This document shows positions 1 to 64,000 of a DNA stretch of 64,000 nucleotides, one piece after another (the stretch's first letter is position 1; the number at the start of each line of letters is the position of its first letter). The stretch is from assembly GCF_000952155.1 (NCBI RefSeq), contig NZ_JYON01000017.1, positions 1 to 64,000 of the forward strand. Direction: 5' to 3'. The stretch is from Aliterella atlantica CENA595. Its GTDB lineage: Bacteria; Cyanobacteriota; Cyanobacteriia; Cyanobacteriales; Chroococcidiopsidaceae. The translations under genes and the position numbers were made by a program. The notes beneath the pieces are model-generated. The model saw only the letters and a list, made by a program, of their open reading frames with translations, made no database searches and was not told the DNA's origin.

Positions 1-66
1 ACGTTCTCCTCGCTCTACGGCAGCAATCGCCTTTTGGCGCAGGTCTTCACTGTAAGGGGCAGGCAT
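1..66 (-). CDS. IS630 family transposase, N-terminal fragment (runs off window)
   Basis: Only the first 22 codons are inside the window, read leftwards from an ATG at 64-66. They begin MPAPYSEDLRQKAI and continue to AVERGER. This is the characteristic opening of the helix-turn-helix DNA-binding region of IS630-type transposases from cyanobacteria, which bind the element ends. The catalytic DDE domain would lie outside the window, so whether the transposase is intact cannot be judged. The gene points away from the photolyase gene that the element interrupts. Confidence 0.75.
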   Translation of the reverse strand, partial: MPAPYSEDLRQKAIAAVERGER

Positions 67-125
67 AGGTGTTGTTTGTTTTTCTCTTTTTCTATTTTAT
101 GTCTTAACATGACTTTGTATGGCTA
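1..125 (-). mobile_element. IS630-type insertion sequence, terminal part
   Basis: This is the first part of an insertion sequence that continues beyond the left edge of the window. It holds the start of an IS630-type transposase on the minus strand, preceded by about 60 bases of A/T-rich leader. Its inner end is placed near 123-127, because there the photolyase-like reading frame loses homology directly after DYEPGI. The break falls at a TATA, in keeping with the TA target preference known for the IS630/Tc1 group. The exact boundary and inverted repeat cannot be fixed with only one end visible. Confidence 0.72.
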
Positions 126-1149
126 TACCAGGTTCGTAGTCATCGAACAACTCGGCAAGCACAACGCCCACTGCATGAGGGGGCAAACCCAGAAGCTGGA
201 TAGCGTAGGAAGTCACCAGTTGTCGCAACCGGAAATTGATCCACCCAGTCGTCGTGAGTTCGCGCATCGCCGCATCCGGCATCGGAATCCCTGTCCGTCC
301 CTCGCGCCACGCTGTCAACCACACGGCTTGCTCTGGGGTGGGAGCCACAGGTGGTACTCGCTCTTCATAGCGGGAGAAACCAGATAGAAAACCCCGACGA
401 GCTTCTAGGCGTGCTTTGAAATAGCGGAATGAAGCCCCTTCAGTCGTCTTGTACTGTCCTGGATTTGCCTTGTGCCAAGCGCGTTCAGCTTTAGCCGTTT
501 CGACGAAAGCGCGTTCGAGTGAAAGCGTGCCAGCAGCCAAGTGGGTGGAAAGCTGGCTTGTACTGTTGCGATCGCGTCCGGGAATCCACATCCCAGCTTG
601 ATAACTGGAAGTCGGCAATCGCTCTAAAAATGCTCTCAGTAATGAGATCGGACGATCTGCGCCTCTCGTTTGACACTCGATCGTGGCATCCTCCGAGAGG
701 AATGGTGCAAGCTGCTTCTCTCCGCCTGTCCCTTTGCGCCTGATTCTCTCTCCATTGACAGTCAGTACAGGGATTCCCAACTGATGCAATTCCCGCTCTT
801 GCGCTTGGCGACAAGCTTCCTCGATCGGCGTTCCATCAGCAGCGTTACGGATAACGATGCTGCAATCGTGCTTCTGGCACACCTGTGCGAGCGAAGCACG
901 ATCGTCTGAGTCAAGCACCTCAAACGAAATGCCGACCGTTTGAAACCATTGCCGCAAATGCTGTTCGGTGGTATCTTCAAGCTCGATCCGGTGGGGAGTG
1001 CGCGGTGGACGACTTCTAGCTTCTGGTCTAACTCGCACAACGGCATAGCCATCGTAGTCTGAACTCATTGCTGTGAATAGTGCGAGGTTGTCTTCAAGCC
1101 GCAGATCGTCGGACATCCAAACCAGTGCTTTCCCGTTTGTCACAGTCAT
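97..1149 (-). pseudogene. Photolyase/cryptochrome-family flavoprotein, 3' end removed by IS630
   Basis: The 350 residues resemble the DNA photolyase/cryptochrome family. The N-terminal Rossmann-like antenna domain starts KALVWMSDDLRLEDN, where classical members have FRRDLRLHDN. A helical FAD-binding part follows with LSTHLAAGTLS, TGIPMPDAAMREL and TGWINFRLRQL, equivalents of the flavin and DNA contact segments. The protein stops just after DYEPGI, where family members continue for roughly 60-100 residues including the rest of the FAD site; the last eight residues are encoded by the adjoining IS630 element. The start at 1149 is chosen because GGAGAT lies six bases upstream; an ATG at 1161 is an alternative. 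Probably no longer a working light-driven repair enzyme or photoreceptor. Confidence 0.75.
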
Positions 1150-1312
1150 GGGTATCTCCATTTGATTGTCAGACTTGTTTCATTACTTCAACTTAATCCT
1201 CTGAATTAGCTCGATCGCACACGAAGGCGATACTGGCATGGAAGTTGAAGCGGACGCTGCTCGGCAACTTTTCAGAAACCAAGGGGTCACTTCAGCTTCA
1301 TAATTAAATTAT

Positions 1313-1332
1313 ATAGTACGAAATCGTACTAT
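1313..1332. repeat. Perfect 9-bp inverted repeat
   Basis: The arms ATAGTACGA and TCGTACTAT are separated by AA. There is no T-tract of terminator type. It sits directly before the broken reading frame at 1334-1564, so it could be an operator of a lost gene; that role is inference. Confidence 0.5.
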
Positions 1333-1333
1333 T

Positions 1334-1564
1334 TCAAGAGCAAAAACAGATACGTTGGCAAATGTTGTTGCTGGAACCTGAGCGCCTTCATTGCCACTAT
1401 TAATTAACGACTCTGGAGAACCAGTCTTAAAACGGTCGCCAAAAACTCTAGAAAGTCCTTCTGTCAAACTTCTAGAACAGGCGATCGCAGAACGTTAACC
1501 AGAGCGAAATCCGATCGACATTATCAAAAACGTTGACTACTGGAAGGCATTTTTGGCGGAATAA
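1334..1564 (+). pseudogene. Decayed small ORF with two in-frame stops
   Basis: One frame stays protein-like across two stop codons, TGA at 1379 and TAA at 1496. The pieces read LPLLINDSGEPVLKRSPKTL, then LLEQAIAER, stop, and RNPIDIIKNVDYWKAFLAE, then the terminal TAA at 1562. The composition is that of a soluble small protein, and the frame is kept over 76 codons. I do not recognise the family, and there is no convincing start codon. Relic status is inference. Confidence 0.3.
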
Positions 1565-1658
1565 TTCCTCCCAAAAGATGCCACACTAACTTTATACGTA
1601 TCTCGGCTTTCCCCCTATTTGCTCTACAGTTTTACAAGCAACTTATTGTTAGCATCTG

Positions 1659-1686
1659 TTGACAATAAATCCACCAATCTTATTCA
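1659..1686 (+). promoter_or_regulatory. Possible sigma70-type promoter
   Basis: TTGACA at 1659-1664 is followed after 16 bases by TATTCA at 1681-1686; a TACAAT at 1693-1698 is an alternative -10 at poor spacing. It is 146 bases before the small gene at 1833. Support is by sequence match only. Confidence 0.3.
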
Positions 1687-1832
1687 ATTTGTTACAATAA
1701 ATACAGAAACAAAAACGTTCATCTCTTTGAGATTTTAGTTGTTCTTTAAATGAGCAGATAGAGAGACGGAAGTAGGGTGTCAACCGAAGGAACGTGCCTC
1801 ACAAAGAACTTCAACGCTATAGGAGGCGGAAG

Positions 1833-2147
1833 ATGAATTACCAAGATATTAAACTAATTTCTAGTCGAGAACTAGAAGCAAAAAGCAATCAACCAAGTCG
1901 CCAATCGTGGCTAAGTAAAGTTTGGCAAGCATTAACTACATATCTAAGCCAAGATTCAGACCTACGCGTGTGGCGATCGGACAAAAAAGGTCATACCGTA
2001 TGGAAACTATATAATCCAACTACAGGCAATACACTCAACTTCAACTCTGAAACAGAAGTAAGAACCTGGATTGAAGAATCATACCACCACTCAGTTCCGC
2101 CCCAAAGAACCATTAGACCTTATGCTTGGTATCAGATAGAAAGATAG
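1833..2147 (+). CDS. Conserved hypothetical protein, 104 aa
   Basis: This is a small soluble protein with no signal peptide or membrane segment. I do not recognise a characterised family; the central part, with DLRVWRSDKKGHTVWKLYNP and a TEVRTWIEE helix, looks like a compact folded domain. The start at 1833 is preferred over one 39 bases upstream because AGGAGGCGGAAG lies directly before it, a strong ribosome-binding site. It stands alone, between the photolyase remnant and the leftward importer operon. Function unknown. Confidence 0.6.
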   Translation: MNYQDIKLISSRELEAKSNQPSRQSWLSKVWQALTTYLSQDSDLRVWRSDKKGHTVWKLYNPTTGNTLNFNSETEVRTWIEESYHHSVPPQRTIRPYAWYQIER

Positions 2148-2181
2148 AGCGCTCTTGCAAAGTAGTACGCCGCGTGAGTAT

Positions 2182-2240
2182 TTATCTGCGTTCATCTGCG
2201 TAGCCTACGGCAAGGCTGCGCCTACATCTGCGTTCGTGCA
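2182..2240. repeat. Dispersed cyanobacterial-type repeat (ATCTGCGTTC / GCGTAGCC...GGCTGCGC)
   Basis: The segment repeats ATCTGCGTTC at both ends around a hairpin-forming core, with arms GCGTAGCC and GGCTGCGC (seven of eight pairs). Segments of this kind are common between genes in filamentous and Chroococcidiopsis-like cyanobacteria. It lies between convergent genes and could end transcripts. No function is evident. Confidence 0.4.
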
Positions 2241-2300
2241 ATAAAGTCTAACATCCAAAATTTGGCAGCCCATCAAGCCCACCTTTGCGGGTTTCACTTG

Positions 2301-3923
2301 TTAAAACGTGAAAGTTGTCCGCATCGTGCCTACATATTCCGTATCATTGCTACTGTTGTGTTCTGGGTTAAAAATTACCAACAGTCCAGGCGTAACTTCA
2401 ATGTTATTAGTAAGACGATAACGGTAGAAAGCCTCTAGATGATAGGAAGTATCGCTATCAACCCGACTTCTATTACCAAAACCGACTTCTCGCACATCAG
2501 AACTAGATACTTTAGGCGATTGACCAAATAGAATACCGCCTAAACTACCTTCTTTGCCCAAGTCGGGTAGTCCTAAACCAGCAGCATAGTACCAAATATC
2601 AGCTTTAGCGCCTCGGTTTCCGGTGACAATTGTACTACTATCGGGATCGGCTTGAGCGATCGCCTGACTGTAACCTCCCCAGCCAAATACAATCAATTTA
2701 GGACTGAGACGGAGGCTTGCTTCTACGCCGTAGTGATTGCCTGTAGTTGGGATATTACCAAAAGGTGAATTGGCAAATATACTGCCCGTACTCTCCATAA
2801 AACTAACATTACCTGTGTTTGGCGTATCGTAAGTGTGGGCATAAGTCAAACCTAAACCAAAAGCATCGCCTAGCTTAAAATTCAACTGTCCAAAAGCTGC
2901 ATAAGCGCCATTAGCAATGCCAAAACCAGCTTCAGGGTTGTTAGCTGTAGGCGCTAGATAAGCCAAGTTAGCACCAATTGAGCCTTGAGGATTAATTGCA
3001 ACTGATACCCCAGCGCCGCCATTTTGATGTCGATAGATGGGGCTAAATCTTCCGTAGCGGGAGATTGCGCCGCGCCCGCTACTTTCAAACGGACTGTAGA
3101 CAGTAAAACCCCTAGCATCTAATTCCACATTAGTAGCATCAACTTGAACGACGATGCGATCGCCGATTGGGAAACGATAAAAAACTTGATCTAGTTCGAG
3201 ATTATTATTATTACTAATATCAAAACCCAAACGACTCATATTACTACCCGTAACATTTGTCCCAAATGGACTAAAGTTTCGAGCTTGCAAACGCATTCGC
3301 AGCAAATCTTCACCAAAGAAACTTGTATTTAAGGCTAGACGAGCGCGGCTTGTCAGGGTAAAAGTATCATTTATCTCACCATTAGAACCTGGAATTCGAC
3401 CTGAAGAAACAGCGCGGTTGTCACCAAATACACCATTAATAGCAAAGATAGCTTCACCACCTAGCTTAGTTGTAGTAGAAAATTGATTTGCTTCTAGGGT
3501 AGCTGTTTGCACTTCTAGGTTATCTACTCTACCTCTGACGCTAGCTAATTCGGTTGCGAACTCTGCTTGCAAACTTTGCAAAGTAGCTAAGTCATCGCGG
3601 GTAACTAAATCTGCTGATGCGGTAGCAATTAATTCATTAACTCGATCTAAGCAAGCATTCAAGCCAGCAGCAAATTCGTACCGAGTTAAAGCCCGATTTC
3701 CGCGATACGTACTATCTGGATAACCTGCAATGCAACCATAGCGTTCGACTAAAGATTGCAAAGCTTGAAAAGCCCAATCTGTCGGTTGCACATCTGATAA
3801 TTGCGACACAGATGTTACTTGTGCCATTGATTCTACATCTTGAGCAATTGCCGTTTGATTTGAAACCCAAGCTAAACAGCACACAGTAGAACTTACTATC
3901 AGCGTTATCTGCAGAAAATTCAT
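2301..3923 (-). CDS. SLH-OprB type outer-membrane porin (first of three)
   Basis: This is an outer-membrane channel of the cyanobacterial 'iron uptake porin' type. A signal peptide (about residues 1-28) is followed by an SLH domain (QLSDVQPTDWAFQALQSL, RYGCIAGYPD, ALTRYEFAAGLNACL) that anchors such porins to peptidoglycan. A short coiled coil (~115-155) leads to a long beta-barrel ending in RTTFTF; the terminal Phe is the usual barrel-assembly signal. The start at 3923 has GAGGAGT upstream. It is the last gene of the importer operon, 117 bases after a permease gene, and probably brings the importer's substrate across the outer membrane. Substrate specificity is inference. Confidence 0.88.
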   Translation of the reverse strand: MNFLQITLIVSSTVCCLAWVSNQTAIAQDVESMAQVTSVSQLSDVQPTDWAFQALQSLVERYGCIAGYPDSTYRGNRALTRYEFAAGLNACLDRVNELIATASADLVTRDDLATLQSLQAEFATELASVRGRVDNLEVQTATLEANQFSTTTKLGGEAIFAINGVFGDNRAVSSGRIPGSNGEINDTFTLTSRARLALNTSFFGEDLLRMRLQARNFSPFGTNVTGSNMSRLGFDISNNNNLELDQVFYRFPIGDRIVVQVDATNVELDARGFTVYSPFESSGRGAISRYGRFSPIYRHQNGGAGVSVAINPQGSIGANLAYLAPTANNPEAGFGIANGAYAAFGQLNFKLGDAFGLGLTYAHTYDTPNTGNVSFMESTGSIFANSPFGNIPTTGNHYGVEASLRLSPKLIVFGWGGYSQAIAQADPDSSTIVTGNRGAKADIWYYAAGLGLPDLGKEGSLGGILFGQSPKVSSSDVREVGFGNRSRVDSDTSYHLEAFYRYRLTNNIEVTPGLLVIFNPEHNSSNDTEYVGTMRTTFTF

Positions 3924-4040
3924 TATTTCACTCCTCACAACCACATCGACAAATCTCTGCAAATTTGCAAACAAAAAGCAGAGCAGTTAATTAAAGTTTC
4001 TCCTTCCTACTGCACAAAAAATCGATTATGCCTTAACAAA

Positions 4041-4862
4041 TCATGTATTATTTTGACGACGCGAGAGGAATTGAATAGCTGTTAATCCTAGCCCAATCAA
4101 CACAAAAGAAAAGACTGTTGTCAGCGTTCCTAACGCATAAAGCGCGGGAGATGTCACGTTAGTTGTCATCCCAAAAATTTCTAATGGTAGAGTGTTTGTC
4201 TCGCCCGAAATTAACGAAGTGCGGGTAAATTCGTCGTAGGAAAGAGTAAAGCCTAGTAAACCTACACCAATTACACTAGCTGCAATTAGGGGAAAAACAA
4301 TTTGCCAAAATGTTGTCACTTCGCTTGCACCTAAATCGCGGGCGGCTTCTTCGTAGGAAGGATTAAAACGTCCAAATATACCCAGCATAATTAGAAAGGC
4401 AAAAGGCAAAGTCCATGTTAAATGTCCCGCAAGTGCAGAAGAATACCACTGATTATCTAAACCTACTAAACCGAAAACTATCCCAATTCCTAATGAAACT
4501 AAAATACTAGGAACAATCAAGCTAGAAATTGTCAGATAAAAAACTAAGTTTGAGCCAACAAATCGCCGTCGAAAAGCTAATCCTGCCATAACGCTAATTA
4601 CTACTGTAAATACAGTCACAAGTAAGCCTAAACTAAGCGATCGCCCAAACGGTTCGATAAAGTTTCCCACACGTTGCACCTCAAATACTGCTTTCAACCA
4701 GTGGAAACTAAACCCACGCATAGGAAAAGTTAATTGTCCTTCAGGACCTTGCAGCGAAAGAATAAATACTGCGAACATTGGACCATATAAAAATAGTACA
4801 AATAGTCCAAAAAAAGTAGCAAGCAAATAAGTAGAAGCTGAGTTTTTTTTAGTTTTTAACAT
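4041..4862 (-). CDS. ABC importer permease, PotC type
   Basis: The protein is 273 residues with about six hydrophobic membrane segments. The cytoplasmic coupling loop EEAARDLGASEVTTFWQIVF...P is the signature of binding-protein-dependent permeases of the spermidine/putrescine (PotBC) group. It would pair with the other permease, whose gene ends 32 bases upstream, and both would be driven by the ATPase encoded first in the operon. PotABCD-like systems import polyamines, but many relatives carry other small nitrogenous solutes. The purine-degradation genes nearby suggest a purine, ureide or similar compound; that is inference. Confidence 0.88.
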   Translation of the reverse strand: MLKTKKNSASTYLLATFFGLFVLFLYGPMFAVFILSLQGPEGQLTFPMRGFSFHWLKAVFEVQRVGNFIEPFGRSLSLGLLVTVFTVVISVMAGLAFRRRFVGSNLVFYLTISSLIVPSILVSLGIGIVFGLVGLDNQWYSSALAGHLTWTLPFAFLIMLGIFGRFNPSYEEAARDLGASEVTTFWQIVFPLIAASVIGVGLLGFTLSYDEFTRTSLISGETNTLPLEIFGMTTNVTSPALYALGTLTTVFSFVLIGLGLTAIQFLSRRQNNT

Positions 4863-4894
4863 CTCAAATACCTCAATTTTTGACTTATAACTTT

Positions 4895-5752
4895 TTACAA
4901 TTCTTTGCGAACATCAACAATGCGGAGAATGCCAAAAACAATTATCAGAGTAATTATTAACAATACAACTGCATTTGCTGCTGCTAGAGGATACTGTAAA
5001 CTATCAAGTTGGTTTTTAATTAGATAACCTACAGACGAAGATTTACCACCGCTCATAATCCGCATTGTGGCAAATTCTCCCATTACCAGTGTGATGATAA
5101 AAATAGAACCAATAGCAATTCCTGGTGCAGCTAAGGGAAGAATAATTTGCTTTTGAATTTGCAATGGGGAAGCGCCTAAATCTTCTGCTGCGGTGACTAA
5201 AGATCGATCTATTCGCATCATGCTGTTAAAAATGGGAGCTACCATAAACAAGGCGTAAAGATGTACCATTGCTAAAATTACAGAGAAATCAGAAAATAAG
5301 AAAGCTTCAACAGGGCGATCGCTCAAACGCAATCCCATTAATGCTTGATTAATTAATCCTTCTCTACCCAAGAAAGGAATCCAAGAAATCATCCGAATAA
5401 TGTTAGATGTGAGAAAAGGAACGGTACAAATTAAAAACAAAATAGTTTGCCATTGGGTACTTTTAACTTTAAAAGCCAGAAAGTACGCAACAGGATAGCT
5501 AATTAACAGGCAAACTAACCAGACAATTGCTGCAAATTTGAATGTATTGAGATAAGTTGCTAAGTAAACTCTAGAGGTAAATATTCCTAGATAATTGTTG
5601 AGCGTAAATCCAGGACTCATAGCAAAGCCATTGAAATTCCAAAAGCTAACTACTACGATCGCAGCGATCGGTAAAATCAAAAATAGTAGAAATACTAGCG
5701 TTTGGGGAGCTACTAATAAATACGGTTGTAAAGCCTTGGAACTTTTGAGCAT
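4895..5752 (-). CDS. ABC importer permease, PotB type
   Basis: The protein has 285 residues and six predicted membrane helices, beginning YLLVAPQTLVFLLFLILPIA. The coupling loop has AAEDLGASPLQIQKQIILP, the EAA motif that contacts the ATPase. It is the first permease of a heterodimer with the PotC-type protein encoded 32 bases downstream. The gene lies 48 bases after the second porin gene of the same leftward operon. Family assignment is firm; the solute is not known from the sequence. Confidence 0.88.
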   Translation of the reverse strand: MLKSSKALQPYLLVAPQTLVFLLFLILPIAAIVVVSFWNFNGFAMSPGFTLNNYLGIFTSRVYLATYLNTFKFAAIVWLVCLLISYPVAYFLAFKVKSTQWQTILFLICTVPFLTSNIIRMISWIPFLGREGLINQALMGLRLSDRPVEAFLFSDFSVILAMVHLYALFMVAPIFNSMMRIDRSLVTAAEDLGASPLQIQKQIILPLAAPGIAIGSIFIITLVMGEFATMRIMSGGKSSSVGYLIKNQLDSLQYPLAAANAVVLLIITLIIVFGILRIVDVRKEL

Positions 5753-5773
5753 AGTGTTGTTTGGTAAGTGATT

Positions 5774-5803
5774 TTAAAAATTGAAATTTGTCCGTAAGAC
5801 TCA
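5774..5803 (-). other. In-frame TGA followed by the retained terminal strand of porin 2
   Basis: After the TGA at 5801-5803 the same frame continues VLRTNFNF and ends at TAA (5774-5776). The intact paralogs end YVGTMRTTFTF and YVGNLRAQFTF, so the TGA sits exactly at their Gly codon (GGN to TGA, one base). This shows a recent nonsense change, a sequencing error or read-through. Confidence 0.85.
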
Positions 5804-7447
5804 CACATAAATCGTGTTATTGTCTGCATTATGGTCTGGGTTAGTAATCACAACAATGCCTGGAGTAATACCAATGCGATCGCTAATTTGATACTTGTAG
5901 AAAGCATCAACCATGATAGAAGTATCAGCATCCTCAAACGCTGCAACGTCATTGCTAGTAACTTTTGAAGGCATACCGATAACAATGCCGCCCAAATTAC
6001 CTTTTTTCCCTAAATCTGGAAAAGCCAAAGCAACAGCCCAAGATTGAATATTCGCCTCCAAACCGTCGCCAGGTCCGCCTTGCGCCGTCGCATCAGCAAA
6101 ATAGTACCAACCGCTTAGAGCAAACTTGGGACTAAAACGGTACTCCGCTTCAACTCCGTAGCCATTTGTAGATGAGGGAAAAGTACCAAAAGGAAAAGCT
6201 GCATTTTCGCTGCCAAAAAAGCCACCAGGAGGAGCATTTCCGCTACCGTCATCGTAGGCTCGCAGGTACGTCAAGGCAACAGCAAAGCGATCGCTAGGTC
6301 GAAAGGTAATTTGCCCCAACGCCCCGTAGGGACCGCCAAACAAGCCTGTATCGGGGTTGTTTGCTGTCGGATCTCCAGCTAAGTAACCGCCACCAATATT
6401 GATTGAATCAGTAATGTTGTAGTTAAATCCTGCACCTGACACTCCACTTGGAAAGTAAATTGGGCTACGTAAAGCAAAACCAGTCAGCACTGTATCGTAG
6501 TCGCCATCTAGAGGATGCAGAGTAGGTACGAACAAATCTAAAAATCCAAAAGCTTCTAAAAATGCCGTACCTCTGTCGCCTATCGGAAATCGATACTCCA
6601 ATTGATTAATTGCAAAAGAGTTATTGCTATCAGCCGTGAAAGCCAATCTCGACATGGCTGTACCAGTTGCATCGCCAAGGGCGGGGGTATTACCTGCTTG
6701 CAACCTAGCAATCAGGCGATCTCTACCTGTAAAGCTAGTATCAAAAATTAGCCGCACTCGCTGCGAGGCAAATACATTGTTATCTAAAGGTTCTCTCTGT
6801 GGCTGCACTCCGCCACTTCTAGGCGTACCAAATTGACCAGGCGTAGGGGGGATTACTCCAGCGCCAGAGGTGAGGGCTTTGTCGTCGCCAAATACAGATG
6901 CGATCGCAAATACTGCATGACCGACTAATTTGGTTGTAGTTGAAAACTGATTTGCTTCTAATTGCGCTGTTTGTGCTTCTAGGCTATCAACTCGTCCCCG
7001 CAAAGTTGCTAATTCTTCGGCGAAGTCTGCTTGCAGTTTTTGTAAGGTAGCTAAATCTGCCTTTGTAACTAAGTCAGCAGTTCCGGTCGCAATTAGTTCG
7101 TTGATTCTATCTAAGCAAGCATTTACACCAGCAGCAAACTCATAGCGAGTTAGAGCGCGATCGCCTCTATATGTACCATCTGGATAACCAGCAATGCAAC
7201 CATAGCGTTCGACTAAAGACTGTAACGCCTGAAAAGCCCAATCGGTAGGTTGAACGTCAGACAAATCGGAAACAGAAGTTACTTGCGATCGCAAAGTGGT
7301 TTGCTGGGCATAGCGATTTACTTGCTCTAGCGAAATACTAATATCTTCAGATTGGGTTTGATCTGCACTTACAAGTTGCATACAGATTACTAGAGAACCA
7401 AAAGCAACGCAACTTTGCCCCAGACAATGCCTGAGAAAATTCCACAT
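5801..7447 (-). CDS. SLH-OprB type porin (second of three), missing its last strand
   Basis: It has the same architecture as the other two porins: signal peptide, SLH domain (DLSDVQPTDWAFQALQSL, CIAGYPDGTYRG, LTRYEFAAGVNACL), coiled coil around residues 130-170, then an OprB-like barrel. It lies between the binding-protein and permease genes of the importer operon, so it should be co-expressed with them. The start at 7447 has GGGGAG upstream. The reading frame stops at TIYV, nine residues before the family's usual C-terminus, and lacks the terminal aromatic signal needed for barrel assembly. As written the protein may not insert properly in the outer membrane. Confidence 0.85.
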   Translation of the reverse strand: MWNFLRHCLGQSCVAFGSLVICMQLVSADQTQSEDISISLEQVNRYAQQTTLRSQVTSVSDLSDVQPTDWAFQALQSLVERYGCIAGYPDGTYRGDRALTRYEFAAGVNACLDRINELIATGTADLVTKADLATLQKLQADFAEELATLRGRVDSLEAQTAQLEANQFSTTTKLVGHAVFAIASVFGDDKALTSGAGVIPPTPGQFGTPRSGGVQPQREPLDNNVFASQRVRLIFDTSFTGRDRLIARLQAGNTPALGDATGTAMSRLAFTADSNNSFAINQLEYRFPIGDRGTAFLEAFGFLDLFVPTLHPLDGDYDTVLTGFALRSPIYFPSGVSGAGFNYNITDSINIGGGYLAGDPTANNPDTGLFGGPYGALGQITFRPSDRFAVALTYLRAYDDGSGNAPPGGFFGSENAAFPFGTFPSSTNGYGVEAEYRFSPKFALSGWYYFADATAQGGPGDGLEANIQSWAVALAFPDLGKKGNLGGIVIGMPSKVTSNDVAAFEDADTSIMVDAFYKYQISDRIGITPGIVVITNPDHNADNNTIYV

Positions 7448-7481
7448 TATTTGACTCCCCACACTAATTAATAAATATTCT

Positions 7482-7510
7482 GTGCAGACGTAGCACTGCT
7501 ATGTCTCTAC
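7482..7510. repeat. Degenerate copy of the GTAGAGACGTAGCA palindrome
   Basis: The right arm TGCTATGTCTCTAC and left arm GTGCAGACGTAGCA match the dispersed palindrome with a few changes. The copy overlaps the end of the binding-protein gene: on the minus strand its GTAGAGAC supplies the TAG stop codon at 7507-7509. It may therefore have replaced the original 3' end of that gene. Confidence 0.7.
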
Positions 7511-8793
7511 GCGACGATGAATTCTGTCCATTTGTAAACTAAATACACTTGCTGCGGCATAAATGAATTCCAACAAACTACATTACCCATGCGTTCTGTA
7601 AAAGAACCGCCATCGCGTATTGCTCCTTTTGATTCAATTTTTTTACCAAAGGGATCGATCATATCAATCGCTGCTGGTTTGCCTTCGTACCAAAAATCCC
7701 ATTCCTCCGGCTTCATAAACTTACGCGCATTTACTGGTGCAGCGCTGTAATAACCTTGTCTGCTCAAAAATCCCCCAACCCAGCCATCTAACATCCAGTT
7801 GAGATATTCGTAAGCTGCATCTAGCTTGATTCCAGAGAGATTTTTTGATAGCCCTAAACCTCCGCCCCAGCCGCGATAACCTTCCTTTAAAGGCGCGTAA
7901 ACGCAGGGAATACCCCTCGCCTTGACAGCCGTCACCGCAGGCGACCACATAGATTGCAGCACCACTTCCCCAGATGACATTAAATTGACTGACTCGTCAA
8001 AGGTTTTCCAAAAAGCCCGAAATTGTCCGGCTTGCTTTTGCTCGATTAAGATGTTTGTCACCTTATCAAGTTCTGCTTTGGTCATATTGCCTTTATCGCC
8101 AAACTCTAGCAGCCCCATTGACTCCATAATCATTGCTGCATCCATGATGCCAATAGAGGGAATATCTAGTAGCGACGTTTTTCCCTTAAATTTGGGGTCG
8201 AATAAGTCTGCCCAAGACTCAATTTTGCTATCGACTAAATCGGGACGATAGCCCAAGGTATCGGCGTTGTATTGGAAGGGAATCATTGTCGCCCAGTCGG
8301 TAGGTTCGGGGGCAAATTCAGTTGAGTCTTTGCCTTTGAGAAATACTACTTTGCGAGGTGCAGTCCCTTGAGAAGTATTTACTCTCGCGCCTGGAAACAA
8401 TTCTCCTGTAGTAAAAATGGGCGTTATGGTGTCAAATTCTCTAATCCGTTTGACATTAATTGCTTGTAAGTTGCCAGAAGGCACAACCAAAGGCAGGCTA
8501 AAGTATTCGCCATCAAAGATGTCATACTGTTTGGGCTGAGTAATGGCAATCTGGATATTTTCTGCCGTACTCAAAGCCCGCATATTTATTTTGAAGCCCA
8601 AATCCTTTTCTGCTTGGACGCGGATATCGTTAATCTGCGCTGCACCCGAACCAATCAAGCGCAAAGTTACATCTTGGATTTTATTAGTAATAATTGTTGG
8701 ACCTGTTTTTGGGCTGCAACTAGAGGCAGCTAACATTGCTCCCCCAGCAGCTAGTCCATTGGTAATTAGTTTGCGACGACTAATATTGCTCAT
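7507..8793 (-). CDS. ABC importer periplasmic solute-binding protein, PotD-like
   Basis: This is an extracellular solute-binding protein of the PotD/type-2 class, 428 residues. The N-terminus SRRKLITNGLAAGGAML has a twin-arginine-like export signal, followed by LAASSC, a possible lipoprotein cleavage site. The body has recognisable binding-protein blocks such as WADLFDPKFKGKTSLLD, VVLQSMWSPAV and AYEYLNWMLDG. The gene is eight bases after the ATPase gene, so the two are coupled. The C-terminus ends at a TAG formed by a palindromic repeat and may be slightly shortened or altered. The ligand is unknown; a ureide or other nitrogen compound is suggested by the neighbours only. Confidence 0.87.
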   Translation of the reverse strand: MSNISRRKLITNGLAAGGAMLAASSCSPKTGPTIITNKIQDVTLRLIGSGAAQINDIRVQAEKDLGFKINMRALSTAENIQIAITQPKQYDIFDGEYFSLPLVVPSGNLQAINVKRIREFDTITPIFTTGELFPGARVNTSQGTAPRKVVFLKGKDSTEFAPEPTDWATMIPFQYNADTLGYRPDLVDSKIESWADLFDPKFKGKTSLLDIPSIGIMDAAMIMESMGLLEFGDKGNMTKAELDKVTNILIEQKQAGQFRAFWKTFDESVNLMSSGEVVLQSMWSPAVTAVKARGIPCVYAPLKEGYRGWGGGLGLSKNLSGIKLDAAYEYLNWMLDGWVGGFLSRQGYYSAAPVNARKFMKPEEWDFWYEGKPAAIDMIDPFGKKIESKGAIRDGGSFTERMGNVVCWNSFMPQQVYLVYKWTEFIVA

Positions 8794-8801
8794 GGCTTTT
8801 A

Positions 8802-9980
8802 TTAATAAGCAAGAAAAATACAGTTATCTTTCGACCAACTAAGTAGAGCTAATTGCCCTTCTTGTAGAGTGTTTTGTCGCCAGTCTTCGGTGCGAACTTT
8901 ATATAGAATCTCTTGCCCTGTGGCTTCTACCATCAATGAAACGCGGGTTACATAACCTGTCATTTCTACCGCAGTAATTCGCGCTGAGATTTGGTTGGCG
9001 CCTAGAGATGATTTAGCTGGTATTTTGGCTGAATATGGCTCTAATGCCATCAAGTCAGGTCTAATCGAACACGCTGCTTCTGTACCAATCGGTACGGCGT
9101 GACCTCGACAAAATATAGTGCCAATTCCTGCTACTTCTAGCCCAATTAAATCTAAGCTATTGTCTGTAACGCAGTTGACTACTTTGCCTGTAAATATGTT
9201 GTTGTCGCCCATGAACTTAGCGACAAATTGCGAGGCTGGAGTATCAAAAAGTTCTTCTGGTGTGGCAACTTGATCGATGCGTCCGTGTGTCATGACAACT
9301 ATTTGGTCGGATAAAGAAAATGCTTCTTCGACGTGGTGAGTTACTTGGATGAATGTCATGCCAAATTGTTTTTGGATTTTGCGTAACTCTGTCCGCATCC
9401 TGACTCTTAAGTTTTCGTCTAAGGCACTTAGTGGTTCATCTAGCATCAAGACTTGCGGACGAATGGCTAATGCTCTAGCTAAAGCGATGCGCTGTTGCTG
9501 TCCGCCACTAAGCATATTCGGTTTACGATCGCCTAAATGACTCAATCCCACCATTTCTAACATTTCGCCGACGCGCCGTTGGCGATCGCTTTCGGGCAAT
9601 TTCCGCATCTTTAATCCAAACTCTACGTTCTCCCAAATCGTTTTATGAGGAAATAAGGCGTAGCTTTGAAACATCATCGCTGTGTTGCGTTTGGCTGGCG
9701 GAATGTCGTTGACGCGGCGATCGCCTATTAATACATCTCCGCTAGTTGCATCTTCATGTCCGGCTATCATCCGCAGTGCAGTTGTTTTACCGCAGCCGCT
9801 AGGACCTAATAGACAGCAATAAGTACCTGCGGGAATGTCTAGTGTAAGGTTTTCTACTGCTGTAAAAGTACCGTATTTTTTGGTTACAGCCCTGAGTGCA
9901 ACACCTTGGGCTGCTTCTGCTAGCGCTTGTTGAATGGTTGAACTAGCTGTAGATACTTTGTTTTTAGTTCCTATTGACAT
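8802..9980 (-). CDS. ABC importer ATPase, PotA type
   Basis: The 392-residue ATP-binding subunit energises the importer on the cytoplasmic face of the membrane. Walker A is GPSGCGKTT (~residue 58), the Q-loop segment MMFQSYALFPH, the signature LSGGQQQRIALARAL, Walker B VLMLDEPLSALD, and the switch His is in QVTHHVEEAF. A TOBE-type regulatory domain fills residues ~290-390. It is the first gene of a leftward operon of six (ATPase, binding protein, porin, permease, permease, porin). Its promoter lies in the 290-base region shared with the divergent GntR gene and contains that regulator's probable operator. Confidence 0.92.
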   Translation of the reverse strand: MSIGTKNKVSTASSTIQQALAEAAQGVALRAVTKKYGTFTAVENLTLDIPAGTYCCLLGPSGCGKTTALRMIAGHEDATSGDVLIGDRRVNDIPPAKRNTAMMFQSYALFPHKTIWENVEFGLKMRKLPESDRQRRVGEMLEMVGLSHLGDRKPNMLSGGQQQRIALARALAIRPQVLMLDEPLSALDENLRVRMRTELRKIQKQFGMTFIQVTHHVEEAFSLSDQIVVMTHGRIDQVATPEELFDTPASQFVAKFMGDNNIFTGKVVNCVTDNSLDLIGLEVAGIGTIFCRGHAVPIGTEAACSIRPDLMALEPYSAKIPAKSSLGANQISARITAVEMTGYVTRVSLMVEATGQEILYKVRTEDWRQNTLQEGQLALLSWSKDNCIFLAY

Positions 9981-10084
9981 GGCTTGCTTCCTAGAAAATT
10001 AAAATTTTGTCTCTGTGCTGTCTAAGAGCGCTAAAGCTTAGGCTACGTAACGTAATTTTTTACTTTTGACGCGCGGATTTGGGA

Positions 10085-10141
10085 GGACACTTGTTTTGGT
10101 CGGGTTAAGAGCCCAAACAACGTGTCCGGTGAGGAAACCTC
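10085..10141. other. Strong hairpin in the divergent importer/gntR promoter region
   Basis: GGACAC (10085-10090) pairs with GTGTCC (10122-10127). The stem continues with TTGTTTTGG against CCAAACAA, with one bulge on each side. A second small hairpin, GAGG-AAA-CCTC, follows at 10131-10141. No T-tract follows on either strand, so it is not a standard terminator. It could be a leader structure of the importer mRNA; I do not recognise a known riboswitch. Confidence 0.45.
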
Positions 10142-10183
10142 TATGTATTAGATAGCGCGTTAACTTTTGACTTTAAAATGAGT

Positions 10184-10200
10184 TTGTATTCTGTATACAA
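10184..10200. promoter_or_regulatory. Probable GntR operator in the gntR/importer promoter region
   Basis: TTGTATTCTGTATACAA is a dyad with perfect 6-bp arms TTGTAT/ATACAA around five bases. GntR/FCD regulators typically bind short dyads with a GT...AC core. It lies directly upstream of TATAAT (10205-10210), where it would block the gntR promoter, and also between the divergent genes. Its reverse complement recurs at 14492-14508. Confidence 0.65.
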
Positions 10201-10204
10201 TGTC

Positions 10205-10210
10205 TATAAT
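10205..10210 (+). promoter_or_regulatory. Probable -10 element of gntR promoter
   Basis: A perfect TATAAT 60 bases before the gntR start, with the operator-like dyad occupying the -35/spacer region. This arrangement suggests autoregulation. Confidence 0.4.
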
Positions 10211-10270
10211 TTGATTAATGTACTGGTCTATACATTTTCTAAACTAAGTAATGAAAGTATTAGATTCTAG

Positions 10271-10987
10271 ATGGTGAGGACTGTTGTTTTGCCGATTCGC
10301 GCCCCCCTCCAGCGAAGCCAACCGCTTAAGGAGCAAGCTTATCAAGCGATTCGCTCGGCTATATTGTCGGGTGAATTTACTCCTGGACAAAGGTTAATTG
10401 AAACGCAGTTGGCTAAAATGTTGCAAGTAAGTAGAACTCCGATTCGGGAAGCTTTGCGGCTATTGCAAAGCGAAGATTTGGTAGTGGAAGAACCGCATAA
10501 TGTATTGCGTGTTGCTACTTTTTCTGTTGCTGATGCCTTACAGTTATATGACTGTCGGATTGCTTTGGAGCAGTTGTCGGTTACAGCAGCTTGCGAAAAT
10601 GCGACCGATACCCAATTACAAAAACTCAGTCTTCTGGTGATGCAGGCTGAGAAGTTAGTTCAAGGCGAAGTTTCCGAGCTAACTAACTTTCAATTGCTCA
10701 ATATCGATTACCAATTTCACCGTTTGCTAGCAGAAAGTTCGGGGAATTTATGGCTGCGATCGCTACTCGACCAAGTTTTTGACAAAATGATGCTGCTGAG
10801 GATTCAGACTATACAGCAAAACAGAAATGTTTTAGAAATTAGGTTCGAGCATCAGCGCGTATATGAAGCAGTGCGATCGCGCGATCCCCAAGCTGCAAAG
10901 CAAGCTATGTACGATCACTTAGTTGCGGCAAAAACAAGAGTTGCTCGTGAAGTCGAAAATTTACAACAGGATGCCGAAATTAGCTAA
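10271..10987 (+). CDS. GntR family transcriptional regulator, FCD subfamily
   Basis: The 238-residue DNA-binding regulator has an N-terminal winged helix (residues ~18-85: YQAIRSAILSGEFTPGQRL, LAKMLQVSRTPIREALRLL). An all-helical FCD ligand-binding domain (~90-225) follows, including DYQFHRLLAESSGN and the His residues expected near its metal site. Regulators of this class usually respond to organic acids or pathway intermediates. The gene is divergent from the importer operon and 11 bases before an AIG2-like gene. The shared 16-bp dyads near 10190, 14500 and, more weakly, 13480 suggest it controls importer, catabolic genes and asnB. The ligand is unknown. Confidence 0.92.
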   Translation: MVRTVVLPIRAPLQRSQPLKEQAYQAIRSAILSGEFTPGQRLIETQLAKMLQVSRTPIREALRLLQSEDLVVEEPHNVLRVATFSVADALQLYDCRIALEQLSVTAACENATDTQLQKLSLLVMQAEKLVQGEVSELTNFQLLNIDYQFHRLLAESSGNLWLRSLLDQVFDKMMLLRIQTIQQNRNVLEIRFEHQRVYEAVRSRDPQAAKQAMYDHLVAAKTRVAREVENLQQDAEIS

Positions 10988-10998
10988 CAATTACATTT

Positions 10999-11409
10999 AT
11001 GACTCAAACTAGCTCCAACACTAAACTTGTCTTTATTTGCGGTTCTGCTTTGCAAGGACAGCCCGATCACAAAAACCTCCAGTCTGCCAAGTTTATCAAA
11101 AAAGCAGCTACCCAAGCTCGCTATCGCTTGCACGCTGCTGTTGACGGTTGGCATCCTGCTATTTATGAAGTATCAGCAGGTGGTATTTCTATTCCTGGAG
11201 AAGTGTACGAACTTACAACCGCGCAGTACGAGCATCTACTATCCACAGAACCGCCAAATATGTATCCGTCTGATGTAATTTTGGCAGATGGAGAAGCAAT
11301 TACAGCTATGCTCTACCCGCAAGAATTAGTCAAGCAATACAATTGGCAAGATATTTCTCAATATGGAGGTTGGGCAGCTTACAAGCAAGCTGTAGCAAGT
11401 AAGGTATAG
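10999..11409 (+). CDS. AIG2-like / allophanate hydrolase C-terminal-related protein
   Basis: This 136-residue protein belongs to the gamma-glutamylcyclotransferase-like (AIG2) fold group. It begins VFICGSALQGQPDH, the typical glycine-rich first strand, and later has ISIPGEVYEL and YGGWAAYKQ. The closest functional relatives I know are the stand-alone versions of the C-terminal domain of allophanate hydrolase, an enzyme of urea/ureide nitrogen metabolism. It follows gntR by 11 bases and should be co-transcribed. It ends eight bases before the convergent asparagine synthetase gene. The precise reaction is uncertain; a role in ureide nitrogen use is inferred from context. Confidence 0.75.
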   Translation: MTQTSSNTKLVFICGSALQGQPDHKNLQSAKFIKKAATQARYRLHAAVDGWHPAIYEVSAGGISIPGEVYELTTAQYEHLLSTEPPNMYPSDVILADGEAITAMLYPQELVKQYNWQDISQYGGWAAYKQAVASKV

Positions 11410-11417
11410 TTTTATAT

Positions 11418-13463
11418 CTAGCGTTCGGAATGTGCATATTGCCTTTGCTGGTGTGCATTCCAACCTAGTTCTTGGGCGCGATCGCGGGCTTGACTTGGCA
11501 CATCTTTGGCGACAAAATGCTCGTGCATCATTTGCACGCTGAGTAAGTGATTGATAATTGCATCTAACCTTACTCGCTCGGCATCAGGCGTATTTGCTGA
11601 TTCGTGTTGCTTAAGGACTTGCTGCACTCCTGCAATATCTAACAAACCAGCAGCATCGATCGCTTGCTTTGATAAATAAGTGTCAGCTAACACCCGCATT
11701 GCTTTTTGCTTTTCCATATCGGTATGAGATGGTGGAGCCATAAAAGCAAACTTTTGGCGTTCGTAGAGGGCTTTAGGCAGCAGATTTCGCATAGCTTCGC
11801 GCAGGACAAACTTATCTTGATAGCCGCGAAAGCGCAAAGCTGGCGGCAATTTCACAGCAAATTCTACCAAAGGATGGTCGAGAAATGGCGGACGAGCTTC
11901 CATTGAGTTTGCCATATCAACGCGATCGCCTGCCCAACCTAGTACCTGGGACTCAAATTGAGTTTTGATCCAGACATATTGTGCCTTATCGAGAGCGTGA
12001 CGACCTTCTATTTGGCTGGGATCGAGTGCGGAGGCGATCGCTGCTCCTGGCGAATAATCGCGGGTTGCTGCACGCAGATCGGGATGCAGCAAGTTGGAAA
12101 CATAAGCGGCTGAAGATAACCAAGATTGCAAGCTACTAGGGGTAAAACCAATCAAATCTGTAAGTGCTGGATCTGATAACGGGTTATTGGCTAGTAAATT
12201 GCCTTTGAATAAGCGATTGCTTTCTTGCAGCCAAGCTTCTAAATCGGCTCTTTCTTCTGGGGTAGAGTCATCCATCCCGTAGCGAATCATATCTAGACGC
12301 AGTTGGGGATAGCCAGCAAATAGTTCGTCTGAGCCTTCCCCCGTCATTACTACTCGGTAGCCGCAGTCGTGGACGTGTTTGCTAAGTAGCATCTTAGCAA
12401 TAGTAAAAGTGTTGTAAATACTGCGTTCTGTATGCCAAATTGTTTGAGCAAAATGCTCGTAGAGTTGCCCGCCGTTGATTCTGACAATATCTTGATCTGC
12501 GCCCACTGCTTGAGCCATTTCTTGAGAAATTGCTGTTTCATCGTAGTCCGCATCATCGAAGCCAATTGTAAATGCTTTGACGGGTGATTGTTGGCAAGCG
12601 GCGGCGATGCCCAAAATTGTGCAAGAATCGATTCCGCCAGAAAGATAGCAAGCAACTGGCACGTCTGCTTCTAGCTTTAATTGAATCGCTTCAACAAAGT
12701 AGCGGCGCAACTCTTCGATATAAAACTCATCTTCCAAACGCGGCTGGCGATCGCTCATCAAGGGAAAATTTAAATCCCAATATTGTTTGGTGCGAACCTT
12801 TAGTTCTGTATTTTGCCGTTCGACAATTACCATTTGCCCTGGTTGCACTGCATTAATTCCTTCAAAAGCAGTAGTTCCAGGAACCATAGTCTGCATCAAT
12901 TGGTGGTAAAGTCCTTGAGCAGAAAAACGCCGCTTTACCGCAGGATGAGCAAATAAAACTTTTATCTCCGAACCAAATACAAAACCTTCTGGTGTCAGCG
13001 TCCAATATAGCGGCTTGACTCCAAAGCGATCGCGTACCAACGTCAACCGATCTGCTGCTTTGTCATATACAGCAAAACCAAATTCTCCCCGTAAATGCGG
13101 CAACGCGCCTTCTAAGCCAAAGCGATCGCTTAAGTGCAATAACAATTCTGTATCGCTTTTGGTGTCAAATCGATACCCTCGTGAAGTCAAATCTGCTCGC
13201 AGGCGTTTGTAGTCGTAAAATTCCCCATTATGAGCGATCGTGTACTGTCCATCACGCGATGTAAAAGGCTGCCGTCCGCGTTCTGGATTGAGGTCAATAA
13301 TTGCTAGCCGCGCGTGAGCAAAACCCACACCGCGATCGCTGACAACTTTCCAGCCACACCCATCAGGACCGCGATGCGACTGGATCGCAGCCATCGCCAC
13401 TAGCACCTCTGGATTGACGGGGCGGGACGGATCGCAATGCAGTACGCCTCCAATGCCACACAT
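11418..13463 (-). CDS. asnB: Asparagine synthase (glutamine-hydrolysing)
   Basis: The 681-residue enzyme makes asparagine from aspartate, ATP and glutamine. The start at 13463 puts the catalytic Cys directly after Met (MCGIGGVLHC), as the class II glutaminase domain (~1-215) requires; GGAG lies upstream. Further glutaminase blocks are SHRGPDGCG, AHNGEFYDY and GSEIKVLF. The synthetase domain has the PPi loop YLSGGIDSCT (~285) and GEGSDELFAGYP. It is monocistronic and convergent with the AIG2-like gene. A weak match to the GntR operator overlaps its ribosome-binding region, so it may store nitrogen released by ureide breakdown; that link is inference. Confidence 0.92.
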   Translation of the reverse strand: MCGIGGVLHCDPSRPVNPEVLVAMAAIQSHRGPDGCGWKVVSDRGVGFAHARLAIIDLNPERGRQPFTSRDGQYTIAHNGEFYDYKRLRADLTSRGYRFDTKSDTELLLHLSDRFGLEGALPHLRGEFGFAVYDKAADRLTLVRDRFGVKPLYWTLTPEGFVFGSEIKVLFAHPAVKRRFSAQGLYHQLMQTMVPGTTAFEGINAVQPGQMVIVERQNTELKVRTKQYWDLNFPLMSDRQPRLEDEFYIEELRRYFVEAIQLKLEADVPVACYLSGGIDSCTILGIAAACQQSPVKAFTIGFDDADYDETAISQEMAQAVGADQDIVRINGGQLYEHFAQTIWHTERSIYNTFTIAKMLLSKHVHDCGYRVVMTGEGSDELFAGYPQLRLDMIRYGMDDSTPEERADLEAWLQESNRLFKGNLLANNPLSDPALTDLIGFTPSSLQSWLSSAAYVSNLLHPDLRAATRDYSPGAAIASALDPSQIEGRHALDKAQYVWIKTQFESQVLGWAGDRVDMANSMEARPPFLDHPLVEFAVKLPPALRFRGYQDKFVLREAMRNLLPKALYERQKFAFMAPPSHTDMEKQKAMRVLADTYLSKQAIDAAGLLDIAGVQQVLKQHESANTPDAERVRLDAIINHLLSVQMMHEHFVAKDVPSQARDRAQELGWNAHQQRQYAHSER

Positions 13464-13473
13464 AGCAGAACTC

Positions 13474-13490
13474 CTGCATACAGTACACAA
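13474..13490. promoter_or_regulatory. Weak GntR-operator-like sequence upstream of asnB
   Basis: CTGCATACAGTACACAA matches 13 of 17 positions of TTGTATACAGAATACAA, the sequence shared by the two stronger sites. It lies 11 bases before the asnB start codon on the minus strand and touches the ribosome-binding site. The dyad is poor, so this is a candidate only. Confidence 0.35.
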
Positions 13491-13658
13491 TATAGAAGCA
13501 TATTAATTTCTCATTAGAGTCATTGAATGTATATGAGATAACTTTTTAGCTAACGAAAGTGAGGCAAAAAGTATATATCACCAACATCCCAAATCAAATC
13601 GTTAATTCTACGTTGGCTTAGAAAGAATAGTTTTTTGACTTTTAACTTTTGACTTGTT

Positions 13659-14435
13659 ATGACTTTTTCAATTGTGGCTTGGGATGCAAAAACTAAAATG
13701 ACTGGGGTTGCAGTAGCAACAAAGCATCTAGCGGTAGGAGCGTTAGTACCTCATGCCAAAGCTGGAGTTGGAGCGATCGCAACTCAAGGACAAACTAACC
13801 CCATACTGGGAATTTCTGGGCTGCAATTACTAGAACAGCGTTTAGTTAATGCTGGTTTTAGCGATCGCATATCTGTTGATGACGTTATCCAAATTTTGCT
13901 GCAAGATGACCAAAACTTGCAGCAGCGTCAACTGCACCTTGTCGATTGCTACGGACAAACGGCGGCTTGGACGGGAGGTAACTGCGTTGGTTGGGCGGGA
14001 CACTTAACTTTTACTAATTTTTCTGTTGCTGGCAATATGTTAGCAGGCGAACAAGTTTTGATCGCAATGGCAGATGCTTATCAAGATAATCCAGACATAG
14101 AGTTTTGCGATCGCTTACTGCAAGCAATGGAAGCGGGAGAAGCTGCGGGCGGAGATAAGCGAGGTCGTCAATCTGCGGCGCTTTATGTAGTGCATCAAGA
14201 TAGCTATTCTCATCTAGATTTGCGCGTCGATCACCACAACGATCCCCTGAGCGAACTACGTTATCTATTTACAGAATCGTGCAAAGATTACTACCAATCG
14301 TTTCGTCAATCTATGCCACCTAGTAGCGATCGCTCCTATGCCTCAATTGCCAATTACTTAACTAATAAGCTGCAAACCCGTTCAAATCCTGCCGATGATT
14401 TAATTGCTAATAACCTGGCTCCTTCGCGCATTTAA
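13659..14435 (+). CDS. DUF1028 family protein (putative Ntn-hydrolase fold)
   Basis: The 258-residue protein begins MTFSIVAWDAKTKMTGVAVA, the typical start of DUF1028 proteins. Further blocks are GVGAIATQGQTNP, NCVGWAG, NFSVAGNMLAG and AGGDKRGRQSAAL. The fold is thought to resemble N-terminal-nucleophile hydrolases, and its genes often lie among amidohydrolases and peptidases. Here it sits between asnB and the urate genes, upstream of a GntR-type operator. No signal peptide is visible. A hydrolase acting on an amide or ureide is possible but not shown by the sequence. Confidence 0.85.
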   Translation: MTFSIVAWDAKTKMTGVAVATKHLAVGALVPHAKAGVGAIATQGQTNPILGISGLQLLEQRLVNAGFSDRISVDDVIQILLQDDQNLQQRQLHLVDCYGQTAAWTGGNCVGWAGHLTFTNFSVAGNMLAGEQVLIAMADAYQDNPDIEFCDRLLQAMEAGEAAGGDKRGRQSAALYVVHQDSYSHLDLRVDHHNDPLSELRYLFTESCKDYYQSFRQSMPPSSDRSYASIANYLTNKLQTRSNPADDLIANNLAPSRI

Positions 14436-14491
14436 TATCGGCGTAAAATTTACAGATTGTAGTGCTAAATACATTTATACTCTAAGCCAAG

Positions 14492-14508
14492 TTGTATACA
14501 GAATACAT
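14492..14508. promoter_or_regulatory. Probable GntR operator upstream of the urate genes
   Basis: TTGTATACAGAATACAT has arms TTGTAT and ATACAT around five bases. Its first 16 bases are identical to the reverse complement of the site at 10184-10200. It is 58 bases before the truncated permease gene, the first reading frame before hpxO. Confidence 0.65.
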
Positions 14509-14565
14509 AAGCTAAAGCTGAAATATGGCGATCGGCTGCTCGTAATTAAATAGTAAACACACAAA

Positions 14566-14829
14566 ATGACTCAAACAGATGTTCATCAAGAAAGTCATGG
14601 CATTGTAGAGAATCAATCTCCATTTCTGCATGGCTTAAACGATAAACCACCATTTAAAGATGCTTTATTCGTGGGATTGCAGCACGTCTGCGCGATTTTT
14701 ATTCCTGTTTGTACTCCAGGTTTGCCGATCGCCGGAGCATTAAGACTAGATCCAGCTAGAGCAAGTTACATTTTGGGAATGTCCTTATTCGTTTCTGGGC
14801 TAAATACATTTATTCAAGTCAACAAATAA
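14566..14829 (+). pseudogene. Truncated NCS2 (urate/xanthine) permease fragment
   Basis: These 87 residues match the first ~85 of the intact permease encoded at 16465, block by block. FLHGLNDKPPFKDALFVGLQ corresponds to LIYGLDDRPPVPEAIFVAIQ, and YILGMSLFVSGLNTFIQV to YIVSMSLFVSGLATFLQV. It breaks off at a stop just after this segment, leaving two or three of the usual 12-14 membrane segments. It has its own ATG and a GntR-type operator upstream. It is best read as the stump of a duplicated permease whose remainder was deleted; a short functional peptide is unlikely. Confidence 0.8.
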
Positions 14830-14853
14830 AGTCAAAAGTTAAAACTAGAGATT

Positions 14854-15102
14854 CTAGTCCATCAAATTCCACAGCTTACGCAGAGCAGGAGATTTGTTGC
14901 TATAGGGTTCAGAATAAGACATCAACCAACAGCGCTCCAAATACTCGGTGCGTTGCTCGTACACTTGCTCCCTAGCTAAAGCATTGAGAAGACTTCGCCA
15001 ACCAGCAACCAAAGGGTAAGCAATATTGAGTTTGCGGGATTTTGGTGCAGGAGCAGAGTCAGGAATTAGTTCTAATTGTTTGTAATTTTGCCACCGATTC
15101 AT
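14854..15102 (-). CDS. Hypothetical protein, 82 aa
   Basis: This is a basic soluble protein starting MNRWQNYKQLELIPDSAPAP. A helical stretch WRSLLNALAREQVYEQRTEY and an LRKLWNLMD end follow. I do not recognise the family. There is no signal peptide or membrane segment. It is read against the urate genes and fills the gap left between the truncated permease and hpxO, so it may have arrived with the deletion there. The composition looks protein-like, but expression is unproven. Confidence 0.5.
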   Translation of the reverse strand: MNRWQNYKQLELIPDSAPAPKSRKLNIAYPLVAGWRSLLNALAREQVYEQRTEYLERCWLMSYSEPYSNKSPALRKLWNLMD

Positions 15103-15136
15103 ATTTTGTTTCTGTTTGTAAAGTTAGGAATGTCTA

Positions 15137-15160
15137 AAAATGTTCTTTGCAGAACATTTT
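15137..15160. promoter_or_regulatory. Perfect 10-bp inverted repeat upstream of hpxO
   Basis: The arms AAAATGTTCT and AGAACATTTT enclose TTGC. It lies 76 bases before the hpxO start, between that gene and the divergent small gene at 14854. It could be an operator or a hairpin in the hpxO leader. It does not match the GntR dyad, so a second regulator would be implied. Confidence 0.5.
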
Positions 15161-15235
15161 GATTTTAACAAATGTGGTATAGGCTGCCGCATCGACCAAC
15201 AGAACGATAAGCAGAACGTGCTGCAAATAAAACCT

Positions 15236-16399
15236 ATGGATAATTTAAAAGCTGTAATCATTGGGGCGGGAATGGGAGGATTGGTGACAGGGATAGCTCT
15301 ACGCCAAGCCGGATACGAAGTTGAAATATACGATCGCGTCAATCAACTGCGCCCAGCCGGAGCGGGAATATCGCTGTGGTCAAATGGCGTAAAAGTTCTT
15401 AACCGCCTGGGTTTGGGCAAAGAAATTGCTAGGATTGGCGGACCGATGGAGCAGGTAGGCTATTACAATCCGGCAGGAGAGAAACTGACAAACTTCAGCC
15501 TGCAACCTTTAGTAGATGATGTAGGACAGCAACCGTATCCAGTCGCGCGGACAGATTTGCAGGGAATGTTGCTAGATGTATTTGGGGCAGAAAACGTTCA
15601 ATTTAATAGTAAATGCATCGCTGTAGAGCAAAATGCCGATAGTGTAACAGCAGTATTTGAGGATGGACGTAAAACCACAGGAGACATTTTAGTGGCAGCC
15701 GATGGCACGCACTCAATTATTCGCAATTACGTCCTAGGTCATGCTGTAGAGCGGCGTTATGTTGGTTATGTAAATTGGAATGGCTTAGTTCCTGCAAGCA
15801 TTGACTTAGCCCCCAAAAATAGCTGGGATGTGTATGTAGGCGAACACAAACGCGCTTCGATGATGCCAGTGGGAGGCGATCGCTTTTACTTCTTTTTCGA
15901 CGTACCATTACCCAAAGGCACTGTTAGCAGTCCAGAAACTTATAGAGAAGAACTAAGTAGCTTTTTTAAAGGTTGGGCAACCCCAGTCCAAAACTTAATT
16001 TCGCGCCTAGATCCGCTCAAAACCAATCGCGTAGAAATTCACGATATCGAACCGTTGCAAACGCTTGTACGCGGTAGAGTAGCTCTACTCGGAGATGCCG
16101 CACACAGCACCGCGCCCGATTTGGGACAAGGAGGCTGTCAAGCGATGGAAGATGCATTAGTTTTGGCTACGTTTTTGCAGACTACTAATATCAGCGTGGA
16201 AGATGCGCTGAAACGTTATGAAACGGCACGCAAAGACAGAGTTGCAGACGTGGTTACAAGAGCGCGGAAGCGCTCTTACATGACTCACGGCAAAGAGCCA
16301 GAGAAAACCCAACAGTGGTACGAGGAACTGAAATACGAAGATGGCACAAATATTATCAATGCCATCTCGAAGACAATTCTTGCCGGACCATTGCACTAG
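15236..16399 (+). CDS. hpxO: FAD-dependent urate hydroxylase, HpxO type
   Basis: The 387-residue flavoprotein monooxygenase converts urate to 5-hydroxyisourate with NAD(P)H and oxygen. The N-terminus has the dinucleotide motif GAGMGGLVTGIALRQAG. Blocks close to the Klebsiella HpxO family are AGAGISLWSNGVKVL, RRYVGYVNWNGLV, GGDRFYFFFDVPLPKG, LLGDAAHSTAPDLGQGGC and RKRSYMTHGKEPEKTQQWY. The second FAD motif GD and the DxxxGQGGC segment are intact. The start at 15236 matches the family N-terminus; an upstream in-frame start would add 32 unrelated residues. It heads a set with permease, HIU hydrolase and OHCU decarboxylase. A xanthine or salicylate-type hydroxylase is less likely. Confidence 0.9.
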   Translation: MDNLKAVIIGAGMGGLVTGIALRQAGYEVEIYDRVNQLRPAGAGISLWSNGVKVLNRLGLGKEIARIGGPMEQVGYYNPAGEKLTNFSLQPLVDDVGQQPYPVARTDLQGMLLDVFGAENVQFNSKCIAVEQNADSVTAVFEDGRKTTGDILVAADGTHSIIRNYVLGHAVERRYVGYVNWNGLVPASIDLAPKNSWDVYVGEHKRASMMPVGGDRFYFFFDVPLPKGTVSSPETYREELSSFFKGWATPVQNLISRLDPLKTNRVEIHDIEPLQTLVRGRVALLGDAAHSTAPDLGQGGCQAMEDALVLATFLQTTNISVEDALKRYETARKDRVADVVTRARKRSYMTHGKEPEKTQQWYEELKYEDGTNIINAISKTILAGPLH

Positions 16400-16464
16400 G
16401 AAAAAAGCAAAGTCGTAATACAGCTTTTCTTTCTTTTAACTTTTAACTTGCTTATTAGGAGAAT

Positions 16465-17871
16465 ATGATGGCATTCAACGAGGAGTTGATTGAGCGAGTA
16501 GGACAGGATGTACCCCCACAAGCCGTTTCTACAAGCAAGTTGATTTATGGTCTAGATGACCGTCCGCCAGTACCGGAAGCGATTTTTGTGGCGATTCAGC
16601 ACGTACTAGCAGCGTTTGTGGGCATTATTACCCCCCCGTTGATTATCGGTACTACAATTGGGCTTTCGCCCACAGAAACCAGCTATATAGTTAGTATGTC
16701 GTTGTTTGTTTCTGGGTTGGCGACCTTTCTCCAGGTTAAACGTTTTGGAATAGTGGGGTCTGGTTTACTGAGCCTCCAGGGTACTAGCTTTGCCTTTTTA
16801 GGCTCGATCGTTGGCGTAGGAACAGCAATTATCGGGGCTGGCGGAACTCCCCAAACTGCCCTCGCCAGAATTTTTGGAGTCTGCTTTGTAGGTGCATTTG
16901 TGCAAATTTTCTTTAGTCGCTTTTTGCACCTTGCCCGCCAGATCATTTCTCCGGTTGTTTCGGGAACGGTAGTAATGATTATTGGCTTGAGCCTGATTAA
17001 AACAGGTGTGGTGAGCATGGCAGGAGGAATTGCCGCCCAGAAAAATGGAACTTTTGGCAGTCCTCAAAACCTGGCTTTATCTGGTTTGGTACTGGGGACG
17101 ATTATCTTAATGAATGTAACAGGCAACCGCTATTTGAGAATGGGCGCGATCGGTATTGGCTTACTCGTGGGCTACGTTGTCTCCATCTTTTTGGGGTTAG
17201 TAGACTTCAGTATCTTTAGCAAACTGCCACCGATCAGCGTTCCCTTACCCTTGCGCTACGGCATGAGCTTTGATTTTGTTTCCTTTATTCCGTTTGTGCT
17301 GCTTTACATCCTCACTTCTATAGAAACTATTGGCGACTTAACCGCGACTTCAGCGATTACTGGACAGCCCGTAGAAGGCAGTCTGTTCATGCGCCGGATC
17401 AAAGGCGGCATTTTGGGAGATGGCATCAACTGTCTAATGGCGGCATTGTTCAACACCTTCCCCGTGACCACATTTAGCCAAAACAATGGTGTGATCCAAA
17501 TGACAGGGGTTGGCAGCCGTTATGTGGGCTTTTACATTGCTGGGGTTCTAGCGCTTCTAGGTTTATTTCCGCTTGTGGGCGGTGTCTTTCAATCGTTGCC
17601 GCAACCTGTGTTGGGGGGAGCAACCGTAGTGATGTTTGGCGCGATCGCTGTAGCTGGTATCGATATTGTATCTTCCGTAGAAATTGGTCGCCGCGATTTG
17701 ATGATCGTTGCAGTTTCCCTAGCATTGGGCTTAGGCGTAGTCTACGTTCCGGAAATCTTTACCAATAAGCCCGCCCTAGTCCAAAATCTATTTTCCTCCG
17801 CTACTGCCACTGGCGGGCTGTCTGCCGTGCTTTTGAATTGGTTGTTGCCCAGAAATATGGACAATCGCTAG
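16465..17871 (+). CDS. NCS2 family nucleobase/urate permease
   Basis: The 468-residue inner-membrane permease has about 12-14 hydrophobic segments. Diagnostic sites of the nucleobase-ascorbate transporter family are present: the QH pair in the first helix (FVAIQHVLAAF), SIETIGDLTATSAIT, and the signature SQNNGVIQMTGVGSRY. Members of this branch carry urate or xanthine by proton symport. It is 65 bases after hpxO and 25 before the HIU hydrolase gene, so urate is the likely substrate. A truncated paralog lies at 14566. Confidence 0.92.
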   Translation: MMAFNEELIERVGQDVPPQAVSTSKLIYGLDDRPPVPEAIFVAIQHVLAAFVGIITPPLIIGTTIGLSPTETSYIVSMSLFVSGLATFLQVKRFGIVGSGLLSLQGTSFAFLGSIVGVGTAIIGAGGTPQTALARIFGVCFVGAFVQIFFSRFLHLARQIISPVVSGTVVMIIGLSLIKTGVVSMAGGIAAQKNGTFGSPQNLALSGLVLGTIILMNVTGNRYLRMGAIGIGLLVGYVVSIFLGLVDFSIFSKLPPISVPLPLRYGMSFDFVSFIPFVLLYILTSIETIGDLTATSAITGQPVEGSLFMRRIKGGILGDGINCLMAALFNTFPVTTFSQNNGVIQMTGVGSRYVGFYIAGVLALLGLFPLVGGVFQSLPQPVLGGATVVMFGAIAVAGIDIVSSVEIGRRDLMIVAVSLALGLGVVYVPEIFTNKPALVQNLFSSATATGGLSAVLLNWLLPRNMDNR

Positions 17872-17896
17872 TAGCCTCTTACCTCACTTGCTAACA

Positions 17897-18250
17897 ATGT
17901 CAGGCAAACTTACTACTCATGTTCTCGATACGGCTCAAGGTTGTCCTGGTAGTAATATCAGCTTAGAACTTTGGTTGGTTAACGCACCTGGGCAAAAAAC
18001 TTTACTCAAAACTGCTGTAACTAATGCTGACGGGCGTACTGATGCGCCTTTATTAGTGGATGCAGAATTAGTTGTGGGGGTGTACGAGTTGGTTTTCGTT
18101 GTCGGCGATTACTTTAAGTCTTTTGCCTTGCCAAATCCGCCATTTCTCAATCGGATTCCGTTGCAATTTGCGATCGCAAATCCTCGCAGTCACTATCACG
18201 TACCTTTGCTAGTTTCGCCCTGGTCTTATAGTACCTACCGAGGCAGCTAG
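17897..18250 (+). CDS. uraH: 5-hydroxyisourate hydrolase (transthyretin-like)
   Basis: The 117-residue enzyme hydrolyses 5-hydroxyisourate to OHCU, the second step of urate breakdown. The family pattern is complete: N-terminal LTTHVLDTAQGCPG with the catalytic His, a central NADGRTD with the Arg, and the C-terminal HYHVPLLVSPWSYSTYRGS whose YRGS tetrapeptide distinguishes these enzymes from transthyretin. The start at 17897 fits the family better than an upstream TTG. It is followed three bases later by the decarboxylase gene. Confidence 0.93.
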   Translation: MSGKLTTHVLDTAQGCPGSNISLELWLVNAPGQKTLLKTAVTNADGRTDAPLLVDAELVVGVYELVFVVGDYFKSFALPNPPFLNRIPLQFAIANPRSHYHVPLLVSPWSYSTYRGS

Positions 18251-18252
18251 CA

Positions 18253-18750
18253 ATGACTTATACAATTGCTCAAATCAACTCTATGAGCCAGGATGAGTTT
18301 GTTGCCGCATTGGGGGCAGTTTTTGAAGAAACGCCTGCGATCGCTCGTTCTACCTGGCAAAAGCGTCCATTTGCTGATGTAACCGATTTACACCAGCAGA
18401 TGGTAAATGCAGTTAAGGCAATGAGTAAACAACAGCAACTTACCTTAATTCGAGTACATCCTGACTTGGGTAGCAAGGTAAAAATGGCAGAAGCATCAGT
18501 GCAGGAACAGTCTGGTGTAGGACTAGATCGCTTGACTGCCCAGGAATACCAACGTTTTGAGCAACTTAATGCTGCCTACAAAGCTAAATTTGGTTTTCCC
18601 TTGATTGTGGCTGTGAAAAACCATACTAAAGACAGCATTTTTGCCACCTTTGATGAGCGTTTGGAAAATAGCGCAGATCGGGAGTTCGAGCGTGCGATCG
18701 CCGAAATTTATCAAATCGCCCAATTTCGCTTATTGGCAATAGTTTTGTAA
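18253..18750 (+). CDS. uraD: OHCU decarboxylase
   Basis: The 165-residue helical enzyme decarboxylates 2-oxo-4-hydroxy-4-carboxy-5-ureidoimidazoline to S-allantoin, the third step after urate. It has MSQDEFVAALGAVFEE, the catalytic region RVHPDLGSK, and FGFPLIVAVKNHTKDSI near the C-terminus, all typical of the stand-alone enzyme. It is three bases after uraH and 21 before the third porin gene, so all are probably on one transcript. Bifunctional fusions with HIU hydrolase occur elsewhere; here the two are separate. Confidence 0.92.
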   Translation: MTYTIAQINSMSQDEFVAALGAVFEETPAIARSTWQKRPFADVTDLHQQMVNAVKAMSKQQQLTLIRVHPDLGSKVKMAEASVQEQSGVGLDRLTAQEYQRFEQLNAAYKAKFGFPLIVAVKNHTKDSIFATFDERLENSADREFERAIAEIYQIAQFRLLAIVL

Positions 18751-18771
18751 TTCAATTTATGTGGGTGTGAG

Positions 18772-20502
18772 ATGAGTTCAATAAAATTTAACTGTTTATC
18801 AGGACTAATAATAGTCTGGAGTTTTGTCGTAGCTTCTGCTGCAAGTGTTGAAGCTGAAGAGGCGATGGGCGAGAAACAAGTAGCACAAGCAACTATCGTT
18901 TCTAATCAAGAGCAAACAATGGCGCAAGTTACCTCAGTTTCCCAGCTATCTGACGTACAGCCGACAGATTGGGCATTTCAGGCTTTACAGTCTTTAGTCG
19001 AACGTTACGGTTGCATTGCTGGTTATCCTGATGGCACATATCGCGGCAATCGAGCGCTAACTAGATATGAATTTGCCGCTGGATTGAATGCTTGTTTGGA
19101 CAGGGTTAACGAGCTAATTACTACGGCGACAGCAGATTCAGTTAGTAAAGAAGATTTAGCTACTTTGCAGCGATTGCAAGCAGAATTTAGTACCGAACTT
19201 GCTAGCTTGCGCGGGCGGTTAGATGCTTTAGAAATGCAAGCTAGCGAACTAGAAGCCAATCAATTTTCGACCACGACAAAACTAACTGGCAACGTATTTG
19301 TCAACCTTACAGGTGCTTTTGCTGATGGCACAGTTTTGGCAGAAGGGGAAACTGCCTTTAGAACTCAGCCGCGCACAGCTACACCTTTATTGCGGCAAAT
19401 TGATAGCGATCCCAATATTACTCTGAGCAATTATATATTTCTCAACTTCAATACTTCATTTACAGGTAGAGATAGTTTAGTGACGCAACTGGTATCGGGA
19501 AACGCTAGATCTCCAGCTAATGAGTTTGTATCGGCAGGTTTGTTTAATACTTTCGGGACTCCTTATACTGACCAGACAGGTACGCCTACAAGTGGATTTA
19601 ACAGCGTCTACGTTCGAGAACTTTTCTATAGCTTTCCTGTAGGAGATAATATTCAAGTAGCTGTTGGTCCGCGAGTTAATTGGTTTCGCTACTTTGATAA
19701 CAACCGTTTTACCAACTTTTTGCGGGGTGCAAGCAGTTTTAACTCGATTGGTAGCACGTTGGCAAATGCCATAGACAGAGGTTCGGGAGCGGCGATTGTC
19801 TGGAATTTGAGCAAACAACTTAAGTTTAGTGCGGCGTATTTGGGCGAAAACACGGAATTTTTATCTAGTCCTTTGTTTAATTCCTCCAGCAACCCCAGTC
19901 AGGGTTTATTTAATCCGACTAATACTATCTCCGCCGAATTAGGTTTTGCACCTAGCGATCGCTTGAATTTACGATTTCTCTACACTCGTTCTAATATTAG
20001 AGCGATCGCCGGACAAGTTGGCGGGGCGATCGGCGAACCTATATATGGCTTTGCTGATGATGGTTTTGATGGTCCGATTGACAATGCTTCTGCCGATACT
20101 TTTGTGTTTAATTTTGATTGGCTGATTGCATCGGGATTAGGCATATTTGGTCGATATTCCTACGGTAGTACAAATATAGAACCTTTAACTGCGGGTTTGC
20201 CTGATGGCGAAGTCAATGCTCAATCAGTGCAATTAGGAGTAGCTTTGCCTGACTTTGCTAAAGAGGGGGCGCTATTTACGCTATCTTATGTCATTCCTTT
20301 TGCTGTTTTAGATGGTCGCAATTTTTTAGCTTCTGGTGGCGGTGATGGTGGGGTGCAGTACGAGTTTGAAGCTACTTATTACTATCCCCTCACTGACAAT
20401 ATTGCCCTAGTGCCAGCTTTTTATTTGATTGGCAATCCTAACAACTTCAGCGATAATCCGACGATTTATGTAGGTAATTTACGCGCTCAATTTACCTTCT
20501 AA
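18772..20502 (+). CDS. SLH-OprB type outer-membrane porin (third of three)
   Basis: The 576-residue protein has a signal peptide ending near EAEEA, the SLH domain (QLSDVQPTDWAFQALQSL, CIAGYPDGTYRG, LTRYEFAAGLNACL), a coiled coil (~125-160) and a beta-barrel ending LRAQFTF with the terminal Phe intact. The SLH and coiled-coil parts are nearly the same as in the two porins of the importer operon, but the barrel is clearly different. It follows uraD by 21 bases in the urate operon, which suggests an outer-membrane route for urate, allantoin or a related compound. It meets the racemase gene tail to tail. Confidence 0.9.
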   Translation: MSSIKFNCLSGLIIVWSFVVASAASVEAEEAMGEKQVAQATIVSNQEQTMAQVTSVSQLSDVQPTDWAFQALQSLVERYGCIAGYPDGTYRGNRALTRYEFAAGLNACLDRVNELITTATADSVSKEDLATLQRLQAEFSTELASLRGRLDALEMQASELEANQFSTTTKLTGNVFVNLTGAFADGTVLAEGETAFRTQPRTATPLLRQIDSDPNITLSNYIFLNFNTSFTGRDSLVTQLVSGNARSPANEFVSAGLFNTFGTPYTDQTGTPTSGFNSVYVRELFYSFPVGDNIQVAVGPRVNWFRYFDNNRFTNFLRGASSFNSIGSTLANAIDRGSGAAIVWNLSKQLKFSAAYLGENTEFLSSPLFNSSSNPSQGLFNPTNTISAELGFAPSDRLNLRFLYTRSNIRAIAGQVGGAIGEPIYGFADDGFDGPIDNASADTFVFNFDWLIASGLGIFGRYSYGSTNIEPLTAGLPDGEVNAQSVQLGVALPDFAKEGALFTLSYVIPFAVLDGRNFLASGGGDGGVQYEFEATYYYPLTDNIALVPAFYLIGNPNNFSDNPTIYVGNLRAQFTF

Positions 20503-21231
20503 CTAGGGTGCAAGCGATCGCAATATACCTGTATATGGTTTGGAAATAGGATAAGCTAAGTCGCCTACTTTACTTGTACCCAAGCCTAAGCTGACAAGCA
20601 GTTCAACTAACTTAACGGCTGCACCCACTCCATCAATTACAGGCGCACCAATTTCTTGACTAATTGCTGTTGCTAAATCTGCCATGCCACTGCAACCTAG
20701 CACGATCGCACCTGCATTATCTTCTACTATTGCTTGGCGGCATTCTTCTGTAATTACCTTTCTTGCCTGAGAATCTGACTCTAACTCCAAAACAGCTAAA
20801 TCTGTAGATCGAATATTGCGACAAAATCGGCTCATGCCATAGTTTTCTACCAATTGCTGGGCAATAATGCGCGTCCGGCTTAAGGTGGTGACAATTGAAA
20901 ACCCTGTAGCAATTAAACTAGCTGTATGCATTGCTGCTTCAGCAATCCCAATTACCGGACCAGTAGCTAGTTCGCGGGCTGCTAGCAACCCAGGATCGCC
21001 AAAACAAGCGATAACATAACCATCTGCGCCTTCAATTTCACCTTGACGGATTTCCGCTAAAAGTCCTACTACACTTAAGGCTTCATCGTAGTGGCACTCG
21101 ATTGAAACTGGTCCCATTGTTGGGTTGCAGGCGATAATCTCAGTTTTGGGCGCTGCTACTTTCCGAGCCGCCATCCCAATTTTTTGCGTCATGCTAGCTG
21201 TAGTGTTAGGATTAATGACTTTAATTTTCAT
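20503..21231 (-). CDS. Allantoin/hydantoin racemase family protein (HpxA-like)
   Basis: This is a 242-residue Asp/Glu/hydantoin racemase-fold protein. It begins MKIKVINPNTTASMTQKIG. The two catalytic cysteines are in VIACFGDPGLLAAREL and VLGCSGMADL; PTMGPVSIECHYDEA and GPVIGIAEAAMHTASL are further blocks shared with Klebsiella HpxA. It would interconvert R- and S-allantoin so that all product can be hydrolysed. It is divergent from the allantoinase gene with only 20 bases between the start codons, so the promoters overlap. Other hydantoins are possible substrates, but the location favours allantoin. Confidence 0.85.
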   Translation of the reverse strand: MKIKVINPNTTASMTQKIGMAARKVAAPKTEIIACNPTMGPVSIECHYDEALSVVGLLAEIRQGEIEGADGYVIACFGDPGLLAARELATGPVIGIAEAAMHTASLIATGFSIVTTLSRTRIIAQQLVENYGMSRFCRNIRSTDLAVLELESDSQARKVITEECRQAIVEDNAGAIVLGCSGMADLATAISQEIGAPVIDGVGAAVKLVELLVSLGLGTSKVGDLAYPISKPYTGILRSLAP

Positions 21232-21251
21232 ATTTACTTTGACTTTTGATT

Positions 21252-22154
21252 ATGTCTCAATATCCAAGAGATTTAATAGGTTATGGGCGCAATCCTCCTC
21301 ATCCTCAATGGGTTGACGAGGCGCGGATTGCGGTGCAATTTGTAATTAACTACGAAGAAGGTAGCGAAAACTGTATATTGCATGGCGATGTTGCTTCAGA
21401 AGCCTTTTTATCAGAAATTATTGGCGCAGAACCGCTTGCTGGTTCTCGACACATGAATATTGAGTCAATATATGAATACGGCAGTCGTGCGGGCTTTTGG
21501 CGGTTGTATCGGCTATTTACAGGGCGCGGTATTCCCGTGACAGTTTTTGGCGTGGCGATGGCGCTAGAACGTAACCTTGAAGCCGTAGCTGCAATGCTAG
21601 AAGCAGATTGGGAAATTGCTAGTCATGGCTACAGGTGGATTGACTATAAATACTTTGGCGAGGATTTGGAACGAGAGCATTTGCAAAAAGCGATCGCCAT
21701 TCATACTCAAGTTACAGGCGATCGTCCTCTTGGTTGGTACACGGGGCGCAATAGCCCTAATACTCGTCGATTGGTAATTGAGGAAGGAGGGTTTCTATAC
21801 GATTCTGATAGTTATGCTGATGACTTACCTTATTGGGTAGGTGGTAGTAAACCTCATTTAGTTATTCCCTACACGCTCGATCACAACGATATGCGTTTTG
21901 CTACTACTCAAGGGTTTAATTGCGGCGAGCAATTTTTTACCTACCTGCGCGATGCTTTTGATGTGTTGTATGCTGAGGGCGAAACTGCACCTAAGATGAT
22001 GAGTATAGGGCTGCATTGTCGCTTAGTAGGTAGACCAGGACGACTCGCTGCTTTAGCTCGGTTTCTTGACTACGTACAGCAACGCGATCGCGTTTGGCTT
22101 TGTCGCCGAGTTGATATTGCCCATCACTGGTATAAATACCATTACTATGTTTAA
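21252..22154 (+). CDS. puuE: Allantoinase, PuuE type (polysaccharide-deacetylase fold)
   Basis: The 300-residue protein has the NodB/polysaccharide deacetylase fold but the sequence of PuuE allantoinases: YPRDLIGYGRNPPHPQW at the start, NYEEGSENCILHGD, SRAGFWRLYRLFTGRGIPVT, ASHGYRWIDY and TGRNSPNTRRLV. PuuE opens the allantoin ring to allantoate without the metal set of classical allantoinases. The ATG at 21252 is preferred to a TTG six bases upstream. It is divergent from the racemase gene. No allantoate amidohydrolase or ureidoglycolate enzyme follows in this window. Confidence 0.9.
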   Translation: MSQYPRDLIGYGRNPPHPQWVDEARIAVQFVINYEEGSENCILHGDVASEAFLSEIIGAEPLAGSRHMNIESIYEYGSRAGFWRLYRLFTGRGIPVTVFGVAMALERNLEAVAAMLEADWEIASHGYRWIDYKYFGEDLEREHLQKAIAIHTQVTGDRPLGWYTGRNSPNTRRLVIEEGGFLYDSDSYADDLPYWVGGSKPHLVIPYTLDHNDMRFATTQGFNCGEQFFTYLRDAFDVLYAEGETAPKMMSIGLHCRLVGRPGRLAALARFLDYVQQRDRVWLCRRVDIAHHWYKYHYYV

Positions 22155-22195
22155 AGGTTTAATGTGCTGGTTTAGAGCAAAGTATAAAAATTTTT

Positions 22196-22384
22196 ATGGC
22201 AAATCAAACTTTATTTATAGTTAAGTTATTAGTTGTCTCAGTAATAGTGTCTGTAGCAATTAAATTTGTTCCTTTATCTGTACCAGCGACAACAACTAAT
22301 GCCCTGATTGGCATATTGACACCAACGCTGCTAATGGCGATCGCATTATTATCTCGTTATGCGTTCAGACAACAGCGCACTTAA
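22196..22384 (+). CDS. Small membrane protein, 62 aa
   Basis: Two hydrophobic segments (about residues 7-24 and 35-53) with a basic tail RYAFRQQRT make this a likely small inner-membrane protein. It carries no motif I recognise. It lies 42 bases after puuE and 117 before the AI-2E transporter gene; similar short membrane proteins are common in cyanobacteria. Function unknown. Confidence 0.55.
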   Translation: MANQTLFIVKLLVVSVIVSVAIKFVPLSVPATTTNALIGILTPTLLMAIALLSRYAFRQQRT

Positions 22385-22500
22385 TTAACATAGGTTTAAT
22401 TTTCTGACAACAGCATTGCGAATCTAGGACAAAAAGCCAAAATTCGTTAATCTAGCTGCATCGATATCTTTTTACACTTTTTGCTGGGAGTTACCAAAAC

Positions 22501-23673
22501 GTGAATCTCGGTCAATGGATTGGTTTGATTGCCTTAGTTCTTTCGTTGTACATATTATGGCAAGTTCGTCAATTACTTTTATTAGTATTCACAGCGATCG
22601 TTATATCTACAGCTTTAAATAGGCTAGCAAGGCGCTTGCAAAGGTCTGGAGTATCGCGCGGCATTGCTATTTTGCTATCTATTAGTATTTTGCTAACTAT
22701 TATCGTTGGCTTTTTCTGGCTGATCGTGCCAGCTTTTTCGACTCAATTTCAACAACTAGCAGAATTATTTCCCAAAGGATTAGCTAGGTCAGAATTTTGG
22801 GTAGAACAATTAGAAAGGCGCGTTCCCAAACAATTAATTCCTTATCTACCTGATGTTGACGGATTAATTAACCAAATTCAACCGTTAGCAAATCAACTTT
22901 TACAAAGATTCTTTACGTTATTTTCTAGCTCGTTTGGCTTTGTTATTGACTTTTTGTTAGTGCTGATTTTGACACTAATGTTACTTGCCGATCCCTTGCC
23001 GTATCGTCAAGCATTTATGCGCTTATTTCCGTCTTTCTATCGGCGGCGAGTAGATACAATTTTAGACCGTTGTGAAGTAGCCCTGCGCGGTTGGTTGACG
23101 GGTATTTTGTTCAATATGTTTGTCATTGCTAGCTTAAGCGGTATTGGTTTGACAATTTTAGGCGTACCATTAGCATTAGCTCAAGCAGCTTTAGCAGGAA
23201 TTTTGACATTTATTCCCAATGTAGGACCAACTTTAAGTGTAATTCCGCCAATGGCGATCGCTTTACTTGATGCACCTTGGAAGTCATTGGCTGTACTAGG
23301 GTTATATATTGGCATTCAGCAGTTAGAAACTAATGTTTTGACACCCTATGTTATGGCGCAGCAAGTCTCGTTATTGCCTGCTATAACGTTGCTATCTCAG
23401 GTCTTTTTTGCGACATTTTTTGGTTTTTTAGGTTTATTACTGGCATTACCTTTAACAGTAGTTGGTCAAGTATGGCTGCAAGAAGTAGTGATTAAAGATG
23501 TCTTAGATAAATGGGGGCGCGATCGTTCTGGAGATCTGCCAAAACAAGACCAAGATGTTGAAGCAGAAACAAGTAACGATAAATTTGTACAAAAGGCAGA
23601 TGAACCTGCAAATGAACGAATAGTCGTTATAGACAAAACAGAACCACCAATTGATAAACGCGATGCAGAATGA
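22501..23673 (+). CDS. AI-2E family transporter / permease
   Basis: The 390-residue inner-membrane protein has about eight hydrophobic segments arranged as in the AI-2E (PerM/YdiK) family: an N-terminal group, a loop with QLAELFPKGLAR, and C-terminal segments with the conserved GILTFIPNVGPTLSVIPP. The start is GTG at 22501 with GGGAG nine bases before. The C-terminal ~55 residues are charged and disordered. Family members export small molecules or ions, and the name does not prove an autoinducer role. A palindromic repeat follows its stop. Confidence 0.87.
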   Translation: MNLGQWIGLIALVLSLYILWQVRQLLLLVFTAIVISTALNRLARRLQRSGVSRGIAILLSISILLTIIVGFFWLIVPAFSTQFQQLAELFPKGLARSEFWVEQLERRVPKQLIPYLPDVDGLINQIQPLANQLLQRFFTLFSSSFGFVIDFLLVLILTLMLLADPLPYRQAFMRLFPSFYRRRVDTILDRCEVALRGWLTGILFNMFVIASLSGIGLTILGVPLALAQAALAGILTFIPNVGPTLSVIPPMAIALLDAPWKSLAVLGLYIGIQQLETNVLTPYVMAQQVSLLPAITLLSQVFFATFFGFLGLLLALPLTVVGQVWLQEVVIKDVLDKWGRDRSGDLPKQDQDVEAETSNDKFVQKADEPANERIVVIDKTEPPIDKRDAE

Positions 23674-23688
23674 GATATCGCAGGCATT

Positions 23689-23717
23689 GTAGAGACGTTG
23701 CAGTGCAACGTCTCTAC
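23689..23717. repeat. Dispersed palindrome, GTAGAGACGTTGCA type
   Basis: A perfect 14-bp inverted repeat (GTAGAGACGTTGCA / TGCAACGTCTCTAC) with one central G. It is 16 bases after the transporter stop and 23 before the DUF39 gene. It may act as a terminator-like hairpin, though there is no T-tract. Confidence 0.85.
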
Positions 23718-23739
23718 GGTACGGTGGTAATATGCATTT

Positions 23740-24909
23740 ATGAAAACGATCGCCGAAATCAACGACAAAATTAACCGCAAATCTGCCATTGTCTGGACGG
23801 CTGAGGAATTAAAGGTAAAAGTAGCAGAATTAGGCGTTACTCAAGCTGCAAAAGAAGTGGATGTTATTACCACAGGCACTTTTGAGCCGATGGAATCTTC
23901 TGGCGCAATTATAAATTTGGGACATACCGATCCGCCAATTAAAATTCGCCGCTGTTGGATAGATAACGTCCCTGCTTATTCGGGATTTGGGGCAGTAGAT
24001 TTATACTTAGGGGCAACTCAAGCGATTGAATCGCAAGATGGGGAAGATACGCGCGAACGTGGCGGCGGTCATGTAATTTCTGACCTAATTGCAGGTTTAC
24101 CAGTCCAAGTAAAAGCGATCGGACAAGTAACAGATTGTTACCCCCGCGCTACTTTTGAAACTACAATTACCCGCGAGACAATTAACCAGTTTTACTTATT
24201 TAATCCGCGCAATTTATATCAAAATTTTATTGTCGGCGTAAATGGAGGCGATCGCCCGTTATTTACGTACCTCGGTCCTTTACAACCCCGATTGAGCAAT
24301 GCTGTCTACTCAAATCCTGGGGCAATTTCTCCTTTGCTAAACGATCCAGACTTGCAATTAGTAGGGATTGGCACAAAAATCTTCTTAGGTGGCGGCATTG
24401 GTTATGTAGCCTGGGAAGGTACGCAGCATTTCCCCTTACAAAAACGCCTCCCTAACCGCACGCCTGTAGGTCCTGCGGCAACATTAGCTTTAATTGGCGA
24501 TGCCAAACAAATGAGCGCCCAATGGGTACGCGGCTGTTACTTCAAAAGCTACGGTCCTTCCTTGATGTTAGGCGTAGGCATACCATTACCAGCATTAAAT
24601 GAAGAAGTAGTAGCTCGTTGTGCAGTCCAAGACAAAGACTTAGTAGCACCAATAGTAGACTTTTCCATTCCTAGGCGCGTGCGACCGACCTTTGGCTTGG
24701 TAAGTTACGCCCAATTAAAATCAGGACGAATTACCATCGACGGCAAAGCAGTACGTACAGCGCCCCTAGCCAGCGTCTATCTATCGCGGCAAGTAGCAAT
24801 AGAACTAAAACAATGGATTGAAGCCGGAAAATTCATCCTCACCGAACCCGTAACCCCGATTTCAATGGAGCGAACTTTCTTACCCCAAGATCGTTGGACA
24901 GAGTTTTAA
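23740..24909 (+). CDS. DUF39 homocysteine-biosynthesis protein
   Basis: The 389-residue protein belongs to DUF39, known in methanogens and some bacteria as an L-aspartate semialdehyde sulfurtransferase that makes homocysteine. Typical blocks are KSAIVWTAEELKVKVAELG, VITTGTFEPMESSGA, NLGHTDPPIKIRRCW, IFLGGGIGYVAWEGTQH and GSYGPSLMLG-like KSYGPSLMLGVGIPLP. Candidate catalytic Cys residues occur in RRCWIDN and RGCYFKS. It stands alone, downstream of a palindromic repeat and followed by CAGTGAC-type repeats. I infer a sulfur-assimilation role from the family only. Confidence 0.85.
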   Translation: MKTIAEINDKINRKSAIVWTAEELKVKVAELGVTQAAKEVDVITTGTFEPMESSGAIINLGHTDPPIKIRRCWIDNVPAYSGFGAVDLYLGATQAIESQDGEDTRERGGGHVISDLIAGLPVQVKAIGQVTDCYPRATFETTITRETINQFYLFNPRNLYQNFIVGVNGGDRPLFTYLGPLQPRLSNAVYSNPGAISPLLNDPDLQLVGIGTKIFLGGGIGYVAWEGTQHFPLQKRLPNRTPVGPAATLALIGDAKQMSAQWVRGCYFKSYGPSLMLGVGIPLPALNEEVVARCAVQDKDLVAPIVDFSIPRRVRPTFGLVSYAQLKSGRITIDGKAVRTAPLASVYLSRQVAIELKQWIEAGKFILTEPVTPISMERTFLPQDRWTEF

Positions 24910-24910
24910 C

Positions 24911-24940
24911 AGTGACCAGTGACCAGTGACCAGTTACCAG
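24911..24940. repeat. Heptameric tandem repeat (AGTGACC)n
   Basis: Three and a half units of AGTGACC directly follow the stop of the DUF39 gene. Equivalent arrays are found at 25876, 30213 and 58680. This is the cyanobacterial STRR type. Confidence 0.85.
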
Positions 24941-24972
24941 TTAAGGTTCAAGCGCTGGTTACTGCATTCAAT

Positions 24973-25815
24973 TTAATTTCCTGGCTTCTCTCGCTTGATT
25001 GGCTTAGGAGTGGGCGATCGCTTAATTGGTGGCTGGACTGGCGCTTGGCTTGCTTTACGCACTGGCTGCGGCGGCTCAAAATTGCGCTTGCGATCGCTAT
25101 AATCGCCGCTACGCGGCTTTTTCCTGAGTTTTGGCTTTGATGGTAAGGTGGCGATTGATTCGCCTTTAATTAATACCAAATCTTCTGCTTGCCTTCGTAC
25201 TTGCAAGTCCCAAAATTGTCCTACAGCTTTGGCTGCCAAGTCGCCGCGAATTTTTAACTTGAAATACTTTGGTTTATCAGATTCCGAGCGGGGAGTTTGT
25301 CTAATTTTGACGATGAAGTGTCCTTCAGCAACAGATTGATATACGATCTCGCCGCGTACTGAAAAATCACCATCAACAATCTCTTCTGGCTCATGGCTGG
25401 GGATTGCTGGCTCTGTTGGCGTTTGTTTAGCTAGTTTCTCAGGCTCCCATACGCCGACAATTTGCAAGTGCAAACTATCTTCTTTTTGACCAGTACGAGG
25501 ATAGACTACCCATAAATGCTCTTGAGCTAAATCGATGTGATTTTTGAGCAGACTAATAACTCTACCTAGCAAAACAGCATCAACTTGGATATTGTCGGCT
25601 GTCAAAAGTTTACCTTGAGTGAATTGTTCGGCACTCTCAGAACTGTAGACACCGCGCACTAAACCGATAGCGCGATATTGCATTGGTTCGCTAGGAGGCG
25701 GAATTGGTTGTTGGCGATGCCATAAAGCTTCGTCGCCACCTGTTGAATCTGCCGTTGACACGTTGGTTTGCTCAGTTGGATTTGATGGTTCGGATGAGTT
25801 GATAGAGGAATTCAT
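24973..25815 (-). CDS. Conserved hypothetical protein, low-complexity ends
   Basis: The protein is 280 residues. The first ~45 are polar and disordered, the middle (~45-210) is folded and contains QYRAIGLVRGVY, VVYPRTGQ and YFKLKIRGDLAAKAVGQFWD, and the last ~60 are rich in Pro, Lys and Arg (PIKRSPTPKPIKREK). No signal peptide or membrane segment is visible. The basic tail could bind nucleic acid, which is only a suggestion. I know similar proteins only as uncharacterised cyanobacterial conserved proteins. Confidence 0.7.
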   Translation of the reverse strand: MNSSINSSEPSNPTEQTNVSTADSTGGDEALWHRQQPIPPPSEPMQYRAIGLVRGVYSSESAEQFTQGKLLTADNIQVDAVLLGRVISLLKNHIDLAQEHLWVVYPRTGQKEDSLHLQIVGVWEPEKLAKQTPTEPAIPSHEPEEIVDGDFSVRGEIVYQSVAEGHFIVKIRQTPRSESDKPKYFKLKIRGDLAAKAVGQFWDLQVRRQAEDLVLIKGESIATLPSKPKLRKKPRSGDYSDRKRNFEPPQPVRKASQAPVQPPIKRSPTPKPIKREKPGN

Positions 25816-25875
25816 AAAAACTCCTTGCGGCGGAGACTTATTTCCCTGAAGGGATTAGCGGTGAGGATATTAAAT

Positions 25876-25908
25876 CAGTGACCAGTTTGTCAGTGACCAG
25901 TGACCAGG
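25876..25908. repeat. Heptameric tandem repeat (CAGTGAC)n, interrupted
   Basis: Units of CAGTGAC with an interruption (AGTTTGT) lie upstream of the hypothetical gene at 24973. It is the same family as the arrays at 24911, 30213 and 58680. Confidence 0.75.
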
Positions 25909-26009
25909 TTTTGGCTGGGGACGAGTAACCCCATCTTTAAACCTAAGTACCCAGCGTAGCTTACTACTATTAACTAAAAAAGTTTGCACAGATCGAGTAT
26001 TAAATATGA

Positions 26010-26180
26010 AAAAAATCGCATATTTGGCTGCAAGATCGGCAATTTCCAGGTAAGAGAAAGCTAGAAGCCGAAGTATTGGTATTTTTAAAGCTCATAGATT
26101 TACCCGGAAAATTTGGTTGGTATTTCGTACTTCATACTGATGACCTTAATGGAGAAAGTAGTGTGGGCAGCATAACATAG
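26010..26180 (+). pseudogene. Possible ORF relic, 56 codons without start
   Basis: Between a TGA at 26007 and a TAG at 26178 one frame reads IWLQDRQFPGKRKLEAEVLV, then a hydrophobic/aromatic stretch LIDLPGKFGWYFVLHTDD. This looks like real protein but lacks an initiation codon. I do not recognise it. It may be the end of a lost gene. Confidence 0.25.
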
Positions 26181-26256
26181 GTAAAAATTTTAATGAAGCA
26201 AGAACGCTAGCAGGTGCTAAAAAAATAGTTAAATGCGTCAACGCGCTATCTAATGA

Positions 26257-27333
26257 ATGGAGGAGATATCCAAAATCCGCGCGTCAAATTTAGTTGCTAG
26301 AGGCGAAGCTGTTGGCTTTGTCAACGATAATAGCAGCAGTAGAGTTCAAGGCAGTTTTGTGTCCCAATCGCGCGGTCGTTGGTTAATCAATATTGTATTA
26401 GTGCTAGTTGCGGTGGCTTTTGTCGGAGTTTCTATGGTTCCCCTGCTGACAAGTACAGTTAAGGAAAGTCAACCTTCTCCAGTTGCTTCACCGCTACCAT
26501 CAGGACAAGCTTCGCCTGCATCGCAGCAAACGCAGTTTCAAGACCAAGCACGCGGCTATGAGTTGGTTTTACAGCGCGAACCGAATAATCAGGCAGCACT
26601 GCAAGGGTTAGCAGATGCGCGCATTAATTTAGGAGATATTAAAGGCGCGATCGCTCCGATTGAAAAGCTAGCACAACTAAATCCTACCCAAAGTCAATAC
26701 AAATTGTTACTTGCCCAAGCCAAACTCAAAACTGGCGATTTTGCAGGTGCGAACCAAGCTTACCGAGATATTCTTAAAAACAAACCAGGGGATTCTTTAG
26801 CCCTGCAAGGGCTGGTAATTTCCCTATTGCAGCAAAAACAACCAGAAGAAGCAATTAACGTCTTACAAGATACGCTAGCTAACGCTCCTAAAGCAAATCA
26901 AACTCAAGCAGGGAGTGTAGATACAACGTCAGTGCAGCTACTACTAGGGGAAGTTTACGCCAGCCAAAAACGCTACGATGATGCGATCGCAACTTATGAC
27001 AAAGCAATTGCCCAGGATAAACAAGATGTCCGTCCATTACTTGCCAAAGCTAGCTTATTTGCGATTCAAAAACGTTACGATGATGCAATCGAACTATACG
27101 ATCGCGCGATCGCTATTGATGCCAAAGATTTTCGCCCTGTATTAGCCAAAGCCAGTATTTTGAAGGAACAAGGCAAAAATGACCAAGCAAAACCGTTATT
27201 TGATTCTGCCGCCGCTTTAGCACCTGCTCAATACAAACAGCAAATTCAGCAAATAGCTAATCAGCCTGCTTCACCAGCTTCTACCAGCACCAACACACCT
27301 ACAACCTCACCATCACCTACTAAGAGCAATTAG
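26257..27333 (+). CDS. Membrane-anchored TPR protein
   Basis: The 358-residue protein has a short cytoplasmic N-terminus, one membrane segment (~47-68, INIVLVLVAVAFVGVSMVPL) and a Pro/Ser/Gln-rich linker. Six or so tetratricopeptide repeats (~95-325) follow, for example GDFAGANQAYRDILKNKPGD and KRYDDAIATYDKAIAQDKQD, then a Ser/Thr/Pro tail. TPR arrays serve as protein-binding scaffolds; similar proteins occur widely in cyanobacteria, some linked to photosystem assembly. Its partner cannot be told from this locus. It is convergent with the Mn exporter gene. Confidence 0.82.
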   Translation: MEEISKIRASNLVARGEAVGFVNDNSSSRVQGSFVSQSRGRWLINIVLVLVAVAFVGVSMVPLLTSTVKESQPSPVASPLPSGQASPASQQTQFQDQARGYELVLQREPNNQAALQGLADARINLGDIKGAIAPIEKLAQLNPTQSQYKLLLAQAKLKTGDFAGANQAYRDILKNKPGDSLALQGLVISLLQQKQPEEAINVLQDTLANAPKANQTQAGSVDTTSVQLLLGEVYASQKRYDDAIATYDKAIAQDKQDVRPLLAKASLFAIQKRYDDAIELYDRAIAIDAKDFRPVLAKASILKEQGKNDQAKPLFDSAAALAPAQYKQQIQQIANQPASPASTSTNTPTTSPSPTKSN

Positions 27334-27371
27334 CTAGCTACTACATTAGTATTTATGTACTACATCTTCAA

Positions 27372-28010
27372 TTACGAATTAGAGCCAAGCGCTTGTCCTT
27401 GGAGCAAACTTAGGACACCAAAAACTAAAAACAAACATCCGCCAGCAATAGTCAAAGTCCGTTCAGAAATGCGTCCTGCTAGCATTCTGCCACCAATTAC
27501 AGCGATCGCCGTACAAATAGCATGACCTGCAATTGCCCCTATCGTTACTCCAGCCGGGTTATTGCCAGCAGCTAGGGCAATAGTAGCAATTTGCGTGCGA
27601 TCGCCCCATTCAGCAATAAAAGTTAGCACAAAAGCTTCTAAATAAATGGCAAATACTGTTTGCTGTTTGGGTAATTTAAATTCTGCTTTTTCTACTACAT
27701 CTGTTGCTTCTTGAACGACTTCAACATCGCACGATTCTGCTGGCATTTGGCTAGCTGTATATAGTAGCTTGATGCCAAAGCCGATAAATAAAATAATTTC
27801 GCCATAGTGGACGTATTTAGGCGGTAGCAAGGAAGCAACTTGTCCTACTATCACGGAAATTATCGTCATCGCCGCTAAAGCCGCTAACACCCCAGCAAAT
27901 ACTATTCTTCGGGAGTGGCGCATAGCCAAAATAGCGGCGATAAAAAAAGTTTTATCGCCTAATTCGGAAACTGTTATGAGTAATAAACCTGCTGTAAAAG
28001 CCGCAACCAC
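27372..28010 (-). CDS. GDT1/UPF0016 family Mn2+/Ca2+ exporter (Mnx-like)
   Basis: This is an inner- or thylakoid-membrane cation exporter with two copies of the family motif, SELGDKTFFIAAILAMRHSR near the N-terminus and AEWGDRTQIATIALA in the second half; the acidic residues bind the ion. I place the start at the GTG at 28010, 11 bases after GAGGAG, giving 212 residues, close to Synechocystis Mnx. An upstream TTG at 28118 would add 36 residues unlike the family. About six membrane segments are visible, with an acidic loop between the halves. Relatives in cyanobacteria move manganese out of the cytoplasm. Confidence 0.85.
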   Translation of the reverse strand: MVAAFTAGLLLITVSELGDKTFFIAAILAMRHSRRIVFAGVLAALAAMTIISVIVGQVASLLPPKYVHYGEIILFIGFGIKLLYTASQMPAESCDVEVVQEATDVVEKAEFKLPKQQTVFAIYLEAFVLTFIAEWGDRTQIATIALAAGNNPAGVTIGAIAGHAICTAIAVIGGRMLAGRISERTLTIAGGCLFLVFGVLSLLQGQALGSNS

Positions 28011-28365
28011 AGTATCAAGCTCCTCAAGAATTGCAAAGATTTGAGCTTGATGAGGGCAACAAATACACTCCACCAAGCCCACATTTTGTTGTGAACTTAG
28101 TGAAAGTCTCGCTGCCAAATTGCTGTTAGCTAACTTGTCATCTAAACCAGGCTATTCGTTGCCAGTATGTTGATTTAGATGGACTGGTGCGACCAGTAGC
28201 TACTCCCTTTCATTGCCAAAATTATACATGGGCGATCGCCTAAAATACAATACGCACAAACGTATAAATGCCGTTGTCGTCGTAGAGACGTAGCATTGCT
28301 ACGTCTCTACATTAATTGCGTGCTACGTCTCTACATTAATTGGTGCTACGTCTCTACATTATTGG
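28011..28365. other. Intergenic region between the Mn exporter and sdhA genes
   Basis: It contains the upstream region of the Mn exporter gene and the palindrome array at 28282-28358, which directly follows the 3' end of the flavoprotein gene. I looked for a manganese (yybP-ykoY) riboswitch in front of the exporter and saw no convincing match. Confidence 0.45.
28282..28358. repeat. Dispersed palindrome plus tandem right-half copies
   Basis: A full palindrome (GTAGAGACGTAGCA, T, TGCTACGTCTCTAC; 28282-28310) is followed by two more right halves, each spaced by ATTAATT-type sequence: TGCTACGTCTCTAC at 28321-28334 and 28344-28357. The array ends eight bases from the stop codon of the flavoprotein gene. 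Confidence 0.85.
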
Positions 28366-30090
28366 TTAATATTTTCTTTCCTTTGGCTCGAACATGGAAA
28401 TGTTTACAGGTCGATATTGAATGTCAATTCCTGCGGGTGAATAGTACGCCATTGTATGCTTGAGGAAATTTTCGTCGTCTCGCTGCGAATAATCCTCGCG
28501 ACAATGTGCGCCGCGACTTTCTTGGCGATGCAATGCTGATGTCATAATTATCTGCCCGACAACTAATAAACTACGCAGTTCTAAAGCTTCTACAAGTTCG
28601 GTATTCCAACAGTCTCCTTTGTCATCTAGATAAATTTCTTGGTATTGCTGTTGAATTTGCTCTAGTTGTGTCAAACCTTCCTGCATCAATTCTTCGGTGC
28701 GAAATACGCCGCAATACTTGGTCATGCAATCTTGAAATGTTTGCCGGATTTGGGCGATGCGGTACTTGCCATTTTGGGCTATTAGTTGCTGCATTTGCTC
28801 TTTAGCAGCTTGAATATAAGGCTGTTCGTCTACTACTGGTAATTTACGATTTTGCACGAATTGGGCGATCGCTTTTCCTGTTCTGCGCCCATACACTACG
28901 CACTCTAAGAGCGAATTACTGCCCAACCGATTTGCCCCATGTACGGAAACGCAGGCAGATTCTCCCGCCGCAAAAAAGCGCTCGATAAAGCCTTCCCCAC
29001 TGCGGACTCTGCCATTGGTATCGGTGGGAATACCGCCCATCGAATAATGAATTGTCGGGCGTACGGGCATTGGTTGATGGACGGCATCAATACCTACCAA
29101 GCGATGAGCTTCTTCCCAACAAAAAGGAATGCGGCTCATAATCTTTTCTTTGCCCATGTGCCGCAAATCGAGGTACACAAATGCACCACCAGCGCTACCA
29201 TCAGGATGAATGCCGCGCCCAGCACTAATTTCACGGGCGATCGCTCGTGAGGTAATATCGCGGGGGGCTAGTTCCATGCGACTAGGGGCGTAATTTGCCA
29301 TAAAGCGATCGCCCAAGGCATTAATTAAATAAGCTCCTTCACCGCGCACAGCTTCAGAGATCAGCACTCCTACCGGATACAAGCCTGTAGGATGAAATTG
29401 CACAAATTCCATATCTTCTAAAGGTAAACCAGCTAGAGCCGTCATTGCCAACCCGTCGCCTGTAGAAGCATAATCGTTTGAGGTAGTATTGTAGGCTCGT
29501 CCATAGCCACCTGTTGCGAACATTACGGCTTTGGCTCTTACTACCTCCAAATGCCCGTCTAGGATGCGGTACATGACTACGCCTTTGGCTTCTCCATCTT
29601 CGACAATTAGGCGCATTACATACCACTCATCGTAGATACAAACGCCATAACGTCGCAGGTTATTGACTAATTCATGCAAGATTGCATGACCAGTTTTATC
29701 CGCAGCGTAGCAAGTGCGGTTGTGAGAATGTCCGCCAAATGCGCGTTGAGCAATGCGTCCATCGCTAAGGCGAGAAAATAGCACTCCCATGTGTTCTAAA
29801 TCTATAACGACATCTGGTGCTTCGCGGGCGAGGATTTCTACAGCATCTTGATCTGCTAAATAGTCTGAGCCTTTTACTGTATCAAAGGCGTGAGCTTCCC
29901 AAGTATCGGTTGCATCGACATTTTTCAGTGTTGCGGCGATACCACCTTGAGCCGCAACTGAGTGAGAACGAATTGGATGCGTTTTCGCAATTACAGCTAT
30001 TTTGAGCGTGGGATCGGTGCGGGCAATTTCAACTGCGGCGCGACATCCAGCCAATCCACCACCAACAATAATTACATCGTGTTCTAGCAT
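28366..30090 (-). CDS. sdhA: Succinate dehydrogenase/fumarate reductase flavoprotein subunit
   Basis: The 574-residue flavoprotein oxidises succinate (or reduces fumarate) at the membrane. The FAD-binding N-terminus is DVIIVGGGLAGCRAAVEIA. The flavin-attachment segment RSHSVAAQGGI contains the His that usually carries covalent FAD. Further blocks are EFVQFHPTGLYPVG, MGGIPTDTNGRV, HGANRLGSNSLLECVVYGRR and ALELRSLLVVGQ with the C-terminal SRGAHCREDYSQRDD. The ATG at 30090 is chosen over a TTG six bases upstream. No iron-sulfur or membrane-anchor subunit is adjacent, as is common in cyanobacteria where these genes are scattered. Confidence 0.92.
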   Translation of the reverse strand: MLEHDVIIVGGGLAGCRAAVEIARTDPTLKIAVIAKTHPIRSHSVAAQGGIAATLKNVDATDTWEAHAFDTVKGSDYLADQDAVEILAREAPDVVIDLEHMGVLFSRLSDGRIAQRAFGGHSHNRTCYAADKTGHAILHELVNNLRRYGVCIYDEWYVMRLIVEDGEAKGVVMYRILDGHLEVVRAKAVMFATGGYGRAYNTTSNDYASTGDGLAMTALAGLPLEDMEFVQFHPTGLYPVGVLISEAVRGEGAYLINALGDRFMANYAPSRMELAPRDITSRAIAREISAGRGIHPDGSAGGAFVYLDLRHMGKEKIMSRIPFCWEEAHRLVGIDAVHQPMPVRPTIHYSMGGIPTDTNGRVRSGEGFIERFFAAGESACVSVHGANRLGSNSLLECVVYGRRTGKAIAQFVQNRKLPVVDEQPYIQAAKEQMQQLIAQNGKYRIAQIRQTFQDCMTKYCGVFRTEELMQEGLTQLEQIQQQYQEIYLDDKGDCWNTELVEALELRSLLVVGQIIMTSALHRQESRGAHCREDYSQRDDENFLKHTMAYYSPAGIDIQYRPVNISMFEPKERKY

Positions 30091-30135
30091 GAGCAAAACT
30101 ATGATTTAAAATAGTTATCTTTTTATCTTGACCCA

Positions 30136-30168
30136 ATAAAAAAATCCTTACCACAAGGCAAGGAAATT
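30136..30168 (-). terminator. Probable rho-independent terminator of the small membrane-protein gene
   Basis: Read on the minus strand, CCTTGCC-TTGT-GGTAAGG forms a stem with one G-U pair, followed by TTTTTTT. It lies downstream of the gene ending at 30239 and upstream of sdhA. Confidence 0.55.
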
Positions 30169-30172
30169 TTAA

Positions 30173-30237
30173 GTAGGGTGCATTGCCTTGCAACGCACCC
30201 AACAATTTCTTAACTGGTCACTGGTCACTGGTCACTG
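30173..30237. repeat. GGGTGC palindrome followed by (CTGGTCA)n repeats
   Basis: A short palindrome with arms GGGTGCATTGC and GCAACGCACCC (30176-30200) is related to those at 34345 and 48635. It is followed at 30213-30237 by three units of GGTCACT, the complement of the AGTGACC repeat. Confidence 0.75.
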
Positions 30238-30238
30238 A

Positions 30239-30550
30239 TTAGCTCGTTGCTTCTACAGGCTGTTGATTAGATACGTTACCAGGCATTGGTTCGTACTGCG
30301 TCTGTGCATCTACTGCTGTTAGTTCAATGTGGTTAAACAATGTGGTGACGAAAGCAAACAGTAAGAATGGCAAAGACAACAATATAATTAGTCCCACAGT
30401 GGCTAGGGCATAATAGGGTCTTCTTGCTCCCATTAGTGCCATTGCTGAAGCCAAACTTAATGTAATAGTAATCAGCCAAACAATGATTTGACCGTAGATA
30501 TCGCCAAAGGTCAAAGTGCAAGCTAGACGGTATTTACGAAATTTTTCCAT
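30239..30550 (-). CDS. Hypothetical membrane protein, 103 aa
   Basis: Two long hydrophobic segments (about residues 20-42 and 46-70) follow a basic N-terminus MEKFRKYRLACTLTFGD. The C-terminal ~30 residues are polar and probably outside the membrane. I recognise no motif. It is a single gene ending in repeats and a terminator, and is probably conserved in related cyanobacteria. Function unknown. Confidence 0.6.
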   Translation of the reverse strand: MEKFRKYRLACTLTFGDIYGQIIVWLITITLSLASAMALMGARRPYYALATVGLIILLSLPFLLFAFVTTLFNHIELTAVDAQTQYEPMPGNVSNQQPVEATS

Positions 30551-30760
30551 AACATTTCCTTGAGGACTTTCTTAAAGTTCTAGGGTAGAGCTATGTTTGT
30601 GTTTTAGACAATTTTTAAGGGTTTTTGATAGGTTTGCAATAGTAATTTACACATCTTGCCTGCATTTCTCATTTATCGGCGCAAAAAACTCTGCCAACAT
30701 TGGGCGCGGCTAATACTGGCAATAAAAATTAACTATGCGATCGCTCTATTCCTATCCCAA

Positions 30761-32047
30761 TTAACTCTGGCTGCGATTATTGGCATCAGCAACGCGCAAA
30801 GCCTCAACTAATTGAGCTAAAGCGCCTTCTATTTGCAAGCTAGGATCTGTCGCAACCCAGCCACTATTTGTTAGTTGTCTAACTTCAAAGTGCAAGTGAG
30901 GACCTGTAGAATTACCTGTACTACCTACAAGTCCAATAACTGTACCTTGTGCGACTACTTCATTAGGCTTGACAAAAATTTCTGATAAGTGACCGTAAAG
31001 CGTTTGTCCGCCGAATTTTTGGTGATCTAAAACAACTGTTAAGCCATAACCGCCCATAACATCAGCGATCGCTACATTACCACTATAAGCTGCTACTACT
31101 GGCGTACCCAAATCTGCGCCGAAGTCCGTACCAGCATGAAAGCGAGGCGTTCCGCTAATCGGATGAATGCGCCAACCAAATATCGAGGTAATTGTCGCCG
31201 GAATGGTTAATGGATACATCATGCTAGTATCGGCATTACCAAGCTGTGTATTCGGTCTAATTGTGCGATTGTAGTAGCTGCTATTAGCGCCAAATCCAGG
31301 CAAAGTAACTGCATTGTTAAAAGTTCTTTGTCGGCTTAAGGGAGAATGCAATTTGCTAGTGCTAATTCTGTTACTACGAATATTAGCTGTGTTGCTGCTA
31401 CGAATATTAGTCGCAACTTGGACTGGTACGCTGGTTTTATCAATGCTGCGTCTTCTGCTTACCCAACTTGCATTTGGTTGAGAATTTGCCAAGCGACTGC
31501 GATTAACAACTCTATTTTGACGTGGCGATGCACCGCACAGACTGGGGGACATTCCTTGCTTAATTACAGCACTACAACCAGTCGAGCGATCGCTAAATAC
31601 TACTGAACTTGGTGCTTCGTAGTTTCTGGTTGCACCAACACTATAATCTGTAGGGTCAATAAATGCGCCGTTGTAGTCTTGTTTTGGCTTGGTTGCAGTG
31701 CGTTGGTTGCGTACTGGACTTTGCCCTTGCACTGACCTTCTGCGAGGCGGTACGTATGTAGATTTTACTGGTACTGGTGCTGTACGCACAACGTTAGATT
31801 TAGGTTTAGCTAGTCTGCGTTGCAGTCTTTGTATTTTATTGGAACTAGAATTTTGCGGCGCAGGTGCAGACTGTTGTGTAGTTTCGGGTAATGGCACAAT
31901 CAAATCTGTTGAGCTTTCAGTTTGTGCAGATACTTGGTTGCCAATTAGCAGGCTAAAAACACTAATCCAACTAAGACTCTTTAATACAAAATATTTCTGT
32001 CCTAATTTGCTTACAGAGGTGCGCTTAGAGTCATGTTGCTGCATCAT
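30761..32047 (-). CDS. M23 family peptidoglycan endopeptidase (LytM-like)
   Basis: The 428-residue secreted protein has an N-terminal signal segment (~25-42), a long disordered basic region (~50-270) and a C-terminal M23 peptidase domain (~285-415). The zinc ligands are visible: HAGTDFGAD (His and Asp), and TGPHLHFEVR (HxH), with the preceding GWRIHPISGTPRFH and YGLTVVLDH. Such enzymes cleave peptide cross-bridges in the cell wall during growth or division. The gene stands 71 bases from birA, which reads in the same direction. Confidence 0.9.
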   Translation of the reverse strand: MMQQHDSKRTSVSKLGQKYFVLKSLSWISVFSLLIGNQVSAQTESSTDLIVPLPETTQQSAPAPQNSSSNKIQRLQRRLAKPKSNVVRTAPVPVKSTYVPPRRRSVQGQSPVRNQRTATKPKQDYNGAFIDPTDYSVGATRNYEAPSSVVFSDRSTGCSAVIKQGMSPSLCGASPRQNRVVNRSRLANSQPNASWVSRRRSIDKTSVPVQVATNIRSSNTANIRSNRISTSKLHSPLSRQRTFNNAVTLPGFGANSSYYNRTIRPNTQLGNADTSMMYPLTIPATITSIFGWRIHPISGTPRFHAGTDFGADLGTPVVAAYSGNVAIADVMGGYGLTVVLDHQKFGGQTLYGHLSEIFVKPNEVVAQGTVIGLVGSTGNSTGPHLHFEVRQLTNSGWVATDPSLQIEGALAQLVEALRVADANNRSQS

Positions 32048-32118
32048 TTTCCCCTTTGGTACTGCTTAAATACTAAGCTCCCGTAATTTTAAGGCGTTCT
32101 ATTGTAAAGTTCAATGAA

Positions 32119-32877
32119 CTATTTATCGCCAAAGCTAATGCTACCTGGCTTGAGGGGTATTTCTAATATGTCTGTGGTAGTATTTTCCTCTGCTTCTAAG
32201 CGGACGCGCAGGTATCCGGTGCTACTTACACCTACTACAATACCTTTACGATCGCCTATTGAGACTGAACGCCCAATAGTTGTAAGTAACTGTTCGTAAG
32301 CTGTTAATAAAGTCTCAATAGGCTGATTCATCCCTCTATCTATACCTTGGATAGAGATCGCCGCTAGCATTTCTAAGGACGTAATTTTTGCTAAATAAGA
32401 TGTTAAATTGATACCTGTTTCTGGTACGGGATTTGTCCAGTTGATGCCAACACCTACAACCGCTTGACTAATTTTTCCTTGTTTGACTTTGGTTTCGGTG
32501 AGAATACCGCCTAGTTTGCGATTATCTAACAATAAGTCATTAAGCCATTTTAATTGTACGGGGATACCGCGATCGCGCAGTACCATAGCAATTCCCCAAG
32601 CGCTACGCATAGTTAGCCCGAAGCTATCTGCAACAGGAATATTAGGCGCAATGGCGTAGGATAAATACAATCCCCCAATAGGAGAATACCATTGATGTCC
32701 CCATTGTCCGCGTCCTGCGGTTTGCTGCGTGGCAATAACTACGTCTGGCTTTGCTCCCTCTTCAATTAACTGCCATAAAGTTTGATTGGTAGAAGGGAGT
32801 GTTTTGTATGTATGCAGTACGAGATTTTTGCCTACTAAAGCCTGTAACTGTTGGCGATCTAGTCTCAATTTTTGCAA
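32119..32877 (-). CDS. birA: Biotin--[acetyl-CoA-carboxylase] ligase
   Basis: This 252-residue enzyme activates biotin with ATP and attaches it to the carboxyl-carrier protein of acetyl-CoA carboxylase. The substrate loop is AGRGQWGHQWYSPIGG, and other family blocks are LKWLNDLLLDNRKLGGIL with the catalytic Lys, and VVGVGINW. It lacks the N-terminal repressor helix-turn-helix of E. coli BirA, so it is a group I enzyme without DNA binding. It is divergent from pgeF, 47 bases apart. Confidence 0.92.
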   Translation of the reverse strand: MQKLRLDRQQLQALVGKNLVLHTYKTLPSTNQTLWQLIEEGAKPDVVIATQQTAGRGQWGHQWYSPIGGLYLSYAIAPNIPVADSFGLTMRSAWGIAMVLRDRGIPVQLKWLNDLLLDNRKLGGILTETKVKQGKISQAVVGVGINWTNPVPETGINLTSYLAKITSLEMLAAISIQGIDRGMNQPIETLLTAYEQLLTTIGRSVSIGDRKGIVVGVSSTGYLRVRLEAEENTTTDILEIPLKPGSISFGDK

Positions 32878-32924
32878 CTCAAGTTAATATAAGTCAACAC
32901 TTATTATTGCTAATTTTTTCAGCA

Positions 32925-33680
32925 ATGCATACTTGGCACTGGCGCACCTGCGAAGATTTACCTTATTTAACTTGTAGCCTCTTAGAACCTTGGTTACACG
33001 GCTTTTTTACTCAACAATTTTCGCCGCGTACCCCAACCGAAATTACTTTGATGCTGCGATCGCAAGCTGAAGCTTATCGAGTAAAACAAGTACACGGTAA
33101 TATTGTCCTAGCTCCTAGCGAAATAGAGCAAGGCGATACATTATCTGAGGCGGATGGTTTAATTACCGAGCAACCAAATCAAGCTGTATGGGTAGCAAGC
33201 GCTGACTGTACGCCCGTATTAATTGCCGATTCTACTACAGGTCAAGTTGCATCCGTTCATGCTGGATGGCGAGGAACTGCTGCCAAAATTGTCCCAGAAG
33301 CGATCGCAAAATTGCAAGATAGAGGTAGCAAAATTGAGGATTTGAAATTTGCGTTAGGTCCAGCGATCGCAGGTACAGTTTACCAAGTATCTCATCAAGT
33401 AGCTGCAGAGGTGGGAGCAAGTATTATTTCTGGCGATGCTGACACAATTATCGAGACATTACAGCAATTACCCAATCCACCTATATTAAGCGATCGTCAC
33501 CCAGGAAGAGTAAAGCTAGATGTGCGGCGAGTTATTGGCTTACAATTAGAAAATATGGGTATTAGTCCCGAACAAGTAGCAATATCACCTCATTGCACTT
33601 ATCAACAACCAGAGAATTTCTTTTCTTACCGCCGCGACAAACTAAAAAAAGTGCAGTGGTCAGGTATTGTCAGCAAATAG
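32925..33680 (+). CDS. pgeF: PgeF / polyphenol oxidase (DUF152) family protein
   Basis: The 251-residue protein belongs to the YfiH/PgeF family. The zinc-binding His and Cys residues lie in VKQVHGN, SADCTPVL and HAGWRGT, all intact; SPHCTYQQPENFFSYRRD closes the protein as in the family. Members have been reported as peptidoglycan editing factors in E. coli and as purine-nucleoside-active enzymes elsewhere. The start at 32925 is chosen because the longer frame would overlap birA by 79 bases on the other strand and adds 42 unrelated residues. Confidence 0.88.
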   Translation: MHTWHWRTCEDLPYLTCSLLEPWLHGFFTQQFSPRTPTEITLMLRSQAEAYRVKQVHGNIVLAPSEIEQGDTLSEADGLITEQPNQAVWVASADCTPVLIADSTTGQVASVHAGWRGTAAKIVPEAIAKLQDRGSKIEDLKFALGPAIAGTVYQVSHQVAAEVGASIISGDADTIIETLQQLPNPPILSDRHPGRVKLDVRRVIGLQLENMGISPEQVAISPHCTYQQPENFFSYRRDKLKKVQWSGIVSK

Positions 33681-33729
33681 TTGTGGCTTTTGCTATTTTT
33701 TCTATAGCCTAGAGGTGAGAGTGCGATGT

Positions 33730-34002
33730 TTACTCATTTTCTCTTGGTTCGCCGCCATTACGCCCTTCGCGATAGATAAGCCTTTCTAAAATTGCATCCA
33801 GTCTAGAAATAGTAGATTCGTGTCTGGTTGCAGCATCTAGTAAAATTTCAATTCGTTCGTTTGTACGTCCTTGATTCTCTAGAGTAGTTGATTGAGTCTC
33901 CAACATCCTCTCCTGTACCCGAACTACTCGTTCTAATAATTGAGTAGAACGCTCTAAACTTTCCTCAATTCGATTCAGCCTATCTGGTTGATAACTGGTC
34001 AT
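33730..34002 (-). CDS. Coiled-coil hypothetical protein
   Basis: The 90-residue helical protein has heptad-like segments RIEESLERSTQLLERVVRVQ and RIEILLDAATRHESTISRLD, and a charged tail. It probably forms a dimeric coiled coil. I prefer the start at 34002 (MTSYQPDRLNRI), because the 19 extra residues from a start at 34059 look non-coding. Similar short coiled-coil proteins are common in cyanobacteria and of unknown use. It is divergent from the ribbon-helix-helix gene. Confidence 0.6.
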   Translation of the reverse strand: MTSYQPDRLNRIEESLERSTQLLERVVRVQERMLETQSTTLENQGRTNERIEILLDAATRHESTISRLDAILERLIYREGRNGGEPRENE

Positions 34003-34140
34003 AGTTCTGCTGGAAATTATATGCGATCGCTTTTTCAATACATCAATTGTACTACTCATGTGTGTATGTGAGTAAGTAGCCTGAAAATGTATGAATAAGC
34101 TACTGTTTAGTTAGATGTATGTATTTATTTAGTTATAACT

Positions 34141-34332
34141 ATGTCCAGGGATAAGTACGCCTCTCCTCAGAAGTGGGGAGAATCGAAGAAAAGAGTAAAC
34201 ATTATGCTTACACCCTCGCTGACAAAAAGAGTAGACGAGCTTGCAGAACAAATGAAAATAACTCGTTCTGAGTATATTGAGCAGATGTTACGGCGAGAAA
34301 TTACAGACGAAGTAGGCTATAAAAATTCTTGA
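34141..34332 (+). CDS. Ribbon-helix-helix (CopG-like) DNA-binding protein
   Basis: The 63-residue protein has the ribbon-helix-helix layout: a beta-strand RVNIMLTPSLTKRVDELAEQ followed by a second helix MKITRSEYIEQMLRREI. Such proteins bind DNA as dimers and often serve as antitoxins or plasmid-type regulators. No toxin gene is adjacent: the neighbours are a coiled-coil protein and a small unknown. The family assignment rests on the pattern alone. Confidence 0.7.
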   Translation: MSRDKYASPQKWGESKKRVNIMLTPSLTKRVDELAEQMKITRSEYIEQMLRREITDEVGYKNS

Positions 34333-34344
34333 TTATTCAAAATA

Positions 34345-34372
34345 GTAGGATGTGTTGTCGCAACGCACCCTA
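34345..34372. repeat. GGGTGCGTTG-type palindrome between convergent genes
   Basis: Arms GTAGGATGTGTTG and CAACGCACCCTA (imperfect) around TCG. It lies between the RHH gene and the convergent small gene and touches the end of the latter. It is related to 30173 and 48635. Confidence 0.6.
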
Positions 34373-34606
34373 ATGCTTTCTCTGATTTGAGCTTGAAGTT
34401 GGAGAAGGTTTCACCGCAGAATAACTCCTATTTTTCACAAACTCATATCTTTCTTGGTGGCTCATAAACTGTTTACAACCAACCGTTACTATATCCTCAG
34501 AAGTTTCTTTCCAGGAGCTATCATCCGAGTTTGACTGGACATCTATATTCTTGCTGGACATTAAAGCAGAATTCTTTTGCTCTTTCTTTGGTAAACCTGA
34601 AAGCAT
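34370..34606 (-). CDS. Hypothetical protein, 78 aa
   Basis: This is a polar, Ser- and Lys-rich small protein starting MLSGLPKKEQKNSAL, with a possible folded core in DIVTVGCKQFMSHQERYEFV. There is no signal peptide. I do not recognise it. The reading frame is open on the strand shared with csaB, 70 bases from that gene. Coding status is moderately likely only. Confidence 0.4.
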   Translation of the reverse strand: MLSGLPKKEQKNSALMSSKNIDVQSNSDDSSWKETSEDIVTVGCKQFMSHQERYEFVKNRSYSAVKPSPTSSSNQRKH

Positions 34607-34675
34607 AACTTGTTTTTCCTGGAGCTATGTTAGTCCATCCTAGTCCTCAATTAACCTACTTGCAAACAGACTAAT

Positions 34676-35725
34676 CTAGGTTAATAGAGCTTCCGCTAGT
34701 AACTCTTGGTGCAGCAAAGCTCGATCTATAAGAGCATCTATCTTTTCAGGAGAAGTAGCATCGCCATTGACATAATGCTCTATCCACGTCTTGCTAATTA
34801 CGTTTGCATCTTCTGGCATTTGGGATAATTCCCATCCTGGCATATCTAGTTCTGCCACTAATTGGCTGACTTTAGGATCGTAGCTAAGAGCAAAACAACG
34901 GCAACCTTCGCTAGCAGCCATAATTAGACTATGCAAGCGCATCCCAATTGCCATTTCTACGCCGCGAAATAAACCTTTTAAAGCTTTGGGATCTTCTAAA
35001 GTAAATATTTGGCTACTTCCTGGTAGCTGCGGTTGAATAGCTTGAGCGATCGCTAAATCTTGGCTTTGTTGAAATGGTACGAGTAAAATGCAAGCTTGCG
35101 TAGCTGTTTGAAAGTCAACTAAAGCGCGAGTAAAATTAGCAAGACGAGTCGGAGTTAATTGAGGATGCGATCGCAAAGTTACTGCTACTCGCGGCGCAGG
35201 TAAGTCCCAAAGTCCAGTCACGGCAACAGATTCAAGCGCCCATACTGGATCGGGAGCTAAAGTACAAGAAACTTGCCAATCGTTTAACAAAGCAGCAGAA
35301 GCGCGATCGCGCACGCTGACAGCGCTGCAACCAGTGAAGTTCTGCCGAGCCAAAAACCGAGTTAAAGGGCGCTTCAAGGGTCCAATACCCTGCCCCCAGG
35401 CGATCGTTTTTAGTCCCATTAGCTGCGCTAAAGTCATTAGTCCGCCGTAGTAAAAAGGACTTATGGCGCTGGTGGTATCTTGCATTAAGCTACCGCCACC
35501 CCAGATAAATGCATCTGATTGACGCAAAGCTTGGATGACTTGGGGGATAGAATTGCGATCGCAAGCTTTTACGCCATAGCGATTTCTCGTTGCTTCAGGA
35601 TTGCCAGAAAGCACTAAGGGCGTAACCCGATCTGGTAACATCTGCAATAGCGTTGCTAGTAGAGCTTCATCGCCGCCATTGCCTTTACCATAGTAGCCAC
35701 ACAAAACCGCCTGCATCTTTGCCAT
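34676..35725 (-). CDS. csaB: Polysaccharide pyruvyl transferase CsaB
   Basis: The 349-residue enzyme adds pyruvyl ketals to cell-wall-linked polysaccharide; in Gram-positives this modification anchors SLH-domain proteins. Family blocks are CGYYGKGNGGDEALLATLLQ, IWGGGSLMQDTTS, IAWGQGIGPL and MRLHSLIMAASEG with the conserved His. In cyanobacteria, pyruvylated wall polymer is the presumed ligand of SLH-OprB porins, three of which are encoded in this window, though not beside this gene. It is followed by the CpcT/CpeT gene on its upstream side. Confidence 0.9.
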   Translation of the reverse strand: MAKMQAVLCGYYGKGNGGDEALLATLLQMLPDRVTPLVLSGNPEATRNRYGVKACDRNSIPQVIQALRQSDAFIWGGGSLMQDTTSAISPFYYGGLMTLAQLMGLKTIAWGQGIGPLKRPLTRFLARQNFTGCSAVSVRDRASAALLNDWQVSCTLAPDPVWALESVAVTGLWDLPAPRVAVTLRSHPQLTPTRLANFTRALVDFQTATQACILLVPFQQSQDLAIAQAIQPQLPGSSQIFTLEDPKALKGLFRGVEMAIGMRLHSLIMAASEGCRCFALSYDPKVSQLVAELDMPGWELSQMPEDANVISKTWIEHYVNGDATSPEKIDALIDRALLHQELLAEALLT

Positions 35726-35744
35726 TTGCTTAAAAATACTTTAG

Positions 35745-36317
35745 TTAACGTTTACGGAAACGAAAAGGACCTAAAATTGCCCCCCATAAGGCTTTACCTG
35801 TAGTACTGTCAATGCCCTTGTCATAGCTTAGAAATTCGTCTTTACTAGCTTGGAAGCCTAAAGAAACTTCTCTTACTTCACCAGCGTAATTAAAGCAGCA
35901 ACGACAATCTGGCGCTAAAGCAGCAGTAAAAACTTTACCATCTGCTAAATGTTCGACTTTCACGTCTAGCAAGCAACCTGGTAATAGCTCAAATTGCTCA
36001 ATTGTCAAAGATTTTAGTAATTCGGGATTAGTCGCAGCACCGTTTACTGCGGCTGGATCTTTGGGCATATAATACTGTACTTGCAACTTTTCTTGTTTTT
36101 GTTGCAAGCGCAGCAGCCGAGGGCGATAAGGTTTATGTAAAGACATAATATTTGCTTGTTCGGCAAATATAGTAATGCTGTCTTCTGTAAAAAAGGGAAC
36201 AGTTATTTGCCAAGTACGTAAATGAACGTACCACGCAGGATCGGCTAAAGCTTGCTCTTTGTTGTCAAATTCACCAGTCATGTACTGGGCTAGAGTTTTT
36301 AGTTCTGATGAAATCAT
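35745..36317 (-). CDS. CpcT/CpeT family chromophore lyase
   Basis: The 190-residue protein belongs to the bilin lyases that attach phycocyanobilin or phycoerythrobilin to cysteines of phycobiliprotein beta subunits. Typical features are TLAQYMTGEFDNKEQA at the start, FFAEQANIMSLHKPYRPRLL-like FAEQANIMSLHKPYRPRLL, LPGCLLDVKVEH, CRCCFNYAGEVREVSLGF and SYDKGIDSTTGKALWG near the end. The ATG at 36317 is preferred over a TTG at 36338. Which phycobiliprotein it serves cannot be told. It is divergent from the NRPS operon. Confidence 0.88.
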   Translation of the reverse strand: MISSELKTLAQYMTGEFDNKEQALADPAWYVHLRTWQITVPFFTEDSITIFAEQANIMSLHKPYRPRLLRLQQKQEKLQVQYYMPKDPAAVNGAATNPELLKSLTIEQFELLPGCLLDVKVEHLADGKVFTAALAPDCRCCFNYAGEVREVSLGFQASKDEFLSYDKGIDSTTGKALWGAILGPFRFRKR

Positions 36318-36405
36318 TAATCTCAAATTGTTCGTCAATCTATCCTAATGTAGAGCAATTTTGCGCTCTACTTAGTTAAAAAGAGTGAGTGTTTGAGGCA
36401 GCAGA

Positions 36406-39400
36406 TTGATGACTTCAACAGGATCGGCTTACACTAACATTTCCCCAGAAGAGGTTTTTGTCTTTCCTGCATCGTTTGCTCAACAACGTTTGTGGTTTCT
36501 CGATCGCTTATTTCCCAATACTGCATTCTACAATGTCCCTACTACGCTGCGGCTTACAGGTGTACTAAATTTTGCAGCGCTGGAAAAAAGTTTTAATGCG
36601 ATCGCATCTCGTCATGAAATACTACGTACTAGCTTTGATACTGAAGACGGGCAACTCGTACAAGTAATTTTGCCTCAAATTGAGGTGTCTTTACCATTAA
36701 TCGATTTACAGCACTTGCATATTAGCGAACGAGAAGTTGCAGCCACAGAAGCGATCGCACATATAATTGAGCAACCTTTTAATCTTGCTGAGGGTTCTTT
36801 GCTACGAGTAGTATTAATCCAACTTAGCGAGCAAGAGTATGTTTTAGCGATCGTATTGCACCATATAGTTTTTGATGAGTGGTCGAGCGCTCTTTTAATT
36901 AAAGAACTAGGACTGCTTTATACTGCTTTTTGTACGGGTACGCCTTCGCCTTTACCAGAATTGACGATTCAGTATGCAGACTTTGCTCATTGGCAAAGGG
37001 AACGGTTGCAAGGAGAATTGTTAGCAACACAAATATCTTACTGGCGATCGCAATTGCAAGATTTACCAGTATTAGCAATATCTAGCGATCGCAAGCAAAC
37101 CTCCCAAGGTGCAACTAAGTTCCTAGAATTACCGCAAAATCTGTATCAAGCGCTGTTAACACTAAGCCAGCAAGAAGGTGTAACTCTGTTTATGACACTA
37201 CTTGCAGCGTTTCAAACTTTGTTATATCGTTACACGGGACAAACTGATATTGCTGTAGGTTTGCCTATTGCTAATCGCAATCGCCGAGAATTAGAAGAAT
37301 TGATTGGTTTTTTTGCCAATAGTTTAGTGTTACGCACCGATTTATCCGATAATCCTACATTTCGTGAGTTGTTAGCTAGAGTTAAGCAAGTTGCAGTCGC
37401 AGCCTATACTCATCAAGATTTACCTTTTGAGAAATTGGTAGCAGAGTTGCATCCAGAACGCAATTTAAGCCAAAATCCTCTATTTCAGGTGGTATTTGCC
37501 CTGCAAAATGCGCCGATGGAACAATTAGAGTTACCAGGATTGACGCTATCGCCTTTTAAAGTTGATACTACAACCGCCAGGTTCGATCTTGAGTTTTATC
37601 TGTGGGAGTGTGGCGATAATTTTAGAAGCCTTTGGGGGGATTCTTGGCAGCAATCAGAAGGCTTAAGAGGCGTTTTAGTTTACAATACTGACTTATTTAC
37701 TAGCGATGCGATCGCGCGAATGTTGCAACACTTCCAAACTCTATTATTTGGAATAGTTGCCAATCCCGATACAAGTTTAGCCGATCTGCCTTTGCTAACT
37801 AGCCGAGAACAACAGCAATTAGGAGAGTGGAATCAAACTAAGCGTAGTTATCCAGATTTATGCATACATCAATTGTTCGAGCAATCTGCAAACCAAAATC
37901 CCAATGCGATTGCTGTCAAGTTTGACGAACGACAATTAACCTACGAGCAATTAAATAGCGGTAGCAATCAACTGGCGCATTATTTGCAAAAGCTGGGTGT
38001 AGGTGTAGAAACGTTGGTAGGTATCTGCATGGAACCTTCGCCAGTAATGGTAGCAGCAATACTAGCTATTCTTAAAGCTGGCGGTGCTTACGTACCATTA
38101 GATCCATCTTATCCTCCAGAGCGATTGCAATTCATGGTAGAGGATGCACGAGTAACTGTAGTCATAACTCAAGACTCGCTACTGCATCTGTTTGGTGGTA
38201 ATTTAAATATCGTTTGTGTAGAAAGAGATTGGAGTGCGATCGCATCTGCAAGCGTTGCAAACCCTATCACCCAAACAACTGCCGATAACCTAGCTTATGT
38301 AGTTTACACCTCTGGCTCTACAGGAACTCCCAAAGGTGTAGCAATACCCCATAAAGCTGTAAGTAGATTAGTCTGCAATCCTAACTACATCAATATAGAG
38401 ATTACAGATAAAGTAGCTCAATGCGCCAATATCTCCTTTGATGCAGCAACTTTTGAGATTTGGGGGGCGCTGTTAAATGGCGCACAATTAGTAGGGATAA
38501 ATCGAAAGGTTATCCTTTCCCCTCTAGAATTTACTCAAGAAATCCAGCAGCAAGAAATTAGTATTTTGTTTTTGACAACAGCTTTATTTAACCAAATAGT
38601 GCGGGAAGTACCATCGGCTTTTAGTTCGCTGCGCTACTTGTTATTTGGCGGGGAAGCAGTAGATGTAAAATTGGTGCAAGCTGTAATGGAAGGCGCACCA
38701 CAACATTTATTGCACGTATATGGACCAACGGAAAATACTACGTTTACTTCGTGGTATGAGGTAGAATCGGGAGCTAAATCTGTACCGATTGGTAAAGCGA
38801 TCGCCAATACGCAAATATATCTACTAGATGCCAATCTTAACCCCGTACCTGTTGGCGTTGTGGGCGAAATATATATTGGTGGCGATGGATTAGCGCGAGA
38901 GTATTTGCATCGCCCAGAATTGACGCAAGAGCGATTTATTGTTAACCCGCGTGTAGAGACGTTGCATGCAACGTCTCTACAACATTGTCGGTTGTATAAA
39001 ACAGGGGATCTTGCCCGTTATCTGCCTGATGGTAATCTGGAATTTATTGGGCGCAGCGATAATCAGGTAAAAATTCGCGGCTTTCGGATTGAATTAGGCG
39101 AAATTGAAACAGTATTAAACCAACATAATAATGTACGTGAAGTGATTGTCCTAGTGCGAACAAATGTAGATGACGATCGCTCTATAATTGCTTACATCGT
39201 TCCTGTAAATAATCTCCAACCTACAGAATTACGAGATTTCTTAAAGGCAAAGCTACCAAGTTACGCACTACCTGCGGCAATTGTAATTTTACCAGCTTTG
39301 CCGCTAACACCCAACGGTAAAGTAAACCGCGCTGCCCTTCCTGCACCTGATTTTGCTCAATCTGAATTGTCACAAACGCCGCGCACCTCAGTTGAAAAAC

Positions 39401-39633
39401 AATTAGTGCAAATATGGCAGGAACTTTTAGGCAAACAAGCAGGTATTAATGACAACTTTTTTGAATTGGGGGGACATTCCCTGTTAGCTACGCAATTAAT
39501 TTCTAGAATACGCGATCGCTTAGGGTTTCAATTGCCGCTGCGTAAAGTTTTTGAGACACCTACAATTGCCGAAATAGCAGAGTATATAGATTTGCCTACA
39601 GCTAGTTCTAATCGAGAGGAGGTAGAATTTTGA
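36406..39633 (+). CDS. Nonribosomal peptide synthetase, module 1 (C-A-T)
   Basis: The 1075-residue protein has condensation (~10-450), adenylation (~465-970) and carrier (~990-1060) domains. The C-domain active site is HHIVFDEW (~151), with Glu where HHxxxDG has Gly. The A domain has YTSGSTGTPKG, FDAATFEIWG, YGPTENT, YKTGDLARY and LTPNGKVNR; the pocket residues I read are DAFFLGVTFK, suggesting a branched hydrophobic residue. The carrier serine is in LGGHSLLATQL. Starting with a C domain implies an acyl starter or an upstream partner outside the window. A perfect palindromic repeat (38953-38980) is translated in frame at ~849-858. The stop overlaps the next start. Confidence 0.93.
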   Translation: MMTSTGSAYTNISPEEVFVFPASFAQQRLWFLDRLFPNTAFYNVPTTLRLTGVLNFAALEKSFNAIASRHEILRTSFDTEDGQLVQVILPQIEVSLPLIDLQHLHISEREVAATEAIAHIIEQPFNLAEGSLLRVVLIQLSEQEYVLAIVLHHIVFDEWSSALLIKELGLLYTAFCTGTPSPLPELTIQYADFAHWQRERLQGELLATQISYWRSQLQDLPVLAISSDRKQTSQGATKFLELPQNLYQALLTLSQQEGVTLFMTLLAAFQTLLYRYTGQTDIAVGLPIANRNRRELEELIGFFANSLVLRTDLSDNPTFRELLARVKQVAVAAYTHQDLPFEKLVAELHPERNLSQNPLFQVVFALQNAPMEQLELPGLTLSPFKVDTTTARFDLEFYLWECGDNFRSLWGDSWQQSEGLRGVLVYNTDLFTSDAIARMLQHFQTLLFGIVANPDTSLADLPLLTSREQQQLGEWNQTKRSYPDLCIHQLFEQSANQNPNAIAVKFDERQLTYEQLNSGSNQLAHYLQKLGVGVETLVGICMEPSPVMVAAILAILKAGGAYVPLDPSYPPERLQFMVEDARVTVVITQDSLLHLFGGNLNIVCVERDWSAIASASVANPITQTTADNLAYVVYTSGSTGTPKGVAIPHKAVSRLVCNPNYINIEITDKVAQCANISFDAATFEIWGALLNGAQLVGINRKVILSPLEFTQEIQQQEISILFLTTALFNQIVREVPSAFSSLRYLLFGGEAVDVKLVQAVMEGAPQHLLHVYGPTENTTFTSWYEVESGAKSVPIGKAIANTQIYLLDANLNPVPVGVVGEIYIGGDGLAREYLHRPELTQERFIVNPRVETLHATSLQHCRLYKTGDLARYLPDGNLEFIGRSDNQVKIRGFRIELGEIETVLNQHNNVREVIVLVRTNVDDDRSIIAYIVPVNNLQPTELRDFLKAKLPSYALPAAIVILPALPLTPNGKVNRAALPAPDFAQSELSQTPRTSVEKQLVQIWQELLGKQAGINDNFFELGGHSLLATQLISRIRDRLGFQLPLRKVFETPTIAEIAEYIDLPTASSNREEVEF
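38953..38980. repeat. Dispersed palindrome inside NRPS module 1
   Basis: GTAGAGACGTTGCA is followed directly by TGCAACGTCTCTAC, a 28-base perfect palindrome. It is read in frame as VETLHATSLQ in a surface loop just before the YKTGD core motif of the A domain. Confidence 0.9.
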
Positions 39634-42600
39634 CTGCTGCTGAATTTCTCAACTACCTACACGAATTAGATATTCAGATTTACCTAGAGGGAGAACGTTT
39701 GCGCTGCAACGCCCCAGAGGGAATAATCACGCCACAGTTAAGCACCCAGATTGCTAAGTATAAACCTGAATTAGTCAATATATTGAGTTCTCAAGTCAAA
39801 AAAAGTCAAATTGTACCTGTAGGGCGCGATCGCTATTTACCGCTATCATTTGCACAACAAAGGTTGTGGTTTTTAGAGCAGTTAGTTCCTAATAATCCTT
39901 TTTATAACGTTCCGGCTGCAATTAGTTTGCAAGGAAATCTTGATTATTTAGCTTTGCAACGGGCTTTTGATGCGATCGTCCAGCGTCATGAAGCGTTGCG
40001 TACCAATTTCCTCAAAGTAAACGGACAACCAACTCAAATTATTGCTGCTAATGTCAAAGTACCTCTACCAATTGTAGATTTACAGCATTTACCTGCAACA
40101 GAGCGCCAATTAGCAGCAGCGCAAATTGCTACAGAAGAAGCAAGGCGATCGTTTAATTTGGCTACCGATTTGCTGCTCAGAGTAAAGTTATTGCAGCTAA
40201 GTGAAACTCAATACGTCCTATTACTAAATTTGCATCATATCGCTAGTGATGGCTGGTCGCTAGGCGTATTAATGCGCGAATTAGCCGCACTTTACACTAA
40301 TACTGCACTTCCCAATTTACCTATTCAATATGCTGATTTTGCTTGCTGGCAAAGAGAATACTTGCAAGGAGAGATTCTAGAAACGCAACTAACTTACTGG
40401 AAGACACAATTAGCCGAGCTTACTACTCTTAATCTTCCCACAGATCGCGATCGCCCTACTGTGCAAACTTATAACGGAGCAACTCATAATTTAAAACTGT
40501 CACCTACTCTGACAGCAGCTTTAGAATCACTTAGCCAGCAAGCAGGTGTAACCCTATTTATGACGTTATTAGCAGCATTTCAAACATTGCTGCACCGCTA
40601 TACAGGACAAGATGATATTGCTGTTGGTTCGCCTATTGCCAATCGCAACCGCAGCGAACTAGAATCATTGATTGGCTTTTTTGTCAATAGTTTAGTATTG
40701 CGCGTGAATCTTGGCGATAATCCGACTTTTCGGGAATTGTTAGCGCAAGTAAAAGAAGTGACTTTAGCCGCTTACGAGCATCAAGATATCCCATTTGAAA
40801 AATTAGTAGAGGAGTTGCACCCAGAACGAGATTTAAGCCGCAATCCCTTGTTTCAGGTAGTTTTTGCCTTGCAAAATGCGCCAATGCAACCATTGGAATT
40901 ATCTGGATTAACTTTGCAACCGTTGAAGTTCGATGTTGCTACTACGCGCTTTGACTTAGAGTTGCATTTGTGGGAAAGCGGATATGGTTTAAGCAGCTTG
41001 TGGGAAGAGCAAATAGAAGGTATAAGCGGGTTTATTGCATATAATACCGATTTATTTGATGCCGAGGCGATCGCACTCTTTACAAACCACTTCCAAAATA
41101 TATTAGCTGCTATTGTTGCTAATCCTGATACCCACATTGCAGATTTACCGTTGCTAAGTGCAGCAGAGAGTCATCAGCTTATAAATGAATGGAATCAAAC
41201 TAAGTGCGATTATCCAGACAAATTATTTCATCAACTATTTGCGGCGCAAGCAGAGAAAACGCCTGACGCTATTGCTGTTGTTTGTGGAGATAAGCAAATA
41301 ACTTATCAAGAACTAGACAAGCGTAGCAATCAACTAGCGCGTTACTTGCAAACATTAGGTGTTGCACCTGAAACTTTAGTAGGCATTTGCATAGAGCGCT
41401 CTATAGAAATGATAGTAGGGATACTAGGAATTTTCAAAGCAGGGGGAGCGTATGTACCTCTAGATCCCGATTATCCTAGCAATCGCTTGCAGTTTATCCT
41501 TGCAGATACTCAAATTGCGATTGTTGTAACTCAAGACTCTTTAGCTAAACTTTTTAGCGTAAAAACTATATGCTTAGATACTGACTGGGATGCGATCGCT
41601 AAATACTCCCCCGAAACTGCAAATAGCACCGTTACAGCAGATAATTTAGCTTACGTTATTTATACATCTGGTTCGACTGGTAAACCAAAAGGCGTTTTAT
41701 TAGAGCATAGAGGGCTTTGTAATGTAGTTGCGGCGCAAGTTCAAGTATTTAACCTGCAAGCGCACAATCGCGTTTTACAATTTAGCTCTTTGAATTTTGA
41801 TGCATCGATTTTCGAGATGTTTTTGGCTTTTGGCTGTGGTGCTAGTTTGTATATTCCGCCGCCAACAGCCCGATTACCTGGAGCCGATTTTGTTGCCTTT
41901 TTGCAGGATAATGCGATCGATACAGCAATTTTATCGCCTGCCGTCTTATCAGTATTACCAGCAGCAAAATTACCTGCATTGCAAACAGTTATATCAGGGG
42001 GTGAAGCTTGCAGCGAAGAAATTGTGAACCAATGGGCAAAAAATCGTTCTTTCTTTAATGCCTACGGACCTACAGAAGTTACAATTTGGGCAACAGTAGC
42101 TAAGTTGGATGTAGAGCAAAAACCATATATAGGTCGTCCTGTAGCTAATACCCAAGTTTACCTGTTAGACGATCGCCTGCAAATTGTACCTGTTGGTGTA
42201 GTTGGAGAAATATATATTGGTAGCGATGGATTAGCGCGGGGTTATTTAAATAGCGCAGATTTGACGCAAGAGAGGTTTATTACCAACCCATTTGTAGAGA
42301 CGCAGCATTTATATAAAACAGGCGATCGCGCCCGCTATCTACCTGATGGTAATTTAGAATTTATCGGACGCATTGACGAACAAATCAAAATTCGTGGCTA
42401 CCGGATTGAATTAGGGGAAATTGAAACCTTACTAAATCGCCACCCATTAGTAAAATCGGCGATCGCAATTGCCCACAAAGAGCGCATCATTGCATACATC
42501 ATACCGCAGAACGAACCATCTCAATTGCAAATAGAGCAAATTTGGCAGTGGCAAAATCTTTATAACCAAACTTACAGCCAACCTGCGGTAAATAGCGATC

Positions 42601-44258
42601 GTACATTCAACATTATTGGTTGGAATAGCAGCTATACAAAGCAGCCCATCCCCGCTACCGAGATGCAACAGTGGGTAAATAACCGTGTCAGCCAAATTCT
42701 GAGTTTGCAACCTAAACGAGTCTTAGAGATTGGTTGCGGTACGGGCTTACTACTATTTCAAATCGCTCCTCATTGCACCCAATATATAGGAACTGACTTT
42801 TCCTCAGCATCAATCCAATATATAGAGCAACAATTAGCTATGCAACCTTTACCGCAAGTAGAGTTACAGCAAAGAATGGCTAACGACTTTACAGACATTG
42901 CGGCAAATAGTTTTGATGCAGCAATTCTTAATTCTGTAGTCCAGTATTTTCCGAGCGTAGACTATTTACTGCAAGTATTAGAGCAAGCAATTAATACAGT
43001 TGCGCCTGGTGGCTTTATCTTTATTGGTGACGTAAGAAATTTACATCTATTACCAGCCTTTTACGCTGCAGTGCAATTGCACCAAGCAGACGACAACATA
43101 AGTCGAGAACAATTGCACAAACAAGTTATGACAGCAATGTTTCAAGAAACCGAACTTGCGATCGCACCAGCATTTTTTCAGGTTTTACAACAGCGTTTTG
43201 CCCAAATTAGCCATATTCAAATTCAGCCCACAAGAGGAAGAAGTCGCAACGAATTAACCCAATTCCGTTACAACGTCATCCTACATATCCACCCATCGTC
43301 ATGTAGAGACGTAGCACTGCTACGTCTCCCGCTTCCCCCAGAAGATTCCAATTGTCAATTAAATTGGACGCAAGATAATTTAAATTTTGCCGCAGTACGC
43401 CAATATTTAAGCAAAAATCAACCAAATATATTGTGCATTACAGCAATTCCCAACGATCGCGTACTAGCAGCCGTCACAACAGCAAAATGGCTAACAGACG
43501 AAACAGCACCTAAAAATGCTAGACAAATGCGCGATACACTTTCACAACTAGAACAATCAGGTATTGAACCGGAAGACTGGTATAGCTTAGAAGCAGAACT
43601 ACCATACAGCGTCGATTTAAGTTGGTTAAATACAGACTCTACAGGCTGTTATGACGTTATATTGCAACACAACGCGCTGCACCAAAATAATTACTGCTTA
43701 GACAAACAAATACCCATTAATCCTTGGGAAACTTACGCCAATAAGCCATTACAGGCGCAATTTACTCGCACTTTGACTCCCCAATTGCAAAATTACCTAG
43801 AGCAGAATCTACCTAAATATATGATTCCTTCTGCCTTGGTAATATTAGAGCAATTTCCCCTCACAGCCAACGGCAAAATTAACCGCCGCGCTTTACCGAC
43901 TCCTGAATTAATCCAACTAGATAGTAAACCTGATACTGCACCGCGATCGCCTATCGAGCAAAAATTAGCTCATATTTGGACTGACTTGCTAGGAATTAAA
44001 CATATCGGCATTCACGACAACTTCTTCCATTTGGGTGGACATTCCTTACTTGCAACACAACTAACTTCCCGCATCCGCGATACATTCGGGGTAGAGTTAC
44101 CATTGCAAAGCATCTTTGAGACTCCCCAAATTGCTCAAATAGCTAGTGCGATCGCCGATTTACAAAGCCGTCAAATGCAGCAAACACCAGGAATTGTCAG
44201 GCTTTCCCGCGACGCACATCGCCGCCAACGTTCCTCTTTTGATAATACAGGCAGGTAA
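39630..44258 (+). CDS. Nonribosomal peptide synthetase, module 2 with N-methyltransferase
   Basis: The 1542-residue protein has an N-terminal TubC-type docking domain (~1-50, AEFLNYLHELDIQIYLEGER), C (~65-490, HHIASDGW), and A (~510-950, YTSGSTGKPKG). An N-methyltransferase is inserted in the A domain (~965-1220: FNIIGWNSSYT, VLEIGCGTGLL, FRYNVILHI); the A C-terminal end (LTANGKINRRALP) and carrier (~1471 Ser, LGGHSLLATQL) follow. The pocket reads DAFIIGAIWK, which I cannot assign. It should add an N-methylated residue. The start is TTG in a TTGA overlap with the stop of module 1, after GAGGAGG. A full palindrome (43303) and a half copy (42294) are translated in frame. Confidence 0.92.
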   Translation: MTAAEFLNYLHELDIQIYLEGERLRCNAPEGIITPQLSTQIAKYKPELVNILSSQVKKSQIVPVGRDRYLPLSFAQQRLWFLEQLVPNNPFYNVPAAISLQGNLDYLALQRAFDAIVQRHEALRTNFLKVNGQPTQIIAANVKVPLPIVDLQHLPATERQLAAAQIATEEARRSFNLATDLLLRVKLLQLSETQYVLLLNLHHIASDGWSLGVLMRELAALYTNTALPNLPIQYADFACWQREYLQGEILETQLTYWKTQLAELTTLNLPTDRDRPTVQTYNGATHNLKLSPTLTAALESLSQQAGVTLFMTLLAAFQTLLHRYTGQDDIAVGSPIANRNRSELESLIGFFVNSLVLRVNLGDNPTFRELLAQVKEVTLAAYEHQDIPFEKLVEELHPERDLSRNPLFQVVFALQNAPMQPLELSGLTLQPLKFDVATTRFDLELHLWESGYGLSSLWEEQIEGISGFIAYNTDLFDAEAIALFTNHFQNILAAIVANPDTHIADLPLLSAAESHQLINEWNQTKCDYPDKLFHQLFAAQAEKTPDAIAVVCGDKQITYQELDKRSNQLARYLQTLGVAPETLVGICIERSIEMIVGILGIFKAGGAYVPLDPDYPSNRLQFILADTQIAIVVTQDSLAKLFSVKTICLDTDWDAIAKYSPETANSTVTADNLAYVIYTSGSTGKPKGVLLEHRGLCNVVAAQVQVFNLQAHNRVLQFSSLNFDASIFEMFLAFGCGASLYIPPPTARLPGADFVAFLQDNAIDTAILSPAVLSVLPAAKLPALQTVISGGEACSEEIVNQWAKNRSFFNAYGPTEVTIWATVAKLDVEQKPYIGRPVANTQVYLLDDRLQIVPVGVVGEIYIGSDGLARGYLNSADLTQERFITNPFVETQHLYKTGDRARYLPDGNLEFIGRIDEQIKIRGYRIELGEIETLLNRHPLVKSAIAIAHKERIIAYIIPQNEPSQLQIEQIWQWQNLYNQTYSQPAVNSDRTFNIIGWNSSYTKQPIPATEMQQWVNNRVSQILSLQPKRVLEIGCGTGLLLFQIAPHCTQYIGTDFSSASIQYIEQQLAMQPLPQVELQQRMANDFTDIAANSFDAAILNSVVQYFPSVDYLLQVLEQAINTVAPGGFIFIGDVRNLHLLPAFYAAVQLHQADDNISREQLHKQVMTAMFQETELAIAPAFFQVLQQRFAQISHIQIQPTRGRSRNELTQFRYNVILHIHPSSCRDVALLRLPLPPEDSNCQLNWTQDNLNFAAVRQYLSKNQPNILCITAIPNDRVLAAVTTAKWLTDETAPKNARQMRDTLSQLEQSGIEPEDWYSLEAELPYSVDLSWLNTDSTGCYDVILQHNALHQNNYCLDKQIPINPWETYANKPLQAQFTRTLTPQLQNYLEQNLPKYMIPSALVILEQFPLTANGKINRRALPTPELIQLDSKPDTAPRSPIEQKLAHIWTDLLGIKHIGIHDNFFHLGGHSLLATQLTSRIRDTFGVELPLQSIFETPQIAQIASAIADLQSRQMQQTPGIVRLSRDAHRRQRSSFDNTGR
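42294..42307. repeat. Half copy of the dispersed palindrome in NRPS module 2
   Basis: GTAGAGACGCAGCA differs by one base from the left arm of the palindrome. It is at the same place, just before YKTGD, as the full copy in module 1. The right arm is absent. A chance match is possible, since native codons there spell Val-Glu. Confidence 0.5.
43303..43330. repeat. Dispersed palindrome inside NRPS module 2
   Basis: GAGACGTAGCA and TGCTACGTCTC surround one base. The last bases of the right arm have diverged (CCC for TAC). It is read in frame as CRDVALLRLP in the linker directly after the methyltransferase domain. Confidence 0.8.
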
Positions 44259-47200
44259 TGGCTAACAACGAATTTGTTTTTCCTGCATCTTTTGCTCAAC
44301 AGCGGCTATGGTTTCTGTGCCAATTAGCGCCTAATAATCCTTTTTACAATGTTTCTGCTGCTATTCGCCTCAACGGATATCTTAATATCAATGCTTTAGA
44401 ACAAACGTTTAACGAAATTGTGCGCCGTCATGAAGTGTTACGCACAACCTTTGAGATGGTGGAAGGACAATTAAATCAAGTTGTTGCAGAGGAAGCAAGT
44501 TTAACTTTTAAATTTATAGACTTGCGCTACCAGGCTGCAAAAGAGCAAGATACTGAAGTAAGGCAAAAAGCGATCGCATTATCCCAACGCCCTTTCGATC
44601 TCGCCGCCGATCTTCTCCTACGAGTAACGTTATTCCAGTTAAATGCAACCGAGCATATATTACTCCTAAGTCTGCATCATATTATTGCTGATGGTTGGTC
44701 TATTGGCGTGTTGATTTCCGAAATTAGCACTCTTTATACAACCTTTGATGCTGGTAAAGACTCGCCTTTACCAGATTTACCGATTCAATACGCTGATTTT
44801 GCTTATTGGCAAAGAGAACATTTACAAGGGGAGGTATTAGAGTCGCAACTAGCTTACTGGCGATCGCAACTTGCAAATCTGCCTACTCTAAATTTACCAA
44901 GCGATCGCCCCCGTCCTGCTATCCCCAGCTATAAAGGTGCAACTCAACCTCTAGAACTATCAAACAGCTTATCTACTTCCTTAGAATTGCTTAGTCAAGA
45001 AGTAGGCGCAACCCTATTTATGACGCTTTTGGCAGCATTCCAAATATTAATGTCTCGTTATACAGGGCAAACAGATATTGTTGTCGGTTCGCCAATTGCC
45101 AACCGCCATCGGGCGGAAATAGAGCCATTAATTGGCTTTTTTGTCAATAATTTGGTGTTAAGAACCGATTTAGCAGGCAATCCTACATTTAAGGAGGTTT
45201 TACTGAGAGTAAAAGCAGCTACGTTAGGAGCTTATGCTCATCAAGATTTGCCGTTTGAGAAGTTGGTAGAATTGCAGCCGCGCGATCTAAGCAGACATCC
45301 ATTATTTCAAGTTGCGATCGCATTTGCTAATACACCAATTACAGCTTTAGACTTACCAAACCTAACTCTAAGCCAATTTGAGTTTGATGAGGGTACTAGC
45401 AAGTTAGATTTAGAATTGCATTTCTGGAATTTAGCAGGAATTAAAGGAAAAGCTATTTACAATACGGATTTGTTCGATAGAGATACTATTTGTCGCATAA
45501 TAGGTCATTTTCAAACTTTATTATCTGAAATTGTTGCAAATCCAGATAAAAAAATTGCAGATTTAAATATTTTGCCAGCAGCAGAACGCCAACAGTTACT
45601 TAACCAGTGGAATAATATTGCTATAGGAAATCGCTGCATTCACGAGTTATTTATAGAACAAGCAAATAAGACTCCTGACGCGATCGCAATTAGCTATGAA
45701 AACGAGCAAATTACCTACCAAGAGTTAGACAAGCGTAGCAATCAACTAGCGCATTACTTACAAAAACTAGGAGTTGCACCAGAAATTATTGTCGGGATTT
45801 GTTTAAAGCGATCGCCCAACGCAATAATCGCCATATTAGGGATTCTCAAAGCTGGGGGCGCATATTTACCATTAGATCCAGCTTATCCGCCTGAACGCTT
45901 GCAAAGCACGATTGAAGATGCCCAAGTATCTATTTTATTAACGCAGCAATCCTCAATTCAGCCTAATTGCCGCCAAATATATATAGACGATTGGAGTGCG
46001 ATCGCGCAAGCAAGCCAACAAGCTGTTATTAGCAATGTAAGTAATAAAAATCTTGCTTATGTAATATATACTTCTGGTTCCACAGGAAAACCCAAAGGCG
46101 TTTTAGTCGAACATGGTGGATTGAGTAATTTAGCTCAAGCGCAGATGCAGACATTCAATCTCAAAAGCGAAAGTCGGATTTTGCAATTTGCCTCACTGAG
46201 TTTTGATGCCTCAATTTTTGAAATAATTATGGCTTTAACTGTAGGCGCAACGCTTTATATAGTGTCTGAATCGGCGCGTTTGGGTACAGCATTATTAGAT
46301 TACATCCAACAACATTCTATTACCCACGCTACCCTACCTCCGGCGGTACTCAAAAATTTAACGCCTAGAGAATTACCGACATTGCAGACTCTAATTGTTG
46401 CTGGCGAAGCCTGTACGGCGGAAATTGTTGCTAATTGGGCAAAAGGAAGGCGGTTTTTCAATGCGTATGGATTAACGGAAACAACAGTATGGTCTACAGT
46501 TGCAGAGATAAAGGATAGGATTTCGATTGGTTGTGCGATCGCAAATACGCAAATATACATCCTTGACGAACACTTACAACCCGTTCCGATTGGCATTCCT
46601 GGAGAAATATATATAGGTGGAATAGGTGTAGCGCGAGGTTATTTACATCAACCCGAATTAACAGCAGAAAAATTCATTCCCAACCCCCATGTAGAATCAT
46701 TCATCCAAAATCCCCAATTTCATCGTTTATACAAAACTGGAGATATCGCCCGTTATCTCCCTGATGGCAATATAGAATTTATCGGTCGCCATGACAACCA
46801 AGTTAAAATTCGCGGCTACCGCATTGAACTAGGAGAAGTTGAAAACCTCTTATCGCAACACCCAGCCATCAAAACCGCCGCAGTCACAAACACAGACAAG
46901 CAGTTAACAGCGTGTATAGTCTTTCAGCCCAACCTAACAGCCACTACAGTCCAATTGCAGCAATTTCTCCAGCAAAAATTACCAAATTACGCCATCCCCT
47001 CAGCTTATGTAGTGCTACCAACTTTACCGCTAACTAATAGCAGCAAAATAGACAGAAATGCCTTAAAAGCATTGAATATCGATAAATTAGAGCATTCTTA
47101 TATTGCTCCGCGCACCCCAACAGAAACTACCATTACCAAGATTTGGGAGCAAATACTAAAACTAGAGCAAGTAGGCGTAGAAGACAACTTTTTTGCCTTG

Positions 47201-48151
47201 GGTGGAGATTCGTTGCTTGCAGTTAACTTATTAGAGCAAATAAATCGGCAATTTGAGCAAAATATCCCATTATCGGCGCTGTTTAGTTCGCCAACTATTG
47301 CCCAATTCGCGCCGCTAATCGAGAACAACTATACAGAACATTGGTCGCCTGTAGTACCCTTGCAACCCAAAGGTGCTAATTTACCGTTCTTCTGCGTTCA
47401 TCCTATTTTCGGCGTTGTTTTGCCTTATTACGAGTTAGCTTGTCAACTAGGAACGCAGCAGCCATTTTATGGACTGCAAGCATTGGGATTAGATGGCGGA
47501 CATCAACCATTAACGAGTATTGAAGAGATGGCGGCTTGCTATATTAAAGCGATGCGTCAAGTGCAGGCGCAAGGTCCTTATCAAATCGGTGGTTGGTCTT
47601 TTGGCGGCTTATTAGCCTTTGAAATGGCGCAACAGTTGCAGCAATTAGGAGAAAAAGTAAGCCTTTTAGCAATAATTGATACGCGATCGCCTATTTCTGC
47701 TAATCAGCCTTCTTTCTGGGCTGGTTGGTCCTTTCTTGTTACTACTGCAACTCGCTCTATATATCCATTTTTGCTCGATTATTGGTCGATAATTAGCGAT
47801 CGCTTTCCTAAGTCTCTCAAAAGAAAAACAATTAGTAGCCTGCTTCCTCAAGAAACTAAGTTACGAATGCTAGACGAATTGACAGTACATCGGCTATTAC
47901 AAGTTTTTGCAGCAAACAGTCGAGCGACATTGAAATATGTACCGCAAAAGTATAGTGGGGCGATCGCTTTATTTACCAGCAATTCTTTTAAAGATAAGCA
48001 CGATCCAACTCTAGGTTGGAGTCAAATAGCCGCATCTGGCGTAGAAGTTCATAATATACCTGGTAATCACCTCAGTATGCTCAAACAGCCGCACATACAA
48101 GTGCTAGCAGAGAAACTATATCAGTATTTAGCAAAAAATAGTAATTTATAA
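44258..48151 (+). CDS. Nonribosomal peptide synthetase, module 3 with thioesterase
   Basis: The 1297-residue protein has C (~5-430, HHIIADGW at ~139), A (~445-930, YTSGSTGKPKG, YKTGDIARY), carrier (~950-1020, LGGDSLLAV) and thioesterase (~1040-1295) domains. The thioesterase has GGWSFGG with the nucleophile Ser, an Asp in IIDTRSP and a His in GNHLSML, so it can release or cyclise the product. The A pocket reads DAFTIAAVWK, near but not identical to Phe-type codes; A5 has YGLTE instead of YGPTE. The start codon overlaps the previous stop (TAATG). It ends the assembly line: three residues, the second N-methylated. Confidence 0.93.
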   Translation: MANNEFVFPASFAQQRLWFLCQLAPNNPFYNVSAAIRLNGYLNINALEQTFNEIVRRHEVLRTTFEMVEGQLNQVVAEEASLTFKFIDLRYQAAKEQDTEVRQKAIALSQRPFDLAADLLLRVTLFQLNATEHILLLSLHHIIADGWSIGVLISEISTLYTTFDAGKDSPLPDLPIQYADFAYWQREHLQGEVLESQLAYWRSQLANLPTLNLPSDRPRPAIPSYKGATQPLELSNSLSTSLELLSQEVGATLFMTLLAAFQILMSRYTGQTDIVVGSPIANRHRAEIEPLIGFFVNNLVLRTDLAGNPTFKEVLLRVKAATLGAYAHQDLPFEKLVELQPRDLSRHPLFQVAIAFANTPITALDLPNLTLSQFEFDEGTSKLDLELHFWNLAGIKGKAIYNTDLFDRDTICRIIGHFQTLLSEIVANPDKKIADLNILPAAERQQLLNQWNNIAIGNRCIHELFIEQANKTPDAIAISYENEQITYQELDKRSNQLAHYLQKLGVAPEIIVGICLKRSPNAIIAILGILKAGGAYLPLDPAYPPERLQSTIEDAQVSILLTQQSSIQPNCRQIYIDDWSAIAQASQQAVISNVSNKNLAYVIYTSGSTGKPKGVLVEHGGLSNLAQAQMQTFNLKSESRILQFASLSFDASIFEIIMALTVGATLYIVSESARLGTALLDYIQQHSITHATLPPAVLKNLTPRELPTLQTLIVAGEACTAEIVANWAKGRRFFNAYGLTETTVWSTVAEIKDRISIGCAIANTQIYILDEHLQPVPIGIPGEIYIGGIGVARGYLHQPELTAEKFIPNPHVESFIQNPQFHRLYKTGDIARYLPDGNIEFIGRHDNQVKIRGYRIELGEVENLLSQHPAIKTAAVTNTDKQLTACIVFQPNLTATTVQLQQFLQQKLPNYAIPSAYVVLPTLPLTNSSKIDRNALKALNIDKLEHSYIAPRTPTETTITKIWEQILKLEQVGVEDNFFALGGDSLLAVNLLEQINRQFEQNIPLSALFSSPTIAQFAPLIENNYTEHWSPVVPLQPKGANLPFFCVHPIFGVVLPYYELACQLGTQQPFYGLQALGLDGGHQPLTSIEEMAACYIKAMRQVQAQGPYQIGGWSFGGLLAFEMAQQLQQLGEKVSLLAIIDTRSPISANQPSFWAGWSFLVTTATRSIYPFLLDYWSIISDRFPKSLKRKTISSLLPQETKLRMLDELTVHRLLQVFAANSRATLKYVPQKYSGAIALFTSNSFKDKHDPTLGWSQIAASGVEVHNIPGNHLSMLKQPHIQVLAEKLYQYLAKNSNL

Positions 48152-48210
48152 CAAGTGGTGCTGATTTGGGAAGGCTATAACTCCAACGCTACAACCCACC
48201 GCCTAGAAGC

Positions 48211-48408
48211 CTACTTTTGTTCTTGCTTATCTTCTGGTCGTTGAGTAGCAGCAGCGTTCTCAGGAGCTTCAGCCGCTCTTAAGGCATCAGGTCCTTCAGG
48301 TAACAATTCTTGGGGGCTTGTATCCGAGGCTGATTCGTCAATCAAACCGTTAGTATTCGTATTGGGCTTTGCTGAATTACCCTTATGGCTGGCGTGACCG
48401 CTTGGCAT
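48211..48408 (-). CDS. Small hydrophilic protein, 65 aa
   Basis: The protein is polar, rich in Ala, Glu, Pro and Asn, probably disordered: it starts MPSGHASHKGNSAKPNTN and ends TQRPEDKQEQK. It is convergent with the NRPS operon, 59 bases away. I do not recognise a family. Disordered small proteins of this kind are found in cyanobacteria, but coding status is moderate. Confidence 0.45.
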   Translation of the reverse strand: MPSGHASHKGNSAKPNTNTNGLIDESASDTSPQELLPEGPDALRAAEAPENAAATQRPEDKQEQK

Positions 48409-48816
48409 AACTCTTCCTCAATTAGAATGGATAACATTCCAGATTACGATCGCAACAATAAGAAACACCACTACCTAAGGCTGAATCATTAGCACGTCAT
48501 GATTCTGTCTCTTGAAATAGGTCAACCTTATCAGAAATTTCTAGCAAGTAGGCAAAAAATTACTTTGCTTGAAATGCAAGCTATGTCTTGAAGCTGCATC
48601 GGAAGTACGACCAAAATAATTAGTAATTAAAGCAGTAGGGTGCGTTGCAAGTCAACGCACCCTACCAGTTTGGCTAAATAGATATTTTTGTATCGATATT
48701 AACAATCTCTTGTTGCAAACAAATCATTAGATATAGATCCAAGTCAATCCTAATGGCAGACAATTCCAGCAAATTCTCGACGGTAACATAAAAGCAAGCT
48801 ATTGAGAAATTTTGCC
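48409..48816. other. Intergenic region upstream of the HLIP gene
   Basis: It contains a 31-base palindrome (48635-48665) and the upstream region of the high-light-inducible gene. I see no further reading frame or RNA gene. Confidence 0.5.
48635..48665. repeat. GTAGGGTGCGTTG palindrome
   Basis: Perfect arms GTAGGGTGCGTTG and CAACGCACCCTAC around CAAGT. It is the best copy of the family also seen at 30173 and 34345. It is 150 bases before the HLIP gene. Confidence 0.85.
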
Positions 48817-49026
48817 ATGAAAAATTCTACAATCAACACTGAGCAAGTTCCAGCTATTGCCCCTGCCTACAATGGAGCAGATCGCAATGCCTGGATTTTT
48901 GGCTGGAACCCACAACAAGAGCTATGGAATGGTCGTTTAGCAATGATTGGTTTTGTCTCCTATTTGCTTTGGGATTTAGGCGGTTATAGCGTTGTGCGCG
49001 ATGTTCTTCATCTAGTCGGTTATTAG
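48817..49026 (+). CDS. High light-inducible protein (HLIP/SCP)
   Basis: The 69-residue single-helix protein of the chlorophyll a/b-binding superfamily has RNAWIFGWNPQQELWNGRLAMIGFVSYLL. The Glu and Arg of ELWNGRLAMIGF are the conserved chlorophyll-binding and salt-bridge residues. HLIPs bind chlorophyll and carotenoid in thylakoid membranes and protect photosystem assembly under light stress. The ATG at 48817 is preferred to an upstream TTG. It is followed by a DUF4383 gene 34 bases away, likely co-transcribed. Confidence 0.9.
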   Translation: MKNSTINTEQVPAIAPAYNGADRNAWIFGWNPQQELWNGRLAMIGFVSYLLWDLGGYSVVRDVLHLVGY

Positions 49027-49060
49027 TTGCAGTAGTAAAGTTCACAGGAAAAATCCTCTC

Positions 49061-49519
49061 ATGCAAACATCAACATCATCAGCAAATTCTGCGATTAGGT
49101 ACAGCGCTTTAAGCGTGGGTCTTTTATTCTTAATCTTAGGTTTAGCTGGCTTCATACCTGCTTTTGTTGCTCCCGCTCCCAATGCTACTGTTTTACCAGG
49201 CTTTGGCTACCTATTTGGGGTATTTCCTACCAACTATTTTCATGATGCGATCGGTATTTTGGTAGGTTTATGGGGAATTGCGGCATTTACCAGCTTAAGC
49301 GGAGCAATTGTATTCAACCGCATCTTTGCTATCCTCTATGCAGCCAGCGTTATTTTAGGATTGCTGCCTTTTACAAATACATTGTTTGGGATTACACCCC
49401 TGTTTGGTAATAATATCTGGCTTGATGCTCTAACAGCCGCGATCGCTTTTTACTTTGGATTTGTCAAGTCAGCACAAATCAGTGCAGCGAGTTCGCCTAA
49501 TGCTCAACCTACTGTATAA
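49061..49519 (+). CDS. DUF4383 membrane protein
   Basis: The 152-residue membrane protein has four hydrophobic segments. It matches DUF4383 in layout: YSALSVGLLFLILGLAGFIP, FGVFPTNYFHDAIGILVGLWG with a conserved His, and LFGNNIWLDALTAAIAFYFG. Such proteins often accompany stress-response genes. It lies 34 bases after the HLIP gene and may be expressed with it under high light, which is inference. Its reaction, if any, is unknown. Confidence 0.82.
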   Translation: MQTSTSSANSAIRYSALSVGLLFLILGLAGFIPAFVAPAPNATVLPGFGYLFGVFPTNYFHDAIGILVGLWGIAAFTSLSGAIVFNRIFAILYAASVILGLLPFTNTLFGITPLFGNNIWLDALTAAIAFYFGFVKSAQISAASSPNAQPTV

Positions 49520-49561
49520 CAATTACCCTACTGGGATTGTTGGTGGGTATTGTTATATGTT

Positions 49562-49614
49562 GTAGAGACGTAGCATTGATATGTTGTAGAGACGTAGCAG
49601 TGCTACGTCTCTAC
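49562..49614. repeat. Dispersed palindrome with extra left half
   Basis: A left half (GTAGAGACGTAGCA at 49562-49575) precedes a full copy at 49586-49614 (GTAGAGACGTAGCA, G, TGCTACGTCTCTAC). The array lies between the convergent DUF4383 and GGDEF/EAL genes. Confidence 0.85.
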
Positions 49615-49640
49615 CAGGGTGTTGTGGGGTAAATATAGGG

Positions 49641-52600
49641 TTAATTTTTTGTCCAAAATTTTAATGGTTCGAATTCTGATGTGCGGCTGAAATACTCTCG
49701 CTCGGCGATAATTAGGGCTTCTGCGGCTTTGGCATCTAATGGTCTAGAGAAGAAATAGCCTTGCCCGTATTCGCATTTTAAGGATTTAAGCTGATACATT
49801 TGCTTTTTGGTTTCAATCCCTTCGGCTACTGTATCCATGCCCAAATTCCAAGCTAGTCCAACGACTGTACGAATAATTTCGATTTTGCCCAAATCGACAT
49901 CGACGCTGTTAACAAACGAGCGGTCGATTTTCAAAGTATCGATCGGAAAACTATGCATATAACTCAAAGATGAGTAACCTGTGCCAAAGTCATCTAGAGA
50001 CAAACGGATACCTAAAGCTTGCATCTGCACGAGCATCGCATTGACGGCAGCAGCATTTTCTACTAATACGCTTTCAGTAATTTCTAATTTCAAACTATAA
50101 CTATTAAGCTGAGTTTCTTGTAAAATCTGGGCGATTTGCTCGATTAAATCGCTTTGGGCGAACTGTTTGGTAGATAAATTTGCGCTCATAATCAAGCGTT
50201 GCTTGCTGGGAAATTGGTCTTGCCACGCCTTCAGTTGACGGCAAGCTTCGCGCAGTACCCAAGAACCAATCGGGTTGATCAATCCTGTAGCTTCGGCAAC
50301 AGGGATAAACTCTACTGGAGAAATAAAACCTCGTTCGGGATGTTGCCAGCGAATCAGTGCCTCAAATCCGCTGATGCGGCAAGTTTTGAGCGAGACAATC
50401 GGCTGGTAATATAGGACAAATTCTTCACGAGCGATCGCTTTTCGCAAATCTTGTTCTAATTGCAGTCGCGCCATCGATTGTTCGCGGGCAGTGCTATCAA
50501 AAATTTGATAGCCTCCAGCAATTCCATGCTCTTTGGCGCGGTACATGGTAACGTCTGCATCGCGTAAGATGTCTGCCGATTTCTTGTAGCCCGTACTACT
50601 CAAGGCAACCCCAATACTCACGCTGGCAAAGATTTCGTTGCCATCAATCGTAAAGGGCAAGGCTAGTTCTGCTTGCAGGCGCTCGGCAACTTGGATGGCA
50701 TTATCCTTGTCTTTGATATTATCTAGCAAAATTGTAAATTCATCGCCCCCCAAGCGGGCTACAGTATCTTCAGGACGCACGCACGACTCTAGTTTGCGGG
50801 CGATTTCTGCTAACAGGCGATCGCCTAGTAAATGCCCGAAGTTGTCATTAATAAATTTAAATCTGTTAAGGTCTAAGAATAGTACGGCAAATAAATAGCT
50901 GCGCTCCTCTCTAGCGCGGCTGAGGGCATCTTCTAATAGCTCCATAAATAAACCGCGATTTGCTAGCCCTGTCAAGCTGTCGTGGCAAGATTCGTAGACT
51001 AATTGTGCTTCTGCGGCTTTTTTGGCGGTAATATCGGTTTGAGAACCAGCCATGCGATGATATCTGCCATCGCTACCTTTGACAGCAATACCTCGAACTA
51101 ACATCCAGCGTTCTTTGCCATCTTGATGCAAAATTCGGCATTCAGTTTCTAAGTGAGACGATTTCCCTTCGAGATGCTCGGCGATCGCGCTTTGCAAACA
51201 ATCTACATCTTCAGGATGTACGCGACTAAACCATTCTTCTGCAGTATTGCCCATCTCTTTATCCCCTAACCCAAACATAGCTTTCCACCGAGGAGAAAAA
51301 TAAATTTCTTGCGACTTTAAATTCCAATCCCACAATCCATCGTTTGCACCAAGTTCGGCTAGAGCGTATCTTTCTTCGCTCTGGCGCAGGGCTTGTTGCG
51401 TTAATCGACGTTCTTCTTCTACTCCAATGGCAGCGCTAATAATTCCCAAAATTTTGCGATCGCTTTGGCTAACAATATACTTTTCTTCATACAGGGCGCA
51501 GGTTATACCGATTTGGTTGTTGTTACATTTGACTGCTTGACCGATGTAAGTTTGCCAGTTTTCACGCAGAATATTCTGTTCGCTTTGAACGAATTTGCTG
51601 TTTGCTAAGTCGCTGACAATAAATGCTTCGCCGCTATTTTGCGCGATCGCTTCTGTGCAAATTCGCGCGATCGCTGTATCGCCATCAAGAGCGCCTTTTG
51701 TTGTACTCCATTGCCCTACTAAGGTTAAAACGCCATCCTCAAGGCGGTAATACAAAACACAATTTGCTACTAACAATTCGCCGCCAAGTGTTGTTAGCTT
51801 TTGAATGTTGACGATTGGATCGGCTGTAAAACTCAAAAAACACTCGTTGATTTTGGCTAAACGTTCTTCGAGTTGTTGGCGCTCTGTAATATCTCGCTTT
51901 ACTGCTACGTGGTGCGTAATTACACCAGATGAATTAAATATTGGCGAAATAGTTACTTCCTGGTGATACAACTTGCCATCTTTACGTTTGCCAATGTATT
52001 TACCGCTCCATACTTGACCGTTTTTTAAGGTGTTTGATATGTTTTCATAAAAACATCTATCGTGTTGTCCGCTTCTGAGTAAGGCGGCTGATGTTTTACC
52101 TATTACCTCAGCACGCTGATAGCCAGTAATTTTTTCAAAGGCTGGGTTAACATAGAGAAATTTCGCCTCTGTATCGGTAATTTCGATGGCTTCTACTACT
52201 TGTTCTATCGCTGTGGATAATAAAGTGTTTTCTGCTTCGGCTTTTTGGCAATCGCTAATATCTCGCGCAACACAAATTAATCCCTGGATTTCTCCTGTTT
52301 CGTCTTGCAATAACGAACTGGAAAAGCTGATAGGTAATCTAGTCCCATCTTTTTTTAAATAGTTAGTTGTAATATTACTAACTACTTGTCCTGCAAAGTC
52401 AAAATTTATATCGTTTAATATGAGATCGATAGTTACACCGATTAATTCTGATTCTTTATAACCTAAATATTTTGTAGTTACTTGATTGAGCTTGATTATT
52501 TTATTAGTTTTGTCTAAAAATATTAAACTATCACCTGTTGCTGTTAAAACACTGTCGACATAATTTGTTCTAAAGCTTGATGAGGGGTAAACATTGATAA

Positions 52601-53090
52601 TATCTTTTAACTTTATTTCGCCTTTGGCAATATTTTTAAAGTTAAGTATTCGTCGATCTAAAGAGCGTAGTATAAATAAAATGCTAGCAGTGCTGACAAT
52701 TAAAATGGCTATAGCTAAAAAAGTAACTAAACTATTTGCATTTGTAAGTGACCTTTCAAGTTTGGCATTTCTTTCTATTAATTCTGTAGGCGTATATATT
52801 GCAGAAATATGCAGTCGAGATGGTAGATTTATACTAAATTGAGCAGCAGGCAAAATAGCTGCTTTTGAAGTATAATTATTTTGAGCGATCGCCTGTGAAT
52901 ATCTTCGGGCAAAATCTAATTCTGCCTCATTTCCTGTTGTAAATAAAATAGTTTTTATAGATGAATTTTCCCCTATTCGAGCGAACTTAGCTGCAAAAAC
53001 TAAATTGCGAATAAGTAGGAAACTAGATATTGTTCCTGTCATCAAAGGAAGGACAAGGAAAATAAGAATTAACTTATAAAGGGGCTTCAT
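49641..53090 (-). CDS. PAS/GAF sensor with GGDEF and EAL domains
   Basis: The 1149-residue membrane signalling protein has an N-terminal hydrophobic segment (~8-30) and another at ~120-140 enclosing a short periplasmic part. PAS domains follow (~170-285, ~290-405), then a GAF-like region (~410-560), a third PAS (~570-690), GGDEF (~705-865) and EAL (~880-1130). GGDEF is intact (RLGGDEFTILLDN), as are EALIRWQHPERG and the later EAL metal sites LDDFGTGYSSL, so both synthesis and breakdown of cyclic di-GMP are possible. Input signals are unknown. It is the largest regulator in the window and apparently monocistronic. Confidence 0.9.
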   Translation of the reverse strand: MKPLYKLILIFLVLPLMTGTISSFLLIRNLVFAAKFARIGENSSIKTILFTTGNEAELDFARRYSQAIAQNNYTSKAAILPAAQFSINLPSRLHISAIYTPTELIERNAKLERSLTNANSLVTFLAIAILIVSTASILFILRSLDRRILNFKNIAKGEIKLKDIINVYPSSSFRTNYVDSVLTATGDSLIFLDKTNKIIKLNQVTTKYLGYKESELIGVTIDLILNDINFDFAGQVVSNITTNYLKKDGTRLPISFSSSLLQDETGEIQGLICVARDISDCQKAEAENTLLSTAIEQVVEAIEITDTEAKFLYVNPAFEKITGYQRAEVIGKTSAALLRSGQHDRCFYENISNTLKNGQVWSGKYIGKRKDGKLYHQEVTISPIFNSSGVITHHVAVKRDITERQQLEERLAKINECFLSFTADPIVNIQKLTTLGGELLVANCVLYYRLEDGVLTLVGQWSTTKGALDGDTAIARICTEAIAQNSGEAFIVSDLANSKFVQSEQNILRENWQTYIGQAVKCNNNQIGITCALYEEKYIVSQSDRKILGIISAAIGVEEERRLTQQALRQSEERYALAELGANDGLWDWNLKSQEIYFSPRWKAMFGLGDKEMGNTAEEWFSRVHPEDVDCLQSAIAEHLEGKSSHLETECRILHQDGKERWMLVRGIAVKGSDGRYHRMAGSQTDITAKKAAEAQLVYESCHDSLTGLANRGLFMELLEDALSRAREERSYLFAVLFLDLNRFKFINDNFGHLLGDRLLAEIARKLESCVRPEDTVARLGGDEFTILLDNIKDKDNAIQVAERLQAELALPFTIDGNEIFASVSIGVALSSTGYKKSADILRDADVTMYRAKEHGIAGGYQIFDSTAREQSMARLQLEQDLRKAIAREEFVLYYQPIVSLKTCRISGFEALIRWQHPERGFISPVEFIPVAEATGLINPIGSWVLREACRQLKAWQDQFPSKQRLIMSANLSTKQFAQSDLIEQIAQILQETQLNSYSLKLEITESVLVENAAAVNAMLVQMQALGIRLSLDDFGTGYSSLSYMHSFPIDTLKIDRSFVNSVDVDLGKIEIIRTVVGLAWNLGMDTVAEGIETKKQMYQLKSLKCEYGQGYFFSRPLDAKAAEALIIAEREYFSRTSEFEPLKFWTKN

Positions 53091-53433
53091 TTTTTATTTG
53101 TATCTTTGCTGTTACTGACATAATTTATGTTCTCAGACAAACAGATCGAGCTTTTACATTCAAATAGTAACGGGTGTATATTATGAATTTTTGCTTAATT
53201 TAATTTAGGGGGCAATAGCATTAATTGAGAGAATTCATCTAGGCATGATATTAAGAAAGGTATAGTTTTTTGACAAAATTAAAGGCACAAGTAGAAATAG
53301 TTAGGTAACAGGCGATCGCCATATTTGCTTAATACTAACTAAAATAGGGATAGAGTAAGTCCCTATCCCTATTTTTCCCTACAACAGTAAAGATCGAACA
53401 GATTTATCTCAGTAAAATTACTGATTTTATGAA
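53091..53433. other. Intergenic region between two leftward genes
   Basis: It holds the upstream region of the GGDEF/EAL gene and the hairpin at 53341-53375 that would end the preceding gene. Nothing else is recognised. Confidence 0.5.
53341..53375 (-). terminator. Probable terminator hairpin after the barrel protein gene
   Basis: Perfect 13-bp arms AAAATAGGGATAG and CTATCCCTATTTT around nine bases. Read on the minus strand it follows the gene ending at 53434 and ends in TTTT. Its A/T flanks allow bidirectional use. Confidence 0.65.
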
Positions 53434-53940
53434 CTAAAACCGCCAGCCAATACCACCTTGGATGGAAATAGCATTACCGCCATTACCTTTGTATCCATCA
53501 ACAGCAATAACAGCGTTGCCAAAAATCACCGTATTGCTGTTAGGTAGAACGTAATCAATCCCAGGTTGAATCGCAAAGCTAGTTTGATTGCCTACTGGAG
53601 ATAAACTATCGCCGCTAGTCAAAACAAAGCCAGCACCCACGTAAGCATCAGTTTGCCAATTGAGGGGGAGATCGTAGGAAACCGTTGGCACAATAGCTGT
53701 ATTACCGCCAATTAAAGCTTGAGTGCGTACAGAAATAGGTAGCTTGAGAAACTTATAACGCACGCCAACAGCACCACCTAAAGATTGTTCCTCTTGGCTA
53801 GAATCAGTAACGCTCACAGCAGGAGACACGCCAAAATAGCTACCATAGGCGGGTTTAGCCGTAGCAGGTGAGTGATAGATATAGACGAAAAGCGGCATAA
53901 GTCCGCCAAAAACCAAATACTTGAGGCGATCGCTCTTCAT
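53434..53940 (-). CDS. Putative outer-membrane beta-barrel protein
   Basis: The 168-residue protein has a likely signal peptide (~1-28, cleaved after ATA/AKP). Alternating short strands follow, such as YGSYFGVSPAVSVT, LGGAVGVRYKFLKLPISV and DAYVGAGFVLT. It ends AISIQGGIGWRF, and the terminal Phe suits barrel assembly. I do not recognise a specific family. It lies 49 bases after the RDD-pentapeptide gene and could be co-transcribed with it. Confidence 0.6.
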   Translation of the reverse strand: MKSDRLKYLVFGGLMPLFVYIYHSPATAKPAYGSYFGVSPAVSVTDSSQEEQSLGGAVGVRYKFLKLPISVRTQALIGGNTAIVPTVSYDLPLNWQTDAYVGAGFVLTSGDSLSPVGNQTSFAIQPGIDYVLPNSNTVIFGNAVIAVDGYKGNGGNAISIQGGIGWRF

Positions 53941-53988
53941 TGCTTTTTTTATTAATTAAGAAGGAGATAAGGGGGACCACAGGGGGAT

Positions 53989-56115
53989 CTACGGACAACG
54001 GGGATGGCGACCACCTTGAGTACAAATGTAGGCAATTTGCTTAGGATCGAGGTTTTTGACGTTTGTAAAGTCTACGCCTTCGACTACAGCCGATTTTGCC
54101 TCGGTTGGAGGTGTTTCGATAAACTGGTCTGATTGGATAGAGTTTGACTGAGCAAAAATTGCTCCTTGCAAATCTGCTCCTGTCAAATCAGCTTCCCGCA
54201 AATCGGCTTGAGTAAGATCGGCATGGCGTAAGTTGGCATTTTGCATCTGCGCTTGCTTCAAGTTAGTGCTTTGGAGACGAGCAGCGTTGAGGTTGGCGTT
54301 GTTGAGATTAGCGCGGCTCAAATCAGCTTTAGATAAATCGGCTCCTTGCCAATTGGATGCTTTCAAGTTAGCTTGTTGCAAGTTAGTACCCAAGGCACTA
54401 GCGCGACTCAAACGCGCAGCGGATAAATCGGCTTTAGCTAAATTGGCTGCACCTAAATTTGCGCCAGTTAAACTAGCTTCTGCTAGCACTGCTTGTTGTA
54501 AATTTGCCTCTACCATCTGAGTGCTGCTTAAGTTAGCGCTTTTGAGGTTAGCACCAGTAAGGTTAGCTTGGTTGAGGATGGCGTGTAGCAAGTTAGCGCC
54601 TGGGAGCGTAACGCGGCTAAGATCGGCATCTGTTAGGTTGGCTGCTTGTAGTTGCGCGTCAGTTAAATTAGCGATCGCACCATTTTCTTGATTTTGCCAG
54701 CGAGTACCTTGCAAGCTAGCGCCGTTAAGATTTGCACCTTTTAGGTCGATTCCTGATAGATCGATGCGATCTAGTACCAAGCTAAAACCAACAACAGGAG
54801 CGCTGGTGTGACCTAAATTTGTCCAGCTTAAGTCTTGCGATCGCAGTTTACCGCTGTATATTGTCATAATTTGGGCGATCGCTGCTTGGTTTGCTTGCAG
54901 TTTTTCGCTGCTACTTGGATCTTGTGCTAGCGATTGGTTCAGGCGTTGCAAATATGGTAAGGCTCTAGGTCCGCTTGTTACCAGTGCTTGTTGCACGATC
55001 TTACTTAATTCGGAATTGTCTGATTCTTGTACGAGGAGGTTGACAAGTAACTGCATCGCTTGGGGAGCGTTGACTGTTCCCAAGTTAAGAATTGCTTGTT
55101 CGCGCTCTGACAAACTAGCGTCTGAATTAGCGCTTAATATTTTTGTCGCTGCTAATAGTTGTTCGCTGTTGTAAGCGGCGATTTGTCCGCTATTTATTTG
55201 CGTCCGAACATAGACTTGCGTACCAATCAAAGTTCCCAAAACTGCAGTTGCACTGCAACTTGCGATCGCAACTAAGGCAAATCTAGGATTTTGGCGCATC
55301 CACAACCATAAATCTAAATTGCGCTGTTTGACTTTAGGCAGCGCGACAATAGCGGCGTTAGCTCCATTATTTGCAGGTTTGCGCCCGCGGTAGATATTGG
55401 ATGTGTCCCATTCAATCGGCTGACCGTTTTCCGCACTCAAACGCCCAGAAATGGGCGCATAAACGCGATTGGCATTAATAACGTACGTTCCTGCCAAGCG
55501 ATCGTGAAACGAGCGGCGCTGGCGGTCAAATCGGGCGCTCATACCTTCTGCCAATACCATTAACCCTGCTAAGGATATAAGCATGGTGGGGTTGGGGAAT
55601 AGTCCCGTACAGCGCCATAGTGTATAAGCAATTGTCAGTGGCAATCCCCAAGTCCCAACACCTTCACGGACTAATATTTTAGTAATGCCTGGTGGTTTTC
55701 CAGCGCTGGTGACAACTCTGAGTCCAAACCACCGCTTGGGTAAGGTGCTGCCTGTTTTGGCTAGTAGATATATTTGCCAACTGCTTAGAGCAATTGGTGT
55801 CAATAGGGCAACCGACCATAGTACATTTGTAAGTGGTGGTACTTGCTTATTTTCCTCGCTTTGCGGCAGCGCCAACGTAGTTGCGATCGCTTTTTGGGCT
55901 GTGGCTACTACTGGATTTAGCGGTACTTGTTCTCCTGTTAAATGGTGTTGGACAAAGTTCCCTATGCTCAAGGGAACTAATGCGCTCGTTGCAATCATCG
56001 ATACTTCAATCGCCCAAGCCGCAAAGCGCCTAGTTACCAAAGGTTGCGTTCGCAACTTTGCTTGCCTAAATTTGCGATCTTGGTTGATACCTCTCCCCAC
56101 ACTTGGATTAGCCAT
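53989..56115 (-). CDS. RDD domain plus pentapeptide-repeat protein
   Basis: The 708-residue membrane protein starts with an RDD-type domain (~28-215) with three or so membrane helices: RRFAAWAIEVSMIATSALVP, RWFGLRVVTSAGKPP and RSFHDRLAGTYVI. A further membrane segment lies at ~278-300 and a helical region at ~320-400. A long pentapeptide-repeat solenoid (~435-670) follows, with A(N/D)L units such as ANLTGANLKSANL. The C-terminal tail has two Cys (YICTQGGRHPRC). Pentapeptide solenoids act as protein or DNA mimics or scaffolds; no specific role is evident here. Confidence 0.85.
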   Translation of the reverse strand: MANPSVGRGINQDRKFRQAKLRTQPLVTRRFAAWAIEVSMIATSALVPLSIGNFVQHHLTGEQVPLNPVVATAQKAIATTLALPQSEENKQVPPLTNVLWSVALLTPIALSSWQIYLLAKTGSTLPKRWFGLRVVTSAGKPPGITKILVREGVGTWGLPLTIAYTLWRCTGLFPNPTMLISLAGLMVLAEGMSARFDRQRRSFHDRLAGTYVINANRVYAPISGRLSAENGQPIEWDTSNIYRGRKPANNGANAAIVALPKVKQRNLDLWLWMRQNPRFALVAIASCSATAVLGTLIGTQVYVRTQINSGQIAAYNSEQLLAATKILSANSDASLSEREQAILNLGTVNAPQAMQLLVNLLVQESDNSELSKIVQQALVTSGPRALPYLQRLNQSLAQDPSSSEKLQANQAAIAQIMTIYSGKLRSQDLSWTNLGHTSAPVVGFSLVLDRIDLSGIDLKGANLNGASLQGTRWQNQENGAIANLTDAQLQAANLTDADLSRVTLPGANLLHAILNQANLTGANLKSANLSSTQMVEANLQQAVLAEASLTGANLGAANLAKADLSAARLSRASALGTNLQQANLKASNWQGADLSKADLSRANLNNANLNAARLQSTNLKQAQMQNANLRHADLTQADLREADLTGADLQGAIFAQSNSIQSDQFIETPPTEAKSAVVEGVDFTNVKNLDPKQIAYICTQGGRHPRCP

Positions 56116-56215
56116 CTGAGATCCTTATATGATTTTTTCTATCCCCAGCATCTCGCCTGCGGATTTGGTTATTTTTTATGTTCGCTGCGCCCGTTTTCCG
56201 CAGAAGCCTCGGACA

Positions 56216-56548
56216 CTAAGCAGCGCGGTTGCGATTTAATAAAAACTGATACATACCGTACACCAGCAAGCCTAGAAATGCCAAACTAAACAGCGAGGCG
56301 ACTAAGCTCAATAAAGTTCGCAAGATGGCAAAGCCTACGACAATCCCCACGCCAGCAACAATTATCTTGCCAGCATTGGGTAATGCCTTAAATAAGCTAA
56401 TAAATTTATTTAAGTTCGATGAAACTGTTGCAGATGGCTTCTGGTTTCCTGGTGTTACTGGTTGAGCGCTGCTTGGCGGTGTATTTAACTCTATTTCTAG
56501 CTTTTCGAGACGGCGCTGTAATTCGCGATCGCTTTGGTCATTACTCAT
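56216..56548 (-). CDS. Hypothetical membrane protein, 110 aa
   Basis: An N-terminal helix with coiled-coil character (RELQRRLEKLEIELN) is followed by a polar linker. Two hydrophobic segments (~60-78 and ~80-103) lead to a short basic tail. I do not recognise a family; similar small proteins in cyanobacteria are annotated as hypothetical. It lies 100 bases upstream of the RDD-pentapeptide gene in the same direction. Confidence 0.65.
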   Translation of the reverse strand: MSNDQSDRELQRRLEKLEIELNTPPSSAQPVTPGNQKPSATVSSNLNKFISLFKALPNAGKIIVAGVGIVVGFAILRTLLSLVASLFSLAFLGLLVYGMYQFLLNRNRAA

Positions 56549-56824
56549 TGCTGGTTAACGCTCTATTGATGGTATCAGCCAAAAATTATAATTTAGCTTA
56601 ACTTAGGTATTTAGCGAAATTTTAGCTAATTTTAGTTTTTCCAGCTAACTCCATAGGCATGATAAATTCAAGAGCGATCGCAATTTAACCGATCCCTATT
56701 GCAGGTATCTGTATAAACTGCACTAATAACTCGATTTTTAACTTTTGTATATTCTTATATAGAAGTATTAATATGTATTTATTTATACTAGCAAACTGTT
56801 CGCTGCGTTCGACTCCTAGCAAAA

Positions 56825-57196
56825 TTAGTCTTCTAGAGCTTTGGTTGGTACTTCTACAGCTTGCACTTCGATTGTCCCAGAAGGAGTCAAACGGCTAAAC
56901 TTACCTTGCTCTACTTTTAACGGTTCGCCACAGCTAGGACATTGGAGTTGAGTTTTATTTAAGCCTGTAAATTCGTAGCGACACACAGGACAATTGGCTT
57001 GAATCAGATTTTTTTGCAGCCACCACTGAAATCCAAAAAACCCTAACACTGGTACTAACAGCAACAAACCCACCAAAACTAAAAACCAATTCACCAGCCA
57101 GCCTAAACCTACCGAACCTAGCAACCAAATAATTGTCAAGGCGGTGAGCCAACGACCTAAACTGGAAAAATTAACATCAAAAGATTTCAAGCTCAT
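56825..57196 (-). CDS. Membrane protein with zinc-ribbon
   Basis: The 123-residue protein has two adjacent hydrophobic segments (~18-34 and ~36-58). A small zinc-ribbon follows (NCPVCRYEF ... LQCPSCGEPL, four Cys), then a C-terminal strand-rich part. I choose the start at 57196 (MSLKSFDVNFSS), because the longer frame from 57274 would add 26 residues without support. The ribbon may bind zinc. It is upstream-adjacent to the anti-sigma-like kinase gene, which ends 92 bases away. Function unknown. Confidence 0.65.
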   Translation of the reverse strand: MSLKSFDVNFSSLGRWLTALTIIWLLGSVGLGWLVNWFLVLVGLLLLVPVLGFFGFQWWLQKNLIQANCPVCRYEFTGLNKTQLQCPSCGEPLKVEQGKFSRLTPSGTIEVQAVEVPTKALED

Positions 57197-57288
57197 ATTT
57201 ACGGTTGTTGTATTGCTCTCTATTTTAGGATAGCTAATTTCTAGAAGCGTTTGATTTAGGAACAAGGGAGGCAAAGGAGCGCTGAAAT

Positions 57289-57717
57289 TTAACTTAAAGT
57301 GCCGTATTTGACGATTAGCAAACAGTTTCTTCCGTCTTCGCCGCGTTCGTAGACTACTCTATCTGCCAAACGCCGCAAGAGAAACCAACCGTATCCACCT
57401 TCTTGTAGCGTACCTGGTTCTGGTTCTTTAATCGCATCGGGGTTAAATGGCTTGCCTTTGTCCCAAATTCTAATTTCAAATCTGTCAGTCCATAAAGTTA
57501 AATCGATATCAATGGTTGTTTCTGGGGGTAAAGATTGATGGGCATGACGAACAGCGTTGGTAAATCCCTCAGCTAGAGCTAAATTCAGGCGATAAAGCTC
57601 TCGATCTGACCATAACAGTAAAGGTAGATGTCGCAGACAAAATTGCTCGAACCATTGTTGAACTTGGTTGAGAAATTCCAGATTGGTATATACCGTCAAA
57701 TGGTCTTGCTTTAACAT
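57289..57717 (-). CDS. Anti-sigma factor type histidine-kinase-like ATPase (RsbW-like)
   Basis: The 142-residue protein has a GHKL ATP-binding domain of the anti-sigma regulatory type: the N box ALAEGFTNAVRHAH, the G1 box WDKGKPFNPDA and the glycine-rich GGYGWFLLRRLADRV. Such proteins bind and switch partner anti-anti-sigma (STAS) proteins or sigma factors by phosphorylation. No STAS gene is adjacent, so the partner is outside the window. In cyanobacteria this group is linked to stress regulation; the specific role is not visible. Confidence 0.85.
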   Translation of the reverse strand: MLKQDHLTVYTNLEFLNQVQQWFEQFCLRHLPLLLWSDRELYRLNLALAEGFTNAVRHAHQSLPPETTIDIDLTLWTDRFEIRIWDKGKPFNPDAIKEPEPGTLQEGGYGWFLLRRLADRVVYERGEDGRNCLLIVKYGTLS

Positions 57718-58159
57718 AAACTAGCTCGACCGCAGTTTGAGTTCAAAACAGGGCAGTAGACTTTTAGCAAAAGTACCTTTTGCAAGATGCACGAGTCAAG
57801 ATTAACAGCAAAATTAAACTATTGGACTGCAAAGCCCTTTACTTTATAACCGACTTTGGCAAAAACTTGAATAATTAGCTAAAAGCTCAAAGATTTGACT
57901 GCATAATTCGCGCATTCGCGCTGTTTTATTGGGTACAAACTTCCAGAAAAATCTTGGATACCAGGTGGTCTTTAATTAGTAGCGCTTTTTTGCCCCTACC
58001 AATTGTAATTACGAATTATCAATTATGAATTACCACTTTGTGGCTCGATCGCAATTAATATCTATAAAAATTGACACCTGTAATGTTTCTTGGCAGCACA
58101 AAAGCACTAAGTAGGAAACTACAGGTGTCAATGCATGAATCTAGGAGATTCTAGCGAGT
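57718..58159. other. Intergenic region between the RsbW-like and petD genes
   Basis: It holds the petBD terminator (58071-58131) and an AATTACGAATTATC-type short repeat near 58005-58033. The upstream region of the RsbW-like gene is also here. No gene is seen. Confidence 0.5.
58071..58131 (-). terminator. Long terminator hairpin downstream of petBD
   Basis: Perfect 12-bp arms TTGACACCTGTA and TACAGGTGTCAA are extended by GTTTC/GAAAC. On the minus strand it follows petD by 29 bases and is followed by TTTTT. Confidence 0.8.
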
Positions 58160-58642
58160 TTAGAACAGACCAAATGTAAATGACTTATCAATTGGGAAAG
58201 CTGCACCAATACCCAGCCATAATGTAATCAACGTCCCAATCAGAAATACTGTAGTCGCAACGGGACGGCGGAAGGGGTTTTGAAACTTGTTGACGTTCTC
58301 GATAAAGGGAACAGCAATAAGTCCTAGAGGCACAGAAGCCATCGCCAAAACGCCTATAAGTTTGTTAGGAACTGAACGCAGAATTTGGAATACCGGATAC
58401 AAGTACCATTCTGGAAGAATTTCTAGAGGAGTTGCAAAGGGATTTGCTGGTTCTCCACTCATGACAGGATCTAACACCGATAGAGCAACAATACAGGCTC
58501 CTGTTCCCAAAATTACTACTGGGAAGATATATAGCAGGTCGTTAGGCCATGCGGGTTCGCCATAATAGTTATGACCCATACCCAATGCTAGCTTTTCGCG
58601 TAATTTGGGATCTGTTAGATCCGGCTTTTTAATCGTTGCCAT
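58160..58642 (-). CDS. petD: Cytochrome b6f complex subunit IV
   Basis: The 160-residue thylakoid protein completes the quinol-oxidising core of the cytochrome b6f complex. It starts [19 protein letters not shown] and has three membrane helices. The quinol-site sequence [18 protein letters not shown] (PEWY motif) is intact. Length equals the family's usual 160. It follows petB by 73 bases, a spacing that contains a CAGTGAC tandem repeat, and ends before a strong terminator. Confidence 0.97.
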
Positions 58643-58679
58643 CTTTAAAAAGTGTTCTCCAAATGTAGGGTGAATAAAA

Positions 58680-58709
58680 CAGTGACCAGTGACCAGTGAC
58701 CAGTGACCA
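58680..58709. repeat. Heptameric (CAGTGAC)n repeat between petB and petD
   Basis: Four units of CAGTGAC lie in the short space between petB and petD, inside the operon. It matches the arrays at 24911, 25876 and 30213. Confidence 0.85.
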
Positions 58710-58715
58710 ATTAAA

Positions 58716-59363
58716 TTACAAAGGACCGGAGATGCCTTGCTTGCGAATCATCAAGAAGTGCAGCAGCATAAATACAGCAATCAGCCAAGGCAAAACAAAG
58801 GTATGAGCGCTGTAATAGCGAGTCAGAGTTGCTTGACCTACACTCGAACCGCCGCGCAACAAATCAGCGATCAACGTGCCTACTACGGGGATTGCTTCTG
58901 GTACGCCGCTAACAATTTTCACAGCCCAGTATCCGACTTGATCCCAAGGCAATGAGTAACCAGTTACACCAAAGGAAACGGTGATGACTGCCAAAACTAC
59001 ACCCGTTACCCAAGTTAACTCGCGGGGCTTTTTGAAGCCGCCTGTAAGATAAACTCGGAAAGTGTGCAAAATCATGATCAACACCATCATGCTTGCTGAC
59101 CAGCGATGAACGGAGCGGATCAGCCAACCGAAGTTAACATCCGTCATGAGGTACTGTACCGAAGAGTAAGCTTCAGCAACAGTAGGTTTGTAGTAAAAGG
59201 TCATTGCAAATCCAGTAGCAAACTGGATTAAAAAGCAAGTTAGAGCCATCCCGCCGAAGCAGTAAAAAATATTAACGTGAGGAGGGACGTACTTACTGGT
59301 TACGTCGTCAGCAAGCGCCTGAATTTCTAAGCGCTCCTCAAACCAGTCGTAAACATTTGCCAT
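58716..59363 (-). CDS. petB: Cytochrome b6
   Basis: The 215-residue thylakoid protein carries the two b hemes and the c-type heme of the b6f complex, which moves electrons from plastoquinol to plastocyanin or cytochrome c6. It starts [20 protein letters not shown]. The heme-ligand histidines are in [20 protein letters not shown] and the paired segment [11 protein letters not shown]...[16 protein letters not shown]. Length and sequence are standard. It is divergent from ctpA with ~295 bases between them holding both promoters. Confidence 0.97.
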
Positions 59364-59658
59364 ACAATTTTTGAAGTTCCTGAGAATGGATTACGGTTGA
59401 TTAAACTTCTATCACTATTTTAGTTAATAGAAGTTAATTTTCTAAGATTTGCCGATCGCTAGCATTAGCAGCACATTTAGCGTTGTCTAATGCAGTTGAC
59501 GAGCTTGGCTTTAGCTAGTGCGCTACCGTTAACGGTCAGCAGCTAGCTGAGTTTTTCTGCATCAGTTCTATAAAAAAAGTAACATAGTCGAGAGGACGAT
59601 TACATTAATTTGACGAGCAATTAGGGCGCAAAATCCTAGAGATTGACAAAACTAATAG

Positions 59659-60900
59659 ATGGACGCAATGCACAAACGAGTTTTTCAAGTTGGGATCGCA
59701 ATTGTACTATCAATATCGATCGCTTTAAATGGTTGGGTGTCAGAAGCAGCAGCATTGACTAACGAGCAAAAACTTGTGGCTGAGGCTTGGCGAGTTGTCA
59801 ACCGCACTTATTTGGATGACACTTTTAATCACCAAAATTGGGCAGCAGTTAGGCAAAAAGTCATCAAGCAGCCTCTAAAAGATAAAGAATCCACATATAC
59901 TGCTATCCAACAAATGGTTGCCAGTTTAGGCGATCCTTTTACTCGTTTTTTGCGTCCAGAACAATATCGCAGTTTGCAGGTAAATACGTCTGGAGAGTTG
60001 ACAGGTGTAGGCTTGCAGATTGCTTTAGATGCTCAAACAGGCGCTTTGGAAGTAGTTGCGCCCATAGCTGGTTCGCCAGCAGATAAAGCTGGGATTCGTC
60101 CGCGCGATCGCATTACGCAAATTAATGACACGCCCACAGCAGAAATTACCCTCGACGAAGCCGCCGCCAAAATGCGGGGAACAATTGGCAGTCACGTTGC
60201 TTTAACTATAGAACGTGAGGGCGAAAGCAAGCAGATCGATTTGGTACGCGATCGCATTGAGTTAAATCCTGTAGTTGCGGAACTAAGAACGTCACCTAAT
60301 GGCGTACCGATTGGTTACATTCGTTTGACTCAGTTTAATGCTAATGCCACAGCCGAAGTAGCTCATGCGATCGCTAATTTAGAAAAACAAGGGGCGGATG
60401 CCTATATTCTCGATTTACGCAACAATCCTGGCGGTTTATTGCAAGCTGGCGTGGAAATTGCGCGTTTGTGGTTAGATGAGGGTACGATTGTCTACACGGT
60501 GAATCGTCAAGGTATTCAAGGCAGTTTTGCTGCTTATGGTTCGCCGCTAACACGCGATCCTTTAGTAGTTTTGGTCAATCAAGGTTCTGCTAGCGCTAGC
60601 GAAATTTTGGCAGGTGCGCTGCAAGATAACGGACGGGCGACTTTGGTAGGCGAAACTACGTTTGGCAAAGGTTTAATTCAGTCTTTATTCGATTTTTCTG
60701 ATGGTTCGGGTTTGGCTGTGACGGTGGCTAAGTATGAAACTCCCAGCCATCGAGATATTAATAAGTTAGGGATATCGCCCGATCTTACTGTGAAGTTAGA
60801 ACCAATTACCCGCGATGAGCTAGCAACACCAACCGACAAGCAATATCAAGCAGCTGTGGAATTTTTGAATACCAAGTCAGTAGTCGCTAAAGCAGCCTAG
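59659..60900 (+). CDS. ctpA: C-terminal processing protease CtpA-like
   Basis: The 413-residue exported serine protease of the S41 family has a signal peptide (~1-32, ending SEAAA), a helical part, a PDZ domain (~100-185, GVGLQIALDAQ, IAGSPADKAGIRPRDRI) and the catalytic core. The Ser is in NQGSASASEILAGAL and the Lys in GETTFGKGLIQ. In cyanobacteria one member cleaves the C-terminal extension of the D1 protein of photosystem II. It lies divergent from petB, consistent with a thylakoid role, but other Ctp paralogs have different substrates. Confidence 0.9.
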   Translation: MDAMHKRVFQVGIAIVLSISIALNGWVSEAAALTNEQKLVAEAWRVVNRTYLDDTFNHQNWAAVRQKVIKQPLKDKESTYTAIQQMVASLGDPFTRFLRPEQYRSLQVNTSGELTGVGLQIALDAQTGALEVVAPIAGSPADKAGIRPRDRITQINDTPTAEITLDEAAAKMRGTIGSHVALTIEREGESKQIDLVRDRIELNPVVAELRTSPNGVPIGYIRLTQFNANATAEVAHAIANLEKQGADAYILDLRNNPGGLLQAGVEIARLWLDEGTIVYTVNRQGIQGSFAAYGSPLTRDPLVVLVNQGSASASEILAGALQDNGRATLVGETTFGKGLIQSLFDFSDGSGLAVTVAKYETPSHRDINKLGISPDLTVKLEPITRDELATPTDKQYQAAVEFLNTKSVVAKAA

Positions 60901-60922
60901 AGGAGTGTGGAGCTTTCTTGAA

Positions 60923-60999
60923 CAGGGGGAGCAGGGGAAGCAGGGGAGGATTTAACTTAATTTGTCTCCCTTGTCCTCCTTGTCCCCCTTGTCCCCTAT
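60923..60999. repeat. GAGCAGGGGA / CCTTGTCC short tandem repeats
   Basis: Units of GCAGGGGA at the left and CTTGTCC-type units at the right lie between the convergent ctpA and MBL genes. G-rich and C-rich blocks could pair as a long hairpin. The right end overlaps the last codons of the MBL gene. Confidence 0.7.
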
Positions 61000-61718
61000 A
61001 TCAACGCTTGCGATCGCCCTAACTCGTCTAAATCTAGCTGTAGTAGGCGCTGATAAGCATTTGCGATCGCTTTTTTGCCGCGTAAGTAGCCTATATTTGC
61101 TCCTGGACAAATGTATTGCAGGTTTTCTTGGGTGAAATTGTCGCGCAGTAGTTGAATGCTTTTGATTTGCCTTCGCCAGTGAAATGTTTTAGATGTTCTT
61201 AGAGGTACTGGTAAGCCTTGTTGGTTGGGGAGTAAATGCCTACCTGTAAATAATATTCCGCCATATTCGGGCAAGTAAAGGCAAGATGAACCAGGGGAAT
61301 GTCCTGGCGTCCAAATTACTTGCATATATGGTTGCAAAGTAATTTGGTGTTGGAAGGTAGTTACTGTTAATTTTGGTAGCAGATAGGCTTCTTGTTCTTG
61401 AATTAAAATGTCACAATTAAATGCTGCTTGTAGTTCTCTAGCTTTGCCAATCCCGCCTCGGTGCGAGATAAATAACACTCTTACTCCACCTAACAATCGG
61501 ATAAATTCGTAGGTATTTTCATCTGTTGCTGGACAATCGAGCAAGATATTACCTTCTTTTTCTACAATAAGATAAGCAGTTCCGCCTAAAGTGTCTCGGT
61601 TGGGAGGAAAAGCAAATATGCGATCGGCAAAAACAGCTTGCGGTTGTTTGGGAGGACGCATCGCCTGAGTTGCTGACAAAGAAGCATTATTATTAAGAGA
61701 TTCGGGATCTAAGTACAT
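60996..61718 (-). CDS. MBL-fold protein with altered metal site
   Basis: The 240-residue protein has the metallo-beta-lactamase fold pattern: a GGTAYLIVEKEGNILLDCP strand block, then FISHRGGIGKA where active enzymes have HxHxDH, TPGHSPGSSCLYL (His ligand kept) and LFTGRHLLP where the metal Asp would be (GD to GR). Several zinc ligands are therefore missing, so a classical hydrolase activity is doubtful. It could bind one metal or have a different role. It is convergent with ctpA; no partner gene is adjacent. Confidence 0.78.
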   Translation of the reverse strand: MYLDPESLNNNASLSATQAMRPPKQPQAVFADRIFAFPPNRDTLGGTAYLIVEKEGNILLDCPATDENTYEFIRLLGGVRVLFISHRGGIGKARELQAAFNCDILIQEQEAYLLPKLTVTTFQHQITLQPYMQVIWTPGHSPGSSCLYLPEYGGILFTGRHLLPNQQGLPVPLRTSKTFHWRRQIKSIQLLRDNFTQENLQYICPGANIGYLRGKKAIANAYQRLLQLDLDELGRSQALI

Positions 61719-61819
61719 TGCTCTTTAAAAGTAAAAATTAGGTGAAAAATTAAGTTGCAAAATTTGATTTTATATTACTGAATTAGTACGAAAAAACAAT
61801 AACTAACTTTTGCAAAAAT

Positions 61820-63313
61820 ATGGCACTTGACTGGATTATTCTTTTAATTATGGCACTATTTACCTATTTAATAGTGCGGCGTAGTGTAGCCGGAATTACT
61901 ACTACTCCAGTATGGCTGTTGTGGCTAGTGCTAATGTTACCGCCTGTTGCTTGGAGTATATGGAGTGTGGTGCATGGCGCTGACCAAATACCGCCTTTAG
62001 AATTAGTTTTAGGGATGAGTATTTTAAGCATATTTTTGTACTGGAAGTTGCATCAAAGAGGCAGAAGAAATTTAACTCCAGCAGCGCAAGATCGACCGTC
62101 TCAAGTAGCAGAAGCAGCAACACCAGCGCCAGAAGTACCGCAGCCACTAGCAACGCTGCGTCCAATTGATAAAGAAGAGGAAACGAAGTTAAGAAACTGT
62201 TTTCCTTGGTCGGTATTTTATATTAGTAATATTGAGTATCGACCGCAAGCAATTATTTGTCGGGGACAACTGCGGGAAAAATCGTCAACTATTGCCTACG
62301 ATCGCATTAAAGAAAACGTGCAAGCACAATTTGGCGATCGCTTTGTCGTATTGTTTCAAGAAGATATGACGGGTAAACCATTTTTTGCCTTGGTTCCCAA
62401 TCCCCAACTTGCAGCAAATAGACGCAATAATGCCAAATTAACTCGTCCTGTTTTAGCCTTGGGTTTACTTGTTGCAACTTTGTACACTACTACTTTAGTA
62501 GGTGTAGAAATTGCCGATCCCGAAAATATTGCTGCCTTGCGCGACGATCCGACAATTTTACAAAGAGGATTACCTTATGCGATCGCTTTGATGGCAATTT
62601 TGGGCATCCACGAACTAGGTCACTATTTAGCAGCAAGATACTACAAAATTAAGGCAACTTTGCCGTATTTTATTCCTTTTCCCGCATTTTTGGGTACTTT
62701 TGGCGCATTTATTCAAATGCGTAGCCCCGTACCAAACCGCAAAGCCTTGTTTGATGTCAGTATTGCTGGACCTTTGGCTGGTTTTGTCGTTACTATACCG
62801 ATCCTAATTTGGGGTTTAGCTCATTCTACGGTTGTTGCTCTGCCAGAGAACCCCCAGGCAGTGTTAAATCCTAATGCTCTTAGTCCCAACTATTCTTTGT
62901 TACTAGCACTATTAAGCAAGCTGACATTAGGCGCTCAACTTACAGCAGAAAGCGCCCTCGACTTGCATCCTGTAGCGATCGCAGGTTTGTTAGGACTAAT
63001 TGCTACCGCCCTCAATTTGATGCCTGTAGGACAATTAGATGGCGGGCATATCGTTCATTCTATGTTTGGGCAGCGCAATGGCATAGCTATAGGACAGATT
63101 TCTCGGTTTTTATTATTAGGACTTTCTTTACTTCAACCTGGTTTTTGGGTATGGGCAATTATTTTATTTTTCATGCCTGTTGCTGACGAACCTGCCTTAA
63201 ACGATATCAGCGAACTAGACAACAAACGCGATATGTTAGGTTTGCTAGCGCTAGGTTTGTTAGTATTAATTATTTTGCCGATGCCTAGTGCGATCGCTCA
63301 ACTACTAAATTAA
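61820..63313 (+). CDS. Site-2 protease family membrane metalloprotease
   Basis: The 497-residue intramembrane protease has a first hydrophobic pair (~1-75) and a Pro/Ala linker. A soluble segment (~115-200) is followed by a multi-helix core with HExxH ([15 protein letters not shown], ~262) and the second metal motif [12 protein letters not shown] (~405). It resembles the EGY1/ycf-type plant and cyanobacterial S2P group, which cut membrane-bound regulators or serve chloroplast/thylakoid development. The substrate is unknown. It is followed by trmFO five bases later. Confidence 0.9.
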
Positions 63314-63318
63314 GACAC

Positions 63319-64000
63319 ATGGAATTACAACCAATTCAAGTAATCGGTGGAGGACTTGCGGGAACTGAAGCCGCTTGGCAAATCGCTAGGGCGGGAGTAC
63401 CAGTAATTTTGCATGAAATGCGCCCGCAAAGATCCAGCCCCGCCCATCATTCTCAGGAATTGGCAGAATTGGTATGTAGTAACTCCTTTGGGGCGCAATC
63501 GAGCGATCGCGCGGCGGGTTTATTACACGCTGAATTGCGCCAGCTAGAGTCAATTATTATTGCTAAAGCTGACGAACACTATGTACCTGCGGGCGGTGCT
63601 TTAGCTGTAGATAGAGGTAAATTCAGTCAAGACTTAACTAAAACTCTTGCCGAACATCCATTAATTGAACTGCGGCGGGGAGAAGTTGAACAAATTCCTC
63701 AAGGCATAGTAGTTTTAGCAACAGGTCCTTTGACTAGCCCGCAATTAGCAGAAGATTTACGCCGATTTACAGGGATGGAATATCTCAGCTTTTTTGATGC
63801 AGCAAGTCCAATTGTGGTAGGCGAATCTATTAACCAAGATATTGCTTTTCGTGCTTCGCGCTATGACAAAGGCGATGCTGATTATTTTAATTGCCCGATG
63901 AATCGAGAGCAGTATTTGCAGTTTTGGCAAGCACTTTGTGCCGCCGAACAAGCCGAATTGAAAGATTTTGAGCGAGATAAGGCTAAATTTTTTGAAGCTT
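63319..64000 (+). CDS. trmFO: TrmFO tRNA (uracil-54-C5)-methyltransferase, 5' part
   Basis: The first ~227 codons of the folate- and FAD-dependent enzyme that makes ribothymidine at position 54 of tRNA. It runs off the right edge. It begins with the FAD motif [19 protein letters not shown], then [17 protein letters not shown] with the conserved Cys, and [27 protein letters not shown] and [13 protein letters not shown] follow. All of this is characteristic of TrmFO. The gene starts five bases after the protease stop and may be co-transcribed. The C-terminal half cannot be assessed. Confidence 0.92.

Follow-up and report, generated by a model that had tools for sequence, protein, structure and literature searches.

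Cyanobacterial iron uptake porins of the SLH/OprB type are collected in the NCBIfam family NF033921 (por_somb). Loss of a porin through a premature stop codon has been recorded in many Gram-negative isolates, where a single nonsense mutation lies in one of several redundant porins. UGA is the leakiest of the stop codons (PMC5289835); the Hirsh UGA suppressor is an E. coli tRNA-Trp with a G24A change (PMC11805395). Here, we report that porin 2, a member of NF033921 in the window (the whole 64,000-nucleotide stretch of Aliterella atlantica CENA595 DNA analysed), has its stop codon nine residues early. We consider it likely that this one of about eleven SLH/OprB porins has recently acquired a nonsense mutation through the change of one base, GGA to TGA. 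Porin 2 has the domain order of NF033921, SLH followed by OprB, and differs from the family in lacking the FxF terminus along with the nine profile positions at the end. It resembles the Gram-negative isolates in that one nonsense mutation appears to have hit one porin out of a redundant set; in contrast to them, its stop is at the very last strand and its host is a cyanobacterium.

Porin 2 matches the NF033921 profile with 572.1 bits, above the curated cut-off of 100, and covers profile positions 1-476 of 485, i.e., it is precisely the tail that is missing. Both PF00395 (SLH, N-terminal) and PF04966 (OprB barrel) are above cut-off. The conceptual product does not have a complete barrel with an FxF terminus, the TGA being located at a conserved Gly, and we consider porin 2 a truncated, probably non-functional copy of an NF033921 member. 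A longer program-called ORF for the same gene begins with GTG at 7462. Porin 2 sits in a minus-strand operon of a PotABCD-type ABC transporter together with a second, intact porin (Table 1), and the reading frames of the transporter genes are still open. The studied genome (G000) is 5.27 Mb in 60 contigs; the ten other SLH/OprB porins in it all end in FxF, one of them being in the porin 2 operon, and the plasmid records searched gave distant porins only.

Table 1. Coordinates of porin 2, its in-frame stop and tail, and the neighbouring genes in the window.
Feature	Position	Strand	Remark
Porin 1, intact paralog	2301..3923 (ORF 2301-3974)	(-)	End YVGTMRTTFTF
ABC transporter permease (PotC-like)	4041..4862	(-)	
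ABC transporter permease (PotB-like)	4895..5752	(-)	Next gene of the porin 2 operon
Cut-off conserved tail VLRTNFNF + TAA	5774..5800	(-)	Rest of the 16th barrel strand, FxF terminal signal (strand predicted by the model)
In-frame TGA	5801..5803	(-)	Takes the place of the codon for a conserved Gly; both sister orthologs have GGA
Porin 2 ORF up to the TGA	5804..7447	(-)	ATG 7445-7447; SLH domain + OprB barrel, NF033921
Extracellular solute-binding protein (PotD/YdcS-like)	7507..8793	(-)	
ABC transporter ATPase (PotA-like)	8802..9980	(-)	

Read on the minus strand, the porin 2 frame is TAT GTG TGA GTC TTA CGG ACA AAT TTC AAT TTT TAA, in which VLRTNFNF occupies 5777-5800 and the closing TAA 5774-5776. 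The earlier note had described this TGA with the in-frame tail and TAA behind it, and its coordinates are correct on a minus-strand reading; the paralog ends that it aligned with the tail are real, YVGTMRTTFTF belonging to porin 1 and YVGNLRAQFTF to a porin at 18790-20472 on the plus strand. The closest orthologs of porin 2, in G001 and G002 (Chlorogloea sp. CCALA 695), come from the same genus, are 84-85% identical and lie in the same gene cluster, with the same gene order in G001 and, in G002, the same order except that no porin 1 ortholog was found within the 12 kb of contig read. Both orthologs end in ...YVG-VLRTNFNF, with GGA at the TGA-equivalent codon and an identical tail, as the proposed GGA-to-TGA change would have it; the C-termini are thus related, not unrelated. 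Because its eight residues are identical to the ortholog ends of both sister species, the tail after the TGA is not there by chance. Of the 33 other porin loci in which the tail was read, every one has Gly at this position (32 by motif and one more), and no internal stop was found in about 100 other full-length relatives from 196 genomes of the order, porin 2 alone having one. These comparisons give good support to a GGA-to-TGA change that arose either on this lineage or within this assembly.

For the intact ortholog in G001, the structural model (pLDDT 75 on average and ~90 across the final strands) has a barrel of 16 strands, the last of which comprises residues 537-547 of 548, and the residue equivalent to the stop is Gly 540. 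According to this model, strand 16, which closes the barrel, is made up mostly of the nine lost residues, and these include the terminal FxF signal. The removal of the terminal FxF strand had been claimed before, rightly so. The top PDB match was OprB of Pseudomonas putida (4gey), and a PDB sequence search with the porin alignment gave matches to the SLH region only. The truncated porin 2 presumably cannot close the 16-strand barrel; normal recognition by the Omp85/BAM machinery would likewise fail, and most of the product would be degraded, which would make the gene a null or near-null allele. Such a loss would be tolerable because ten other porins are intact, one of them in the same operon.

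For the codons upstream of the stop, the dN/dS of porin 2 against the sisters is 0.079-0.093, compared with 0.080 for porin 1; the value between G001 and G002 is 0.114, higher than those between G000 and either sister. Judged by these ratios, porin 2 outside the tail is under normal purifying selection, on par with its neighbour. Compared with G001, the 8 codons of the tail differ at 5 nucleotides, all synonymous, with 0 amino-acid differences (P ~0.002 if random). The dS to the sister is ~1.16, or roughly 0.58 per branch when halved under a midpoint assumption, and in simulation a neutral tail keeps its sequence with a probability of ~0.04 after 0.2 substitutions per site. The tail is unchanged in amino acids despite ~0.58 per branch; therefore, it was translated for most of the history of the lineage. 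On these numbers, the stop is young, or an error, or the tail is still translated.

Setting 1.25 Mb of G000 against 1.2 Mb of G001 gave 192 ortholog pairs with 62,768 aligned residues, and no gene in these pairs but porin 2 has a stop in frame with a conserved tail behind it; the other flagged stops fall within the first 22 residues, probably reflecting over-extended starts, or in unconserved ends. A reference-free scan for stop-split genes among 991 ORFs gave one TGA case and one TAG case, and because the TGA split is at an Arg codon and the other split is a TAG, there is no TGA-specific pattern. Reassignment of UGA (genetic code 4) was rejected, TGA being the terminator in 28 of 182 orthologs and in 16.6% of 850 ORFs, and RF2 being present (493 bits). 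Genome-wide UGA recoding was rejected on terminator use, extension lengths and the ortholog survey in the sequence compared.

The earlier note had left three alternatives standing, a recent loss, a sequencing error, and programmed or leaky read-through, of which the recent loss fits best and the programmed read-through is not supported, the stop being unique to this genome and no recoding machinery having been found. Most likely, the explanation is the ordinary one and not a special decoding mechanism. A recent mutation predicts coding conservation downstream of the stop, as is seen in porin 2; however, the conservation of the tail is equally expected if the tail is still translated, and the absence of any further lesion in porin 2 also speaks against recent mutation. 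An error of the sequencing or assembly consensus, in which the real base gives GGA and porin 2 is intact, is unlikely in our view. It would concern a single base within an otherwise normally constrained gene, whose tail and body look fully functional, and on the plus strand it would read as C-to-A, a type of change that oxidative library damage also produces; nevertheless, the assembly looks clean, with no mid-gene stop and no frameshift split across the surveyed ortholog pairs, and the site is located 5.8 kb inside a 112 kb contig. We give hardly any credence to programmed recoding, by selenocysteine or a dedicated signal, as a means of regulating porin assembly: the sole point in its favor is where the stop lies, at the last strand, since reading through it there would serve as a switch for assembly, and the stop is conserved in no relative, with GGA in both orthologs and no stop in the ~100 others. 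As for selenocysteine itself, no tRNA-Sec match was over the cut-off in G000, the best sub-threshold match being an ordinary tRNA-Ser(UGA), and a scan of 1.25 Mb of G000 found no suppressor tRNA.

Leaky UGA read-through by tRNA-Trp would yield some full-length porin with Trp at the Gly position, making the allele hypomorphic and keeping its tail under selection, and we regard it as quite unlikely. The intact porin 2 tail is consistent with it. In the Hirsh suppressor, U11 is the pairing partner of A24. The base at +4 after the porin 2 TGA is not U (PMC5289835), and the G000 tRNA-Trp has U11-A24, the pair created by the G24A change (PMC11805395), together with two further features: U27.G43 forms a weak pair where the anticodon stem begins at the top, and the D-loop falls one base short of its length in all 23 relatives compared. 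Against this, A24 is shared by all cyanobacterial tRNA-Trp examined, and 5 pairs remain in the anticodon stem (the U27.G43 pair is common to three of the 23 relatives); TGA is not avoided as a terminator (16.6% in G000 versus 13.3% in G001), extensions past TGA are no longer and no more coding-like than those past TAA or TAG, the SPF and GGQ motifs of RF2 are intact, and replacing this conserved Gly by Trp may be harmful in its own right. A tRNA-Trp with a four-base-pair anticodon stem, as in PMC13092985, was considered and rejected, five pairs being present with U.G at the top. Because no genome-wide effect is seen, strong suppression is disfavoured. The G000 tRNA-Trp thus shares A24 (in U11-A24) and the CCA anticodon with the Hirsh suppressor, but its A24 is the general state in the compared cyanobacterial genomes and not a strain mutation, and no genome-wide signal of read-through accompanies it. 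It is very unlikely, in our estimate, that the TGA is real and usefully read through with the help of this tRNA-Trp, so that natural leaky decoding controls how much of one porin is made and protects such alleles against selection in this lineage; in the literature on read-through in cyanobacteria, no precedent was found for this gene. If read-through were shown, porin 2 would offer a natural way to ask whether UGA is made generally leaky across the phylum by the cyanobacterial tRNA-Trp with its Hirsh-type D-stem pair. As the lone nonsense allele of a redundant porin, the recent mutation that we favor carries little weight beyond annotation, in which porin 2 ought to be marked as truncated.

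Several other loci of G000 came up in these scans. The only tRNA-Trp(CCA) found is at L185 (G000:C38:166066-166138) and has the D-loop AGTGGTA, compared with AGTTGGTA in 23 relatives. An array of 20 tRNA genes lies within ~2.2 kb at L065:11323-13543 (G000:C46); it carries sense anticodons only, none of them stop-reading, and several of these anticodons are also present elsewhere in the genome. A gene for a DpdJ-like helicase, which we take to belong to a system for DNA 7-deazapurine modification, is interrupted in frame by a TGA that lies between the helicase domains (L174:1908-1910, G000:C32:181908-181910); judged by a 73% identical homolog in another genome (G120), this TGA replaces Arg, not Gly or Trp. 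A gene for an AAA-type ATPase is apparently split by TAG at L065:14998-16041 plus the next 65 codons (G000:C46), and its continuation has recognisable ATPase motifs.
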